Shown: positions 1 through 46,842 of the stretch, in pieces
How positions within the stretch are numbered: position 1 is the stretch's first letter
How the letters are laid out: every line of letters begins with the position of its first letter
Translations under genes and position numbers: made by a program
The notes under the pieces: model-generated
Seen by the model: only the letters and a program-made list of their open reading frames with translations
Told to the model about the DNA's origin: nothing
The model's database searches: none
Assembly (NCBI GenBank): GCA_945888515.1
Contig: CAMDAD010000025.1
Location: forward strand, 1 to 46,842
DNA length: 46,842 bases
From: Akkermansia muciniphila
GTDB taxonomy: Bacteria > Verrucomicrobiota > Verrucomicrobiia > Verrucomicrobiales > Akkermansiaceae
Direction: 5' to 3'

Positions 1-555
1 GAGGGCGCGGGCGTTTTGGAGGTTCTTTTCGGCGTTGGCTTTGGCGGTGGCGAGGCCCTCAAACGCTTCGTCCAGCAGGCCGACGATCCGCTGCTGTTCG
101 GCCAGCGGGGGGACGGGAACGGCGACTTCCTTGAGCTTGCCGCCCGACAACTCTTTGAAGGTCGCGCCCGTTCCAAGTGAGTTCAGCAGGTCAACAATGC
201 TGCTAAGGTAGTAATAGAGAAACTTGGTTTCGATTGGGCTGCGAGGAATAAGACCCTTGCAACCTTGGTTCGTCCCCATCGGTTCGGTGTTGATGACCAA
301 GTGACCGATTGGAGCGCGGGACGAAAGAATCACGGAGTTTGGCGGCAGCATCCGCGCCGAGCTGTCACGCAAGCCCAAGTCCGTAATCTTCCGTTCAGTA
401 TCGCTGACGTATGGGCTGAGACGCTTGCCCATTTCGGCAGGCGTAATCCACCGATGGTGGCCGTCCCAGTATTCGGGCACGCCGGTCTTGGGTGTGCCGC
501 CGTTCATCACGTCGCACACGTCGCCAATCGTCTTTGTCTGCCACCCCTTCTTCAT
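1..555 (-). CDS. hsdS: Type I restriction-modification specificity subunit HsdS (3' end outside window)
   Basis: The N-terminal 185 residues of a specificity subunit, which reads the DNA target for the HsdM/HsdR complex. The first target-recognition domain begins at about residue 5 (WQTKTIGDV, then NGGTPKTG and YWDG), the usual opening of HsdS. It runs into the conserved helical spacer near residue 160 (VPVPPLAEQQRIV). The ATG at 555 is chosen because it starts at this conserved sequence and overlaps an ATGA left from a copy of the hsdM 3' end. The second recognition domain and the stop lie beyond the left edge. It is probably co-transcribed with the hsdM and DUF1016 genes upstream. The family assignment is secure; the DNA target cannot be read. 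Confidence 0.93.
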   Translation of the reverse strand, partial: MKKGWQTKTIGDVCDVMNGGTPKTGVPEYWDGHHRWITPAEMGKRLSPYVSDTERKITDLGLRDSSARMLPPNSVILSSRAPIGHLVINTEPMGTNQGCKGLIPRSPIETKFLYYYLSSIVDLLNSLGTGATFKELSGGKLKEVAVPVPPLAEQQRIVGLLDEAFEGLATAKANAEKNLQNARAL

Positions 556-598
556 AGCAGCGCCTTGATGTTGCCCAGCACTTCCGCGCTCTCGGTTT
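553..598 (-). repeat. Vestigial second copy of the hsdM 3' end
   Basis: On the minus strand these bases read in frame as SAEVLGNIKALL followed by TGA inside CTATGA. This closely matches the true HsdM C-terminus (SAEVLKAIRKLL, about 1742-1785), and the nucleotides align with clear identity at both ends. The copy lies after the DUF1016 stop and immediately before the hsdS start, so the DUF1016 gene sits between two copies of the hsdM terminus. Inference: this is a scar of cassette insertion at an original hsdM-hsdS ATGA overlap. Confidence 0.6.
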
Positions 599-608
599 TC
601 CATGGCTT

Positions 609-1745
609 TCATTTCTCCACCTCCTTCGCCCATTCCATGAGCTTGGTCTGCAATAGCTCCTTGCTGGGCAGGTAGAGCTGATACTCGGAGGCGTGGATGT
701 TCGAGCCTTTGGGCAGGGTGATCTCGACGATGGCTTTATTCTTCTGGCGGCAGAGGATGATGCCAATGGTCGGATTTTCCTCAGGCAGCTTGATCTCGCG
801 ATCGAAGGTGTTCACATACATGAGTATTTGGCCGAGGTTCTGATGGGTGAGGCGACCTAGCTTGAGGTCAATGAGGACGTAGCAGCGCAGGAGGCGATTG
901 TAGAAGACGAGATCGACGAAGAAGTGCTCGCCATCGAAAGTGAAGCGGCGCTGTCTTGCCTCGAAGAGGAAGCCTTTGCCGAGTTCCAACAGAAAGTGCT
1001 CGATGTGGTTGAGGATGGCGCTTTCGAGATCATTTTCGCTGTATCGCGGTTGTTCGTCCAGGCCGAGGAACTCCAGCACGAGCGGCTCCTTGAGCACGTC
1101 GGCGATGGACTCGATGACCTGGCCTTTTTGCGCGAGTTTGCGGATGCCCGCCTTGTCCCGGCTAAGGGCGAGGCGCTCGTAGAGGCTGCTGTCGAACTGG
1201 CGTTTTAGTTCTTTGAGCGTCCAATCCTGGCTGGTGGATTCGATCTCGTAGAAGCTGCGTTCGTCGGGGTTCTTGATGCTGATGAGGAAGACGTAATGGG
1301 ACCAGCTCAGGGAGAAGGGACGAGGATCAGATTTCCCAGTCGTTGACTGGGCAATTGGGGGAAGCTGCGAATTTGCAGACAACATCTGCAAAATGTCGAA
1401 TTGGCCAGACGGTGTCTGGCTTTTCTGACCGCCCACCAATTTTGCAGACGCCGTCTGCAAAATTGACCGCCGCTCCTGATACTGGAGATAAAATGACTTC
1501 ATTGAAGCGAGGTTTCTCGCGGAGAAGCCCATGCCAAATTCCTCAGTCAGCCGCTCCGCCAGTGCCTTGATCACCTCCTGCCCATACTCCGCGCGGCCTT
1601 TCCCTTTCTGTTCCTGCTCGACGATGCGCCGCCCGATTTCGAAGTTCGTATAGACCTGCACGAGGTCCACGCCGCGGGCGACGGTGGCACGGGCGGAGGC
1701 GATGAGGTCTTTGATTTCCGCGAAGAAGGTCTTGGTGAGTTTCAT
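609..1745 (-). CDS. DUF1016 (YhcG-type) PDDEXK nuclease family protein
   Basis: A 378-residue protein of the DUF1016 family, predicted PDDEXK-superfamily nucleases often found inside type I restriction loci. Residues 1-95 form the helical DUF1016_N domain (EIGRRIVEQEQKG, FSARNLASMKSFY). About 95-140 is a linker made of four reiterated units. From about 145 the C-terminal domain runs through LSWSHYVFLI to the nuclease core (FFVDLVFYN, then YVLIDLKLG, which gives the acidic residue and the D-x-K pair). Its ATG overlaps the hsdM stop by 4 bp (ATGA). The length is usual and the catalytic core is intact, unlike the paralogue near the right end. The linker-coding DNA is a run of palindromes. The biological role of the family is not settled. 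Confidence 0.9.
   Translation of the reverse strand: MKLTKTFFAEIKDLIASARATVARGVDLVQVYTNFEIGRRIVEQEQKGKGRAEYGQEVIKALAERLTEEFGMGFSARNLASMKSFYLQYQERRSILQTASAKLVGGQKSQTPSGQFDILQMLSANSQLPPIAQSTTGKSDPRPFSLSWSHYVFLISIKNPDERSFYEIESTSQDWTLKELKRQFDSSLYERLALSRDKAGIRKLAQKGQVIESIADVLKEPLVLEFLGLDEQPRYSENDLESAILNHIEHFLLELGKGFLFEARQRRFTFDGEHFFVDLVFYNRLLRCYVLIDLKLGRLTHQNLGQILMYVNTFDREIKLPEENPTIGIILCRQKNKAIVEITLPKGSNIHASEYQLYLPSKELLQTKLMEWAKEVEK
1335..1465. repeat. Four palindromes inside the DUF1016 linker
   Basis: Four perfect inverted repeats lie in succession: 1335-1351 (arms CCCAGTC/GACTGGG, 3-nt loop), 1372-1392 (TTTGCAGA/TCTGCAAA, 5-nt loop), 1404-1420 (GCCAGAC/GTCTGGC, 3-nt loop) and 1437-1465 (13-bp arms CAATTTTGCAGAC, 3-nt loop). 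Read on the coding (minus) strand they encode LQTASA, SQTPSG, LQMLSA and AQSTTG, a unit of the form xQxxSA repeated every 10-13 residues. A shared core (CAGAC/GTCTG) suggests duplication of one palindromic unit. Confidence 0.9.
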
Positions 1746-3214
1746 AGCAGCTTGCGGATTGCCTTTAGCACTTCGGCGCTCTTGGCATCAAGTGCGGCGA
1801 TTTCTTCCATGATTTCCTGCGGGCTGCGGTGGGTGACTTCCTCGCCGCCGTTGGGGTTTTTCACCGACAGGTCAAAGGTCGTCGGGTCAATGGCCGCCAC
1901 GTCCACGCTCCAGCTTTTGGGCGTCACCGGCCCCTCGTCGGCTGAGGCTCTCGAAGCCTGCAGCGCGATGAACTCGGCGAGGTCGGCGTCGTTGAGCGGG
2001 TTGGTTTTCCCCATGTTGCGGCCGGGGTCGAGCTGGTAGAACCACACTTTGCGCGTCTTCGTGCCTTTATCAAAGAAGAGCACCACGGTCTTCACGCCCG
2101 CGCCGATGAACGTGCCGCCGGGGCAGTCAAGCACGGTGTGGAGGTTGCATTCTTCGAGCAGCTTTTGCCGCAGGCTGACGGAGGCGTTGTCGGTGTTGGA
2201 GAGGAAGGTGTTCTTGATGACGATGCCGGCGCGGCCACCGGCCTTGAGGATCTTAATGAAGTGCTGGAGGAAGAGGAACGCGGTCTCGCCGGTGCGTATG
2301 GGGAAGTTTTGCTGCACCTCCTTGCGCTCTTTGCCGCCGAAGGGCGGGTTGGCGACGATGATGTGGAAGCGGTCCTTTTCCTGCACGTCGGCGAGGTTCT
2401 CGGCGAGCGTGTTGGTGTGGATGATGTTGGGCGCTTCGATGCCGTGCAGGATCATGTTCATGATCGCGATCACGTAGGCGAGGGACTTCTTTTCCTTCCC
2501 GTAGAAGGTGCGCTCTTGCAGGGTGCGGTCCTGGGCGGTGGTGCGCTGGGGGTTCTGGGCGCGGAGGTAATCGAAGCCCTCACAGAGGAAGCCGGCCGAG
2601 CCGACAGCGGGGTCGCAGATGGTCTCGCCGAGCCGGGGCGCGGTTACGGCGACGATGGCACGTATGAGCGGTCGCGGCGTGTAATACTCCCCGCCGTTGC
2701 GCCCGGCGTTGCCCATGTTTTTGATTTTGGCCTCGTAGAGGTGCGAGAGCTCGTGCTTCTCGGTCTGGGACGCAAAGCGGAGTTCGTCGATGTGGTCGAT
2801 GATCTCGCGCAGGTTGTAGCCACTCTGGATGCGGTTTTTAATCTCGCCGAAAATTTCGCCGATCTTGTATTCGATGGTGTTGGGGCCGGTGGCCTTGGCC
2901 TTAAAACCTTGGAGGTAGGGGAATAGCTTGGCGTTGACGAACTGGATGAGGTCGTCGCCGGACAGGGCGGTGTTGTGGTCGATCTTGCCGTCCTTTTTCG
3001 GCGCGGCCCAGGTTTCCCATTGATACGGAGCATCGAGGATGGGGCTGTATTTCCGGCCTTCGAGCGCGGCTTCGGTGGCTTTACCATTCTCCAAGGCGTC
3101 GAGGTATTTCAGGAAGAGGAGCCAGGAGGACTGCTCGGTGTAGTCGAGTTCACTGGTGCAGCCGGCGTCCTTCCAGAGGACGTCGTCGATGTTTTTGAAG
3201 GTTTGTTCGAACAT
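1742..3214 (-). CDS. hsdM: Type I restriction-modification DNA methyltransferase subunit HsdM
   Basis: The N6-adenine methyltransferase subunit of a type I system; it modifies the target chosen by HsdS and forms the restriction complex with HsdR. The N-terminal helical HsdM_N domain covers about 1-150. GEYYTPRPLI (175-184) precedes the SAM-binding motif DPAVGSAGFL (201-210), and the catalytic motif IV NPPFGG begins at 289. At 490 residues it has the usual length. The ATG at 3214 follows an untranslated, repeat-bearing region that should hold the promoter. The stop overlaps the DUF1016 start by 4 bp, indicating translational coupling. No hsdR is visible in the window; it may lie to the left of hsdS. 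Confidence 0.97.
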   Translation of the reverse strand: MFEQTFKNIDDVLWKDAGCTSELDYTEQSSWLLFLKYLDALENGKATEAALEGRKYSPILDAPYQWETWAAPKKDGKIDHNTALSGDDLIQFVNAKLFPYLQGFKAKATGPNTIEYKIGEIFGEIKNRIQSGYNLREIIDHIDELRFASQTEKHELSHLYEAKIKNMGNAGRNGGEYYTPRPLIRAIVAVTAPRLGETICDPAVGSAGFLCEGFDYLRAQNPQRTTAQDRTLQERTFYGKEKKSLAYVIAIMNMILHGIEAPNIIHTNTLAENLADVQEKDRFHIIVANPPFGGKERKEVQQNFPIRTGETAFLFLQHFIKILKAGGRAGIVIKNTFLSNTDNASVSLRQKLLEECNLHTVLDCPGGTFIGAGVKTVVLFFDKGTKTRKVWFYQLDPGRNMGKTNPLNDADLAEFIALQASRASADEGPVTPKSWSVDVAAIDPTTFDLSVKNPNGGEEVTHRSPQEIMEEIAALDAKSAEVLKAIRKLL

Positions 3215-3859
3215 GGATGATTGACAACATCACCCTTAAGAAACTGCTAGAAGACGTCAAGAAGATTCCACGACGCAAGAGATAAAATTTTTACGATCTA
3301 TTGTATTTCACGAAGGACTATTTTTGAAATGCTGAAAAGCTGAAAATGGAAAGTTGGAGAAAGGCAGATTCGCCCCTACAGGGCTCGTATGAGGGGCGGG
3401 GCGTGTTACCCAGGGCGTTGCCGCTGGGCTGTCGAATTTTGCACCGATGGTGCGTAAGAGAGAGGAAGAATGTCACCACAGAGGGCACGGAGTTAACGGA
3501 ATAAGAGAAAGGCAAACAGGAGGAGTGTGATTTGATTTTTATGACGACGGATCTTACGGATGGAGGCAGGATTGAAACATACAGATGAGAATGCATGGTT
3601 GCGCGACCATGTCGTCGATATCGACACGTCAATAAAATATGTCGATATTTATCAAAAAAATCGACACGTCGCGTTCTCGCAGGAGGTTCGATTGGTCAAG
3701 CGTGAGTCACGTAACTAAAGTTCTCCGGTAAAGGACTGGTAGGGAAGACATTTTGAAAAACTGAAAATGGAAATAGAGCAACCGCGAAAGGCGCGAAATA
3801 CCGCGAAGGGGGAAAGGGTGATGAATGGTGAAGAGTGAAGTGACGCCCCGAGGCTTCGT
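3215..3859. other. Gene-free region with degenerate intergenic repeats
   Basis: No convincing gene is seen in these 645 bases. A near-repeat is present at about 3327-3347 and 3753-3772 (GCTGAAAATGGAAA against ACTGAAAATGGAAA). Hairpin-forming GC-rich text lies at 3400-3455 (CCCAGGGCG..CGCTGGG, GCACCGATGGTGC). A CCACAGAGGGCACGGAG string lies near 3476. Paired TCGACACGTC and GTCGATAT motifs lie at about 3615-3668. Such strings resemble decayed dispersed repeats seen between genes in many large genomes; this is from memory and was not searched. The hsdM promoter must lie here, and TACAAT near 3300 on the minus strand is a possible -10 box. Confidence 0.5.
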
Positions 3860-5017
3860 CTAGGGCGTGTAAATCACCACAGGCCCCACACCGGTGCTTT
3901 GCACGCTGCGTAGTTTTTTGACGGCACTGCAAAGTATCGCCGCCGCCTGCTGCGCTTCTTCCGCGGTATTCTGCGCACTGAAACTGATGCGCAGGCTGCT
4001 CTTTGCCCGGGCATCAGAAAAGCCCATCGCTTTCTGCACGTGGGATGCTTGTTGTTTGCCCGCCATGCAGGCGGATCCCGCCGAGCATGCCACGCCTTTT
4101 TCGTCTAACAAAATCAACAAGCCAGCCGCCTCGCAGTGATCGAATGACAAATGGCTGGTATTCGCCACGCGCGCTGCCGGATCGCCATTGACCTGCACTC
4201 CGGAAACTCCCGCCACGACCGCCTGCTCAAACGCATCGCGCATCGCAGCGATCCGGGCGATGGCGCCATCGGACAGACGCTTTTTCGCCAAAACCGCTGC
4301 CGCTCCCATGCCCACGATCAAGGGCACCGCTTCCGTGCCGCTGCGGAGACCACGCTCCTGTCCACCGCCGTGCAGCATAGGAGAAAACTTCGTGCCGCGT
4401 CGCACATAGAGCGCTCCTATCCCCTTGGGGCCGTGAAATTTATGCGCGGAGATCGCCATCGCATCGACCGCTGCATCCGCTACCGATACAGGAATTTTCC
4501 CCACCGCCTGCATCGCATCGCAAAAGAACGGCTTCCCCGCCTGATGCGCCAGAACGGCCGCCTTTTGCCAGTCGTGAATCACGCCTGTCTCGTTATTTAC
4601 CGCCATTACCGAAGCAAAGGCAGCTGTGGATAAATTTTCACACCAAGCGCGCAGATCGAGGGCGCCCGTCTCACTCACGCCGCATGTTACCATTGGTCGA
4701 GACAAGAAAGTCCCCGTGCGCAGCACAGCACTGTGCTCCACAGCAGTGGTGAGAAAAGCCCCAGTGTCATCCAGCGCATCCCAGCTCCGCAACAAGGCAT
4801 TGATCGCCTCCGTTCCGCCGCTAGTAAAAATAATTTCATCCTCCTGCGCACCAATCAGCTCGGCGACTTGGGCACGCGCTTGGTCGATAGCAGAGCGCGC
4901 TTTTTTTCCGCCAGTATGGGAACTGGAGGGATTATGAAAACCTTCGCGCCACCATGGCAGCATCGCCTCCCACACTTCGTCAGCCAGTGGCGTCGTCGCA
5001 TTCGCATCGAGATACAT
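3860..5017 (-). CDS. Cysteine desulfurase, class V aminotransferase (NifS/IscS family)
   Basis: A PLP-dependent enzyme that takes sulfur from cysteine for Fe-S cluster or thio-cofactor assembly. The sequence opens with YLDANATTPL. It has SGGTEAIN for PLP phosphate binding, the Schiff-base lysine in SAHKFHGPKG, and the sulfur-carrying cysteine in CSAGSACMAGK. The start at 5017 is preferred over an upstream ATG at 5053 because MYLDANATT is the family's normal beginning; this gives 385 residues. It stands alone on the minus strand, divergent from the ABC exporter genes. No iscU or iscR neighbour is visible, so the acceptor pathway is not known. Confidence 0.93.
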   Translation of the reverse strand: MYLDANATTPLADEVWEAMLPWWREGFHNPSSSHTGGKKARSAIDQARAQVAELIGAQEDEIIFTSGGTEAINALLRSWDALDDTGAFLTTAVEHSAVLRTGTFLSRPMVTCGVSETGALDLRAWCENLSTAAFASVMAVNNETGVIHDWQKAAVLAHQAGKPFFCDAMQAVGKIPVSVADAAVDAMAISAHKFHGPKGIGALYVRRGTKFSPMLHGGGQERGLRSGTEAVPLIVGMGAAAVLAKKRLSDGAIARIAAMRDAFEQAVVAGVSGVQVNGDPAARVANTSHLSFDHCEAAGLLILLDEKGVACSAGSACMAGKQQASHVQKAMGFSDARAKSSLRISFSAQNTAEEAQQAAAILCSAVKKLRSVQSTGVGPVVIYTP

Positions 5018-5096
5018 CCACGCCACTCTACTCGCAATCCCTGCGCCGATCAATCCTTCGCATGAAAAATGATTTGTCTTTCACGAGATCGCATTT

Positions 5097-5849
5097 ATGC
5101 TCAGCGCGTTCATGATGCCACCCTTGTCACCACCGATCCGTAGCCAAGCGGTCGTCTATGAGGCAAAAAAAGTGCGCAAGGTATATCACACGGGTAACTT
5201 GGATCTGGTCGCACTGCACGGGGTAGATCTTTCCCTGCACGCGGGAGAACTGGTTTGCCTGTTAGGCGCCTCGGGTAGTGGCAAGTCCACCTTGCTCAAC
5301 ATCCTAGGCGGGCTCGACTTACCAACTTCGGGTGAGCTGATCTACAAAGGCTGGCCGCTACATGGAGCGAACGATGAAACCCTAACGATGTTCCGACGCA
5401 ACTGTGTGGGCTTCGTTTTCCAATTCTACAACCTCATTCCCTCACTCACGGCGCGGGAAAACATCGCGCTCATCACCAATCTCGCACCGAATCCGATGTC
5501 GCCGGAAGAAGCATTGGAAATGGTCGGGCTGGGCGCGCGCATGGATCATTTTCCCTCCCAGCTCTCGGGGGGAGAACAACAGCGCGTGGCCATCGCACGG
5601 GCGATCGCCAAGCGCCCAGAGGTGTTGCTCTGCGATGAACCTACCGGCGCGCTCGATGTGCACACCGGCATCACCGTTCTCGAAGCCGTGGAGCGCATCA
5701 ACCGCGAGCTCGGCACACTCACAGTCATCATCACGCACAATGCGGTCATGTCAGAAATGGCGGATCGCGTCTTGTATCTATCGGATGGAAAAATCGTCAA
5801 CGAGGTCCACAACGAAAAACGGCTCCCCGCCGCGGCTCTGAAATGGTGA
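5097..5849 (+). CDS. ABC transporter ATP-binding protein (LolD/MacB type)
   Basis: The ATPase of an export-type ABC system. Walker A is GASGSGKS (57-64), followed by a Q-loop region ([10 protein letters not shown]), the signature [14 protein letters not shown] and Walker [13 protein letters not shown], then the H-loop (ITHN). The spacing is that of the LolD/MacB/DevA family, which works with FtsX-like permeases. ATGs at 5112 and 5115 are alternative starts. It forms one operon with the permease (13-bp gap) and the membrane fusion protein downstream, a three-part machine that drives an envelope substrate from the inner membrane. The substrate is unknown. Confidence 0.95.
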
Positions 5850-5862
5850 AACCATCCGTCCC

Positions 5863-8232
5863 ATGATCGCTCCACTCGACCGCAAGCTGTTTCGCGAGAT
5901 CGCCCGCATGAAAGGGCAGATCATCGCAGTAAGCCTTGTGATGGCTTGCGGACTGACGATGATGATCATGACACGCAGTCTAATTCTTACGTTGGAAAAA
6001 ACGCGTGAAACGTATTATCATGAGTATGCGATGGCGGACCTTTTTGCGCGGGTCAAGCGAGCTCCGCTGGCGATGTCGGATCGCATCGCAGAAATTCCTG
6101 GAGTGGCCGCCGTCGAGACACGCGTGGTGGTGGATGTGACGTTGGACTTGCCGGAACTGGATGTGCCCGCCACCGGGCATGTGATTTCACTGCCGCTCGA
6201 TGGCGGCGAGCAGAAACTCAATCGTGTGGTGCTACGCAAGGGCCGCTTCCCCCGCCCTGATGAACGACGAGCTGTCGTTCTCGGCGAATCTTTCGCCGAA
6301 GCGAATCAACTGGAACCTGGCGATGAACTGGCCGCAGTGATCAATGGCAGGCGCGAGGTGTTTCAGATCTGCGGCATCGGACTGTCACCAGAATTTGTTT
6401 TCGAGGCGCGCGCCGGTGAGACCTTACCCGACCACAAACGTTTCAGCGTGATGTGGATGAACTACCGTGCGCTGGCAGTCGCTTATGATATGAACGGTGC
6501 ATTCAATGATATCTGCCTCGATCTCACGCCCGGAGCCTCGGCGCGCACGGTCATGGCGGAGCTGGATCGTCTGCTCCTTCCCTACGGTGCCACCGGTGCC
6601 TACGAGCGCACGGAACAGGCATCGGCGCGCCGACTCGATGACGAGATCCGCGTTCTCTACTCACTCTCCTACGTCTATCCCGTGGTGTTTCTCAGCGTGG
6701 CGGCCTTTATGGTGAACGCGGTGCTTTCTCGTTTGGTTCGCTTGCAGCGAGAGCAAATTGCTCAGCTCAAAGCGCAGGGGTATTCGTCGCGTCAGATCGC
6801 CTGGCATTTCATGAAATTTGTCATGTTCATCGGCATCACGGGCTCCATTCTCGGCGGCATCGGCGGATTTCTGTTAGGAAAAGAACTGGTCAACATGTAT
6901 ACCTTGTTTTTCCGATTTCCCTCGCTGGATTTCCAATACAACGAACGCGCTCTGTTGTTCGGCTTAGGCATCAGCATGGGTGCCGCGGTGCTGGGTGTTT
7001 GGTCGGTGGTGCGACAGGCCGTGCATCTTCCTCCTGCCGAAGCGATGCGTCCCGAACCACCCGCGAGTTTCCGTCCCTCTCTGTTAGAGCGACTCGGCTG
7101 GAGTCGATGGTTCAGCCCGACCTTTCGCATGGCCCTGCGCAACATCGAGCGCCGTCCGTGGCAGTCGCTTTTCACCAGTTGCGGTCTCGCCTTGGCCACG
7201 GGCTTGATGGTCATGCCCGGCGCGATGAGCGATAGCGTGGATCACTTGCTCACTTTTCAGTGGAATAGCGCGCAACGCCATGACGTGTTGGTTTTTCTAA
7301 ATGAAACGACCTCAGCGCGCGGGCTTCACGACATCAGCCATCTGCCCGGAGTCACCCGTGCCGAGCCGGTGCGCAGTGTCAGCGCCCGGTTGAACTATGC
7401 CCAATACTCGAGAAAACTCTCCATCACCGGTATCCCGAACGATGCGAACCTGAACCGACTACTCGATGAAAACGAACGCCCCATCGCGATGCCACCGGAT
7501 GGTTTACTGTTGTCCGCAAAGCTCGCCGAGATTCTCGGCGCACGCATCGGCGATGAAGTGCAGATCGAGTTGTTAGAAGGAAAACGCCGCAAAGTGGAGA
7601 TTCCCATCCGCGGGCTGGTCATGGATTTTGCTGGAGTCTCGGCCTACATGGATATCGATGCCCTGCGGCGCATCTTGCAGGAAGGCGAGACCGTGAATGG
7701 CGCCTACCTCAGCATCGATCAGAATCGTTGGGATTCCTTCATGCGCACAATCAAGGAAACGCCGCGCATCGCGGTGACCATGGTGAAACGCGACCAGCTT
7801 GCGGCCTTTCGCGATACCACCGGAAAAAGCATTGGTATTCTGCGCACGCTCTACTTTGTTCTCGCGGTGATTGTTTCCTTCGGCGTCGTTTACAACAGCG
7901 CGCGCATCGCGCTATCGGAACGCAGTCGCGAGCTCGCCACGCTGCGGGTCGTCGGCTTCACCTTGCCGGAAGTGCGCGGTGTCTTGGTCGGCGAGTTGTG
8001 GATTCTTGTGATGCTCGCCATTCCCGCGGGTCTGTTGTTTGGCCGTGGCCTGGCGCTGTTTATTATTTCCTCCTTCAGCACGGAAACGGTGCGCTTGCCC
8101 ATTCTGATCAACACCTCCACCTATTCCATTGCGGTCATCGTCGTGCTGACGGCCGCCATTAGTTCCTTCGCGTTGGTCAGCCGACTACTGGCGCAACTTG
8201 ATCTCGTCAGCGTCTTGAAAGCACGCGATTAA
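5863..8232 (+). CDS. ABC transporter permease with two FtsX-like domains
   Basis: A 789-residue inner-membrane permease. An N-terminal membrane segment (about 14-35) is followed by a MacB-type periplasmic domain. A three-helix FtsX block lies at about 270-390, then a second periplasmic domain, then a second FtsX block at the C-terminus (about 665-785; [16 protein letters not shown] is the typical coupling helix). This duplicated form corresponds to two LolC/E-like halves fused in one chain, so one polypeptide could serve as both permeases. It lies between its ATPase and a HlyD-type adaptor in the same operon. The family is clear; the cargo is not. Confidence 0.93.
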
Positions 8233-8253
8233 TGCATTATACTCCACCTGTCC

Positions 8254-9504
8254 ATGGCCGATAACTCATCACACACTACCACCGCACCGTGGGCGAATCC
8301 TCCTAACCGCTCGAGCCGCCATTTGCTGCGAAAAATCATGCCTTGGCTGATTATCATCTCCGTTGTGGCATTGATCGTTGCGGGCCTGTGGCCGAAACCG
8401 ATTCCCGTGGAGACGGGTGAGGTCAGTCGATCCTCTCTCACTGTCACCGTGTTAGAAGAAGGAAAAACTCGCATCCGCCATCGCTACATCGTCGCCGTAC
8501 CGGTGGCGGGAACGATGAAACGGGTGACACTCCGCCCAGGCGATGTGGTGAAAGCACGAGAGACCGTCATCACCCGTATCGAGCCAGCGGCCTCGCCATT
8601 GCTCGATCCACGGGCACGCCAGCAAGCCGAAGCTGCCGTGTCCCTGCAAGTCGCCGCCTCACAGCGCACGCAAGAAATGCTCAAGGCAGCCAAGCTCGCT
8701 TGGCAGCGCGCTGATGCGGAACTCCAGCGCATCAATGCGGAAAAGACCGCAGGCATCCTTTCGCAGTCCGAGCGTGAACGCATCGAGGCCGATGCCGCGA
8801 TCAAGGCGGCGGAAGTCAGGGCCATCGAATTTGAAGGGCAAATCCGCGAGTTTGAACTGGCACAGGCGCGTGCCGTTCTGTCGAGGCCCGCGGCACAGCT
8901 CGCGGAAAATCTGGTCGAGGTCAAAGCGCCCGTTTCCGGCGTAGTGCTGCGCGTGATGCAGGAGAGCGAGATGATCGCCAATGCGGGACAGGAAATTTTG
9001 GAAATCGGCGACCCTGCCGACATCGAAGTGGAAGCGGAAATTCTCTCGCGCGATGCCGTCACCATCCGCCCCGGCGCAGATGCCCAGATCGAACAATGGG
9101 GCGCGGGCACCGCACTCGCAGGAAAAGTCCGCCGCATCGAGCCCGCGGCCTTTACTAAGGTCTCATCGCTGGGAGTGGAAGAGCAACGGGTCATGGTGCT
9201 CATTGATCTCATCAAACCGCCCGACGAAGCCAAAACCCTCGGTGACCGCTTCCGCGTGGAAGCCCGCATCGCCACCTGGCACGCGAACGATGTCTTAGTC
9301 GTGCCCTCGAGCGGACTGTTTCGCGAAAACAATGCTTGGAAAACCTATCGAGTCATTGCCGGCATCGCTCACAAAACCGATGTAGAAATCGGACAAAGCG
9401 ATGGCCGAAAGAGCGAGGTCATTTCCGGTCTCAACGCCGGTGAACAAGTGCTACTCCACCCTCCCGATGCGGTGAAAGACCAATCGAGAGTAGTGGAGAA
9501 ATAA
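8254..9504 (+). CDS. HlyD/MacA-type periplasmic adaptor (membrane fusion protein)
   Basis: The adaptor that links an inner-membrane ABC permease to the periplasm or outer membrane. One N-terminal membrane helix (about 31-48, IIISVVALIVAGLW) is followed by a first lipoyl half (VPVAGTMKRVTLRPGDVV), a long alanine- and glutamine-rich coiled-coil hairpin (about 120-215), the second lipoyl half (VKAPVSGVVLRVMQESE) and beta-barrel domains. It is the third gene of the ABC operon, 21 bp after the permease. No outer-membrane factor is encoded next to it, so the exit duct would have to be supplied from elsewhere. Confidence 0.93.
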   Translation: MADNSSHTTTAPWANPPNRSSRHLLRKIMPWLIIISVVALIVAGLWPKPIPVETGEVSRSSLTVTVLEEGKTRIRHRYIVAVPVAGTMKRVTLRPGDVVKARETVITRIEPAASPLLDPRARQQAEAAVSLQVAASQRTQEMLKAAKLAWQRADAELQRINAEKTAGILSQSERERIEADAAIKAAEVRAIEFEGQIREFELAQARAVLSRPAAQLAENLVEVKAPVSGVVLRVMQESEMIANAGQEILEIGDPADIEVEAEILSRDAVTIRPGADAQIEQWGAGTALAGKVRRIEPAAFTKVSSLGVEEQRVMVLIDLIKPPDEAKTLGDRFRVEARIATWHANDVLVVPSSGLFRENNAWKTYRVIAGIAHKTDVEIGQSDGRKSEVISGLNAGEQVLLHPPDAVKDQSRVVEK

Positions 9505-9513
9505 CGCGACGGA

Positions 9514-9567
9514 GGCGTCTTTCCTCCATGCCGTAATCTGTCTCGAAAGACCAGGAGGCGAGACGCC
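9514..9567. repeat. Inverted repeat between converging genes
   Basis: GGCGTCTTTCCTCC (9514-9527) pairs with GGAGGCGAGACGCC (9554-9567) with two mismatches around a 26-base loop. It lies in the 72-bp gap between the converging adaptor and thrS genes. It may act as a bidirectional transcription terminator or be a member of a dispersed repeat family. No run of T follows either arm, so a classical terminator is not supported. Confidence 0.4.
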
Positions 9568-9576
9568 CCGCTACGA

Positions 9577-11448
9577 TCATAGCGCGCGCGTCTGCACTTC
9601 GTTCGAGAGATTCGCTACGAATTCCGACAGAGGCACGGAGCCGAGATCGTCGCGGTCGCGATGGCGCACGGAGACCGTTTGTTCTTCAGCCTCTTTCTGA
9701 CCTAGAATCAGCATATACGGCACACGCTCAAGTCGCGCATTGCGGATCTTCGCGCCGATCTTGTCAGAGGTGCGATCCATGCTAACGCGGATTTTTTGAT
9801 CGGCCAACTGCGCCGTCACTTGCTCTGCGTAGTCGAGGAATTTTTCAGAAATTGGCAACACACGCACTTGCTCAGGAGCGAGCCATGTGGGGAACTTGCC
9901 TTCGAAATGCTCGATCAGCAGGCCAGTAAACCGCTCTAACGAACCAAACGGCGCGCGGTGAATCATAACGGGACGGTGCGGTCGGTTGTCCTCGCCGATG
10001 TAGCTGAGATCGAAGCGCTCGGGCAAGTTGTAGTCCACTTGCACGGTGCCGAGCTGCCAGTCTCGACCGATCACATCCTTGACCACGAAGTCGATCTTTG
10101 GTCCATAAAACGCCGCTTCACCCAGCTCTTCGGTGTATTCCACGCCGAGAGTTTGCACGGCCTCACGCAGGGCGTTTTCCGCCTTATCCCAGTTCTCTGC
10201 ATCGCCGACATATTTATCGGAATCGGGATCGCGCAAGGACAACCGCACTCGGTATTCGTGCATGCCGAGCGTGCCTAACACTTTTTTCACCAAGCCGAGG
10301 CATCCTTGCACTTCTGCCGCGACTTGATCGGGCGTGCAGAACAAATGCGCGTCATCCTGAGTGAAACCACGAACCCGTGTCATGCCGCCCAGCTCGCCGG
10401 ATTGCTCCCAGCGATAGACCGTGCCAAACTCCGCCAAGCGCACCGGCAGATCGCGATACGAATGCGGCTCGCTATCGAAAATCTTGATATGGTGCGGGCA
10501 GTTCATCGGCTTGAGCATGTAGCCCTCGTATTCGCCTTTTTCCAGACCGTTGATCAGAGTCGCGCACGTCGCATCTTCATCCGCGAGTTTTTCCAATACA
10601 CTGCGCTCCGGGATCGCCGGGTACTGACTTTCCTGGTAATAGGGAAAGTGCCCGGAGGTGCGATAGAGATCGAGCTTGCCGATGTGCGGCGTGAAGACCT
10701 GCGAGTAGCCCTGACGATCCAACTCCGAGGTGATGAACTCCTGCAAGGCACGGCGAATCAGTCCGCCCTTCGGCTTCCACAAAATCAAGCCCTGCCCCAC
10801 CATTTCATCGATGTGGAACAATCCCATCTCGCGACCCAGCTTGCGGTGATCGCGTTTTTTCGCCTCCTCTAGTTTCGTTAGATGTTCTTGGAGTTCAGTG
10901 GAATTTTTGAAACACGTGCCGTAGAGACGCTGCAACACTGGGCGGGTTTTGTCGCCTTTGTAAAAGGCGCTGGCCACGCTCATCAGCTTGAAGGCCTTGC
11001 AGTTTCCCGTGCGTCCGACGTGTGGACCCGCGCAGAGGTCCCAGAAGTCGCCATTTTTATAGAGCGAAATTTCTTCGCTCTCGGGAATGTCGTTGAGCAG
11101 ATCGACCTTAAAAATGCTGGGCTCTGCACGCTCGGCCACGAAGCTGAGACGACCGCTCCGCGCCAAAGCCATCGCTTCATCGCGCGATACCACCACGCGC
11201 TCGAAAGGGTCATTGTCCTTGACCACTTGCTTCATCTCCTCCTCGATACGCGGAAAATCATCCGGGCTGAGGCGATGCGCCAGCTGCATATCGTAATAAA
11301 ATCCATTTTCCACTGGCGGACCCGCTGCGAACTGCACATCCGGCCAAATCCGAGAAATCGCGGTGGCCATCACGTGCGCACAGGAGTGACGGAGACGGTC
11401 CACATCGGACATCTGATGGCGTTCTTCTAAAGTTTTTCTCTCGGACAT
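9577..11448 (-). CDS. thrS: Threonine-tRNA ligase lacking the TGS domain
   Basis: Charges tRNA-Thr. The protein begins almost directly with the editing domain (HSCAH near the N-terminus and CAGPH later, which bind zinc and clear Ser-tRNA). It continues with the class II catalytic core (MNCPHH, RVRGFTQDDAH, HRAPFGSLERF) and the anticodon-binding domain (about the last 100 residues). With the ATG at 11448 it has 623 residues and no N-terminal TGS domain, which most bacterial ThrRS have; TGS-less forms are known in some phyla. An upstream ATG at 11502 would add 18 atypical residues and still no TGS. It is divergent from lpxA. Confidence 0.96.
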   Translation of the reverse strand: MSERKTLEERHQMSDVDRLRHSCAHVMATAISRIWPDVQFAAGPPVENGFYYDMQLAHRLSPDDFPRIEEEMKQVVKDNDPFERVVVSRDEAMALARSGRLSFVAERAEPSIFKVDLLNDIPESEEISLYKNGDFWDLCAGPHVGRTGNCKAFKLMSVASAFYKGDKTRPVLQRLYGTCFKNSTELQEHLTKLEEAKKRDHRKLGREMGLFHIDEMVGQGLILWKPKGGLIRRALQEFITSELDRQGYSQVFTPHIGKLDLYRTSGHFPYYQESQYPAIPERSVLEKLADEDATCATLINGLEKGEYEGYMLKPMNCPHHIKIFDSEPHSYRDLPVRLAEFGTVYRWEQSGELGGMTRVRGFTQDDAHLFCTPDQVAAEVQGCLGLVKKVLGTLGMHEYRVRLSLRDPDSDKYVGDAENWDKAENALREAVQTLGVEYTEELGEAAFYGPKIDFVVKDVIGRDWQLGTVQVDYNLPERFDLSYIGEDNRPHRPVMIHRAPFGSLERFTGLLIEHFEGKFPTWLAPEQVRVLPISEKFLDYAEQVTAQLADQKIRVSMDRTSDKIGAKIRNARLERVPYMLILGQKEAEEQTVSVRHRDRDDLGSVPLSEFVANLSNEVQTRAL

Positions 11449-11565
11449 AAGCGACGCGAGCAAGCATGAATTCAGCGCGATTTTCAACGTCAAAATGCGC
11501 ATGGTTTAGCAGATTGCCATCTTTCTGCTTTCCGATTTGCAAAACTGCGCCACAATGTCCTCGCT

Positions 11566-12354
11566 TTGTCCCATTCGCTGATCCACCCAACCGCACTGAT
11601 TTCACCCGAGGCCCGCATCGCTGAGTCTGTGCGCATCGGTCCCTTTACCGTCATCGAGGGCCCCTGCATCATCGCGGATGACTGCGAAATCGCCGGTCAT
11701 GTTCTCGTCAAAGGTCGCGTCACGATCGCGCGCGGTTCTCGCATCGGCTGGGGCTCCGTCATCGGTGCTGACCCGCAGGACCTGCACTTCGATCCTCGCA
11801 CCGACTCCGGTGTCGAGATCGGAGAAAATAACACCTTACGAGAATACGTGACCATCCATCGCGGCTCGCAAGCCGGCGGTATGACGCGTATCGGAAAAAA
11901 CAATTTCCTCATGACAGGAGTGCATCTCGCTCATGATGTGGAGATGGGTGACGACAATGTGCTCGCGAACAATGTACTTCTGGCTGGCCACATACGGGTA
12001 GGCAATCAGTGCTTTCTCGGGGGCGGCGCGGCATTTCATCAGTTTATCCACATCGGCGACTACGCGATCTCACAGGGCAATGCCGCCATCAGCCAGGACA
12101 TTCCCCCCTACAGCATGGTTTACGGTAACAATCAGCTCGCCGCACTGAACGTCATCGGACTCAAACGCGCCGGCTTCTCTCCCGATCAACGCGCCGAAAT
12201 CAAAAAAGCCTTCCGACTTCTGTTACTAGGCAGCCGCACCATCGCACTGCAAGAAGCCGCTAAAAAGCAATGGTCGGATGCCGCCATGCGATTGATCAAA
12301 GCCGTCGAGAATCCATCCCGCAAAGGCATCATCACCCGAACCACCATTCTCTAA
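11566..12354 (+). CDS. lpxA: Acyl-ACP--UDP-N-acetylglucosamine O-acyltransferase LpxA
   Basis: The first committed step of lipid A synthesis, so the cell has a lipopolysaccharide outer membrane. Residues 5-190 show the left-handed beta-helix hexapeptide pattern ([22 protein letters not shown]). The catalytic histidine lies in GVHLAHD, and a C-terminal helical domain follows. The start is a TTG at 11566, chosen because it yields the usual SLIHPTA opening; the nearby ATG at 11555 is out of frame. The LON-domain gene follows after 6 bp, so the two are probably co-transcribed. The rest of the lpx pathway is not adjacent. Confidence 0.95.
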
Positions 12355-12360
12355 CGAACT

Positions 12361-12966
12361 ATGTCCGCACTTCAATTGCCCGAACAAGTCGGCGTCATGA
12401 TCCTGCCCGATTGCGTATTGTTTCCGCACGGAGGTCTCCCGCTCCATATTTTTGAAGACCGCTACCGCACCATGCTTCAAGACGCTATTGATGGTCATTG
12501 TTTTTTTGCTGTAGCGAATAAAACGACTGATTCGGAAGACCCAAACGAATGCGCAGCATCCATTGGCACGGTCGGCATCGTGCGCGCGTCACACGAACAA
12601 CAAGACGGCACCTCGAACCTACTATTGCACGGCGTGATCCGAGTGAAATTCCTGCGCTGGCTCGAGGGAAAGCCGTATCCCTTTGCGGAGATCGAGCCCA
12701 TCCCTGCCATCTTCGAGCCTGAATCCCAAGCCGTGGGAGCCGTGGCCACGCTACGCGGCTGCGTGGAAGACGCCATCAAGGATTTAGCAGAAGAAGTGCA
12801 AAAAGCCGTAATGGAAATCATGCACCGCTCCGATGACCCCGTCATCCTCGCCGACATCGTCTCCCAGCAATTCATCCACGACACCGACGCACGCCAGATG
12901 CTACTCGAACTAGAACACCCCGCGGCCCGCATCGCCTGGCTCTGCCAAGCACTGCAACCGGATTGA
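12361..12966 (+). CDS. LON-substrate-binding-domain protein
   Basis: A 201-residue protein with only the N-terminal LON domain (about 10-195) and no ATPase or protease part. MILPDCVLFPHGGLPLHIFEDRYRTML and a following GTVGIVR strand are the family hallmarks. Stand-alone LON-domain proteins are common and mostly uncharacterised; some are thought to bind unfolded or modified protein. It follows lpxA by 6 bp, suggesting one transcript, and converges on the CNNM/CBS gene. Confidence 0.85.
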   Translation: MSALQLPEQVGVMILPDCVLFPHGGLPLHIFEDRYRTMLQDAIDGHCFFAVANKTTDSEDPNECAASIGTVGIVRASHEQQDGTSNLLLHGVIRVKFLRWLEGKPYPFAEIEPIPAIFEPESQAVGAVATLRGCVEDAIKDLAEEVQKAVMEIMHRSDDPVILADIVSQQFIHDTDARQMLLELEHPAARIAWLCQALQPD

Positions 12967-12977
12967 AGCCGCATTCA

Positions 12978-14390
12978 TCAATCCCCCTCTTCCCTCTCGC
13001 CTTCTGATGTGTCGTCTTTACGTTGGAGTTTTCGAAAATGGACTTGACCGACTAATCTGTCGTCCACACTGGTGACGCGGGCTTCGTAGCCAAGGATTTC
13101 CACAGTTTCACCTAGCTCGGGGAAACGACCTAACAACTGCGTGATGTAGCCGCCCACGGTGGTCACCTCGCCGCTGTCAATATACAGGTCGGGCTCAAAG
13201 TCAGCCAGATCGTTAAGCGAGGTCGTCCCTTCGACGACAAACTCTTTTTCATTGATGCGCGTGAACTCCGATGTCTCATTATCGAACTCATCCTGAATGT
13301 CGCCGACTAATTCCTCGATGACATTATCGAGGAAAACAACTCCCCCGATGTGCCCAAACTCATCCGCTACCTGGGCAACATGGGCGCGCTCTTTGAGGAA
13401 AAATTTCAGAAGCACATCGAGTGGCATCGTTTCCGGCACCACTTTCATCTCGCGCTTGATGCGCATGAGATCAGGGTCGGGATCGTTGATGAGCTTGAGC
13501 ATGTCCTTGATATGGATCAGACCTATCGTGTTGTCGAGATGCCCGCGCACTAACGGAAAACGGGTGTGTTGCGACTTCAGCGCGATGTCGAGCGAATGCT
13601 GAAAACTTTGATCGGCATCGAGGTAAACGACATCGCCGCGGTGCGTCATCACATCGCGCACCCAGACTTCATTGAGTTCGAGCGCATTGATGAGAATCTC
13701 GCGCTCGATCTCCGTGACCTTCTGATTTCGCTCACTTTCCTCGACCAGATAGACGAGCTCCTCGGCGCTGTGAGCGTGCCCATGCTCATCGGCTGGCTCG
13801 ATGCGCAGCACGTTTTTCAGCAAGGAATTGGCCGCACCATTCATCCAACGGATCGGCAAGGAAAAGGCGGAGGCGAACAGCTGCAGCGGACGTGACAACT
13901 CCAGCGAAGTCTCCAGCGACTTGCGAATCGCGATCGACTTCGGCATCAGCTCGCCGAGAATCACGTGCAGTGCCGTGAACGACATGATGGCGATCACAAA
14001 GGAAATCGCCGAGATCATGTCGAGGCCTAACACTTTTACCGCTACCAACTGCGGAAAAAGCTTGCTTAGGGAGGGGCCGACCATGCTTTCCACGAGTGGT
14101 TCACCAAGGAAACCCAGTGCCAGCGAGGCGATGGTGATGCCGAGTTGGCAGGCTGATAAATAAGGATCGAGGTTCTCGATGATGGCCCGCGTTGATTCCG
14201 CGCGGCGCGGTTTGAGCTTGGCTACCGTCTCCACCTGACTGGGGCGGACTTTTACGATGGCAAATTCTGCGGCTACGAAAAACGCATTCAGCAGCAGGAA
14301 AAACAACATGCCCGCTAGGTAAAGAATGATCTGCCACCCCGGAGGATACTCCGTGGGGGCGGTGGCGAGCAGGGAAAAAAGCGTGTTCAT
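12978..14390 (-). CDS. CNNM / CBS-pair / CorC_HlyC membrane protein (hemolysin family)
   Basis: A 470-residue integral membrane protein related to magnesium or cobalt efflux proteins (CorC/TlyC/YtfL class). An N-terminal CNNM domain has about four membrane segments (about 20-190). A CBS pair follows (about 225-345; VMTHRGDVVYLDA, FPLVRGHLDNTIGLIHIKDML), then a C-terminal CorC_HlyC transporter-associated domain (GGYITQLLGRFPELGETVEI). The acidic tail is rich in Glu and Asp. The role in ion efflux is a family inference; real hemolytic activity is not implied. The FmdB-type gene lies 2 bp upstream, so they form an operon. Confidence 0.93.
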   Translation of the reverse strand: MNTLFSLLATAPTEYPPGWQIILYLAGMLFFLLLNAFFVAAEFAIVKVRPSQVETVAKLKPRRAESTRAIIENLDPYLSACQLGITIASLALGFLGEPLVESMVGPSLSKLFPQLVAVKVLGLDMISAISFVIAIMSFTALHVILGELMPKSIAIRKSLETSLELSRPLQLFASAFSLPIRWMNGAANSLLKNVLRIEPADEHGHAHSAEELVYLVEESERNQKVTEIEREILINALELNEVWVRDVMTHRGDVVYLDADQSFQHSLDIALKSQHTRFPLVRGHLDNTIGLIHIKDMLKLINDPDPDLMRIKREMKVVPETMPLDVLLKFFLKERAHVAQVADEFGHIGGVVFLDNVIEELVGDIQDEFDNETSEFTRINEKEFVVEGTTSLNDLADFEPDLYIDSGEVTTVGGYITQLLGRFPELGETVEILGYEARVTSVDDRLVGQVHFRKLQRKDDTSEGEREEGD

Positions 14391-14392
14391 GA

Positions 14393-14653
14393 TTAAAGTT
14401 TTTCGTAAACACCTTGATCACGGCGCTCCAGAATCGTAAAGCCGGCCTTCTTGGCATCGGTCACGGACATCGGTTTTGTAATGGTGGGCGAATTCACCCG
14501 CGAAATAAGTTTTTTCACTGGGTGTTTGCACAAGGGGCAAATCGTCAACGGAGCGCGATCGACTGGGCGACGCAACTCAAATCCCTTCGCGCAGATACGA
14601 CACGAGCAACTCGGGTCTTCGGGGGATTCGGAAATATATTCGTAGAGAGGCAT
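14393..14653 (-). CDS. FmdB-family zinc-ribbon protein
   Basis: A small 86-residue protein opening with MPLYEYIS, typical of the FmdB/CxxC_CxxC family. It then shows CSCRIC and CPLC pairs, which would form a zinc ribbon. The ATG at 14653 is taken because the family begins at MPLYEY; the longer frame to 14698 has no matching sequence. Its stop is 2 bp from the CNNM gene start. The family has been linked to regulation of formamidase in one organism, but its general role is unknown. Confidence 0.85.
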   Translation of the reverse strand: MPLYEYISESPEDPSCSCRICAKGFELRRPVDRAPLTICPLCKHPVKKLISRVNSPTITKPMSVTDAKKAGFTILERRDQGVYEKL

Positions 14654-14716
14654 AAGAAAGACGCGGATACGGGAAATTTCCGCTCCGCGTCGATACAAGC
14701 ACAGACTGTGCCCGTT

Positions 14717-14986
14717 TTACCAGCTTGATTTGGTCACGCCAGGAATCAATCCGGCAGAAGCCATTTCACGGAAGCTGATCCGTGAGAGACGGAAGCGGCG
14801 CAAGAAAGCACGGCGGCGACCGCTGAACTCGCAGCGATTCACCAAACGAGTGGGGCTCGCATCACGAGGAAGCATGGTCAGACCAACATAGTCCTTCTCT
14901 TTTTTCAATTTCATACGCAGGTCGGCATACTTTGCCACCGTTGCTTGTTTGCGTTTGTTTCGTGCGATCCAGCTTGCTTTTGCCAT
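14717..14986 (-). CDS. rpsN: 30S ribosomal protein S14 (zinc-free type)
   Basis: An 89-residue S14 opening with [13 protein letters not shown] and ending in the conserved [11 protein letters not shown]. The C-terminal half ([19 protein letters not shown]) lacks the CxxC pairs of the zinc-binding form, so this is the C-minus type often used as a zinc-independent form. It is not in a ribosomal-protein cluster here; it lies alone between the FmdB-type gene and the TatD gene. The start at 14986 is fixed by the family N-terminus. Confidence 0.96.
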
Positions 14987-15088
14987 AATTGTGGACGAGC
15001 AACTTAACGATCTCACACGCCTTGGCAAGCAAAAAGTGCATATTTTTGTGAAAAAGTTTCGTTGGGAAGGCGATTCGGGCGAACGGCT

Positions 15089-15889
15089 TTACACAAGGAA
15101 ATTTTTCGACTGCGCGAGAAACCGTGAGGGATTGTGGTAGCAGACCTGCTCGATGAATGCCGCGCTGTGTTCGCGTTTTTTCATTTCCAAGGCGCATTTC
15201 GGCACGGCCAAAGGATCAGAAACGCCCCAGTCACAGGCCGAATTCAGCCACAGGCGGTCGGAACCCAGTGTCTCCAGCATATCAATCGCTCGGTTCGGCG
15301 TGCATTTCGATTCCGGATACAAGGTCATGCCAGCCCAGTAGCCCTGGTCCAGCACCATCGCTGCGGTGTGTTCCTCGACGTGGTCGATGATCACCTTCTC
15401 GCGAGTCAGTTGAGAAAAATTCGCCAAGGCATCGAGAATCAGGCGCGTGCCCTTTTTTTTGTCTTCGAGGTGCGGCGTGTGGATGAGAATGGGCAAGTCA
15501 TGCGTGAGAGCGATCTGCACATGCTCTTCGAAAATCGTCAACTCATTGCGCGTGTTTTTATTGAGGCCGATCTCGCCGATGCCAAGCACGGTTTTTTTCT
15601 CCAAAAACTCGGGAATCAGACTCATCACCTCGCGAGCGAAGACTGGATCGTCCGCCTCTTTCGGATTGATGCATAGCCAGCAGTAGTGCTTGATGCCGAA
15701 TTTTTCGGCACGCTTCGGCTCATACTCGGTGAGCTGGCGGAAGTAATCGAAAAATCCATCCGCCGATGAGCGATCGAAGCCCGCCCAGAACGCTGGCTCA
15801 CAGAGAATTTCGCATCCGGCGATGGCGAGTTTCTGGTAGTCATCGGTGGTCCGACTGACCATGTGCGCGTGTGGCTCGATGTATCTCAC
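15089..15889 (-). CDS. TatD-family metal-dependent hydrolase
   Basis: A 266-residue TIM-barrel amidohydrolase. The opening IEPHAHM carries the first metal-binding His pair. GIGEIGLNK holds the Glu ligand, ILIHTPH and IIDHVEE supply further His ligands, and an NSACDWG segment gives the last Asp. The N-terminus resembles the EboB-like branch of TatD proteins, which occur with prenylation or ebo clusters in some bacteria; no ebo neighbour is seen here. It overlaps the small upstream gene by 4 bp (ATGA), so the two proteins are made together. The substrate is unknown. Confidence 0.85.
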   Translation of the reverse strand: MRYIEPHAHMVSRTTDDYQKLAIAGCEILCEPAFWAGFDRSSADGFFDYFRQLTEYEPKRAEKFGIKHYCWLCINPKEADDPVFAREVMSLIPEFLEKKTVLGIGEIGLNKNTRNELTIFEEHVQIALTHDLPILIHTPHLEDKKKGTRLILDALANFSQLTREKVIIDHVEEHTAAMVLDQGYWAGMTLYPESKCTPNRAIDMLETLGSDRLWLNSACDWGVSDPLAVPKCALEMKKREHSAAFIEQVCYHNPSRFLAQSKNFLV

Positions 15890-16167
15890 TGGGCACCTCC
15901 TTTCGCAGGCAAGGGCGCGCCAAAGGCTCCTTGGAACGGCGCGGACTCTAACAACTCCGTGCTTTCATCGGAGAGCAAGTCGAGAATCGCTTTCGCGCGA
16001 TCGGCACGGTTTTCTAACAAAATCGGCACCGCCCGGCGCAGCGCTTCATCGCGATAATCAGATGCTCCTTCGTGACGATCCATACGATCGAAAAAAGCGG
16101 CGAGATCGATCAGCTTGCAGCGCGCGTCCATGAAATGGAGGTCAGCAATTTTTTTCTTATCGGGCAT
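15886..16167 (-). CDS. Small conserved-looking protein coupled to the TatD hydrolase
   Basis: A 93-residue protein not recognised as a named family. It starts at MPDKKKIADLHF (ATG at 16167); an in-frame ATG at 16227 would add residues that look non-coding. Most of it is helical and charged (FFDRMDRHEGASDYRDEALRRA). A flexible proline-glycine tail is followed by a stop overlapping the TatD start by 4 bp. The tight coupling suggests it works with the hydrolase, perhaps as a partner subunit; this is inference only. Confidence 0.6.
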   Translation of the reverse strand: MPDKKKIADLHFMDARCKLIDLAAFFDRMDRHEGASDYRDEALRRAVPILLENRADRAKAILDLLSDESTELLESAPFQGAFGAPLPAKGGAQ

Positions 16168-16216
16168 GCGGCGATTGTAAGGCTGAAACCTCTTGCGTGC
16201 AAAGAAAGAATCGCGA

Positions 16217-16951
16217 TCACGAAACACCGCGCATCAGCGAGATTTCTGCGAGACTAATCATGCGATTCAGCAAGTCCGCGCGATCCAGCGTTTTCAACTC
16301 CGGAATGGTCACCGCGCGATCGAGTGTGAATTTCCCTGATCGTGTGCGGCGCAGTTCGCTGAGATGGGCTCCGCAGCCGAGCTTTTGGCCGATATCGTGA
16401 GCATAGGTGCGAACGTAAAATCCCTTCGAGCAGCGGACGGTGAACTCGATTTCCGGGAGTTCGATGCGATGGATTTCATACCCCGTCACTTTCACCGGTC
16501 GGGTCTTGCGCTCGATCTCCTGCCCCTTGCGTGCCATCTTGTAAAGAGGCACGCCATTGATCTTGATCGCGGAAACCATCGGCGGCATTTGCTCGAAGTC
16601 CCCCATTAGCGAATCAAAGGCCGCGCGAATGTCGGACTCCGTGAGGTCGCCCACGGGACGTTCCTCGATGACCTCCCCTTCTTTGTCCTGCGAGCTCGTG
16701 ATTTTTCCAAGCGTTAAGGTTCCTCTGTATTCCTTATCCTCACTCATCAGCAAGTCCTGGATTTTGGTGGCGCGGCCGACCACCAGCATGAGCAAGCCGG
16801 TAGCCATCGGGTCAAGCGTGCCGCAGTGGCCGATTTTTTTGGTATTGAGCGCGCGTCGAGCAACCGCCACGACATCGTGCGAGGTGAAATCTCCTGCCTT
16901 ATCGATCAATAACACGCCACTGGGGCCTTGGGGAATCTCCATGGAATTCAT
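16217..16951 (-). CDS. truB: tRNA pseudouridine-55 synthase TruB
   Basis: Converts U55 to pseudouridine in the T-loop of tRNAs. GVLLIDKAGDFTSHDVV opens the fold. The catalytic Asp is in GTLDPMATGLL, and KEYRGTLTLG and SKGFYVRTYAHDIG are the other family motifs. At 244 residues it is the short form without a full PUA domain. An ATG at 16942 is an alternative start. It follows nrnA by 6 bp; the nrnA-truB order is common in bacteria next to rbfA and infB, which are not present here. Confidence 0.95.
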   Translation of the reverse strand: MNSMEIPQGPSGVLLIDKAGDFTSHDVVAVARRALNTKKIGHCGTLDPMATGLLMLVVGRATKIQDLLMSEDKEYRGTLTLGKITSSQDKEGEVIEERPVGDLTESDIRAAFDSLMGDFEQMPPMVSAIKINGVPLYKMARKGQEIERKTRPVKVTGYEIHRIELPEIEFTVRCSKGFYVRTYAHDIGQKLGCGAHLSELRRTRSGKFTLDRAVTIPELKTLDRADLLNRMISLAEISLMRGVS

Positions 16952-16957
16952 AATTCG

Positions 16958-17932
16958 TTAGATGGTAGCAAGGATCGCCGCCAGCACTTGTTGTTTCGCA
17001 TCAGAAATGGGACCAAGCATGCGAATGCCCGCAGCGAGCGCGTGACCTCCACCACCAAATTGCGCAGCGATATCACAGACATTCACGCTGCGGTCTTTCG
17101 AGCGCATTGAGACACGCACTTTTCCGCCTGGCAGTTCTTCAAAAAACACCGCCACCTGCACACCGCGAATCGCACGGATCATATCGATCAGGCCCTCGCT
17201 GTCCTCGGGCTTGAGCTCGAGATCGGTGCGGAGGTGATCAAGCATTTGCCAATGAGCTACTTTGCCGTCACACGTCAGTTCGAGGGTGTTCAGCAAGGCT
17301 CGGAGCAATTCGATGCGGCGATACGGATGGCTATCGTAAGTTTTTGCATTGATGTCGCCGACTTTCAAACCGCGATCCATCAGATCCGCCGCCATGCGAT
17401 AGGTGCGTGCGGTGGTGGAATCATACTGAAACGATCCAGTATCAGTAGAAACCGCCACATAAATCGCATCGCGCGCGCCATCGGGCAAGGGCATGCCGAG
17501 CTGCTGAATGATCTCATAGATGATCTGTCCTGTGGCCGGGCTGGTGGCATCGACGTAATTCACATCGCCATAACGCGGGTTCGAAAGGTGGTGATCGATG
17601 TTCACCCAAAGCTTCGCCTTGGCAGCGGCGATCAAGTTGGCATCACCGAGACGGACTTTCGTCGCCGTATCAAGAGCAATCGCAACATCGACTTCCGGCG
17701 CATCCGCGGGAGGTAGTGCCACTTTTTCCGAGCTGGGCAAAAAGGCGAGACTGTCCGGCAAACCGTCTTCATTCCAATAAAAAACCGTTTTTCCCATGGC
17801 TTCGAGAGCGAGTCCAAGCCCGAGTTGTGAGCCGATCGCATCACCGTCTGGGCGCATGTGACTCATCAGTGCGAAGGTCTGATGCTGATTAAAAATTGCG
17901 CCTAGGGCATCGATACTGGCATTTTCACTCAT
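16958..17932 (-). CDS. nrnA: DHH-family phosphoesterase NrnA (nanoRNase / pAp phosphatase)
   Basis: A bifunctional enzyme that degrades very short RNAs and dephosphorylates 3'-phosphoadenosine 5'-phosphate. The DHH domain has MRPDGDAIGS (metal Asp), a later IALDTA, and the signature DHHLSNP. The DHHA1 domain near the C-terminus has GGGGHALAAG, which binds the substrate. The ATG at 17932 gives 324 residues; an upstream ATG at 17950 is less likely. It is the first gene of a pair with truB. Confidence 0.93.
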   Translation of the reverse strand: MSENASIDALGAIFNQHQTFALMSHMRPDGDAIGSQLGLGLALEAMGKTVFYWNEDGLPDSLAFLPSSEKVALPPADAPEVDVAIALDTATKVRLGDANLIAAAKAKLWVNIDHHLSNPRYGDVNYVDATSPATGQIIYEIIQQLGMPLPDGARDAIYVAVSTDTGSFQYDSTTARTYRMAADLMDRGLKVGDINAKTYDSHPYRRIELLRALLNTLELTCDGKVAHWQMLDHLRTDLELKPEDSEGLIDMIRAIRGVQVAVFFEELPGGKVRVSMRSKDRSVNVCDIAAQFGGGGHALAAGIRMLGPISDAKQQVLAAILATI

Positions 17933-18015
17933 GATTGCGGGAGCCAGCATTGACCCATGATCGAGACTTTAGGCAAGCAAATTCAGTCAAATCAGAGAAA
18001 AGCTTCGTCGTAATC

Positions 18016-18858
18016 TCATCGCGCCAGCCCATCGCGTTTCTTCTTCGCATCCGCGAGCCAAATCTCCACGGCATTGAAATCCGCTGATTCTAACAACTGA
18101 CCAATCGTCTCCATTTCCTGCTGCGCCTCACGCAATACGCGCAACAGCTCATCGCGGTTCTCTAACAAAATCTCCGCCCACATGAACGGATTGCCCGAGG
18201 CGACTCGGGTCGTATCACGCAGACCACCGCCGCAGTATTGACCGAGGCCCGCGTGCTTGAGGCCGACGGTAGCACCCACGCTGGCGAGCAAATGCGGAAA
18301 ATGACTGACACGCGCGACAATCGCATCGTGCTCTGAGGACGTGCACCAATTCGTGCGGCAGCCCATGGCTTTCCAGAACTGCTCGACCGCATCGCAATCC
18401 GACTGCGGAGCCGCTTCGTCATTCGTCAACAAACACGCCGCGCTGTGAAAAAGATCGGCGCGCGCCTGAGTGATGCCTCCTTTTTCCCCGCCCGCCATTG
18501 GATGGCTGCCTATGAAACGCAGACGCATCGACTCGAGCAATGGACGCAGAGTTTCATGCGGTTGGCGTTTGACGCTGCCGACATCCGTGACAATGCAGTG
18601 AGGGGGCAGTCCGGCTTCCATCGCCTGCTGCAAGAGCCCCGCCATACTTCCCACCGGCACGCACAAGACTAACAAATCGGCATGACGCACTGCCTGCGCC
18701 AGATCGGAAGTGGCATCGATGCCGAGAGCCAAGGCCTCATGAGTAGACTCCTGACGTCGCGACCAGAGTGTCGCCTGGTAGGGAGCTTCACAAGCAAGAG
18801 CCAGAGAGCCCCCGAGCAAGCCGCCGCCAAGGATGGTGATGTGATGCAGTGAGGTCAT
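18016..18858 (-). CDS. tyrA: Prephenate dehydrogenase (TyrA family)
   Basis: The tyrosine-synthesis step that oxidises prephenate to hydroxyphenylpyruvate (or arogenate to tyrosine). The N-terminal Rossmann domain starts at ITILGGGLLGGSLAL; an Arg pair (WSRRQ) at the end of strand 2 suggests NADP preference, which is weak evidence. DVGSVK and IGSHPMAGGEKGG are family motifs, and a helical dimerisation domain follows. At 280 residues there is no ACT or chorismate mutase fusion. It stands alone on the minus strand, downstream of a hairpin that ends the preceding gene. Confidence 0.93.
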   Translation of the reverse strand: MTSLHHITILGGGLLGGSLALACEAPYQATLWSRRQESTHEALALGIDATSDLAQAVRHADLLVLCVPVGSMAGLLQQAMEAGLPPHCIVTDVGSVKRQPHETLRPLLESMRLRFIGSHPMAGGEKGGITQARADLFHSAACLLTNDEAAPQSDCDAVEQFWKAMGCRTNWCTSSEHDAIVARVSHFPHLLASVGATVGLKHAGLGQYCGGGLRDTTRVASGNPFMWAEILLENRDELLRVLREAQQEMETIGQLLESADFNAVEIWLADAKKKRDGLAR

Positions 18859-18861
18859 GAT

Positions 18862-18888
18862 AAAAATTTCGCCGGGCGATGCCCGGCG
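18862..18888 (-). terminator. Hairpin terminator after the lipoprotein gene
   Basis: Perfect 8-bp arms CGCCGGGC (18870-18877) and GCCCGGCG (18881-18888) flank a 3-nt loop. On the minus strand the hairpin is followed by a T-rich run (AAATTTTTAT). It lies 32 bp after the stop of the lipoprotein gene and just before tyrA, fitting an intrinsic terminator for the former. Confidence 0.65.
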
Positions 18889-18920
18889 ATGCTTGAAATT
18901 CTCTTCAACAACCGGACAAC

Positions 18921-19394
18921 TCAGGGCACGCGGAAGTGCTTTTTGTCAGCGGCTGGATATTGCGGATCGGCGACCAGCGTGCCACTCGCGATGTTACGCA
19001 CATCGACCACTTTGTTGTTAAAAGGACTAAACACAAATCCCGGTTTCCCAGGTACTGCGGCGGCCACAGGATGATTTTTGGGTGGGGTCGGGGTCTTGGG
19101 AGGCTCGACGGTATTCTCGGTTGGGGTAAAGTCACCCGTGCTGGTCGTCGGTCCAGTGACCCCGCTCGGCGTTTCGGATGTGGGTAAGCCCAGCTCTTTT
19201 TGGCGCTGCTCTTCCTTTTTGCGCATCTCCTCGCGCTTGGCTTCAATCTCCTGCTGTTTCGGATCGGTTACTGTCGATCGATCCGGCTTCTTTTTCTTCT
19301 CAATGCGACGGCCGTATTCATCGTAGGGAACACACGAAGATATGATCACACCGCAAAGCAGTGCACCGAGTGCGTGAAAAAATGTGCGATTCAT
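18921..19394 (-). CDS. Putative lipoprotein, proline/threonine-rich
   Basis: A 157-residue protein not recognised as a named family. The ATG at 19394 starts a lipoprotein signal peptide with a hydrophobic core and a lipobox-like ISSC (Cys about residue 20), so the mature protein would be anchored to a membrane. A lysine- and glutamate-rich charged stretch follows (RRIEKKKK, then KQQEIEAKREEMRKKEE), which may be coiled coil. A linker of threonine, proline and glycine and a short conserved-looking C-terminus follow (VPGKPGFVFSPFNNKVVDV). Secreted and envelope-associated is the only safe inference. Confidence 0.7.
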   Translation of the reverse strand: MNRTFFHALGALLCGVIISSCVPYDEYGRRIEKKKKPDRSTVTDPKQQEIEAKREEMRKKEEQRQKELGLPTSETPSGVTGPTTSTGDFTPTENTVEPPKTPTPPKNHPVAAAVPGKPGFVFSPFNNKVVDVRNIASGTLVADPQYPAADKKHFRVP

Positions 19395-19510
19395 GATGTA
19401 ATAGGAAGGTGGCCGCGATGAAACTAAGTTGTCATCTGCGGTGGGTCTTATGGTAGCGAAAATCACAAAGTCGTCAAGCCTGCAACGAAGATTTCTCAAA
19501 GTTGTGCGAT

Positions 19511-20149
19511 TCACTTTTTGCCGTTCCAATCAGCATGCGCGTAGATTTCCGCACGCCGCTGCTCAATCCACGCCCAATCGCATCGCATCTCGCCCGCGTG
19601 CGACCCAGCGCACAATTGCCTCGCCAACGGCAGCGCACGGGTGCCTGGGATTTTCTCTGCGACCAGCACGGATCCTTGATGCAAAAGCCCCTGCTTGCCG
19701 CGACGCTGCCCCGCTCCTGCCATTTTGTGACCGCTGGCGTCGATGAGATCATGCGTCACTGGATGATCGAAACAAAAAACACTGGATGTGCCGGAGTCCT
19801 GGCCGATCAATCGACAGTCCTCACCTTCCGCCGCGAGAACCTCTCTTAAGGCACTGTGGATCAATTGATAACTCGCCGCCCCAGGAATTTCCGCCAGCGC
19901 TTGGCCGCGTGGTATCGATAAGGTATAAGTCCAGTCCGCACGATGATCCACCAATCCCCCGCCCGTAGGTCGCCTCACAAATTCCCGCCCCCGTGGCACC
20001 ATCGCCGCCTTACTGAAGTAACCGATGCTGATCCATGCACCACTCCATCGATACACCCGCAGGACAGGCATGGTCGCATGACGCCACAGCCACTCATCGA
20101 TCGCCATGTTGGTGGGGCCATCCTGTGGTTCGTGGTCATTCCAGAGCAT
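19511..20149 (-). CDS. Lipoyl/biotinyl-ligase-family protein (lipoate-protein ligase A type)
   Basis: A BPL/LPL domain enzyme that probably attaches lipoyl (or octanoyl) groups to carrier domains. The opening NMAIDEWLWR is followed by the glycine-rich RRPTGGGLVDH loop and HKMAGAGQRRGKQGLLHQGS, which carries the catalytic lysine. It has about 212 residues from the ATG at 20149; an ATG at 20206 would add 19 residues. Whether it is a ligase or an octanoyltransferase cannot be decided from sequence alone. It diverges from the cbiX gene. Confidence 0.85.
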   Translation of the reverse strand: MLWNDHEPQDGPTNMAIDEWLWRHATMPVLRVYRWSGAWISIGYFSKAAMVPRGREFVRRPTGGGLVDHRADWTYTLSIPRGQALAEIPGAASYQLIHSALREVLAAEGEDCRLIGQDSGTSSVFCFDHPVTHDLIDASGHKMAGAGQRRGKQGLLHQGSVLVAEKIPGTRALPLARQLCAGSHAGEMRCDWAWIEQRRAEIYAHADWNGKK

Positions 20150-20243
20150 GAGTCGATCCAGCACGCCGCCATTCCACACGTTTTTCCGAATTGCCGCAAT
20201 TATCATTTTACAAACTCACAAATCTCTCTTCAGTATCGCTGTA

Positions 20244-21059
20244 ATGTTGATCGAGCCAAAGCCAACCACCGCACTTTTTATTGCTGGTCATGGATCCACG
20301 GAAAATCCTGATTCTTCCACGCCCTACTTCGACCATGCTGATGAGATACGGCGTCGGGGAATTTTCGCGGAAGTGCACTGCATATTCTGGAAGGAAGAAC
20401 CTTCTTTTCGCGAGGCATGGTATCTCACCGATTGTGAGGAAATTTACGTAGTGCCTGATTTCATTAGCGAGGGCTACTTCACTCAGGATGTCATACCGCG
20501 CGAGCTGGAACTGACTGGTCCCACATCGCAGGTGCGCGGTAAGACCTTTCACTACTGCTCGCCCGTGGGCATTCACCCGTCCATGACGCAACTGCTTTTG
20601 CGCCGCGCCAAAGAAGTGGCACCGGATGTCGACCCCGCAGAAACCACTTTGATCATTGTGGGGCACGGCACGAACCTCAACGCTAATAGCACCAAAGCGA
20701 TCAAGGACCAATGCGAAATCCTCCGTCATACGGGCTATGCGGCAGTGCTAGATACCTACATGGAAGAGCAGCCATTCATCGCCGATTGGGTAGAACTCGC
20801 CACAACGCCGAACGTGGTGGTAGTTCCTTTTTTCATCGCCGATGGCCTTCACTCCTTCCAAGACATTCCCGTGCTTCTCGGCATCGAGTCCGAGGTCGGC
20901 GCCGCTGCGAGCCAGCGCGAAGTATTCCGCCACAATCCGCATGAATTGCATGGACGGAAATTGTATTACTCATCTGCCATCGGTACCGAGCGACTCATCG
21001 CCGATGTCATTCTCGATCAAATTCACGACTTCGACCAACAACACCACTCTCACTCATGA
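20244..21059 (+). CDS. cbiX: CbiX/SirB-type chelatase-like protein
   Basis: A 271-residue protein with two tandem CbiX-like halves. Each opens with a HG(S/T)-type histidine motif (FIAGHGSTENP near residue 14 and IVGHGTNLNANS near residue 140), as in sirohydrochlorin cobalto- or ferrochelatases that insert metal into tetrapyrroles. The second half has VPFFIADGLH. The ATG at 20244 is selected because it directly precedes the first domain. It overlaps the DR2241-like gene by 4 bp (ATGA). The metal is not certain; a role in sirohaem or cobalamin metabolism is likely. Confidence 0.88.
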   Translation: MLIEPKPTTALFIAGHGSTENPDSSTPYFDHADEIRRRGIFAEVHCIFWKEEPSFREAWYLTDCEEIYVVPDFISEGYFTQDVIPRELELTGPTSQVRGKTFHYCSPVGIHPSMTQLLLRRAKEVAPDVDPAETTLIIVGHGTNLNANSTKAIKDQCEILRHTGYAAVLDTYMEEQPFIADWVELATTPNVVVVPFFIADGLHSFQDIPVLLGIESEVGAAASQREVFRHNPHELHGRKLYYSSAIGTERLIADVILDQIHDFDQQHHSHS

Positions 21060-21736
21060 CGCAACTTGACTGGCTTCAACATCTTCTCGCGCAGGACTTT
21101 CATCGCATGGGGCAACTCGAAATTTTGCCCACGGGCCAAGCCGAAGAGCCCTACTGGATTTGTCATGAAAATGATCGCGATGCCGTTCTCGCCTCGAAGG
21201 GTACACCGGTGGATTTTCAAATCACCTCCGATCCCTTCCAAGCCCGCGACATTTCCACGTATTCCGCCGACAACGAATACCGCTTCACCAAAGGGCAAAC
21301 CAACCTGCGCGGTGGGTGGTTGATGAAGCTGAAAAGTCTCGCGGATTTACTGGCGGCGATCGAGGGATTCTACCCCGCCTGTTTCAGCCTGTGGGTCGCG
21401 CAACAACGCGGCACGCTCGATGTGCAAAACCTGCGAGACAAGCTGAATCGCCAGACTGGGATGTATCGTTTTGCGCGAAGCATCAGCGATGATGGCGCGC
21501 AGAAACTGATACAGGAAGTCTGCGGCCCCGCCCATCAGTGTGCGAAAAGAATCCTCTGGAAGCTCGATGAAAACACCCCGCTCGCCGACAGCGAGGCTTC
21601 GCGTTTCAACGGCGTCAGCAGCGGCCTGCCCGAACCGCACGCCATTCCCCTGCTCTGTCGCGAGGCTTGCAATCACTTCGTAGCCGAGTGCCGTAAGGCC
21701 TCCAAGCGCGAGTTTGAAGCGAAAGCGCAAGGATGA
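21056..21736 (+). CDS. DR2241-like iron-sulfur protein
   Basis: A 226-residue protein that resembles the DR2241 family found next to or fused with CbiX. The first half is a mixed alpha/beta stabilising domain. The C-terminal part carries regularly placed cysteines (VCGPAHQCAKR, then LLCREACNHF and a further Cys), fitting a 4Fe-4S cluster. It overlaps cbiX upstream and nadD downstream by 4 bp each. Inference: it assists the chelatase, perhaps as an electron-transfer or iron-supply partner. Family recognition is from the cysteine pattern and context. Confidence 0.7.
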   Translation: MTQLDWLQHLLAQDFHRMGQLEILPTGQAEEPYWICHENDRDAVLASKGTPVDFQITSDPFQARDISTYSADNEYRFTKGQTNLRGGWLMKLKSLADLLAAIEGFYPACFSLWVAQQRGTLDVQNLRDKLNRQTGMYRFARSISDDGAQKLIQEVCGPAHQCAKRILWKLDENTPLADSEASRFNGVSSGLPEPHAIPLLCREACNHFVAECRKASKREFEAKAQG

Positions 21737-22305
21737 ACACACCGCGACGCATCGCCCTGTTTGGCGGCACTTTTGATCCAGTGCACGAGGGGCATTTGCA
21801 CATCGCTCGCCTCGCCCGTGAGCAAACCCATCTCGATGAGGTCATTTTTATCCCGTGCCAGCAATCGCCGCACAAAAACCAGAGCGCAGGTGCGGGCATT
21901 CAGGATCGCCTTGCCATGCTGCGCCTTGCCGCTACCGAACCGTGGATGCAGGTCAGCGATTACGAGTCCACCCATCCCGGGCCCTCTTTCAGTTATCTGA
22001 CCGCAGAGCATTTCGTGGCGGAGCGCCCCCACGCGGATTGGTTTTGGCTGATGGGATGCGATCAATGGAATGCACTTCCCCGCTGGAAGCATCCCGATAT
22101 TCTCGCCACTCTTCTCACCTTTCTCGTCTTCAGCCGCGGTGAAATCCCCCAAGCGCGTGAGGGTTTCCGCATGATTCACTTGCAGGGATCACACCCCGCA
22201 TCAGCCACCGCCCTGCGCGATGCGACCGGAGAGCACTTTCTCGACGCCCATTGGCTGCATGCCGATGTGAGAAATTTCATCATCACGGGAAAAATCTACC
22301 GATAA
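21733..22305 (+). CDS. nadD: Nicotinate-nucleotide adenylyltransferase
   Basis: Makes nicotinic acid adenine dinucleotide in NAD synthesis. GGTFDPVHEGHL holds the HxGH-type nucleotide-binding motif, FIPCQQSPHKN the substrate loop, and the C-terminal SATALRDAT is the ISSTxIR-like motif in altered form. It has 190 residues. It overlaps the DR2241-like gene by 4 bp, so it belongs to the cbiX transcript. In most genomes nadD is near proA, obg or rsfS, so this context is unusual. Confidence 0.92.
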   Translation: MNTPRRIALFGGTFDPVHEGHLHIARLAREQTHLDEVIFIPCQQSPHKNQSAGAGIQDRLAMLRLAATEPWMQVSDYESTHPGPSFSYLTAEHFVAERPHADWFWLMGCDQWNALPRWKHPDILATLLTFLVFSRGEIPQAREGFRMIHLQGSHPASATALRDATGEHFLDAHWLHADVRNFIITGKIYR

Positions 22306-22357
22306 TTTCACTCTTCTTCACTTGCCATCTGCGGAATCGCAAGGTATTTACCACTCT

Positions 22358-23191
22358 ATGCAACGCAACAAACTCTTACTGCTGAGCTTCCTCCCACTGC
22401 TGCTGTCGCCATGGGCCATGGCACAAACCATGGCACCTGCCGGTCTCAATGCAGGTCAGACTCCGGAACTCAGCGAAGTGCAAAAGGAATTTTCCAACCT
22501 GCCAGAACAGAAACGCATTGACTACCTCAAATTCGTCAACGAAGCCTCGCGTCTCTTCAATCAAAAACGCATCTTTGAGGCCATGGCCCAGATCGATGAT
22601 GCGCGCAAGATTTTCGATCGAAATGTCGATATATTCAACCTGCTCGGTAGTTGTTATGTCGAGTTCCGCGACTTCACCAAAGCGCGGGAATTTTACGACA
22701 AAGCCCTCGCACTGGAACCAAAATCCTCCGTCATCCTCTTCAACTTGGCCGAGTTGGAATTTGTCACGCGCAACTGGCAGGAGTGCCTACAAAAAATGAA
22801 TGTAGTCCTCCCGCTGCTGCCTGAGGTCAACATCCAAACCATGCGCTTGGTTGAGCTAAAAATGCTGCTCTGCTACCTGGCACTGGATCGCAATGAGGAG
22901 GCGAAGACGCTGGCAAACAAATACGATCCTCTGCGCGATGATTCACCCTTCTACTACTATGCGCAGGCTTCTCTTTGCTACCGGAACGACGACCTAATTA
23001 AGGCCGAGGAGTTTCTGCAAAAAGCCAATCGCGTGTTCGGTAATCCCGCATATATCGCTCCATGGCAGGATACGCTGATCGAGTTCGGTTACATCGCCAG
23101 CTTCTATGGTGGTGGCGAGTTACCCAGCGGTTCCGATGCTAGCGAGTCTTCTCCAGCACCACAGCCACCGCCCGAGTCTGGGGCAAAATGA
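22358..23191 (+). CDS. Secreted tetratricopeptide-repeat protein
   Basis: A 277-residue protein with a signal peptide (residues 1-22, LLLLSFLPLLLSPWAMAQ with cleavage after AMA). TPR units at about 60-210 follow (for example FNLLGSCYVEFRDFTKAREFYDKAL). It ends in a proline-rich tail (PAPQPPPES). It would be a periplasmic scaffold for protein contacts; no partner is evident. The start at 22358 is fixed by the signal peptide. Its end overlaps the 3' end of folB, which runs toward it, by 53 bp. Confidence 0.8.
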   Translation: MQRNKLLLLSFLPLLLSPWAMAQTMAPAGLNAGQTPELSEVQKEFSNLPEQKRIDYLKFVNEASRLFNQKRIFEAMAQIDDARKIFDRNVDIFNLLGSCYVEFRDFTKAREFYDKALALEPKSSVILFNLAELEFVTRNWQECLQKMNVVLPLLPEVNIQTMRLVELKMLLCYLALDRNEEAKTLANKYDPLRDDSPFYYYAQASLCYRNDDLIKAEEFLQKANRVFGNPAYIAPWQDTLIEFGYIASFYGGGELPSGSDASESSPAPQPPPESGAK

Positions 23192-23489
23192 ATTTCTCAA
23201 TCCGTATCCGAACTTTCCGCAACGGGTGCGCTGCTAAGAGAAAATCGACGAGATCGACCGCTAGCGTCTCGATTAATCTCCGGAATTTTGCCTGTGCCAC
23301 CTGCTCTAACTCCGCCGCCACTTGAGCGTAGTCGATGGTGCGCTCGATGTCGTCCTGCAGATCTTCCCAACCCTCCAGTGGCTCCAGCATCACATCAAGC
23401 AGCAGCTCTTGTGCGACAGCGAGCTCTTCATCGGGCACGCCGACATGGCACCGCAGCTTCAGACCGAGAATCTCAATGCACTGACTCAT
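23139..23489 (-). CDS. folB: Dihydroneopterin aldolase
   Basis: Cleaves dihydroneopterin in folate synthesis, or acts as its epimerase. The fold opens with IEILGLKLRCHVGVPDEE, whose Glu binds the pterin. TIDYAQVAAEL and the catalytic lysine segment VRIRIEKF follow. At 116 residues it is a typical T-fold subunit. It overlaps the HAD gene by 4 bp upstream, and its 3' end overlaps the converging TPR gene. Confidence 0.92.
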   Translation of the reverse strand: MSQCIEILGLKLRCHVGVPDEELAVAQELLLDVMLEPLEGWEDLQDDIERTIDYAQVAAELEQVAQAKFRRLIETLAVDLVDFLLAAHPLRKVRIRIEKFILPQTRAVAVVLEKTR

Positions 23490-24124
23490 GATTGCCCGGA
23501 TAAATGTTGCTCCATCATCGTGCGAAATTCCGCCAAGTCAGCCATAAGCCAATCGGGTTCATGCGCCTCTAACACCTCACGATGCGTGTAGCCAGTCAGC
23601 AGCGCTACGCTCGTCACGCCGCCATGTTTCGCGGTCACCACATCGTGAATCATATCACCCAGAAATGCGGTAGCCGGCGCGTGCAACTGGTGATTGCTGA
23701 GAATCTCACGGATCACCTCGCGTTTATCGACAATACCGGAATAGGTTGCCTCAAAGTAGACTCGCATATCCAGATCATCCAACTGCTTTTCAAAAGTACT
23801 TCGATCCATGCTTGTTAGCACAAAACAACGAATCTCCCGCTCGCGACACCAAATCAGTTTTTCGCGCGCGTGAGGCAACACGGTGACCGGCACTTGAGAC
23901 TCCGCAAAGGCTCGGCGAAAATGATGTTCCAGATCCTCAAGCCGAACACCGGGAAGATGTTCCTCGTAAAATTCTGAGTATGGCAAGCGAAAGAGTCGCC
24001 GAAATTCATCGCGATCCATCGGGGTCCGCCCGTGCAAGGAGAAAACGGCGTTCGTCGCCTCCAGCGTAGGGCCGAGATCATCTACCAGAGTGCCAGACCA
24101 ATCGAATATGAGATTTTGATACAT
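23486..24124 (-). CDS. HAD-superfamily phosphatase
   Basis: A 212-residue haloacid-dehalogenase-type hydrolase. The nucleophile motif is FDWSGTLVDD (Ser replaces the second Asp of the usual DxDGT). Motif II is LTSMD and motif IV FLGDMIHDVVTA, with a helical cap between. It resembles phosphoglycolate phosphatases (Gph). The ATG at 24124 is preferred over a TTG at 24139. It is in a tight row with folB and the DciA-like gene. The substrate cannot be told; it could serve folate pathway dephosphorylation or 2-phosphoglycolate salvage. Confidence 0.85.
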   Translation of the reverse strand: MYQNLIFDWSGTLVDDLGPTLEATNAVFSLHGRTPMDRDEFRRLFRLPYSEFYEEHLPGVRLEDLEHHFRRAFAESQVPVTVLPHAREKLIWCREREIRCFVLTSMDRSTFEKQLDDLDMRVYFEATYSGIVDKREVIREILSNHQLHAPATAFLGDMIHDVVTAKHGGVTSVALLTGYTHREVLEAHEPDWLMADLAEFRTMMEQHLSGQS

Positions 24125-24135
24125 GAGAATGAGAA

Positions 24136-24507
24136 TCAACCGACGGCAAAGCGTAGCGATTGAATTTTGTTGTTGGCGGCCGCTTTTTGGATTTGATCAA
24201 GCAGACTGCCGCGCATTTGTTCCAGATGAAAACGCATCGCCGGTTGGGTGACGCGAATGGTGAGGCAACCGCGTTTGAGTGAGACTGGCTCACTGCATTT
24301 TGCGACGAAGTCACCCATGACCGCCGACCAGATTTCGCGCAAGCGCCCCTCTTCCATGCCCTCGGTCAAACCGGCCAGGCGCATGATTTCTCCGATCATA
24401 TCACCGGCACGATGGACGTTGGCATTCAGATTCAAAGGTTCATCCATCCCGCGCCATTCACGCAACACCTTGTTGCGTATCAAATCATGCGCGGATCGCT
24501 TTCTCAT
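24136..24507 (-). CDS. DUF721 / DciA-like protein
   Basis: A 123-residue DUF721 protein. The family includes DciA, the ancestral loader of the DnaB replicative helicase in bacteria without DnaC. The KH-like core contains WSAVMGDFVAKCSEPVSLKRGCLTIRV and the following helix that ends in LLDQIQKAA. It lies between the ferredoxin and HAD genes with very short gaps, so they form one transcript. The helicase-loader role is a family inference. Confidence 0.85.
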   Translation of the reverse strand: MRKRSAHDLIRNKVLREWRGMDEPLNLNANVHRAGDMIGEIMRLAGLTEGMEEGRLREIWSAVMGDFVAKCSEPVSLKRGCLTIRVTQPAMRFHLEQMRGSLLDQIQKAAANNKIQSLRFAVG

Positions 24508-24510
24508 GGC

Positions 24511-24744
24511 CTACTCTCCATCTTCGCCGATGGCCTCGACGGGGCAGCCCTCCATCGCCTCACGGCATTGTTCCTCCTCCTCCGAAGATTCCGGTTGCTT
24601 GAATACATAGGAGTATCCCTCGTCGTCCGAGCGCGTGAAATTTTTGGGTGCAGTTTCGCGACACAGATCGCAATCGATGCATTGACTGTCGACATAAAAC
24701 TTGCCTGTTACGTTCTCTCTGTTTCGATCTTCTTTGTCGGCCAT
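24511..24744 (-). CDS. Single-cluster 4Fe-4S ferredoxin
   Basis: A 77-residue acidic ferredoxin. The cluster is held by CIDCDLC (from about residue 22) and a distal CP in CREAMEGCPVEAI. Three cysteines in the first motif plus one distal is the single [4Fe-4S] pattern. The adjacent DciA-like gene starts 3 bp after its stop. The electron partner is unknown. The acidic Glu-rich segment before the last Cys is usual for this family. Confidence 0.9.
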   Translation of the reverse strand: MADKEDRNRENVTGKFYVDSQCIDCDLCRETAPKNFTRSDDEGYSYVFKQPESSEEEEQCREAMEGCPVEAIGEDGE

Positions 24745-24866
24745 GGCGATAAATTGTGCTGCTCTTCCATCGCCTGATTTGTCTCATCTTGCAATCAGAT
24801 TTTTTGTTTTTCTCTTTTCTGAGTCAATGATTCCGCCTAGTCTTGCGTGTCCACAGCATGTTCATT

Positions 24867-26126
24867 ATGTCCGACTCGAATTCCCAACAGCCATCGTTCA
24901 CGCCGGATCGAGAACCCAAAAATGTCAACCTGCCTAGGCAGCGGCAGAAGATGGCTGATGAGGTGGATCTCTGGAATCTGGAGGAAGAGCAAGATGCGCC
25001 ACAGATCAAACTGACTGACGAAACACCACCCACGGGTCCGCCACCGTCTGACTCACCAGATCCGGAAGCAGTCTTTCGCATTGAGCCGGCCGATGCGCAC
25101 CACCGCGCTCGCAAGAAAGCAAAAGCGCTGCAAACGCCCGAGCCTGGGGAGCCCGCCGTCGCGGCGATGAAGCCCGAGATGATTCCGCGCTCGGCGATAA
25201 GGAAAAGCATTTCCACGGGCGTTGGCATGACCGAAGATGAAGTCTGGAATGATTTCATCTCTGATGAATCTAACACATCGGCAACGCCAAAGACAGAACC
25301 CACCCCGACACCGCAGCCCACGCCATTATCGGAACAGAAGCCTCTCCCAGTGGTTTCTCCATCCTCAGATGTCATAACTACACCCGCTGTTTCCGCGCCT
25401 GCGATCGCAGAGGCAGAGGAAGTGAGGGAAATGAAATCCGAGATATCCGCAGTCGCGGAACCAGCCACTGCCCAACCCGCACCCCAGGAAAAAAAGGAAG
25501 AGGAAGCTGAGAAAGAATCCTTCGCGCCACCGACACCTCGCAGCCATGCAGCGACTTGGCAAATTTCGCGTTTCTCGCGTACAGAAACCATCTTATCGTT
25601 GGCGTTTCTCATGCTCCTCATCGGCGGCGGATTCTGGGGAATGCAGCTCTTCCAGCAAAATGTGCAAACGGAATCGGATCCCTATGCGGAACCAAAATTA
25701 CCCGCAGCAGGAAGACTCGCAACAATTCAGTCGGCGGAAACCTACTGGCGCGTTCCTATCACCAATGGTCCTGACGCGGACACAACCCAACGCGAGGTGA
25801 TTCTGATTCCCGTCATCGATCTCACCCTCGGCTCAGGCACCTCACCCCAAGGAGTCATTCGCGTGATGTTCTACAACGAAAGAGGAGAAATTGTTGGTGA
25901 TACCATCACGCGGCCGTATCGCGACAATCGTTTCACCAGAAATGATTCATCCACCGCCTCTTTTGCCTCCACCACAGGATTCACCACTTTCGGCGAGCAA
26001 GAAGCCTATCGCGCCTATCTCGGCAAGCCCTGGTCTATCCGCGTCTATGAAGGTCCGGATGAAACCGCACCCAGCTCAGCCTTTCAACTTCTTTTTTCTA
26101 CACCCATCTCAACACGCAGAAAATAA
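24867..26126 (+). CDS. Membrane-anchored protein with long disordered N-terminal region
   Basis: A 419-residue protein with no recognised family. Residues 1-235 are low-complexity and rich in Pro, Glu, Thr and Ala, likely disordered and cytoplasmic. One membrane helix follows (about 250-268, LSLAFLMLLIGGGFWGM), then a globular C-terminal part (about 290-419) facing the periplasm. The start at 24867 is the third in-frame ATG and begins MSDSNSQQ. It precedes hemQ by 9 bp, so the two are probably co-transcribed. Proteins with this build occur widely in Verrucomicrobiota without assigned function (from memory, unverified). Confidence 0.65.
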   Translation: MSDSNSQQPSFTPDREPKNVNLPRQRQKMADEVDLWNLEEEQDAPQIKLTDETPPTGPPPSDSPDPEAVFRIEPADAHHRARKKAKALQTPEPGEPAVAAMKPEMIPRSAIRKSISTGVGMTEDEVWNDFISDESNTSATPKTEPTPTPQPTPLSEQKPLPVVSPSSDVITTPAVSAPAIAEAEEVREMKSEISAVAEPATAQPAPQEKKEEEAEKESFAPPTPRSHAATWQISRFSRTETILSLAFLMLLIGGGFWGMQLFQQNVQTESDPYAEPKLPAAGRLATIQSAETYWRVPITNGPDADTTQREVILIPVIDLTLGSGTSPQGVIRVMFYNERGEIVGDTITRPYRDNRFTRNDSSTASFASTTGFTTFGEQEAYRAYLGKPWSIRVYEGPDETAPSSAFQLLFSTPISTRRK

Positions 26127-26135
26127 TTTTACCCT

Positions 26136-26960
26136 ATGAGCACTTCACCGACTCCACTCATTCCACGCGAGGGATGGCACGTCATGCATCTCTTCTATCA
26201 GATCGACCACTCGCAATGGCAGTGCCTCAGCCAGGAGGAAAAGCGCGGTGCCAAAACGCGACTGACCGAGCTGGTGCAGGAAATCCGCTCGACGCCCGAC
26301 ACGCACTTGCTGACCTTTGCCATCGCCACCCCTAAGGCAGATCTCGGTTTCATGCTACTCACTCCGGACTTGCAAGTCGCCAATGCTTTTGAAAAACGCC
26401 TGACTCTATCGCTGGGACCAGATATCCTTAATGCCTGCTATTCCTATCTCTCACAGACCGAGGGTTCAGAATACACCACTACCAGCGCGCAATACATCGA
26501 GGAAACTTTGCTGGGAGAAAAAGGTCTATCGCGCGATACACCTGAGTTTGACGCAGCATTGAAGGAATTTGATGAGCGCATGGCGCATTACTTGAAGCAC
26601 CGACTCTACCCCGTGCTACCCGACTGGCCGGCGATTTGTTTTTATCCGATGTCGAAACGCCGCAGCGGCAGCGACAACTGGTATTCACTCGACTACAAAG
26701 CACGTCGCGAACTCATGGCTGGGCACGCCCGCGTCGGCCGCACCTATTCCGGGCGCATTTTGCAATTGATCACAGGCTCGACTGGCCTGGACGAATACGA
26801 ATGGGGAGTCACCTTGTTGGCGAAAGATACGATCGACATCAAGCACATCGTTTACGAAATGCGCTTTGATGAAGTGTCCGCCCGCTATGCCGAGTTTGGC
26901 GATTTTTACATCGGCATGCAGCTGCCTCTGGATGAATTGTTTCGCCGCGTCTGTTTGTAA
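26136..26960 (+). CDS. hemQ: Coproheme decarboxylase HemQ (chlorite-dismutase family)
   Basis: The final step of the coproporphyrin-dependent haem pathway: oxidative decarboxylation of coproheme to haem b. The protein has two ferredoxin-like halves. The C-terminal half has FYPMSKRR, YSLDYKARRELM and AGHARVGRTYSG with the axial His, then EWGVTL and EMRFDEVSARYAEFG, all family hallmarks. At 274 residues it has the usual length. HemQ points to the route used by Gram-positives and several deep-branching Gram-negatives. The stop is 2 bp from the end of the converging AsmA-like gene. Confidence 0.9.
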   Translation: MSTSPTPLIPREGWHVMHLFYQIDHSQWQCLSQEEKRGAKTRLTELVQEIRSTPDTHLLTFAIATPKADLGFMLLTPDLQVANAFEKRLTLSLGPDILNACYSYLSQTEGSEYTTTSAQYIEETLLGEKGLSRDTPEFDAALKEFDERMAHYLKHRLYPVLPDWPAICFYPMSKRRSGSDNWYSLDYKARRELMAGHARVGRTYSGRILQLITGSTGLDEYEWGVTLLAKDTIDIKHIVYEMRFDEVSARYAEFGDFYIGMQLPLDELFRRVCL

Positions 26961-26962
26961 CA

Positions 26963-28645
26963 TCACTGCGGAATGCGCGGCGGAATCGGCTGCGGCACAG
27001 GCGGCTGCGGGGCTTTGTTCGGATCCACGGGCGGTATCGGTGGAGTGGGAATTTTTGGCTTGGTCTCGTCTGGTTTTTTACCGCCGCCACCTAGCAGGCC
27101 AAACACTCCGTCCACCACGCCCGTCGCCCCTTGCACGGCCTGATCGACCACGTCGGTTCCTTGCTCGATGACTTTTCCGCCGGTCTCTACCGCTTTGCTC
27201 ACCACACCCGTGCCCGTGGCGGCATCTTCCACGACCCGCTGGGTGTATTTCAGAACCTTCACGCCCGTGGCGGGAATGATATCAAACATGCGTGCACCCG
27301 CCGCCGCCATCAGGCGCGCGCTCAGGTCTTCTTTCGGGTCGTCCATGGTGCCGCTCAGGTGCATGGGCGCCCACAATAAACCTTTCTCGCCGGGAAAAAA
27401 TACATCTTCTTCCGCGCCGGGGATCTGCGACAAAGTGCCAGGGGCTAGACCCACCAAAAAGTCGCCATTCAATTGATAAGGTTGACCTGGAGCCGAGCGG
27501 GAGAGAGTGATACGACCTTCCATGCGCGCCAGCCCATCGGACCCGAGCTTTATGTTGGAAAAAACAATGCGATCACCCGTCCATTCATAGTCGCATTCCG
27601 CCGCGTGAAGAGTCAGGGTGCGGAAACGCAAAGACTGGGAGTATGCCGCGAGCTTATCCAAAATAGGTAGCGCGGTGAGGATGCCTTGATCGATGCGTAG
27701 ATGCCCTTTGACGGTTGGCTGACTCTTGCTCGATCGCACGGCAAACGATGATTCCACCTTGCCCGAGAGACGCTGACGCCAGTCGGATGGCAGCACTTCG
27801 CTACACATCACATCACGCAGAGATCCTTCTAACGAATAACTCTGACTTTCCAAATCGAGCTCGCCCGCTATATCGAGAGATCCATTGTCATAAACGCGAA
27901 AAGTGGAGTCGGTGAGATAGAGATAACCGCTCTGATAAGTGAGACGCATCTTGTCCAGCTTGAGCACCGGAGACCACTCAAAGGGTAGCTTGACCTTGCC
28001 GCCATTCGCACACACCTTGACCTTTTCCAGAGAATCTGTGGGCTCCACATCCCAGCGCGTGCCAGAAAGCATCGCCTCGCCCTCACGGGTGATCACCCGA
28101 ATCACCGAATCGTTTACGATCAAACTATCCGTTTCAATTTTTTTCGGAATCCAGGAATCGAACCACGATGGTTTGACTCGCAGTGACTCCGATCCTTCAT
28201 CGATCGTTTCCACCTGAGGCGCAGCTAGCCCTGTCGCGGTGGTATCGACAGTGACGGAAAGTTTCGTGATACGGCTGGGACTTACACTCCACACTCCACG
28301 CATAACCCCTGCGGCATCGATCCCTGTTTTCACACCTTCCACCGAAAGTTGTTTCATGGATGCAGGACCAGTCGCTTCAAAGTAATCGGTATTGACCTGA
28401 AACCCATCCCAACGCAGCGGACTCATCGTGCTCTGTGCCTTGAGGGTCTTTTCTGCTTGCGATACTATCATGCGCCGGAAATCCGCACTGGCCAAATAGG
28501 AACGCAACCACACATAGCCAGCCACCGATACCACCGCTGCCGAAAGCATGCCGAGAACCGTGAGACGCATCATCCAGCGCCCCCAACGCGGACCACTCGA
28601 TGATTGTTTCGCTGCGGAAACTTTACGTTGGGAACGTCGACTCAT
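26963..28645 (-). CDS. AsmA-like envelope protein
   Basis: A 560-residue protein with an N-terminal signal anchor (about 30-50, LTVLGMLSAAVVSVAGYVWL). A long beta-rich body with repeated short strands follows, typical of AsmA/TamB-like bridging proteins. Near the C-terminus, AKLTLVV-like strands give way to an alanine- and glycine-rich helix (VVSKAVETGGKVIEQ) and a proline-rich tail (PTPPIPPVDPNKAPQPP). AsmA-like proteins are implicated in lipid traffic to the outer membrane. The ATG at 28645 is chosen because an upstream ATG at 28702 overlaps truA. Assignment is by architecture, not by a strong signature. Confidence 0.6.
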   Translation of the reverse strand: MSRRSQRKVSAAKQSSSGPRWGRWMMRLTVLGMLSAAVVSVAGYVWLRSYLASADFRRMIVSQAEKTLKAQSTMSPLRWDGFQVNTDYFEATGPASMKQLSVEGVKTGIDAAGVMRGVWSVSPSRITKLSVTVDTTATGLAAPQVETIDEGSESLRVKPSWFDSWIPKKIETDSLIVNDSVIRVITREGEAMLSGTRWDVEPTDSLEKVKVCANGGKVKLPFEWSPVLKLDKMRLTYQSGYLYLTDSTFRVYDNGSLDIAGELDLESQSYSLEGSLRDVMCSEVLPSDWRQRLSGKVESSFAVRSSKSQPTVKGHLRIDQGILTALPILDKLAAYSQSLRFRTLTLHAAECDYEWTGDRIVFSNIKLGSDGLARMEGRITLSRSAPGQPYQLNGDFLVGLAPGTLSQIPGAEEDVFFPGEKGLLWAPMHLSGTMDDPKEDLSARLMAAAGARMFDIIPATGVKVLKYTQRVVEDAATGTGVVSKAVETGGKVIEQGTDVVDQAVQGATGVVDGVFGLLGGGGKKPDETKPKIPTPPIPPVDPNKAPQPPVPQPIPPRIPQ

Positions 28646-28667
28646 AGGGAAAAAGGTAGTCGGATTT

Positions 28668-29453
28668 TCAGTCGTGGCAAGCAGGATTGCGCGGCTCATC
28701 ATACCACACTTTCGCCAGAGTTAGTCCATCGGCCGGTGCACAATGCGGACAAGTCATCGAGAAAGGAACATCGCCTGGATCAATGAAATCCAACAGCTGT
28801 TGGCGAGACATTTTCCCTTGCGCCACCATCACCGCCGCACCGGTCAACAAGCGAACCATGCGATAGAAAAATCCCTCGCCCGTAAAGCGCAGGATGTAAC
28901 CATCATCGCGCACGGCCACAGAGGCCTCCGTGATCGTGCGATGGTAATCCATGTCCGGCGTTTCATTCCCGCGCACGGCGGCGAAACACACAAAATTGTG
29001 ACGCCCCACATAACACGACAAGGCATTGCGCAGGACATCAATGTCGAACAACTTCGGCAAATGCCACGCCAACCCCGCCAGCAGAGGCGGCAATACGGGC
29101 AGGGTGCAGATACGGTATTCGTAGGTTTTTCCCGTAGCGGAAAATCGTGCGTGAAAATCGATGGATACTTCCTCGCACTCCATCACACGCAAGGTCGGCG
29201 GCAGCTTTGCGTTCAGCGCCGGCAGCCAGTTGTAGGGATTCATCGTCAGGTGCTCCGGTGCATCGAAGTGCCCCACCTGCCCCAGCGCATGCACCCCGGC
29301 ATCCGTGCGACCCGATAGATGCAAACGCACGGGCCTTTTTGCGGTTGCCTCGATCGCCCGCTCCAAGTGATCCTGCACGGTATTGCCACAGGCCTGCGAC
29401 TGTGACCCGGCAAAGGCCCGGCCATCGTAGGCAATCGTAAGTTTGATGCGCAT
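28668..29453 (-). CDS. truA: tRNA pseudouridine synthase A
   Basis: Modifies U38-40 in the anticodon stem-loop of many tRNAs. The N-terminal motif TIAYDGRAFAGSQSQ, the catalytic Asp in LSGRTDAGVHALGQV and the FHARFSATGKTYEYRI segment are all family marks. GEGFFYRMVRLLTGA lies near the C-terminus. It has 261 residues. It is followed after 22 bp by the AsmA-like gene and preceded by mscL, all on the minus strand. Confidence 0.95.
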   Translation of the reverse strand: MRIKLTIAYDGRAFAGSQSQACGNTVQDHLERAIEATAKRPVRLHLSGRTDAGVHALGQVGHFDAPEHLTMNPYNWLPALNAKLPPTLRVMECEEVSIDFHARFSATGKTYEYRICTLPVLPPLLAGLAWHLPKLFDIDVLRNALSCYVGRHNFVCFAAVRGNETPDMDYHRTITEASVAVRDDGYILRFTGEGFFYRMVRLLTGAAVMVAQGKMSRQQLLDFIDPGDVPFSMTCPHCAPADGLTLAKVWYDEPRNPACHD

Positions 29454-29475
29454 GAGCTACGAAGAGGACGAACGA

Positions 29476-29892
29476 TTATTTTTTCAACAAATCGCGAATC
29501 TCCGTCAGCAAGACTTCTTGAGCCGAAGGGGCAGCCGGTGCCGCAGGCGCTTCCGCCGCTTTCTTTTTCAATTTGTTCATCGACTTCACCACCAAAAACA
29601 TCACGAACGCGACAATCAGGAAATTGATACCAATCGACACAAAGTTGCCCCAAGCGACCACAGGTCCTAGCTTTTTGGCATCCACCAAGGCCAAGCCCGC
29701 AGGGACTTTCTCCGACAAAGAAATATAAGCATTAGAAAAATCCACCCCACTGCTGAGTTTCGCCACAAAAGGCATGATCAGATCATCGATGAATGAGCCA
29801 GAAAATTTCGTAAACGCGGCGCCCATGACAAAGCCTACGGACAGATCGATCAAGTTTCCCTTCAGGGCAAATTCTCTGAACTCTTTGAACAT
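29476..29892 (-). CDS. mscL: Large-conductance mechanosensitive channel MscL
   Basis: The pentameric channel that opens under membrane tension during osmotic downshock. The N-terminal amphipathic helix (MFKEFREFALKGNLIDLSVG) leads into TM1 (GFVMGAAFTKFSGSFIDD). The periplasmic loop follows, then TM2 (about 85-105, VSIGINFLIVAFVMFL), and the C-terminal helix with the alanine-proline linker (APAAPAAPSAQEVLL). The start at 29892 is fixed by MFKEF; an ATG at 29925 is less likely. It has 138 residues, the usual length. Confidence 0.95.
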   Translation of the reverse strand: MFKEFREFALKGNLIDLSVGFVMGAAFTKFSGSFIDDLIMPFVAKLSSGVDFSNAYISLSEKVPAGLALVDAKKLGPVVAWGNFVSIGINFLIVAFVMFLVVKSMNKLKKKAAEAPAAPAAPSAQEVLLTEIRDLLKK

Positions 29893-30279
29893 ACAAGTTG
29901 AGGTGTTAGGTGTTCCCTGCGCCAAGGCGCAAACAACTCTTTCCTACCCGATTCCCCCGCCCATTCAATCAAAATCCACGGCAAGTGCACGTAGGGTGAT
30001 CACGCCAGAGAAACGAATCATCATTGCAATGCAGACATCTCAACCACTGCAATCCGCTGAAAGCACTGATTTTTCCTTTCGATCAGACTTCAAACCCTGA
30101 TTGGCAGCAGTAGTTCCCTTTTTGAATTCTGTGAAAATCGTCTGTCAGCACGTGGGAACCCATCTTTGCAAAAACCGCGTGGATCTCGGTATTTCATCGC
30201 TATCTGGGGCTGCCGGATACCAAGTTTTTCTGACGATTTTCTTGGCAACGTCAATTTCCGGCGCTGAGTGCATGGATTT
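29893..30279. other. Gene-free spacer with a distant inverted repeat
   Basis: No convincing coding frame is seen. A 10-bp perfect inverted repeat is present: GAAAATCGTC at 30133-30142 and GACGATTTTC at 30232-30241, 89 bp apart. It could bound a small decayed insertion or be chance. The mscL promoter must lie near 29893-29960, but no clear boxes are seen. Confidence 0.4.
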
Positions 30280-30910
30280 TCACGCGCTGTTCTTGCGATC
30301 TTTCAGCCACTCCATGGCCACCTTTACATACTCGATAAACTGCACTTCCTCAGGCCGCAGTGCAAGTTTCACGAGAATATCAGGCAAATCCCTACAAAAG
30401 TCTTTGTAAAGACGCTCCGTTTCCACAGGACCGGGCAATCTCCGGTTGCTGACGGTCGCCAACCAGTCGCGTGACTGCTTCATGGCAGTAATCGCCTTGC
30501 CGTCGTGCGAGCGGATGTCTTGTCCTGCGATATCGGAGATGAACTTCTGATAGCGGTAGGGCTCGCCATCCAAAATCAGACAACGCTTTTTTTTCTGGAT
30601 CGGTTGGTCTGAAAAGGACTTTGCGCCCAGAAACAACCCAAGCTCCAAAGGCATATTGAAGCGCGGCAGTCCGTTGACTTCATCGTGCTCCACTCGGGAG
30701 ATATCATGAATGCCGAATTGCGAGTCACGGATGATCTCCACAATTTTTCCGATGCGCGTCTCACCGGAGTCATCGCGCTCTCTGGCACAGCGTATGACGA
30801 AGCCACAATGGAGAACTGCAAAAATGATCGCCATCGTAGATGGGGCGATACGCATCGTCAAACGGACAGTTGAGAAAGACCTGCCTAGAATAGGCCTTTG
30901 ACATCTTCAT
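30280..30910 (-). pseudogene. Frameshifted Rossmann-like (nucleotide-binding, TIR/NDT-like) protein gene
   Basis: The 3' frame encodes 193 residues including IGKIVEIIRDSQFGIHDISR, then LPRFNMPLELGLFLGAK and YRYQKFISDIAGQDIRSH. Upstream, in another frame, lies MKMSKAYSRQVFLNCPFDDAYRPIYD. Removing one base from the CC at 30831-30832 joins the two into one continuous frame from the ATG at 30910. That ATG overlaps the 60-aa gene by 4 bp, which supports the start. IHDIS plus the NMPLELG element resembles nucleoside 2-deoxyribosyltransferase or TIR-like Rossmann folds, several of which are NAD-consuming defence effectors. This functional link is inference. The shift may be a real inactivation or a sequencing error. 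Confidence 0.7.
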
Positions 30911-31089
30911 GCTGGCTTGCGAGTGGACGCGACGGATGCTCTGTTTGATTTCTTGGCGCTGGCAGTATTGCGCTCTGAGACACTGGAATTGCTTGCGGCA
31001 CGCTCCTTGTTCACAGCCTTAATCGCGGCTCGGATCTGTAGTAGCGTCACCTTGCCCTTGCCATAATCGTGCTGTATTACCTGAGTCAT
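30907..31089 (-). CDS. Small basic protein coupled to the Rossmann-like gene
   Basis: A 60-residue lysine- and serine-rich protein of no recognised family. Its first 30 residues look structured (YGKGKVTLLQIRAAIKAV) and the rest is charged and likely disordered (SAKKSNRASVASTRKP). It lies directly upstream of the frameshifted gene with a 4-bp ATGA overlap, so the two are coupled. A regulator, antitoxin or immunity role is conceivable for such a pair but nothing in the sequence shows it. Confidence 0.5.
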   Translation of the reverse strand: MTQVIQHDYGKGKVTLLQIRAAIKAVNKERAASNSSVSERNTASAKKSNRASVASTRKPA

Positions 31090-31230
31090 GCGAATATTCT
31101 ATGCCAGAAATTAACACTGTGAACACTGGATAAGTCAAATGAAAAATCCATGATTGGCAAATTCGGAAGCTCCTGACATGCCAATCTTACTCTCGCCTAT
31201 CGAAATGAGTATCGCCCGTCACAGCTGATG

Positions 31231-31293
31231 TGGGCCCGCAGGGATTTGAACCCTGGACCAACCCCGACGATATCGGGGCTGCTGTAACCCAGC
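31231..31293 (-). pseudogene. tRNA-like fragment lacking the 5' acceptor strand
   Basis: On the minus strand this contains a full T arm (CAGGGTTCAAATCCCTG) followed by CGGGCCC and A, an acceptor 3' strand. Upstream are a 5-bp anticodon-like stem (CCCCG/CGGGG with a 7-nt loop reading ATATCGT) and a D-arm-like GCTG/CAGC hairpin. No 5' partner for CGGGCCC is found, so it cannot form a normal acceptor stem. It is 29 bp from the intact tRNA-Ile and on the same strand. It may be a decayed tRNA or a remnant of an earlier integration. Confidence 0.35.
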
Positions 31294-31322
31294 TTAGGAA
31301 AATGATGCGAAATCAGATAAAG

Positions 31323-31395
<73 letters not shown>

Positions 31396-31426
31396 AATAA
31401 GGATTTTCACGATTTAACTTGCCCAA

Positions 31427-31447
31427 TGCATACCAAAAATGCATACC
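31427..31447. promoter_or_regulatory. Left arm-type repeats, probable integrase-binding sites
   Basis: TGCATACC occurs at 31427-31434 and 31440-31447, 13 bp apart. The same octamer is found at 38990-38997 and 39002-39009, and inverted as GTATGCA at 39023-39029, at the other end of the element. Short repeats clustered at both ends of a tyrosine-integrase element are typical of arm-type integrase or excisionase sites. The same DNA is likely to include the tRNA-Ile promoter on the minus strand. Confidence 0.6.
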
Positions 31448-31471
31448 TTGCTTGCAACAAATCACAAAACT

Positions 31472-32572
31472 ATGCAACAAAAAGCCAAAAACACACAGGA
31501 CAAATGGACTTCCAAAAATGGAAAACCAAAAGTCTTTGCTAAGTCTAGAGTTGATTGTCTGCTTCTGCATCGGGGCGGGCAATACTACGCCTCCGTCAAA
31601 GTCGGTGGCAAGATAATTCGTAGGGCGCTCGACACCACCGATTTCAACACCGCAAACAACCGACTAGCAGGAGTCCTCGCAGAAATGCGGGGGGCGGCGA
31701 ACACTAGGGAAGCTCGATCACTTGGCGAGTCGATCACCAAGGAGTCCGAGCGAGAAGATCCATCGATCAAAGCGAACACCCGCCACTACTACCAACAAAT
31801 CTCCAAAGCTCTCGCTAAAGTCGCTGGATCCATGCCGGAGAACATTTTCGCAAGATCAATCACCAAGGTCACACTAGCCGACCTCCGCAACCTGATGGAC
31901 GCATACGCCGCCTCAACCTCGCCCACACGCTACAACGGCGCATTGGCACTACTCCGCCGGACGTATGAGCGATCTATCGAAGCGGGTCATGTCGCGACCA
32001 ATCACCCGCTGAAACTTGATCGAGTAAAGCCCGAAAAGCGCAAACACGACCTCCCTACCGCCTCGGCATTTGCCAGCATCGTGAAGGACATACTCGCCCA
32101 AAAGAAAACACACTCGAAAGCTACGGCCGCCGCCGTGGAGTTTCTCGCATACACTGGACTGAGAATCAGCGAGGCGCAGGGAGTCCAATGGCGAGACATA
32201 AAGGACGATCATCTTGTCGTAAGAACGGCCAAAAATGACGACCTCCGCACCGTTCCTCTCATCCCTGCCGCTGAGTCGCTTCTAAGCCGCCTCCGCGCCG
32301 CTGAAGTGCCTACTGGGGCAAATGATCCGGTCATGCTCATCAAATCGCCTAGAATCGCCCTAGCGCGCGCATGCGATAGACTAGGCATCGATCACATGCG
32401 CGTTCACGACCTCCGCCACATTTTCGCCACTCGATGCATCGAAGCTGGTGTCGATCTTCCCACGCTAGCGTCATGGCTGGGTCATAAGGACGGTGGAGTC
32501 CTCGCCGCACAGGTCTATGGGCATCTCTGCAAAAAACACTCTAACGCAATGGCGAGAAAGGTAATGGCATGA
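31472..32572 (+). CDS. int: Tyrosine recombinase (integrase)
   Basis: The site-specific recombinase that inserts and excises the element at tRNA-Ile. An N-terminal arm-binding and SAM-like core-binding region (about 35-190) precedes the catalytic domain. The catalytic residues are R in TGLRISEAQ, a beta-hairpin K (RTAKNDD), H and R in HDLRHIFATR, H in LGHKDGG and the nucleophile Y in AQVYGHL. The ATG at 31472 gives 366 residues; the upstream ATG at 31439 lies within the repeat array and is less likely. It is 76 bp from attL, as is usual for such elements. Its stop overlaps the next gene by 4 bp. Confidence 0.95.
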   Translation: MQQKAKNTQDKWTSKNGKPKVFAKSRVDCLLLHRGGQYYASVKVGGKIIRRALDTTDFNTANNRLAGVLAEMRGAANTREARSLGESITKESEREDPSIKANTRHYYQQISKALAKVAGSMPENIFARSITKVTLADLRNLMDAYAASTSPTRYNGALALLRRTYERSIEAGHVATNHPLKLDRVKPEKRKHDLPTASAFASIVKDILAQKKTHSKATAAAVEFLAYTGLRISEAQGVQWRDIKDDHLVVRTAKNDDLRTVPLIPAAESLLSRLRAAEVPTGANDPVMLIKSPRIALARACDRLGIDHMRVHDLRHIFATRCIEAGVDLPTLASWLGHKDGGVLAAQVYGHLCKKHSNAMARKVMA

Positions 32573-33234
32573 AAAAGAAAACATCCTCAATAGTGGAATG
32601 CAAACTGATGGGCATCGATTGCAAGATCGACGGCGAAAAGCATTGGCGTGATTTCACGGCGCAGTCATCTGAAGAACGTCTAACCCAATGCAGCGACTCG
32701 ATTCATTTTCTCATCCAATTGCATTTCATGGACATCAGCGAGAAGATCAGAAATCGGTTTCTGAAATACTTCTCAACACCTGCGGCCCAAGCCTCCAGAA
32801 AAGGGGCGATCGATGGACTTGTGGCGAAAAACTACGCCCAAGCCGACCACCTACTTTCCCTCGCTCAATCATTCATTCGCGATAGAGATTCAGGCGAATA
32901 CTCTACCGATACTGATTCAGGTATGGCAGCAATGGCCGCTATCGCATTGGGATTTGCTGATATCATCAATAATCGAGACGTTTCATCACTACAGCGCATG
33001 ATCAAAATCATCGAAAACAAAGGGGTGCCAGACGGGGTAAGGGGCGGCGTAGGTGCCGAGGAAAGATACATGTTAGAAAAATTTACTGAACTTCATCTAA
33101 CAAGTCGATCACTGCCAACGAAAAAAGCACTCCGTGATGCATGCGGCCTTGGCGCAAGGGAGGATGAAAAACTCGCCACTAAGCGCATGAAAAAATTCGG
33201 TCTATGGGGTCTCCCCACGGAACCCGAAATATGA
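32569..33234 (+). CDS. Unknown protein coupled to the integrase
   Basis: A 221-residue protein of no recognised family. It is mainly helical, with a central alanine-rich segment (DSGMAAMAAIALGFADII) and a C-terminal part with a glycine run (GVRGGVGAEERYMLEK) and the ending ATKRMKKFGLWGLP. Its ATG overlaps the integrase stop (ATGA), so the two are translated together. Cargo or regulatory function is possible. There is no signal peptide and no certain membrane helix. Confidence 0.6.
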   Translation: MKKKTSSIVECKLMGIDCKIDGEKHWRDFTAQSSEERLTQCSDSIHFLIQLHFMDISEKIRNRFLKYFSTPAAQASRKGAIDGLVAKNYAQADHLLSLAQSFIRDRDSGEYSTDTDSGMAAMAAIALGFADIINNRDVSSLQRMIKIIENKGVPDGVRGGVGAEERYMLEKFTELHLTSRSLPTKKALRDACGLGAREDEKLATKRMKKFGLWGLPTEPEI

Positions 33235-33271
33235 TTTTTCGGGGGGGTCTTGCAGAGCGCAACACGGCGCA

Positions 33272-33496
33272 ATGCTCGCACCCATGGCAAGAAACCATAC
33301 AACACAACACAACACGGGCGAGCGAGTAGCATACTCCCTCGCAGAAGCCGCCTCCATGATGGGGCGTGAACGCACATGGGCCTATCGTCAAGTGCAACAG
33401 GGGCGCATCCGCGCTATCACCGGATTCGGGGCGATGATGATCCCCGCCTCTGAAATCAAACGCATTTGCGAGGGAGGCGCATCGATCAGCCGATGA
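33272..33496 (+). CDS. Excisionase-like / AlpA-type helix-turn-helix protein
   Basis: A 74-residue protein with a MerR-like winged HTH: YSLAEAASMMGRERTWAYRQVQQGRIRAI, then a wing FGAMMIPASEIKRI. This is the pattern of phage excisionases and AlpA-like regulators that direct excision and control the integrase. ATGs at 33272 and 33284 are both possible. It is preceded by a run of seven G (33241-33247). It overlaps the following small gene by 4 bp. Confidence 0.75.
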   Translation: MLAPMARNHTTQHNTGERVAYSLAEAASMMGRERTWAYRQVQQGRIRAITGFGAMMIPASEIKRICEGGASISR

Positions 33497-33678
33497 GAGC
33501 CAAACGCCGAAACACCCGCCGGAGGGCATCGAAAATGGCTGAGGTCGCTCTACTGACCGCACTGGCAGCTCAGGAACTGGCCGCGATGCAAGCACTCGAA
33601 AACGCGATGACCGCACTCGATCAGGGTGGACTGGATCAGGGTGGAAACTCTAACGAAAATGGGAGGAATGCCAAGTGA
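33493..33678 (+). CDS. Small basic protein with tandem DQGG repeat
   Basis: A 61-residue protein taken from the ATG at 33493, which overlaps the stop of the excisionase-like gene as ATGA; an ATG at 33466 would add nine residues. The N-terminus is basic (AKRRNTRRRASK), the centre an alanine-rich helix, and the C-terminus carries a duplicated GGLDQGG motif. Its stop overlaps the GTG start of the helicase gene as GTGA. The family is unknown; a small DNA- or helicase-binding protein would fit but this is guesswork. Confidence 0.5.
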   Translation: MRAKRRNTRRRASKMAEVALLTALAAQELAAMQALENAMTALDQGGLDQGGNSNENGRNAK

Positions 33679-35021
33679 ACGAAGAACCAAAACCGTTAGA
33701 CTTTAACGCCATCGATGAACCGGTGACAAATGACTTCTACCATGAACCAAGCGAGAAGTTTCTTGTGGAGACTGACAAGGGCCGGTGGTTGTCTGTATCA
33801 ACTTCAAACTACAAGCGGATTCTTGCAGTCCGTGGGTTTAGCACGAAGAACGGCCCAACAGGCGTATCGGATGCGGATCTTGAAATTGTCAGGATACAAT
33901 CGGAATTCGATATTGTCAGATATGGGCCGCTATGCGGAAAAAACCCCGGCTTTTACGAGGAGAACGGCATCAGGCACCTAGTCACGGAACCGATGCGATT
34001 GATTGAACCGCGCCAAGGATCCGCGACTATCATCACAGCCATCTTGCGAGGATTGCTTGCTAGTGGAGAGAGAGAAGAAATCGGAACCACGCAGCTCCAC
34101 ACGTTTCTGGGGTGGCTCCAGTCATCTGTGCAAGCACTTCGCGCCGGTCGCTACCAGCAACAGCAAGCGATTGTTTTTGCTGGTCCGAGGGATTGCGGGA
34201 AATCACTGGTGCAGAATTTAATCATCACGGATTGTCTCGCAGGCCGAGCAGCAGACGGTGAGAAATACTTCCTCCGAAACAATGATTTCAATGCCGACCT
34301 TTACAAAGCGGAACATGTCGTCATCGATGACCGAGGATCTTCAAATAGGATCAGTAATCGCCTGGCATTCGGTCAGAAACTCAAAGGCGCAACCGTGGGG
34401 TCCGGTGTGGGCGATCTACACGGAAAAGGCCGTGACGGTGTGGCCTTGCGTCCGTGGTGGAGAGTATCGATCACATGCAACGATCAACCAGAAAACTTGC
34501 TGGTCCTGCCGCCGCTCAATGCAGACGTGGCCGACAAGCTGATAATTCTCCGCGCCTCACGTTTTGATCTTCCCATGCCGGTGGAGACACAGGAACAGAA
34601 AGATACGTTCTCAGCCGCGATCAAGCGAGAGCTGCCTGCGTTTCTGTATTTCCTACTCAATCTCTACGAACTGCCGGAACAGTATCGTGACCGGCGTTAC
34701 GGTGTGGTGACATTCCATCATCCGGATCTTGCCGAGGCCCTCGATAGGTTGTCTCCGGAATCGGAATTACTGGAATTGATTGATCTAACACTTGGTAATG
34801 AATTGGCGACCGGTGCTTTGTGGATCAAGGCATCAGATCTTGAAGACAGAATCCGAAGATCACACGGGGTCAGAGCAGATAGAATATTTACTTACAGCCA
34901 AGCATGCGGAAAATATCTTCAACGCCTCAGCGTCAATCATCCGGAACGAGTGCAAAAAAACCGGAGGCATTGCGGTGATGGTTGGAGTATCAAGAGCGTG
35001 GGGGGTGTGTGGGGTGAATAA
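33675..35021 (+). CDS. SF3-type / primase-associated replicative helicase
   Basis: A 448-residue P-loop ATPase of the kind used by satellites and phages to unwind their own origin. Walker A is GPRDCGKS (170-177) and Walker B VVIDD (215-219). A motif C-like ITCNDQPENL lies at about 272-281, and an arginine-finger-like region follows. A C-terminal wHTH-like part ends near LSVNHPERVQKNRRHCGDGWSI. The start is GTG, fixed by the GTGA overlap. Its partner is the primase gene downstream. An adjacent origin is expected but no iteron was identified. Confidence 0.8.
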   Translation: MNEEPKPLDFNAIDEPVTNDFYHEPSEKFLVETDKGRWLSVSTSNYKRILAVRGFSTKNGPTGVSDADLEIVRIQSEFDIVRYGPLCGKNPGFYEENGIRHLVTEPMRLIEPRQGSATIITAILRGLLASGEREEIGTTQLHTFLGWLQSSVQALRAGRYQQQQAIVFAGPRDCGKSLVQNLIITDCLAGRAADGEKYFLRNNDFNADLYKAEHVVIDDRGSSNRISNRLAFGQKLKGATVGSGVGDLHGKGRDGVALRPWWRVSITCNDQPENLLVLPPLNADVADKLIILRASRFDLPMPVETQEQKDTFSAAIKRELPAFLYFLLNLYELPEQYRDRRYGVVTFHHPDLAEALDRLSPESELLELIDLTLGNELATGALWIKASDLEDRIRRSHGVRADRIFTYSQACGKYLQRLSVNHPERVQKNRRHCGDGWSIKSVGGVWGE

Positions 35022-35092
35022 ATATTCTACACACAAAAAAAAGCACAATGATTCCTACAAAATAAAAAAATCACTCCCCACACCCCACACAG

Positions 35093-36034
35093 ATGATCAT
35101 CCGAGACAAACTCGAAAACCTCAACCGGCATGGTGACAATTGGATTGCACGTTGCCCCGCCTGCGCGTCAGGCGGTGGCGACAAGCAAGGCCAGCACCTC
35201 ATCATATACGAAGATGGGAAATATGGTTGCGCCGCTCACTCCAAGGACAAAGAGCACCGGCGTGAAATCTTTCGCTTAGTCGGTCAGTCCACACCGCTGG
35301 ATCCGGAACAGAAACGCGCATTCATCCGCGAACGCATCAAACGCGAGAGCAAAGAGATTCACCGGCGAAAACTCGAAACAGCATTGCAGAAAAAAAGAGC
35401 ATCGATCATCACCGGCTACAGATGGACCGAGGCCGAGGTCCTCGCAGACTCACCGAGCGAACCACCACAGGATCCGCGCCTATTCATCGCCTCGCTATTT
35501 CCACGGTCATCAGTGGTCTGGACCGGCCAGAAAGAACACAGTGGGACATGGAAGGACGGAAGGACATTCCCACACCACTGGCAGACGGTGGACGCATGGC
35601 AACATCACCAACCGCAAAACGTGGGTCCGCTCACCGCACCTTGCACATGGCCTACCGGCACCATGAACCGAACCGCCGCAAACGTGATGACCTCGCCTTT
35701 CGTGGTCCTCGACTTTGACGGGAGAAATGGCATCAAGCCCAAAACACCGGAAGAAATAGCGGCCCACATCGCTGATAGTCTGGCAATCATCCGCTGGATC
35801 CGCGAGGTCATGAAATGGAAACTTGCCGCTATACTTCACACCGGAAACATCAGCTTGCACGCATGGTTTCACCGGCCTGCCCTCGCTATCGTGGAAAGCG
35901 TCAAAGCTCAATCTGCGATCCTTGGCATCGATGCGGGATTGCTCACCAACCCCGAACACCCTTGCCGATTACCCGGATGGACGCATCAGAAATCAGGCGT
36001 GAAATCAAGAACCTTGTGGATGCAAAATGATTGA
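35093..36034 (+). CDS. Primase with N-terminal zinc finger and AEP-like domain
   Basis: A 313-residue replication protein. A zinc finger lies at residues 21-49 (CPAC, then CAAH), close to the CHC2 type but with Cys2-CysHis spacing. A linker rich in Arg and Lys follows. From about 135 the body looks like an archaeo-eukaryotic primase: FVVLDFDG offers the metal Asp pair, then SLHAWFHRP and PCRLPGWTHQKSG, which match the His and RLPG elements of plasmid and phage primases. It starts 71 bp after the helicase gene. Satellites commonly carry such a primase and helicase on adjacent genes or as one fusion. Confidence 0.75.
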   Translation: MIIRDKLENLNRHGDNWIARCPACASGGGDKQGQHLIIYEDGKYGCAAHSKDKEHRREIFRLVGQSTPLDPEQKRAFIRERIKRESKEIHRRKLETALQKKRASIITGYRWTEAEVLADSPSEPPQDPRLFIASLFPRSSVVWTGQKEHSGTWKDGRTFPHHWQTVDAWQHHQPQNVGPLTAPCTWPTGTMNRTAANVMTSPFVVLDFDGRNGIKPKTPEEIAAHIADSLAIIRWIREVMKWKLAAILHTGNISLHAWFHRPALAIVESVKAQSAILGIDAGLLTNPEHPCRLPGWTHQKSGVKSRTLWMQND

Positions 36035-36049
36035 CACCGCGCGCTGGGC

Positions 36050-36481
36050 ATGGATGCAACCGATCAAGCCGCACTTGAAGCATGGCAGGCGCAACAGTTC
36101 ACCGACGACGAACCACCGATTGCGGCACCATTGCACGCGCTGGATCCCGAAACCGTTACCGCACTGTTAATGCTGGTATGCGCGCCAGACAATCACGGGA
36201 ACATTCTGTGGAAGGCAGGTTTCAAACGATTGGCGGTATTGGCTCACCTACTACTGCCGGAAGCAGGAGCGCAGAGTCTCGAAACAATAGCGCAAAGCCT
36301 AACGAAAGCAGGCATCACCACAAGCCGCGCAAGTCTCAGCAATATCAATACTATGATGTATGACGCAACCGGATTGCGCCGGACTGAAAAGACGGAAACA
36401 GCAAGAGAAGCCTACAGGATCCGCGCGTGCAAGCTATGGCAGAAAAAAGCCAACCGATACGCAACCGCACCGAGCCAATGA
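36050..36481 (+). CDS. Unknown protein with a possible HTH segment
   Basis: A 143-residue protein of no recognised family, 15 bp after the primase gene. The middle part is helical (KRLAVLAHLL). A turn-helix-like segment follows (LETIAQSLTKAGITTSRASLSNIN), as in DNA-binding or sigma-like domains, then a basic C-terminus (KLWQKKANRY). Regulation of the element's late genes is a possible role, not shown. Confidence 0.5.
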   Translation: MDATDQAALEAWQAQQFTDDEPPIAAPLHALDPETVTALLMLVCAPDNHGNILWKAGFKRLAVLAHLLLPEAGAQSLETIAQSLTKAGITTSRASLSNINTMMYDATGLRRTEKTETAREAYRIRACKLWQKKANRYATAPSQ

Positions 36482-36591
36482 TGACACCCCCCGCCGGTCG
36501 AAGGCTACCAAGCGCAAAAAAAGAACACGGTGCCGGACTCATCACGATAGGCATCTATGTATCAACAAAAATTCACCTACCTATTTTCAGC

Positions 36592-37053
36592 ATGAAAAAA
36601 CAAGAATCAATCAGCGCAATCAGTCGCCGGACTGGTGTCACACCAGCAACCCTCCGCGCATGGCGTGCTGCGGGTGTTGACTTGCACAATCCGGCCCAAC
36701 TAGGCGAGAAAATCGCCAACAGGCAACCTAGCAAGCCCACAGAGAGCGGGTCGGCAACGCAGGCGGCAAAGCTCCGAAAGCTATTGGCAGAAGCTCAGTT
36801 AGCCGAAATTCGCGCGGCAACGGCAGATGCAAAATTGATTTCAATCGATGAAGTTTGCACCTGTCTAACGAAAATTGGCCACACCTTGAAAGCGCAACTG
36901 GGTAAGCTCCGCGCCGAATTACCGCCGTCGATTTACGGTTTATCGCAGGCAGAAATGTCCAAGGCCATCACCGCGCATGTCGATAGAACTTTGCAGGCGA
37001 TTTGTGACGAGCTGGATCGCGTAAAAACCGAACCACCGCGGCCGCTTGATTGA
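36592..37053 (+). CDS. Terminase small-subunit-like protein (Nu1/DUF1441 type)
   Basis: A 153-residue protein. An N-terminal HTH (ISAISRRTGVTPATLRAWRAAGVDL) is followed by a long helix (AAKLRKLLAEAQLAEIRA), a KLISIDEV segment, and an LKAQLGKLRAELPPSIYG helix. This is the layout of Nu1-like terminase small subunits, which select DNA for packaging. The start at 36592 is fixed by the HTH; upstream frame sequence is not family-like. A small subunit without a large terminase is typical of PICIs, which redirect the helper terminase to satellite DNA. A plain DNA-binding regulator is the alternative. Confidence 0.65.
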   Translation: MKKQESISAISRRTGVTPATLRAWRAAGVDLHNPAQLGEKIANRQPSKPTESGSATQAAKLRKLLAEAQLAEIRAATADAKLISIDEVCTCLTKIGHTLKAQLGKLRAELPPSIYGLSQAEMSKAITAHVDRTLQAICDELDRVKTEPPRPLD

Positions 37054-37213
37054 CGTAGGTCCGGTTTGTGTTGAAAAGCTGGGCGACTTTGGTGTCTGTC
37101 ACGTTACGGTTTAAGCTTGGAACTGCAACAATTTTTTGTTGCAGTTTCTCATCCTCTTTTTTTGGCCTTCCTCCTGTATTCTTCGCTACCTCCTCCCTGA
37201 TTGCCTTTATCAA
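36968..37213 (-). CDS. Possible HTH protein on the opposite strand
   Basis: An 81-residue frame (TTG start) with NTGGRPKKEDEK and VTDTKVAQLFNTNRTYVNQAAAVV, which reads like a phage or ParB-type DNA-binding helix-turn-helix. The last 28 residues overlap the terminase-like gene on the other strand and are not convincing. It could be a real repressor, the only minus-strand gene of the element, or a decayed remnant. The middle of the frame coincides with the palindrome at 37121-37146. Confidence 0.35.
   Translation of the reverse strand: MIKAIREEVAKNTGGRPKKEDEKLQQKIVAVPSLNRNVTDTKVAQLFNTNRTYVNQAAAVVRFLRDPARHKSPAKFYRHAR
37121..37146 (+). terminator. Perfect 11-bp hairpin after the terminase-like gene
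   Basis: AACTGCAACAA (37121-37131) pairs exactly with TTGTTGCAGTT (37136-37146) around TTTT. A T run follows only at 37155-37162. It could terminate plus-strand transcription after the terminase-like gene, or be an operator. It also lies in the minus-strand HTH frame. Confidence 0.4.
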
Positions 37214-37274
37214 GTCCTCATAATCCGCCGCAACTGTAAAACTTGCGCAAGATTTTTGACACGCTCACAATGGC

Positions 37275-37520
37275 ATGGCACCACGTCTCACCCTCGATCA
37301 GCTCAGTGTCTGCTTTGGCGTTAGTCCGGCAACAATGAGGACATGGCGAAAACGCGCTCAGCTCTCGATTGCCGATCTTCACGATCCCGCGAAATTGGCC
37401 GCGCGCCTACTGGCAACCGCTCGCAATCACTCACCAAGACTTGCACGCCTTTGCGATTCAGAAGTGCAGAATCTTATCACTCAGAAAATCGCAATTTTCA
37501 TTCACACAGCCACCCACTAA
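37275..37520 (+). CDS. Small HTH protein resembling the terminase-like N-terminus
   Basis: An 81-residue protein. Its first half (LSVCFGVSPATMRTWRKRAQLSIADLHDPAKLAARL) parallels the HTH of the terminase-like gene (VTPATLRAWRAAGVDLHNPAQLGEKI), including the trailing DLHxPAxL motif. It lacks the long packaging helix and ends in an unrelated hydrophobic tail. The stop and next start overlap by one base (TAATG). It may be a stand-alone version of the same DNA-binding domain that modulates or competes with it. Confidence 0.55.
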   Translation: MAPRLTLDQLSVCFGVSPATMRTWRKRAQLSIADLHDPAKLAARLLATARNHSPRLARLCDSEVQNLITQKIAIFIHTATH

Positions 37521-37780
37521 TGAAAACCATTTACGCAGTCACAGCCTACCTTGCAGGCGACGCTCACGGCCACAGTTATGTTGTCGGCATTTTCACAGAT
37601 CCGAACGCGGCCCGAAACGCCGCTGATACCGAACACGCTCGCCGTGGTGGGAAATATGCCACCGTCATCACCGTGCACAATGATAACCAATACAGCCCCG
37701 AAACTTTTCGCGTCGCCAAGGAAGTTTATCGCCGGAAATCAGGCCTTGAAATTTTCCGCGCTCGCAATCTCACAGCCTAA
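37520..37780 (+). CDS. Small unknown protein
   Basis: An 86-residue protein starting at the ATG that overlaps the previous stop by one base. MKTIYAVTAYLAGDAHGHSY and FTDPNAARNAAD suggest a compact alpha/beta fold, like the DUF7336-type proteins seen in phages (weak resemblance). No catalytic motif is seen. It precedes the next gene by 7 bp. Confidence 0.5.
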   Translation: MKTIYAVTAYLAGDAHGHSYVVGIFTDPNAARNAADTEHARRGGKYATVITVHNDNQYSPETFRVAKEVYRRKSGLEIFRARNLTA

Positions 37781-37787
37781 CAGAATT

Positions 37788-38138
37788 ATGACAACAAAAC
37801 AAAACATCATGGACACGCTCCGACAACTGGCGGCCGTCACTAACGCCGCAAAACCCGAACCCGCTGGACTTAGTCGCGCATTGGCTGAGGCTTTGCAAAA
37901 AAACCGCGAACTCGAAAGCAAGTTAGCAATCGCAACCGCGCGCCCGCTAGCAATCACTCCGAAGGCACCTAACAAGCCCACCACGCCCGTTTCGGTAACA
38001 CCGCTCTCCGATCAACTGGCAACGCTCACGGGTGCCGAGAAAACCAGTTTTTATCGCGAGAATGCCGACGCGCTTCGTTCTGAGCAAATCACCGCAAAAC
38101 ATCCAACAGCAATTATTCCCAACACCAAAACAGCATGA
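37788..38138 (+). CDS. Small unknown coiled protein
   Basis: A 116-residue protein of unknown family. The N-terminal half is helical (MDTLRQLAAVTNAAK, LSRALAEALQKNRELESKLAIA), likely coiled coil. A linker of Pro, Thr and Lys follows, and the C-terminus (LATLTGAEKTSFYRENADALRSE) looks helical. The ATG at 37788 is taken because the frame upstream has no coding sense. It overlaps the next gene by 4 bp. A phage-scaffold or regulatory role is conceivable only. Confidence 0.5.
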   Translation: MTTKQNIMDTLRQLAAVTNAAKPEPAGLSRALAEALQKNRELESKLAIATARPLAITPKAPNKPTTPVSVTPLSDQLATLTGAEKTSFYRENADALRSEQITAKHPTAIIPNTKTA

Positions 38139-38704
38139 GCACCATCAGCCACCTCATCAGCGCATTCGACATCGACAGCTATTTCAACACTGCCGCAAAA
38201 TCACTCAGTGCCGCAGAACGCCGCACGGTCGCCGCAACCGATAAGCGCATCGGTGAACTGAACCAACTGGCCGGACGCTTCAGTCCCAAGCGCATGAATC
38301 AGGAGCATCCGTTAGACGCAGAAATTGCGAAACTGGAGCAGGAGCTAACATCGGATCCCACTGAAGAAACCGCGCTCCGGATCCATCAGCTCATCATCCA
38401 GCGCGATACGGCCGCAGCATCGACGGGCACAATTTCTGCCGCACTTGATTGTGCCAGAAAAAACGTCATCGACACACTGCTACCGATTGCCACCAAGCTC
38501 ATCGATTCAGCCGAGGCCGCATTCAATACCGCCGCAGACAGGCACCGCGCGGCAAATGCTGATAGTGCCTTTTCTGCCGATCTGGCAAGTTTCAACGCAC
38601 GCGCTACGGCAACCGCAGCGGCATTTACGGCGAAACGCCGCTGGGTAACCGAAGAATCCGCCGCAGGGCATTTTCTGTTGGCCGAACTTGGTATCACCGC
38701 ATGA
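38135..38704 (+). CDS. Unknown alanine-rich helical protein
   Basis: A 189-residue, almost wholly helical protein with alternating acidic and alanine stretches (DAEIAKLEQELTSD, ATKLIDSAEAAFNTAADRHRAA), suggesting a long coiled coil. No known family is seen. Its start overlaps the preceding stop (ATGA) and its own stop overlaps the final 32-aa gene. It is placed late in the transcript, where satellites often keep capsid-modifying or interference genes; the position alone is not evidence of that. Confidence 0.5.
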   Translation: MSTISHLISAFDIDSYFNTAAKSLSAAERRTVAATDKRIGELNQLAGRFSPKRMNQEHPLDAEIAKLEQELTSDPTEETALRIHQLIIQRDTAAASTGTISAALDCARKNVIDTLLPIATKLIDSAEAAFNTAADRHRAANADSAFSADLASFNARATATAAAFTAKRRWVTEESAAGHFLLAELGITA

Positions 38705-38799
38705 ACGTGGCCTTAGAAATCTTCTTGGCCGCATTCACCGCACCATGGCCGGATGACGAAGCCGAACTGATCGACGACGACACCGAAATCTGGCCGTAG
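38701..38799 (+). CDS. Very small acidic protein, last gene of the element
   Basis: A 32-residue frame from an ATG that overlaps the previous stop as ATGA and ending 32 bp before a strong terminator. The N-terminal half is hydrophobic (VALEIFLAAFTAPW) and the C-terminal half strongly acidic (DDEAELIDDDTEIW). The tight coupling supports translation. Acidic DNA-mimic or membrane peptides of this size exist in phages, but no function is shown. Confidence 0.45.
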   Translation: MNVALEIFLAAFTAPWPDDEAELIDDDTEIWP

Positions 38800-38831
38800 C
38801 TTTCGCATCGGCTCGCTCATTTGCCGGATGC

Positions 38832-38867
38832 AACCGACCTCGATTCGATCCGAGGTCGGTTTTTTTG
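38832..38867 (+). terminator. Strong Rho-independent terminator at the end of the element's gene row
   Basis: AACCGACCTCG (38832-38842) pairs exactly with CGAGGTCGGTT (38851-38861) around an 8-nt loop, and is followed directly by a run of T to 38867. It closes the plus-strand transcript of the element. Confidence 0.85.
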
Positions 38868-38989
38868 TGGTCGTGGTGGGGAATTAAGATCAAGGGAGAA
38901 TCGCTCCCCTGATTTCATGGCGAGGTTTTTTTCGTCAAATTTTCTCCAAAAAACGACAGATTGATGGTGATTCATCCCCTGAGTCATCG

Positions 38990-39029
38990 TGCATACCTCC
39001 GTGCATACCATACCCCTAAAAAGTATGCA
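38990..39029. promoter_or_regulatory. Right arm-type repeats
   Basis: TGCATACC at 38990-38997 and 39002-39009 (12 bp apart) and inverted GTATGCA at 39023-39029 match the left-end octamers. Direct plus inverted copies at about 100-135 bp from the core fit integrase arm and excisionase sites. Confidence 0.55.
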
Positions 39030-39124
39030 TTTTCGCCCTTTTTAGCACGTTTTTCAAAATGTCAAAAGTCGAAAATTCATTGATACTACAACGATTTGCG
39101 ACACCTTGCACAAGCGTCTTATCA

Positions 39125-39164
<40 letters not shown>

Positions 39165-39363
39165 GTTAAGGGATTTTTTCGTTTTGAAATGCCCAATGCA
39201 TACCGTGGATGACCACCTTTACTCAACATAACACCCGGAGGGTTTGTCAGCGAGTAGAGGCAGACCACATAAGCGTGGGGCGGGCGGAATCTAGTGCCTG
39301 ACCTAGGTCGGAGGCAAGAAAATTCGAAAGCTTACCGTGCGATACCCCACGCGCTTTCTCACA

Positions 39364-40593
39364 TCACTTCACTTTGACAATTTCCGCCGTCATGGGATCG
39401 TAACGATACTCTCCGATGCAGCCCGTTTTGATTTTTTCCATCACTTCCTCAATGACAGTAAATGGCACGAGAAACCACTCGCGCGGCTCCACTTGACCGC
39501 CAAAACGATCCATCAGCTCGATATCCAGCCTGGCCGGGCCGAAAAATTTGTGCAGCAGTGCTTCTAACTTCTTGCGGTTGATGTTGGCCAATTGGAACGT
39601 TCCCACCATTTCAACGTCAGCAAGCAAGTATGTGGGATCTTTTTTGGCATTCGCCACGCGCCTTTGCACATCACCTCCCGTTACCCCGATTTTGTGGAGT
39701 ACCTTATGATTTTCCACGACGAAAGGATGTTCCGACTTGCTGCGCAGCACGTAGATGTATCCCGTGGTCAGATCACCTTCCTCCTCTTCGCCTGAAAAAA
39801 GCGGGCCATAATCCGGTTCCGTGATGCGGCGGCTGGTTTTGTCCTTGTTCAAGGCACGTTGCAACGAGCGCACCAAGAGATCACTTTCGGTGCCGTTATC
39901 GTAAACCACGCGCAAGCGACAGTCGGGACGACCGTAGTCGTTCATGAACTCCTCGCCGATATCCGCTACGAGTACGGTCTGACCATCGAGAATGAAAAGA
40001 TCACCTTTGCGCACTTCCGCATTGTCCTTGAATTTCACACTCTGCCTTTCACCCGTCTTCAGCTCGCGGCGGATTTTTTCAAATAACGGTCGAAATGTTT
40101 CGTAATCAGGACAGGGATTTCTCTTCGCTATTTCCTCCGCCGCGCGGATTTCCTCACGGGTTCTCACGTGCTGCAGCTGCGCAATGTCGCTGCCGCGCAA
40201 GCCTGCCGCTGCCAGTTCCGCGGCCAATTCATCATCACTGGGAATACCATCGGATGCAACGCCCGCATGATACGGTGTTTCATCTTCTTGCACGGAGGAA
40301 AAAGAGTCATGTGTCGCATTCGCACGCAGCAAGCCTCGCGTGTCACGACCTTGCAAGATCTCGCGGCATTCGGGCAGAGCACGCAAGCGATCAAGCCGCA
40401 CGGCGTAGATGCGCTCGAAGATATCATGCCCTTCTCCGTGTTGTGGCAGTCTGCCGTGTTCCTCGCAAAATCGTTCGATCTCTTCGAATCCCGCGATGAT
40501 GCGTTGCTGCTTCGCGGAGCCAGCCTCTCCCTTCGCCGGCTTCGCAAAGTCGCTCAATTCAGAATAAAGCTCGTCTAAATCCATCTCACTCAT
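39364..40593 (-). CDS. GIY-YIG nuclease family protein
   Basis: A 409-residue protein. The N-terminal part (about 1-260) is helical with charged runs (FCEEHGRLPQHG). The C-terminal domain (about 285-405) is a T5orf172/GIY-YIG-like nuclease: GYIYVLRSKS gives the GIY element variant, KIGVTGGDVQRRV the YIG-like KIGxT and conserved Arg, and the Glu lies further on. The start at 40593 overlaps the helicase stop by 8 bp; an ATG at 40722 would overlap it by 137 bp. It is the last gene of the row. Together with the helicase and the MmeI-like methyltransferase it would supply the cutting function. Confidence 0.8.
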   Translation of the reverse strand: MSEMDLDELYSELSDFAKPAKGEAGSAKQQRIIAGFEEIERFCEEHGRLPQHGEGHDIFERIYAVRLDRLRALPECREILQGRDTRGLLRANATHDSFSSVQEDETPYHAGVASDGIPSDDELAAELAAAGLRGSDIAQLQHVRTREEIRAAEEIAKRNPCPDYETFRPLFEKIRRELKTGERQSVKFKDNAEVRKGDLFILDGQTVLVADIGEEFMNDYGRPDCRLRVVYDNGTESDLLVRSLQRALNKDKTSRRITEPDYGPLFSGEEEEGDLTTGYIYVLRSKSEHPFVVENHKVLHKIGVTGGDVQRRVANAKKDPTYLLADVEMVGTFQLANINRKKLEALLHKFFGPARLDIELMDRFGGQVEPREWFLVPFTVIEEVMEKIKTGCIGEYRYDPMTAEIVKVK

Positions 40594-42661
40594 AGCGTCC
40601 TTCACTCTTGTAGCGCACAAATGCCGCCGCGCCTTCTGCCATGCGCTTTTCCCATGGATCTTGCGCAGTGACAGACGGCAAACGTCCCCGCTCTTTCTTA
40701 AACCGGAACGCGCGGATGGCAAGGTCCTTTGCTTCTTCCGTTGTCAAATTCGTGCGCTTGGCGGTGATCGCTTCCGCCACCAATTTGAGCCGCTCTTCCG
40801 TCATGGCCTTGGCGAGAATCGCGTAGGCTTCACTGAACGGGTTGATGTGATCGATCAAATCAATTTCCAGCTCGCGCATGTCGAGGGCGAATTTCCTCAC
40901 ACCATCGATGAGGGAGGTATTCAGGCTCACCGCCGTGCTACTCGTGCCTTGTGGTTCATCGAGGTTCACTGCCTGTTTCGCCTGTTGCACGAGGTTCAGC
41001 GCGGCGATGGCATGCTGGCGCACCGCCTCACGATCTTCGTCATCGAGATTGGGAAATTTCTGCTGGATGATTTTGCCCATGCGCACCTGCGTCAGCTCTT
41101 CCGGAACCAGTTCTTCCCCCGCAAAGAGTCCTTTTTCCACGGACGGCTTGTCCTGCACGAAGGCCGTTACGAGTTCGTTCAAGTCCTCGCGACAAATGCG
41201 CTCCGCCTCTCTACTTTTCGGTTCGGCCAATCCCTTGATCTCGATCTGGATCGCTCCCGTGCTCGCATTGTAGCCGACATTCGTCGCCCCGGGCTGATAG
41301 CCCGCCTCCCCGTAGTCGTAGCCCGTTGTCGGACCATTGTTCGGGTTCTTTGCCTTGAATTCAAAGCGCGGCGCAAGCACTTGTTCCATCAGCAGACTCG
41401 CGGCGATGGCTTTGAGGGTATCATTCACCGCCTCCGTTACCGCCTGCTCGCTGGCATCTGGCTCAGCAATGAGATTGGTGAAACGCGCGCAGGTTTTGCC
41501 CGGAGCATCGCGGGTGGCGCGGCCGATGATCTGAATGATTTCCGTGAGGCTGGAACGATAGCCCACCGTCAGCGCGTGCTCGCACCAAATCCAGTCAAAG
41601 CCCTCTTTCGCCATGCCCAGTGCGATGATGATGTCCACATGATCGCGGTTGTGTTTCTGCGACGGATCCTTCAGCGCGGACATGACCTTTACATGACGAT
41701 CTGGACCGTCATCGACAAGATCGGCCACTTTGAGAATCTTGCCATCGGCCCGCTTCACCAAGTCGAATCCCGTGGCTTCGTCTTTGCCCAGCCATTCGCC
41801 AAGCACACCAAGGATTTCGCCCACTTCCGTGTCCTTGCCGCGTTGGGTACTCTCGCGCGAGTTGACGTTTGGGATGTGCAGGATCGTTTTCGAATTGGAA
41901 TCAAGCACCTTGGCGATGTCATCCACGTAGCTGCCGCTGTAGAAAAAATAGCCGATGTTCAGACGCTTCAGATGCTCGTATCCATTCAGCTGCTCGTAAT
42001 ACGTGTAGGTCACGGTATCGAACTTCGATTCATCATCCGGGTGCAAGACCGCCTCCGCATCGCCGCGGAAATACGAGCCGGTCATCGCCACGATGTGCAC
42101 CTTGTCCCGCGCCATGAGCTGGCGGATGTGCTCGCCCAGTCGATTGTCGGGATTCGCGGAAATGTGGTGAAATTCATCCACCGCAATCAATCGCTCATCG
42201 AAGGCCTCGGCGCCTAATTTTTCCATGGCGAAGCGAAAGGTGGCGTGGGTGCAGACCAGCGTCTTGTCGCCGCTATCGAGAAATTTCCTCACGGCATCGA
42301 CCTTGCCGCCGTTGTCAGAACCCGCCGCATCGCAGAGATTCCAGCGTGGTTCCACTTTCCAATCAGCGAAAAATCCATGCTTGCTCAGCGGTTCATCATG
42401 GAAACTTGCGCCGATCGAGCGCTCCGGCACCACGATGATCGCCTGCTTGAGTCCCTGATTTTCCAGCTTGTCCAGAGCGATGAACATCAGCGCCCGGCTC
42501 TTGCCCGAGGCGGGCGGCGATTTGATCAAAAGGTATGGCTCCCCGCGTTTCTGATAAGCGCGTTCCTGCATGGGGCGCATACCCAGTTCATTGGGGCGCG
42601 TGGATCGACCATCGCGGGCGTAGGTGACGGCGACGGAGGGGATGGAATTTGGTGGGTTCAT
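40586..42661 (-). CDS. DEAD/DEAH-type SF2 helicase (restriction-associated)
   Basis: A 691-residue helicase. Motif I is PPASGKSRA, motif II VDEFHH, motif III MTGSYF and motif VI QIIGRATRD, with WCEHALTVGYRSSLTE nearby. The C-terminal third (about 430-691) has no clear family mark and may bind the nuclease. Motor domains like this occur in type I and III restriction systems. The start (ATG at 42661) overlaps the VapC stop by 4 bp and the GIY-YIG gene overlaps its own end. Inference: a translocating engine paired with the downstream GIY-YIG nuclease. Confidence 0.88.
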   Translation of the reverse strand: MNPPNSIPSVAVTYARDGRSTRPNELGMRPMQERAYQKRGEPYLLIKSPPASGKSRALMFIALDKLENQGLKQAIIVVPERSIGASFHDEPLSKHGFFADWKVEPRWNLCDAAGSDNGGKVDAVRKFLDSGDKTLVCTHATFRFAMEKLGAEAFDERLIAVDEFHHISANPDNRLGEHIRQLMARDKVHIVAMTGSYFRGDAEAVLHPDDESKFDTVTYTYYEQLNGYEHLKRLNIGYFFYSGSYVDDIAKVLDSNSKTILHIPNVNSRESTQRGKDTEVGEILGVLGEWLGKDEATGFDLVKRADGKILKVADLVDDGPDRHVKVMSALKDPSQKHNRDHVDIIIALGMAKEGFDWIWCEHALTVGYRSSLTEIIQIIGRATRDAPGKTCARFTNLIAEPDASEQAVTEAVNDTLKAIAASLLMEQVLAPRFEFKAKNPNNGPTTGYDYGEAGYQPGATNVGYNASTGAIQIEIKGLAEPKSREAERICREDLNELVTAFVQDKPSVEKGLFAGEELVPEELTQVRMGKIIQQKFPNLDDEDREAVRQHAIAALNLVQQAKQAVNLDEPQGTSSTAVSLNTSLIDGVRKFALDMRELEIDLIDHINPFSEAYAILAKAMTEERLKLVAEAITAKRTNLTTEEAKDLAIRAFRFKKERGRLPSVTAQDPWEKRMAEGAAAFVRYKSEGRYE

Positions 42662-43089
42662 GCGAGAGGATTGATACGTTTTACGCCCAAGAACCGATCG
42701 AAGTCACGGTCATTGCTGGCGATCGTGGCAGAGTGCTCCAGGCAATGCAGGGCGATTAAGGCATCCGTGGAGAGGTTGCCGCCCGTTCCGGCTTCTTCCA
42801 ATAGGTCGAAAAATCGACTCAGTGCTTGATCCGAGAGATGGATGATCCTGACGTGTGGGAAACGCACCCAATCTTCCACGATGCTCCTCACTTGAGCGAC
42901 GGATAAGGGGTTTTCACAAATATTCGGATGAGTGAGCAATCGGGTGACAGCCAGCACCACCACCCACGGGATTCCGATGGGCTGGACACCGGAAAGTGCC
43001 CCCTCCCACCAGGCCCGTGCCTTTTGGTGCTGTGGGGCAGCCTCGTCGTGGGCGTAAATTAAAAGATTGGCGTCGGGAACGATCATCAC
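42658..43089 (-). CDS. vapC: PIN-domain toxin VapC
   Basis: A 143-residue PIN ribonuclease. The first Asp is in VPDANLLIYAHDE; a second acidic centre lies in the middle helix region; STDALIALH and ASNDRDF give the C-terminal Asp residues. VapC toxins cut tRNA or rRNA unless held by VapB. It overlaps vapB upstream and the helicase gene downstream by 4 bp each. It is probably translated together with its antitoxin. Confidence 0.9.
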   Translation of the reverse strand: MMIVPDANLLIYAHDEAAPQHQKARAWWEGALSGVQPIGIPWVVVLAVTRLLTHPNICENPLSVAQVRSIVEDWVRFPHVRIIHLSDQALSRFFDLLEEAGTGGNLSTDALIALHCLEHSATIASNDRDFDRFLGVKRINPLA

Positions 43090-43331
43090 TTTCCTGCGTT
43101 CTCCGATTCGATTTGATCATAGAGCTGATTCATGCTCAGCCCCTGATAGGCAGGTTTGATTCCTACACGGTACGTTTTCACGCTGACCGATTTCTCAGAG
43201 GAGCTTGGAAGGTTAGCCAATCCACGCTGGATCGTTTCTTCCACAATTTCTCGAAACGGTCTCTTGCGCAGGCGAGCACGCTCGCGCAATTCACTCAAAA
43301 TACCATCACTGATGTTAATTGTCGTTCTCAT
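43086..43331 (-). CDS. vapB: VapB-type ribbon-helix-helix antitoxin
   Basis: An 81-residue antitoxin. The N-terminal TTINISDGILSELRERA is a ribbon-helix-helix DNA-binding unit. The rest (KTYRVGIKPAYQGLSMNQLYDQIE) should wrap the toxin. It lies just after a promoter-like TTGACA box and an exact palindrome GCATCATGATGC (43336-43347), the likely operator. With a start near 43331 the transcript may be leaderless. Confidence 0.88.
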   Translation of the reverse strand: MRTTINISDGILSELRERARLRKRPFREIVEETIQRGLANLPSSSEKSVSVKTYRVGIKPAYQGLSMNQLYDQIESENAGK

Positions 43332-43335
43332 AGGC

Positions 43336-43365
43336 GCATCATGATGCCATTTTGAGAAATGTCAA
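43336..43365 (-). promoter_or_regulatory. vapBC promoter and operator
   Basis: On the minus strand a consensus -35 box TTGACA (43360-43365) is 16 bp from CATGAT (43338-43343, -10-like). The perfect palindrome GCATCATGATGC (43336-43347) overlaps the -10, where the VapB dimer could bind and autoregulate. The DNA is at the same time the 3' end of the truncated DUF1016 gene. Confidence 0.6.
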
Positions 43366-44151
43366 CTTTTTCGTTTCACCGCCCACATCCAGCAACACCT
43401 GCCGCCCGACGAAGGCGAATCCCGCGCCCAGCTCCAGCAAAAAGTCCGTTACGTGCTTCACCAACGCGTTCTCGATCTCCCATTCCTGCGCCTCTTCACC
43501 GAGGCCGAGGAAATCGAAACGATACGGGTCTTTCAGCGATTCCCGCGCCAAATCGGACTGTGGTTTGGGCAGGGTCAGGGCGAAATTCGTCACCGCCCCG
43601 CCGCTGCGTTCGATCAGGCGCGACTCGATCTGCATCACAAGGATGTTGCGCGACCAGTTGTGTTCAATAGCTTTCTGGGCATACCAGAGGCGGTCTTCTC
43701 GGGTTTTGAGTTTGTCGAGAAGCACGCAGTGATGGCGCCATGGCAATTTGTCCAGCAACTGGTGGACAATTGCTCCCGATCCCAATTGTCCACCAAATTG
43801 GTGGACAATTGCCCCTTCCAAATGTCCAAGCGCCCCTTGGACAATTTCATCGTCGGGCCAAGCAGCGGCAAAAGCCCTCATGTAGAGCAGATTCGTGCGG
43901 GAAAATCCCTTCATCTCAGGAAAAGTCGCCCGTAGGTCATCGGACAACCGCGTGATGACCTTAGCACCCCAGCCTTGCTCAGCCTGGCGAGCGAGGATGT
44001 CCCGCCCGATCTGCCAGTAGAGCACGATCAATTCTTGATTCACCGCCAGCGTGGCACGCTGCTGGGCGTTGTGAATGCGGTGCTTCAGCTCTGTGAGCCA
44101 AACGGAATAACCTTCGGGCGGTTCAGTGAGATGGATGGAGTTCTCGTTCAT
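43339..44151 (-). CDS. DUF1016 (YhcG-type) protein, C-terminally truncated
   Basis: A 270-residue homologue of the DUF1016 protein at the left end. The N-terminal domain is intact (WQIGRDILARQAEQGWG, FSRTNLLYMRAF). A palindrome-encoded linker follows (about 88-123), then LPWRHHCVLLDKLK, NWSRNILVMQIES and LELGAGFAFVGRQV. The frame then ends in VGGETKKLTFLKMAS, so the catalytic strands with the (D/E)xK pair are absent. It is therefore probably inactive as a nuclease. The truncation point coincides with the vapBC promoter. It lies 12 bp after fic, whose stop is at 44164. Confidence 0.85.
   Translation of the reverse strand: MNENSIHLTEPPEGYSVWLTELKHRIHNAQQRATLAVNQELIVLYWQIGRDILARQAEQGWGAKVITRLSDDLRATFPEMKGFSRTNLLYMRAFAAAWPDDEIVQGALGHLEGAIVHQFGGQLGSGAIVHQLLDKLPWRHHCVLLDKLKTREDRLWYAQKAIEHNWSRNILVMQIESRLIERSGGAVTNFALTLPKPQSDLARESLKDPYRFDFLGLGEEAQEWEIENALVKHVTDFLLELGAGFAFVGRQVLLDVGGETKKLTFLKMAS
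43748..43843. repeat. Three palindromes inside the second DUF1016 linker
   Basis: The inverted repeats are TTGTCCA/TGGACAA at 43748-43769, a 14-bp perfect pair CAATTGTCCACCAA with a one-base centre at 43783-43811, and TGTCCAA/TTGGACA at 43823-43843. On the coding strand they encode IVHQLLDKL, IVHQFGGQL and IVQGALGHL, nine-residue units 12-13 residues apart. The core (TTGTCCA) differs from that of the left DUF1016 gene, but the location in the protein is the same. Confidence 0.9.
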
Positions 44152-44163
44152 TTCATTGGGGAA

Positions 44164-45336
44164 TCAACACTGGGAACGCTTCGGCAAAAAGGCTTGGATG
44201 ATTTCGCGCCGCGCTCTCGCTCTGCCATGCGTTCGCGCAATGAGACCTGTTTGCTCAATCGCATTCAAGTCGCGACCCAGTAAGCGAGGATTGTCCGGTT
44301 TGTAGGCTTGCGCCATGGGCACGGAGAGCGTGGGGATTTTCGATACCTCCACCCAGCCCGGCTGATCTCCGAGTGCCAGCACGAGGTCGCGTTGACGTTT
44401 GTGACTAGCGGAACCCTTCATTTTCCTGAACTCTTCATGCACGTAGTTTTCCCAAGCGACCTTTTGCTGCTGTTCACGCACCATGGTGATTTGAGCGCGG
44501 AGTCCATCCAGCAAGCCTTGGCAAGCGTAGGCCACGAAGGGAAGCACTTCTCCCCCTGACTTGCTAGCACGGTCCAATTGCCGGTAGTATTCCGTTCGCG
44601 TTTTGTTGTAGTGATCGCTGAGCAAATGTGCGGCGGGGACGGGCACCCCGGCATCCATGAGCAGGTAAAATTCCAGCAAGCGTGCCGTGCGGCCATTGCC
44701 ATCACCAAAGGGGTGAATCCATGCCAGATAAAGATGCGCTAGCACTGCTTTCAGAATCGCCAGTGGCATTTGCCCATCCGCCCCCAGTCCCGTAAATTCA
44801 TCATTCAGCCATTGGCAAAGACGCTCCATGAGATAGGGACAATCTTCCGCCGGGGCACCTCGATACACCGTCCCCACGATCACCGAATGGGTGCGATATA
44901 CACCCAGCACCACACCTTCCTCCACCTCCAGATCACGCAACACTTCGCGATTAAAGTGCTGAATCAGTTCCGGAGTCAGCTTGGGATTTTCGCCAGGACC
45001 GACTAGTTCTGACACGATGCGATTGCACTCGCGCAAAATATTTTCAACCTCCTGAGCGAGATAGGCCTGACTGGGCGGGAGTTTCAGCGTGCCCTTGACG
45101 AATTCGAGCACTTGGCTCTCCGTCAGGGTATTCCCCTCAATCGCCGTGGTAGCGCCGACTCCTTTCGCCAAATAAATTTCATGCAAAGACTTTGCTATCT
45201 CTGGTTGCAGCGGTGCCCCCGCCAAATGCTCAAACTTGGAACTTGCCTCACCGAGCTGGAGCCACAGCGAGGGCAAAGCTTGACGCAAATCAAGCTGAAA
45301 TTTGATCCATGGATGTGTCTTTTGATATGTCCTCAT
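44164..45336 (-). CDS. Fic-family protein (class II inhibitory motif)
   Basis: A 390-residue Fic protein; the family transfers AMP or another nucleotide part to a target Ser, Thr or Tyr. The catalytic motif is HPFGDGNGRTAR (about 200), and an inhibitory helix motif TAIEGN near residue 62 precedes it, so this is the self-restrained class II type. A winged-helix-like C-terminal region (QTGLIARTHGRARARREII) follows. It is the second gene of the row, 135 bp after the methyltransferase fragment, and starts with ATG at 45336. The gap holds TTGCAT and TAATGT, possible promoter boxes. The modified target is not known. Confidence 0.93.
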   Translation of the reverse strand: MRTYQKTHPWIKFQLDLRQALPSLWLQLGEASSKFEHLAGAPLQPEIAKSLHEIYLAKGVGATTAIEGNTLTESQVLEFVKGTLKLPPSQAYLAQEVENILRECNRIVSELVGPGENPKLTPELIQHFNREVLRDLEVEEGVVLGVYRTHSVIVGTVYRGAPAEDCPYLMERLCQWLNDEFTGLGADGQMPLAILKAVLAHLYLAWIHPFGDGNGRTARLLEFYLLMDAGVPVPAAHLLSDHYNKTRTEYYRQLDRASKSGGEVLPFVAYACQGLLDGLRAQITMVREQQQKVAWENYVHEEFRKMKGSASHKRQRDLVLALGDQPGWVEVSKIPTLSVPMAQAYKPDNPRLLGRDLNAIEQTGLIARTHGRARARREIIQAFLPKRSQC

Positions 45337-45471
45337 AAATGTCCTAATTTTGGCAGCGAGAAAACATTACAATTACAATGAAATTATGCAAATCTTTCTT
45401 CATAATGGATTTTTTTTGTCTTCTATTTTTTGATGCTTCAGAACGCACTTTTGCGTCCCTATGTTGAGATT

Positions 45472-46692
45472 TTAGTCGTTTGCTGTCGTTTTGCGCTTTG
45501 CCGCCTTTTTCGCGGGGGCGTGGGTGGTCATTTTGGTGTAGAGTTCGAAGAGTTTTTCGAGGCGCTCGGTGTCGTTCTTGAAGCGGCGGCCGAGGTAGAT
45601 GCGCTCCAGGGTCTCGTCGTTGCGCTCGTGCGCGGCGCGGAGGTCGGCGGGCATGGCGTCCGGGTCGTAGAGGTCGGCGATGGTCGCGGGGAAATGCGCC
45701 TCGCGGGCCAGCAGGATGTCTTCCGCGCAACGCGTCAGGTCGGCTTTGTTCTGCTCGGTCAACGAAGGGACGGGGAAGGTGTTCCAGCCGAGGGTGTTGG
45801 AGTAGGAGAAACGCATTTCGAGCCGCACGCAGACGGTGCCGATCCAGACCCAGTGGAGGCGCGAGGCGATGAGCGCCATGTTCCAGAGCGGGGCGTCGTA
45901 GAGGGCGAATGCTTTATTATGAACGATTGCTTGGGTTTCTATAATGCCTACTGGCAGATATTCACGGTTCTCGGAACTAACAATTGGAATTACCGTGAGA
46001 AGATTCCTTGCCGTGTATTGGTCACGAAAACGATATGGAGTAGCTACAAGTTTATTAGCTTGTTTATCTTTATCTTTTTCCGCACGAGCCTTCTTAACTG
46101 TATCGATCCTGCGCGCAATCGATTCTATATTCTCAGCTTCTTGAAGCATAGCATCGTTGATCCAAATACAGTATCGAGGATTACCTGATATAAATTCTTG
46201 GGAACCATATAGTGGTCGAATAAACTGTTCCACCCTCGGATCATCTCTTAAAAGAGATTTGGCTTCATCCCTTCTGAGCATTAACGCATTAGCATAGTAG
46301 GGGTGGTTACCAAACTGCATCTGTCCAAGACCTTCAACTGCTCTAGTTTGCGGAGACACAAAGACGTTATCAGACGGGACCAGATAAGCGTTAATGTTAT
46401 TTGCTTCTCGAATCGTTGTTTTGTCGTTAGAATCAACAGAAAAAAGCTTACGTATGCCGTTTTGAATCTTCGTAAGGCCAATTATAGAAACCGTAACTCC
46501 TGCATTGTGGCTCGCTAAATTTGACCATTTAAAGGACTGGTAGGCAAACCGTATCGCCGTACCCGAAGACATAATTGTCGGCCAGAGAGCTGAAACTTGA
46601 ATGCCCTGACATATGGAGTTTGTTGTAACGAATGCAACCTCAGCTAGTGTTTGTGACATGTAATCTGAGCCTTTCATAAACCAGCCAGACAC
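45472..46692 (-). CDS. MmeI-like DNA methyltransferase/endonuclease, C-terminal part only
   Basis: A 406-residue frame corresponding to the C-terminal part of MmeI-like proteins (normally about 900 residues): the end of the methyltransferase core (VAFVTTNSICQG), the target-recognition domain, and the C-terminal helical segment (DLYDPDAMPADLR, ending in a basic tail). The frame is read from a GTG at 46692. A TAG lies 3 codons upstream, and the upstream frame does not resemble the family, so the catalytic NPPY motif and the N-terminal nuclease are absent. It may be a pseudogene, or the piece to the right may have been replaced by mobile DNA. Confidence 0.8.
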   Translation of the reverse strand: MSGWFMKGSDYMSQTLAEVAFVTTNSICQGIQVSALWPTIMSSGTAIRFAYQSFKWSNLASHNAGVTVSIIGLTKIQNGIRKLFSVDSNDKTTIREANNINAYLVPSDNVFVSPQTRAVEGLGQMQFGNHPYYANALMLRRDEAKSLLRDDPRVEQFIRPLYGSQEFISGNPRYCIWINDAMLQEAENIESIARRIDTVKKARAEKDKDKQANKLVATPYRFRDQYTARNLLTVIPIVSSENREYLPVGIIETQAIVHNKAFALYDAPLWNMALIASRLHWVWIGTVCVRLEMRFSYSNTLGWNTFPVPSLTEQNKADLTRCAEDILLAREAHFPATIADLYDPDAMPADLRAAHERNDETLERIYLGRRFKNDTERLEKLFELYTKMTTHAPAKKAAKRKTTAND

Positions 46693-46842
46693 ATAATCCT
46701 AAAGAGGAAAATGGAAATCTCGCCAAGACGCTGGAAGTGTAATAACGTAAGGGCATGGAGCCGCTTGAGTCTTCGAATTCTACTCACCCAAAAGGTGAGT
46801 CAAAAAACACCTCAAAAACGCCACTGGGAAGCTGGCCACTCG
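46693..46842. other. Non-homologous right edge, possible mobile-element end
   Basis: This DNA replaces the expected MmeI upstream coding sequence. It contains the palindrome ACTCACC/GGTGAGT with a 5-nt loop (46782-46800) and, on the minus strand, a GTGGCCAG-type string followed by CAGTGGCG, which recalls the repeated ends of IS21-family elements. That likeness is from memory and weak. Confidence 0.35.

Follow-up and report, generated by a model that had tools for sequence, protein, structure and literature searches.

Palindromic units in the codons of yhcG/DUF1016 genes: a candidate DNA site for the encoded nuclease

In operator pairs of the lac and gal type one site lies at the promoter and one within the gene, and a parS site can occur within a parB gene. 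The ParB-parS and Noc-NBS systems use palindromic sites that are read by a helical HTH domain, and the sites of Noc are described as 16 bp long and scattered over the chromosome (PMC8429893). REP palindromes are high-copy, HuH-processed elements which, in the account of REPtrons given in PMC8266576, are tied to and have co-evolved with TnpA-REP (RAYT). Rickettsia palindromic elements (RPEs) are about 150 bp long; in R. conorii they are reported at 44 places, in genes that are unrelated (PMC10969869). DUF1016 and palindromes are both named in PMC4316617, where the palindromes are RPEs; no description of palindromes in yhcG/DUF1016 genes was found in the openly available articles searched.

We analysed a stretch of 46,842 nucleotides from Akkermansia muciniphila, hereafter the window, in which a yhcG/DUF1016 gene sits between HsdM and HsdS in a type I restriction operon (Table 1). 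Its product matches PF17761 and then PF06250 in Pfam (E 8e-39 and 9.3e-52, both over the curated cut-offs) and thus belongs to the YhcG/DUF1016 family. Members of this family (PF06250/PF17761) occur widely in bacteria, archaea, plasmids and viral contigs, and we know of no function for them.

The gene carries four perfect inverted repeats at 1335-1465, exactly where the initial annotation had placed them, although the longest has arms of 14 bp rather than the 13 bp first given (1437-1465, with a 1-nt loop). As had been claimed, the reading frame is kept through all four, and each is centred on codon position 1. The repeats had also been said to encode xQxxSA units, a pattern that two of the four peptides follow strictly and two do not, and to fill the linker between the two domains. 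The unit-coded stretch is indeed modelled with low confidence (residues 95-140, pLDDT < 50) and is read as a predicted flexible stretch, yet it lies inside the DUF1016_N match (residues 10-191) and is not strictly inter-domain.

Table 1. Genes of the window that are discussed in the text and the inverted repeats within them.
Feature	Position	Strand	Details
yhcG/DUF1016 gene, 378 aa	609..1745	(-)	DUF1016_N and YhcG_C PD-(D/E)XK nuclease; Pfam PF17761, PF06250
Palindromic unit 1	1437..1465	(-)	14-bp arms, 1-nt loop; peptide SILQTASAKLV (unit ILQTASAKL)
Palindromic unit 2	1404..1420	(-)	7-bp arms, 3-nt loop; peptide QKSQTPSGQFD (unit KSQTPSGQ)
Palindromic unit 3	1372..1392	(-)	8-bp arms, 5-nt loop; peptide DILQMLSANSQ (unit ILQMLSAN)
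Palindromic unit 4	1335..1351	(-)	7-bp arms, 3-nt loop; peptide PIAQSTTGKSD (unit IAQSTTGK)
Second DUF1016 gene of the window	43339..44151	(-)	nuclease domain matched over positions 2-61 of 157 only
Unit in second DUF1016 gene	43783..43811	(-)	14-bp arms, 1-nt loop, centre on codon position 1
Another unit in second DUF1016 gene	43823..43843	(-)	8-bp arms, 5-nt loop, centre on codon position 1
Weak third inverted repeat in second DUF1016 gene	43748..43769	(-)	7-bp arms, 8-nt loop, even-centred
HsdM, type I methyltransferase	1742..3214	(-)	end overlaps start of DUF1016 gene by 4 bases (1742-1745)
HsdS, type I specificity subunit	1..633	(-)	extends beyond the window

Chance and base composition are excluded as the origin of this array by shuffling, sliding windows and synonymous recoding. 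None of 2000 dinucleotide shuffles contained four hairpins (arm of at least 7, loop of at most 5) or an arm of at least 13, and none of 2336 sliding 131-nt windows (grid, step 20) held four hairpins; the only four with three hairpins all lay over 1335-1465. Palindrome coverage fell to 0 in 100 synonymous recodings (linkers under 60 nt left out), and the z score for single-strand DNA folding was -6.2. In the whole window, perfect palindromes with an arm of at least 10 and a loop of at most 3 occur only at 1437-1465 and 43783-43811, one in each DUF1016 gene, and the third DUF1016 gene of the genome (L005) also has a palindrome, GCTACGCA-c-TGCGTAGC. The protein of the second DUF1016 gene (43339-44151) looks truncated at its C-terminus, and the gene itself, which had no blastn match in E. 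coli genomes, lies next to a Fic gene (44164-45336), called SoFic by PADLOC, and to an ORF matching the last part of a type IIG enzyme.

By the tests made, the array is neither an RPE, a REP nor a known RNA element. The likeness to RPEs, put forward in the initial annotation, consists in palindromic DNA lying in frame within protein genes, and it does not go further: the YhcG units are about 17-30 nt long (17-29 nt in the window) instead of about 150 bp, they occupy one homologous place in one family, and their core is not dispersed. The strongest core had no exact match outside the gene in this genome and, with up to two mismatches, 8 matches (two of them within the gene) against 14 for a reversed control, while the flanks of other loci gave 16 matches against 14; these counts rule out a dispersed element. 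REPs resemble the present units in that palindromes are linked to one DNA-processing protein. However, the YhcG units are mostly intragenic, with one to six per gene, and the exact 15-mer core was found at only 12 sites in 276 genomes (reversed control 1), six in DUF1016 genes and six outside, and not in many extragenic copies. In addition, YhcG is a PD-(D/E)XK protein and not a HuH tyrosine transposase. Rfam returned no match at the gathering score within 600-3300 of the window.

Only 5 of the 67 sites of the 15-mer core in viral contigs lay in DUF1016 genes, and the core alone is therefore no marker of the family there. A search of 7.3 Gb of plasmids with a 33-mer unit matched 32 records, 15 of them with YhcG/DUF1016 annotated under the match, and a second 33-mer unit matched 14 records, 4 of them so annotated. 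Among the unannotated plasmid places inspected, one was just upstream of a DUF1016 gene, one was near a broken copy, and seven had no such gene annotated nearby.

The initial annotation had proposed that DUF1016 genes from many genomes be searched for inverted repeats at this point. Homologues came from the phylum of the window (117 of 288 genomes matched, the best 30 loci taken), from GTDB species genomes (the best 80 loci of a longer list), from viral contigs (28), from paralogues in genomes already matched and from further phyla; ORFs without flanks, linkers under 54 nt or containing N, and duplicates were left out of the counts. Among 278 distinct genes, a perfect linker palindrome with arms of at least 8 was present in 213, of at least 10 in 136 and of at least 12 in 93, compared with 2.35%, 0.27% and 0.04% of 13,900 synonymous recodings of the same set and 1.4%, 0.4% and 0.1% of 1390 windows downstream in the same genes. 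Palindrome coverage in this set dropped from 0.202 to 0.008 on recoding. Most of the DUF1016 genes sampled thus carry palindromes at the linker, and base composition does not account for them (213/278 versus 2.4%). Near-identical E. coli alleles were kept in this census and dropped from the pairing, codon-phase, mismatch and 304-gene counts below; without the 11 E. coli alleles, 202 of 267 genes had arms of at least 8 and 82 had arms of at least 12. By source, arms of at least 8 were found in 26/34 genes of the own phylum, 64/84 of the species genomes, 21/25 viral genes, 11/11 E. coli alleles and 21/29 paralogues, and by further set in 24/30 for Nitrosomonas (G307), 19/28 for Mucilaginibacter (G297), 7/9 for Butyrivibrio (G300) and 20/28 for Methanoperedens (G313). 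Linker palindromes are therefore present in archaeal, viral and four bacterial-phylum sets, the phyla being inferred from the titles of the records. With mismatches allowed and further loci added, a palindrome was seen in 265 of 304 genes, and 39 had no clear linker palindrome.

In the loci from species genomes and viral contigs, the linkers (15.9 kb) held 44 palindromes with an arm of at least 12 and a loop of at most 3; other ORFs of at least 150 codons (1085 kb) held 7 and noncoding DNA (177 kb) held 22. Their density per kb is thus lower by a factor of about 400 in other ORFs and of about 20 in noncoding DNA. One of the seven in other ORFs is a site preceding the second DUF1016 gene of locus L043. 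A DNA element thus stands inside the coding sequence of most sampled family members, that of E. coli K-12 included, and supplies a predicted ligand for each member. The yhcG palindromes exemplify a DNA-level signal kept for very long periods within the codons of a gene, and the repeated peptide units of DUF1016 linkers should not be taken for protein repeats. Single genomes can hold many DUF1016_N matches (15 in G745 and 12 in G298) and are suited to comparing the units of paralogues.

The shortest genes have a single unit immediately ahead of a conserved SWSHY/PWGHN motif, and longer linkers have two to six. The consensus half-unit consists of (A)ATT, three variable positions, CAGAC(A) and the centre base. 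Counts of codon phase, pairing, CAGAC and mismatches were made on odd-centred palindromes only: 344 of 358 such units have their centre on codon position 1, and the CAGAC inner core, which is common within genes and over long distances, is present in 69 of 255. The most variable positions, -7 to -9, are nevertheless paired within a unit (0.92, 0.91 and 0.73 at -7, -8 and -9), far more than with another unit of the same gene (0.39, 0.43 and 0.37) or, at -7 and -8, with units of other genes (0.33 and 0.26). Complementarity within each unit is thus maintained at these positions without the gene or the protein fixing the sequence.

Structural comparison suggests a possible reader. The model of a minimal homologue (pLDDT 82) has helices at residues 74-89 and 95-108, a unit-coded loop at 109-119 and a further helix at 120-127, and in the genes the palindrome lies in codons immediately after those of the putative recognition helix. 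Residues 48-166 of the model aligned in VIA-align with the DNA-binding domain of Noc bound to its site (6y93; Z 8.8, 103 residues, 3.5 A rmsd), a similar stretch aligned with ParB (7bnk and 7o0n, Z 8.5), and no N-domain fold other than ParB/Noc was among the 50 structure matches listed; for a helical domain, a Z of 8-9 may reflect a common arrangement. The HTH_ParB profile matched 21 of 68 family members at E <= 1 (best 3.7e-5). It also matched the third DUF1016 protein of the genome (E 0.0017, 18.9 bits, below the curated 22.6) and gave no match at that threshold in the two proteins of the window, in K-12 YhcG or in Arthrobacter L401. A PDB sequence search found nothing related at E <= 0.1, and at E <= 10 it listed six names, all weak and unrelated. 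The YhcG motif LSxxHY...LSVRxLE resembles the ParB motif LSxGHARALL...LSVRxxE. Because of the fold match, the HTH_ParB matches and the palindromic nature of NBS and parS, whose test oligomers are perfect palindromes in PMC8429893, the N-domain may read palindromes, and a weak to moderate case can be made for calling it ParB-like.

If the N-domain is such a reader, the palindromic sites of YhcG, like those of ParB and Noc, would be read by a helical HTH domain. Unlike those of ParB and Noc, however, the YhcG sites reach 29 bp or more, differ for most genes and units, and have variable, complementary outer arms; a PD-(D/E)XK nuclease stands after the predicted DNA reader, and the ParBc CTP-binding domain was not matched in the six proteins with complete domain tables. 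Among distant gene pairs, the inner core tracked the helix (r 0.176) slightly more closely than the rest of the N-domain (0.124), and the outer arm did not track the helix (0.022). Partial Mantel tests gave 0.185 for core and helix given the nuclease domain and 0.229 for core and nuclease domain given the helix, values that are inseparable from common descent.

The reading that we favour, at a rough probability of 45%, is that YhcG/DUF1016 genes carry the palindromes as a cis-acting DNA element, most probably a ParB/Noc-like site that the encoded nuclease uses for self-control. On this view YhcG, which joins a putative palindrome-reading N-domain to a PD-(D/E)XK nuclease, would bind the hinge codons of its own gene, directly after those of the putative recognition helix, and in some species also copies just outside the gene; binding would limit yhcG expression by roadblock or looping. 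We infer YhcG binding, regulation by that binding and the inner core as the part that is read. As site and reader lie side by side, we propose that they may be inherited and exchanged as one cassette. A wider and more doubtful reading is that YhcG/DUF1016 proteins are self-addressing nucleases, whose genes would carry, beside the recognition-helix codons, a palindromic address read by their own protein, with address and reader diversifying rapidly and swapping as a cassette. If this were true, the DNA that very many uncharacterised nucleases target could be deduced from the genes encoding them, and the nuclease might serve to police or mark the locus that encodes it.

Copies outside the linker are relevant to such binding. 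Arthrobacter L401 has a site upstream (CAATTGTCCAGACA...TGTCTGGACAATTG) with 17-bp arms that ends 34 nt before the start and agrees with the linker site in 28 of 29 bases. One site upstream and one inside the gene recall the lac/gal arrangement, but across the YhcG family the site is intragenic and usually has no upstream copy. The degraded copy L404 has the same site upstream and a linker copy with one arm base broken, and in L062 the upstream and linker copies share 15 of 17 inner bases. A. crystallopoietes L408 has no palindrome in its linker and two upstream, with a common inner sequence and differing yet complementary outer arms. By our own reading, about 11 of 304 genes have a copy of unit form in their flanks. 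Of 300 genes, 17 had an upstream palindrome scoring at least 9.5, compared with a single one among 300 mononucleotide shuffles, and 10 of the 17 were judged to be of non-unit form; some flanking palindromes may be terminators, since noncoding DNA also has perfect palindromes. Upstream palindromes were not significantly enriched in genes whose linker has none (3/38 versus 14/262, p = 0.46), although compensation of this kind is seen in L408.

A plain sequence-specific operator is weakened as a candidate by the variation from unit to unit at paired outer positions, since outer arms that vary yet stay complementary between units of one gene are unexpected for such an operator. Complementarity of this kind goes beyond simple duplex reading and, we suggest, may reflect extrusion of a hairpin or cruciform. 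The palindromes could be a structure-specific element, bound or processed in extruded form by a nuclease domain akin to Holliday-junction resolvases and NucS, with little reading of sequence. The pairing kept at variable positions and the symmetric or A-C-biased mismatches reported below, which fit pairing of two DNA strands, speak for this explanation, as does the nuclease domain, which in the model aligned with EndoMS (Z 11.4) and a P. abyssi repair endonuclease (Z 11.3) and which PMC1189080 places nearest YraN and archaeal Holliday-junction resolvases. On the other hand, structure alone has no need of an inner core that recurs within genes and between distant ones. Arms of 7-14 bp are, moreover, poor at extrusion, and on balance we consider this explanation unlikely.

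Alternatively, the palindromes might be selfish or mobile sequences tolerated in a flexible linker and kept by template-switch correction between the arms, without benefit to the gene. Linkers are hypervariable, the number of units changes, and single units occur elsewhere, in a small ORF (L318) and between genes (L398). However, the lack of dispersal, the rarity of such palindromes in other coding DNA, and the minimal genes, whose single unit keeps a homologous place and a fixed codon phase across bacterial, archaeal and viral sets, all argue against this. Moreover, 33 gene pairs at least 95% identical, largely E. coli alleles, show 36 one-side breaks and only 4 compensated changes, so correction from arm to arm is not fast. 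At 80-90% identity, 58 pairs of equal length, which are not independent of one another, show 107 compensated changes (both sides altered, still paired) and 186 one-side breaks, and the two sets together indicate that breaks come first and compensation later. In Flavobacterium, genes 88-91% identical elsewhere can bear unrelated palindromes. We regard a purely selfish origin as quite improbable.

Hairpins in the mRNA, suggested in the initial annotation, might control translation or transcript stability of the nuclease, and strong hairpins do lie in or near the transcript, in L062 directly before GGAGGAGG, read as a ribosome-binding site. Selection on RNA predicts tolerance of G-U on the transcribed strand, and the counts are the opposite: stem mismatches on the sense strand comprised 44 G-T and 82 A-C, and other counts gave 72 versus 132 and 123 versus 178. 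Avoidance of a TAA stop in the right arm could account for part of the A-C excess at -9, and without this position there were 35 G-T and 61 A-C. A sense-strand RNA hairpin was rejected on these counts; the mRNA strand is unmarked in the units, and the E. coli copy beyond the stop codon likewise stands against an mRNA role, which we judge very improbable. What remains of the initial proposal is a real array of in-frame palindromes, maintained at the level of DNA. Selection on the peptide with the palindrome as a by-product is scarcely credible, because, despite a recurrent Q-T-x-S pattern and a fixed frame, synonymous recoding abolishes the palindromes, and the palindrome persists through widely differing peptides (QTVSA, YALRR, HTLCD, QQPVA).

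Strain comparison, also proposed at the outset, did reveal changes in copy number. A yhcG match was present in 4417 of 5426 E. coli genomes and covered at least 80% of the gene in 3310 of the 4417. In K-12, three units lie within yhcG, the first of them with one pair broken, and a further one (ATTCTGCAGACAgTGTCTGCAGAAT) starts 15 nt past the stop codon. Alleles L156 and L159 (L159 is from an O157 strain and shares the protein accession) have a linker shorter by 78 nt, in frame, and one unit, compared with three in K-12 and others, among which a unit with a broken pair is frequent. Allele L157 is 97.9% identical to K-12 over bases 1-240 and 96.9% over 421-1128 but only 59.6% over 241-420, the segment comprising the palindromes and, ahead of the linker, the putative recognition helix, and its palindromes differ from those of K-12 at paired positions. 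Three further E. coli loci (L160, L161 and L162) are incomplete yhcG copies, each with a transposase gene beside the break; in L161 the break falls where the third palindromic unit ends on its outer side.

A few palindromes were also seen at other places. Around 2012-2038 of L318/L328 (G157:C97) a full unit, AATTTTGCAGACAgTGTCTGCAAAATT, lies in the same codon phase in a small ORF (MNQENLEIFQSDAELVEEVEFWKEILQTLSAKLV...) between RhuM-like and HsdS-like genes, and the PF06250 matches of that genome are on other contigs. L398 has a single intergenic unit. On a Pseudarthrobacter plasmid (L406:1501-1523), TTTGTGCAGACAcTGTCTGCACAAA lies between flagellin and sigma factor genes in a stretch with no DUF1016 gene annotated. 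Three further long palindromes, with arms of 13, 11 and 14 bp and of non-unit form, lie upstream of the DUF1016 gene of L065.
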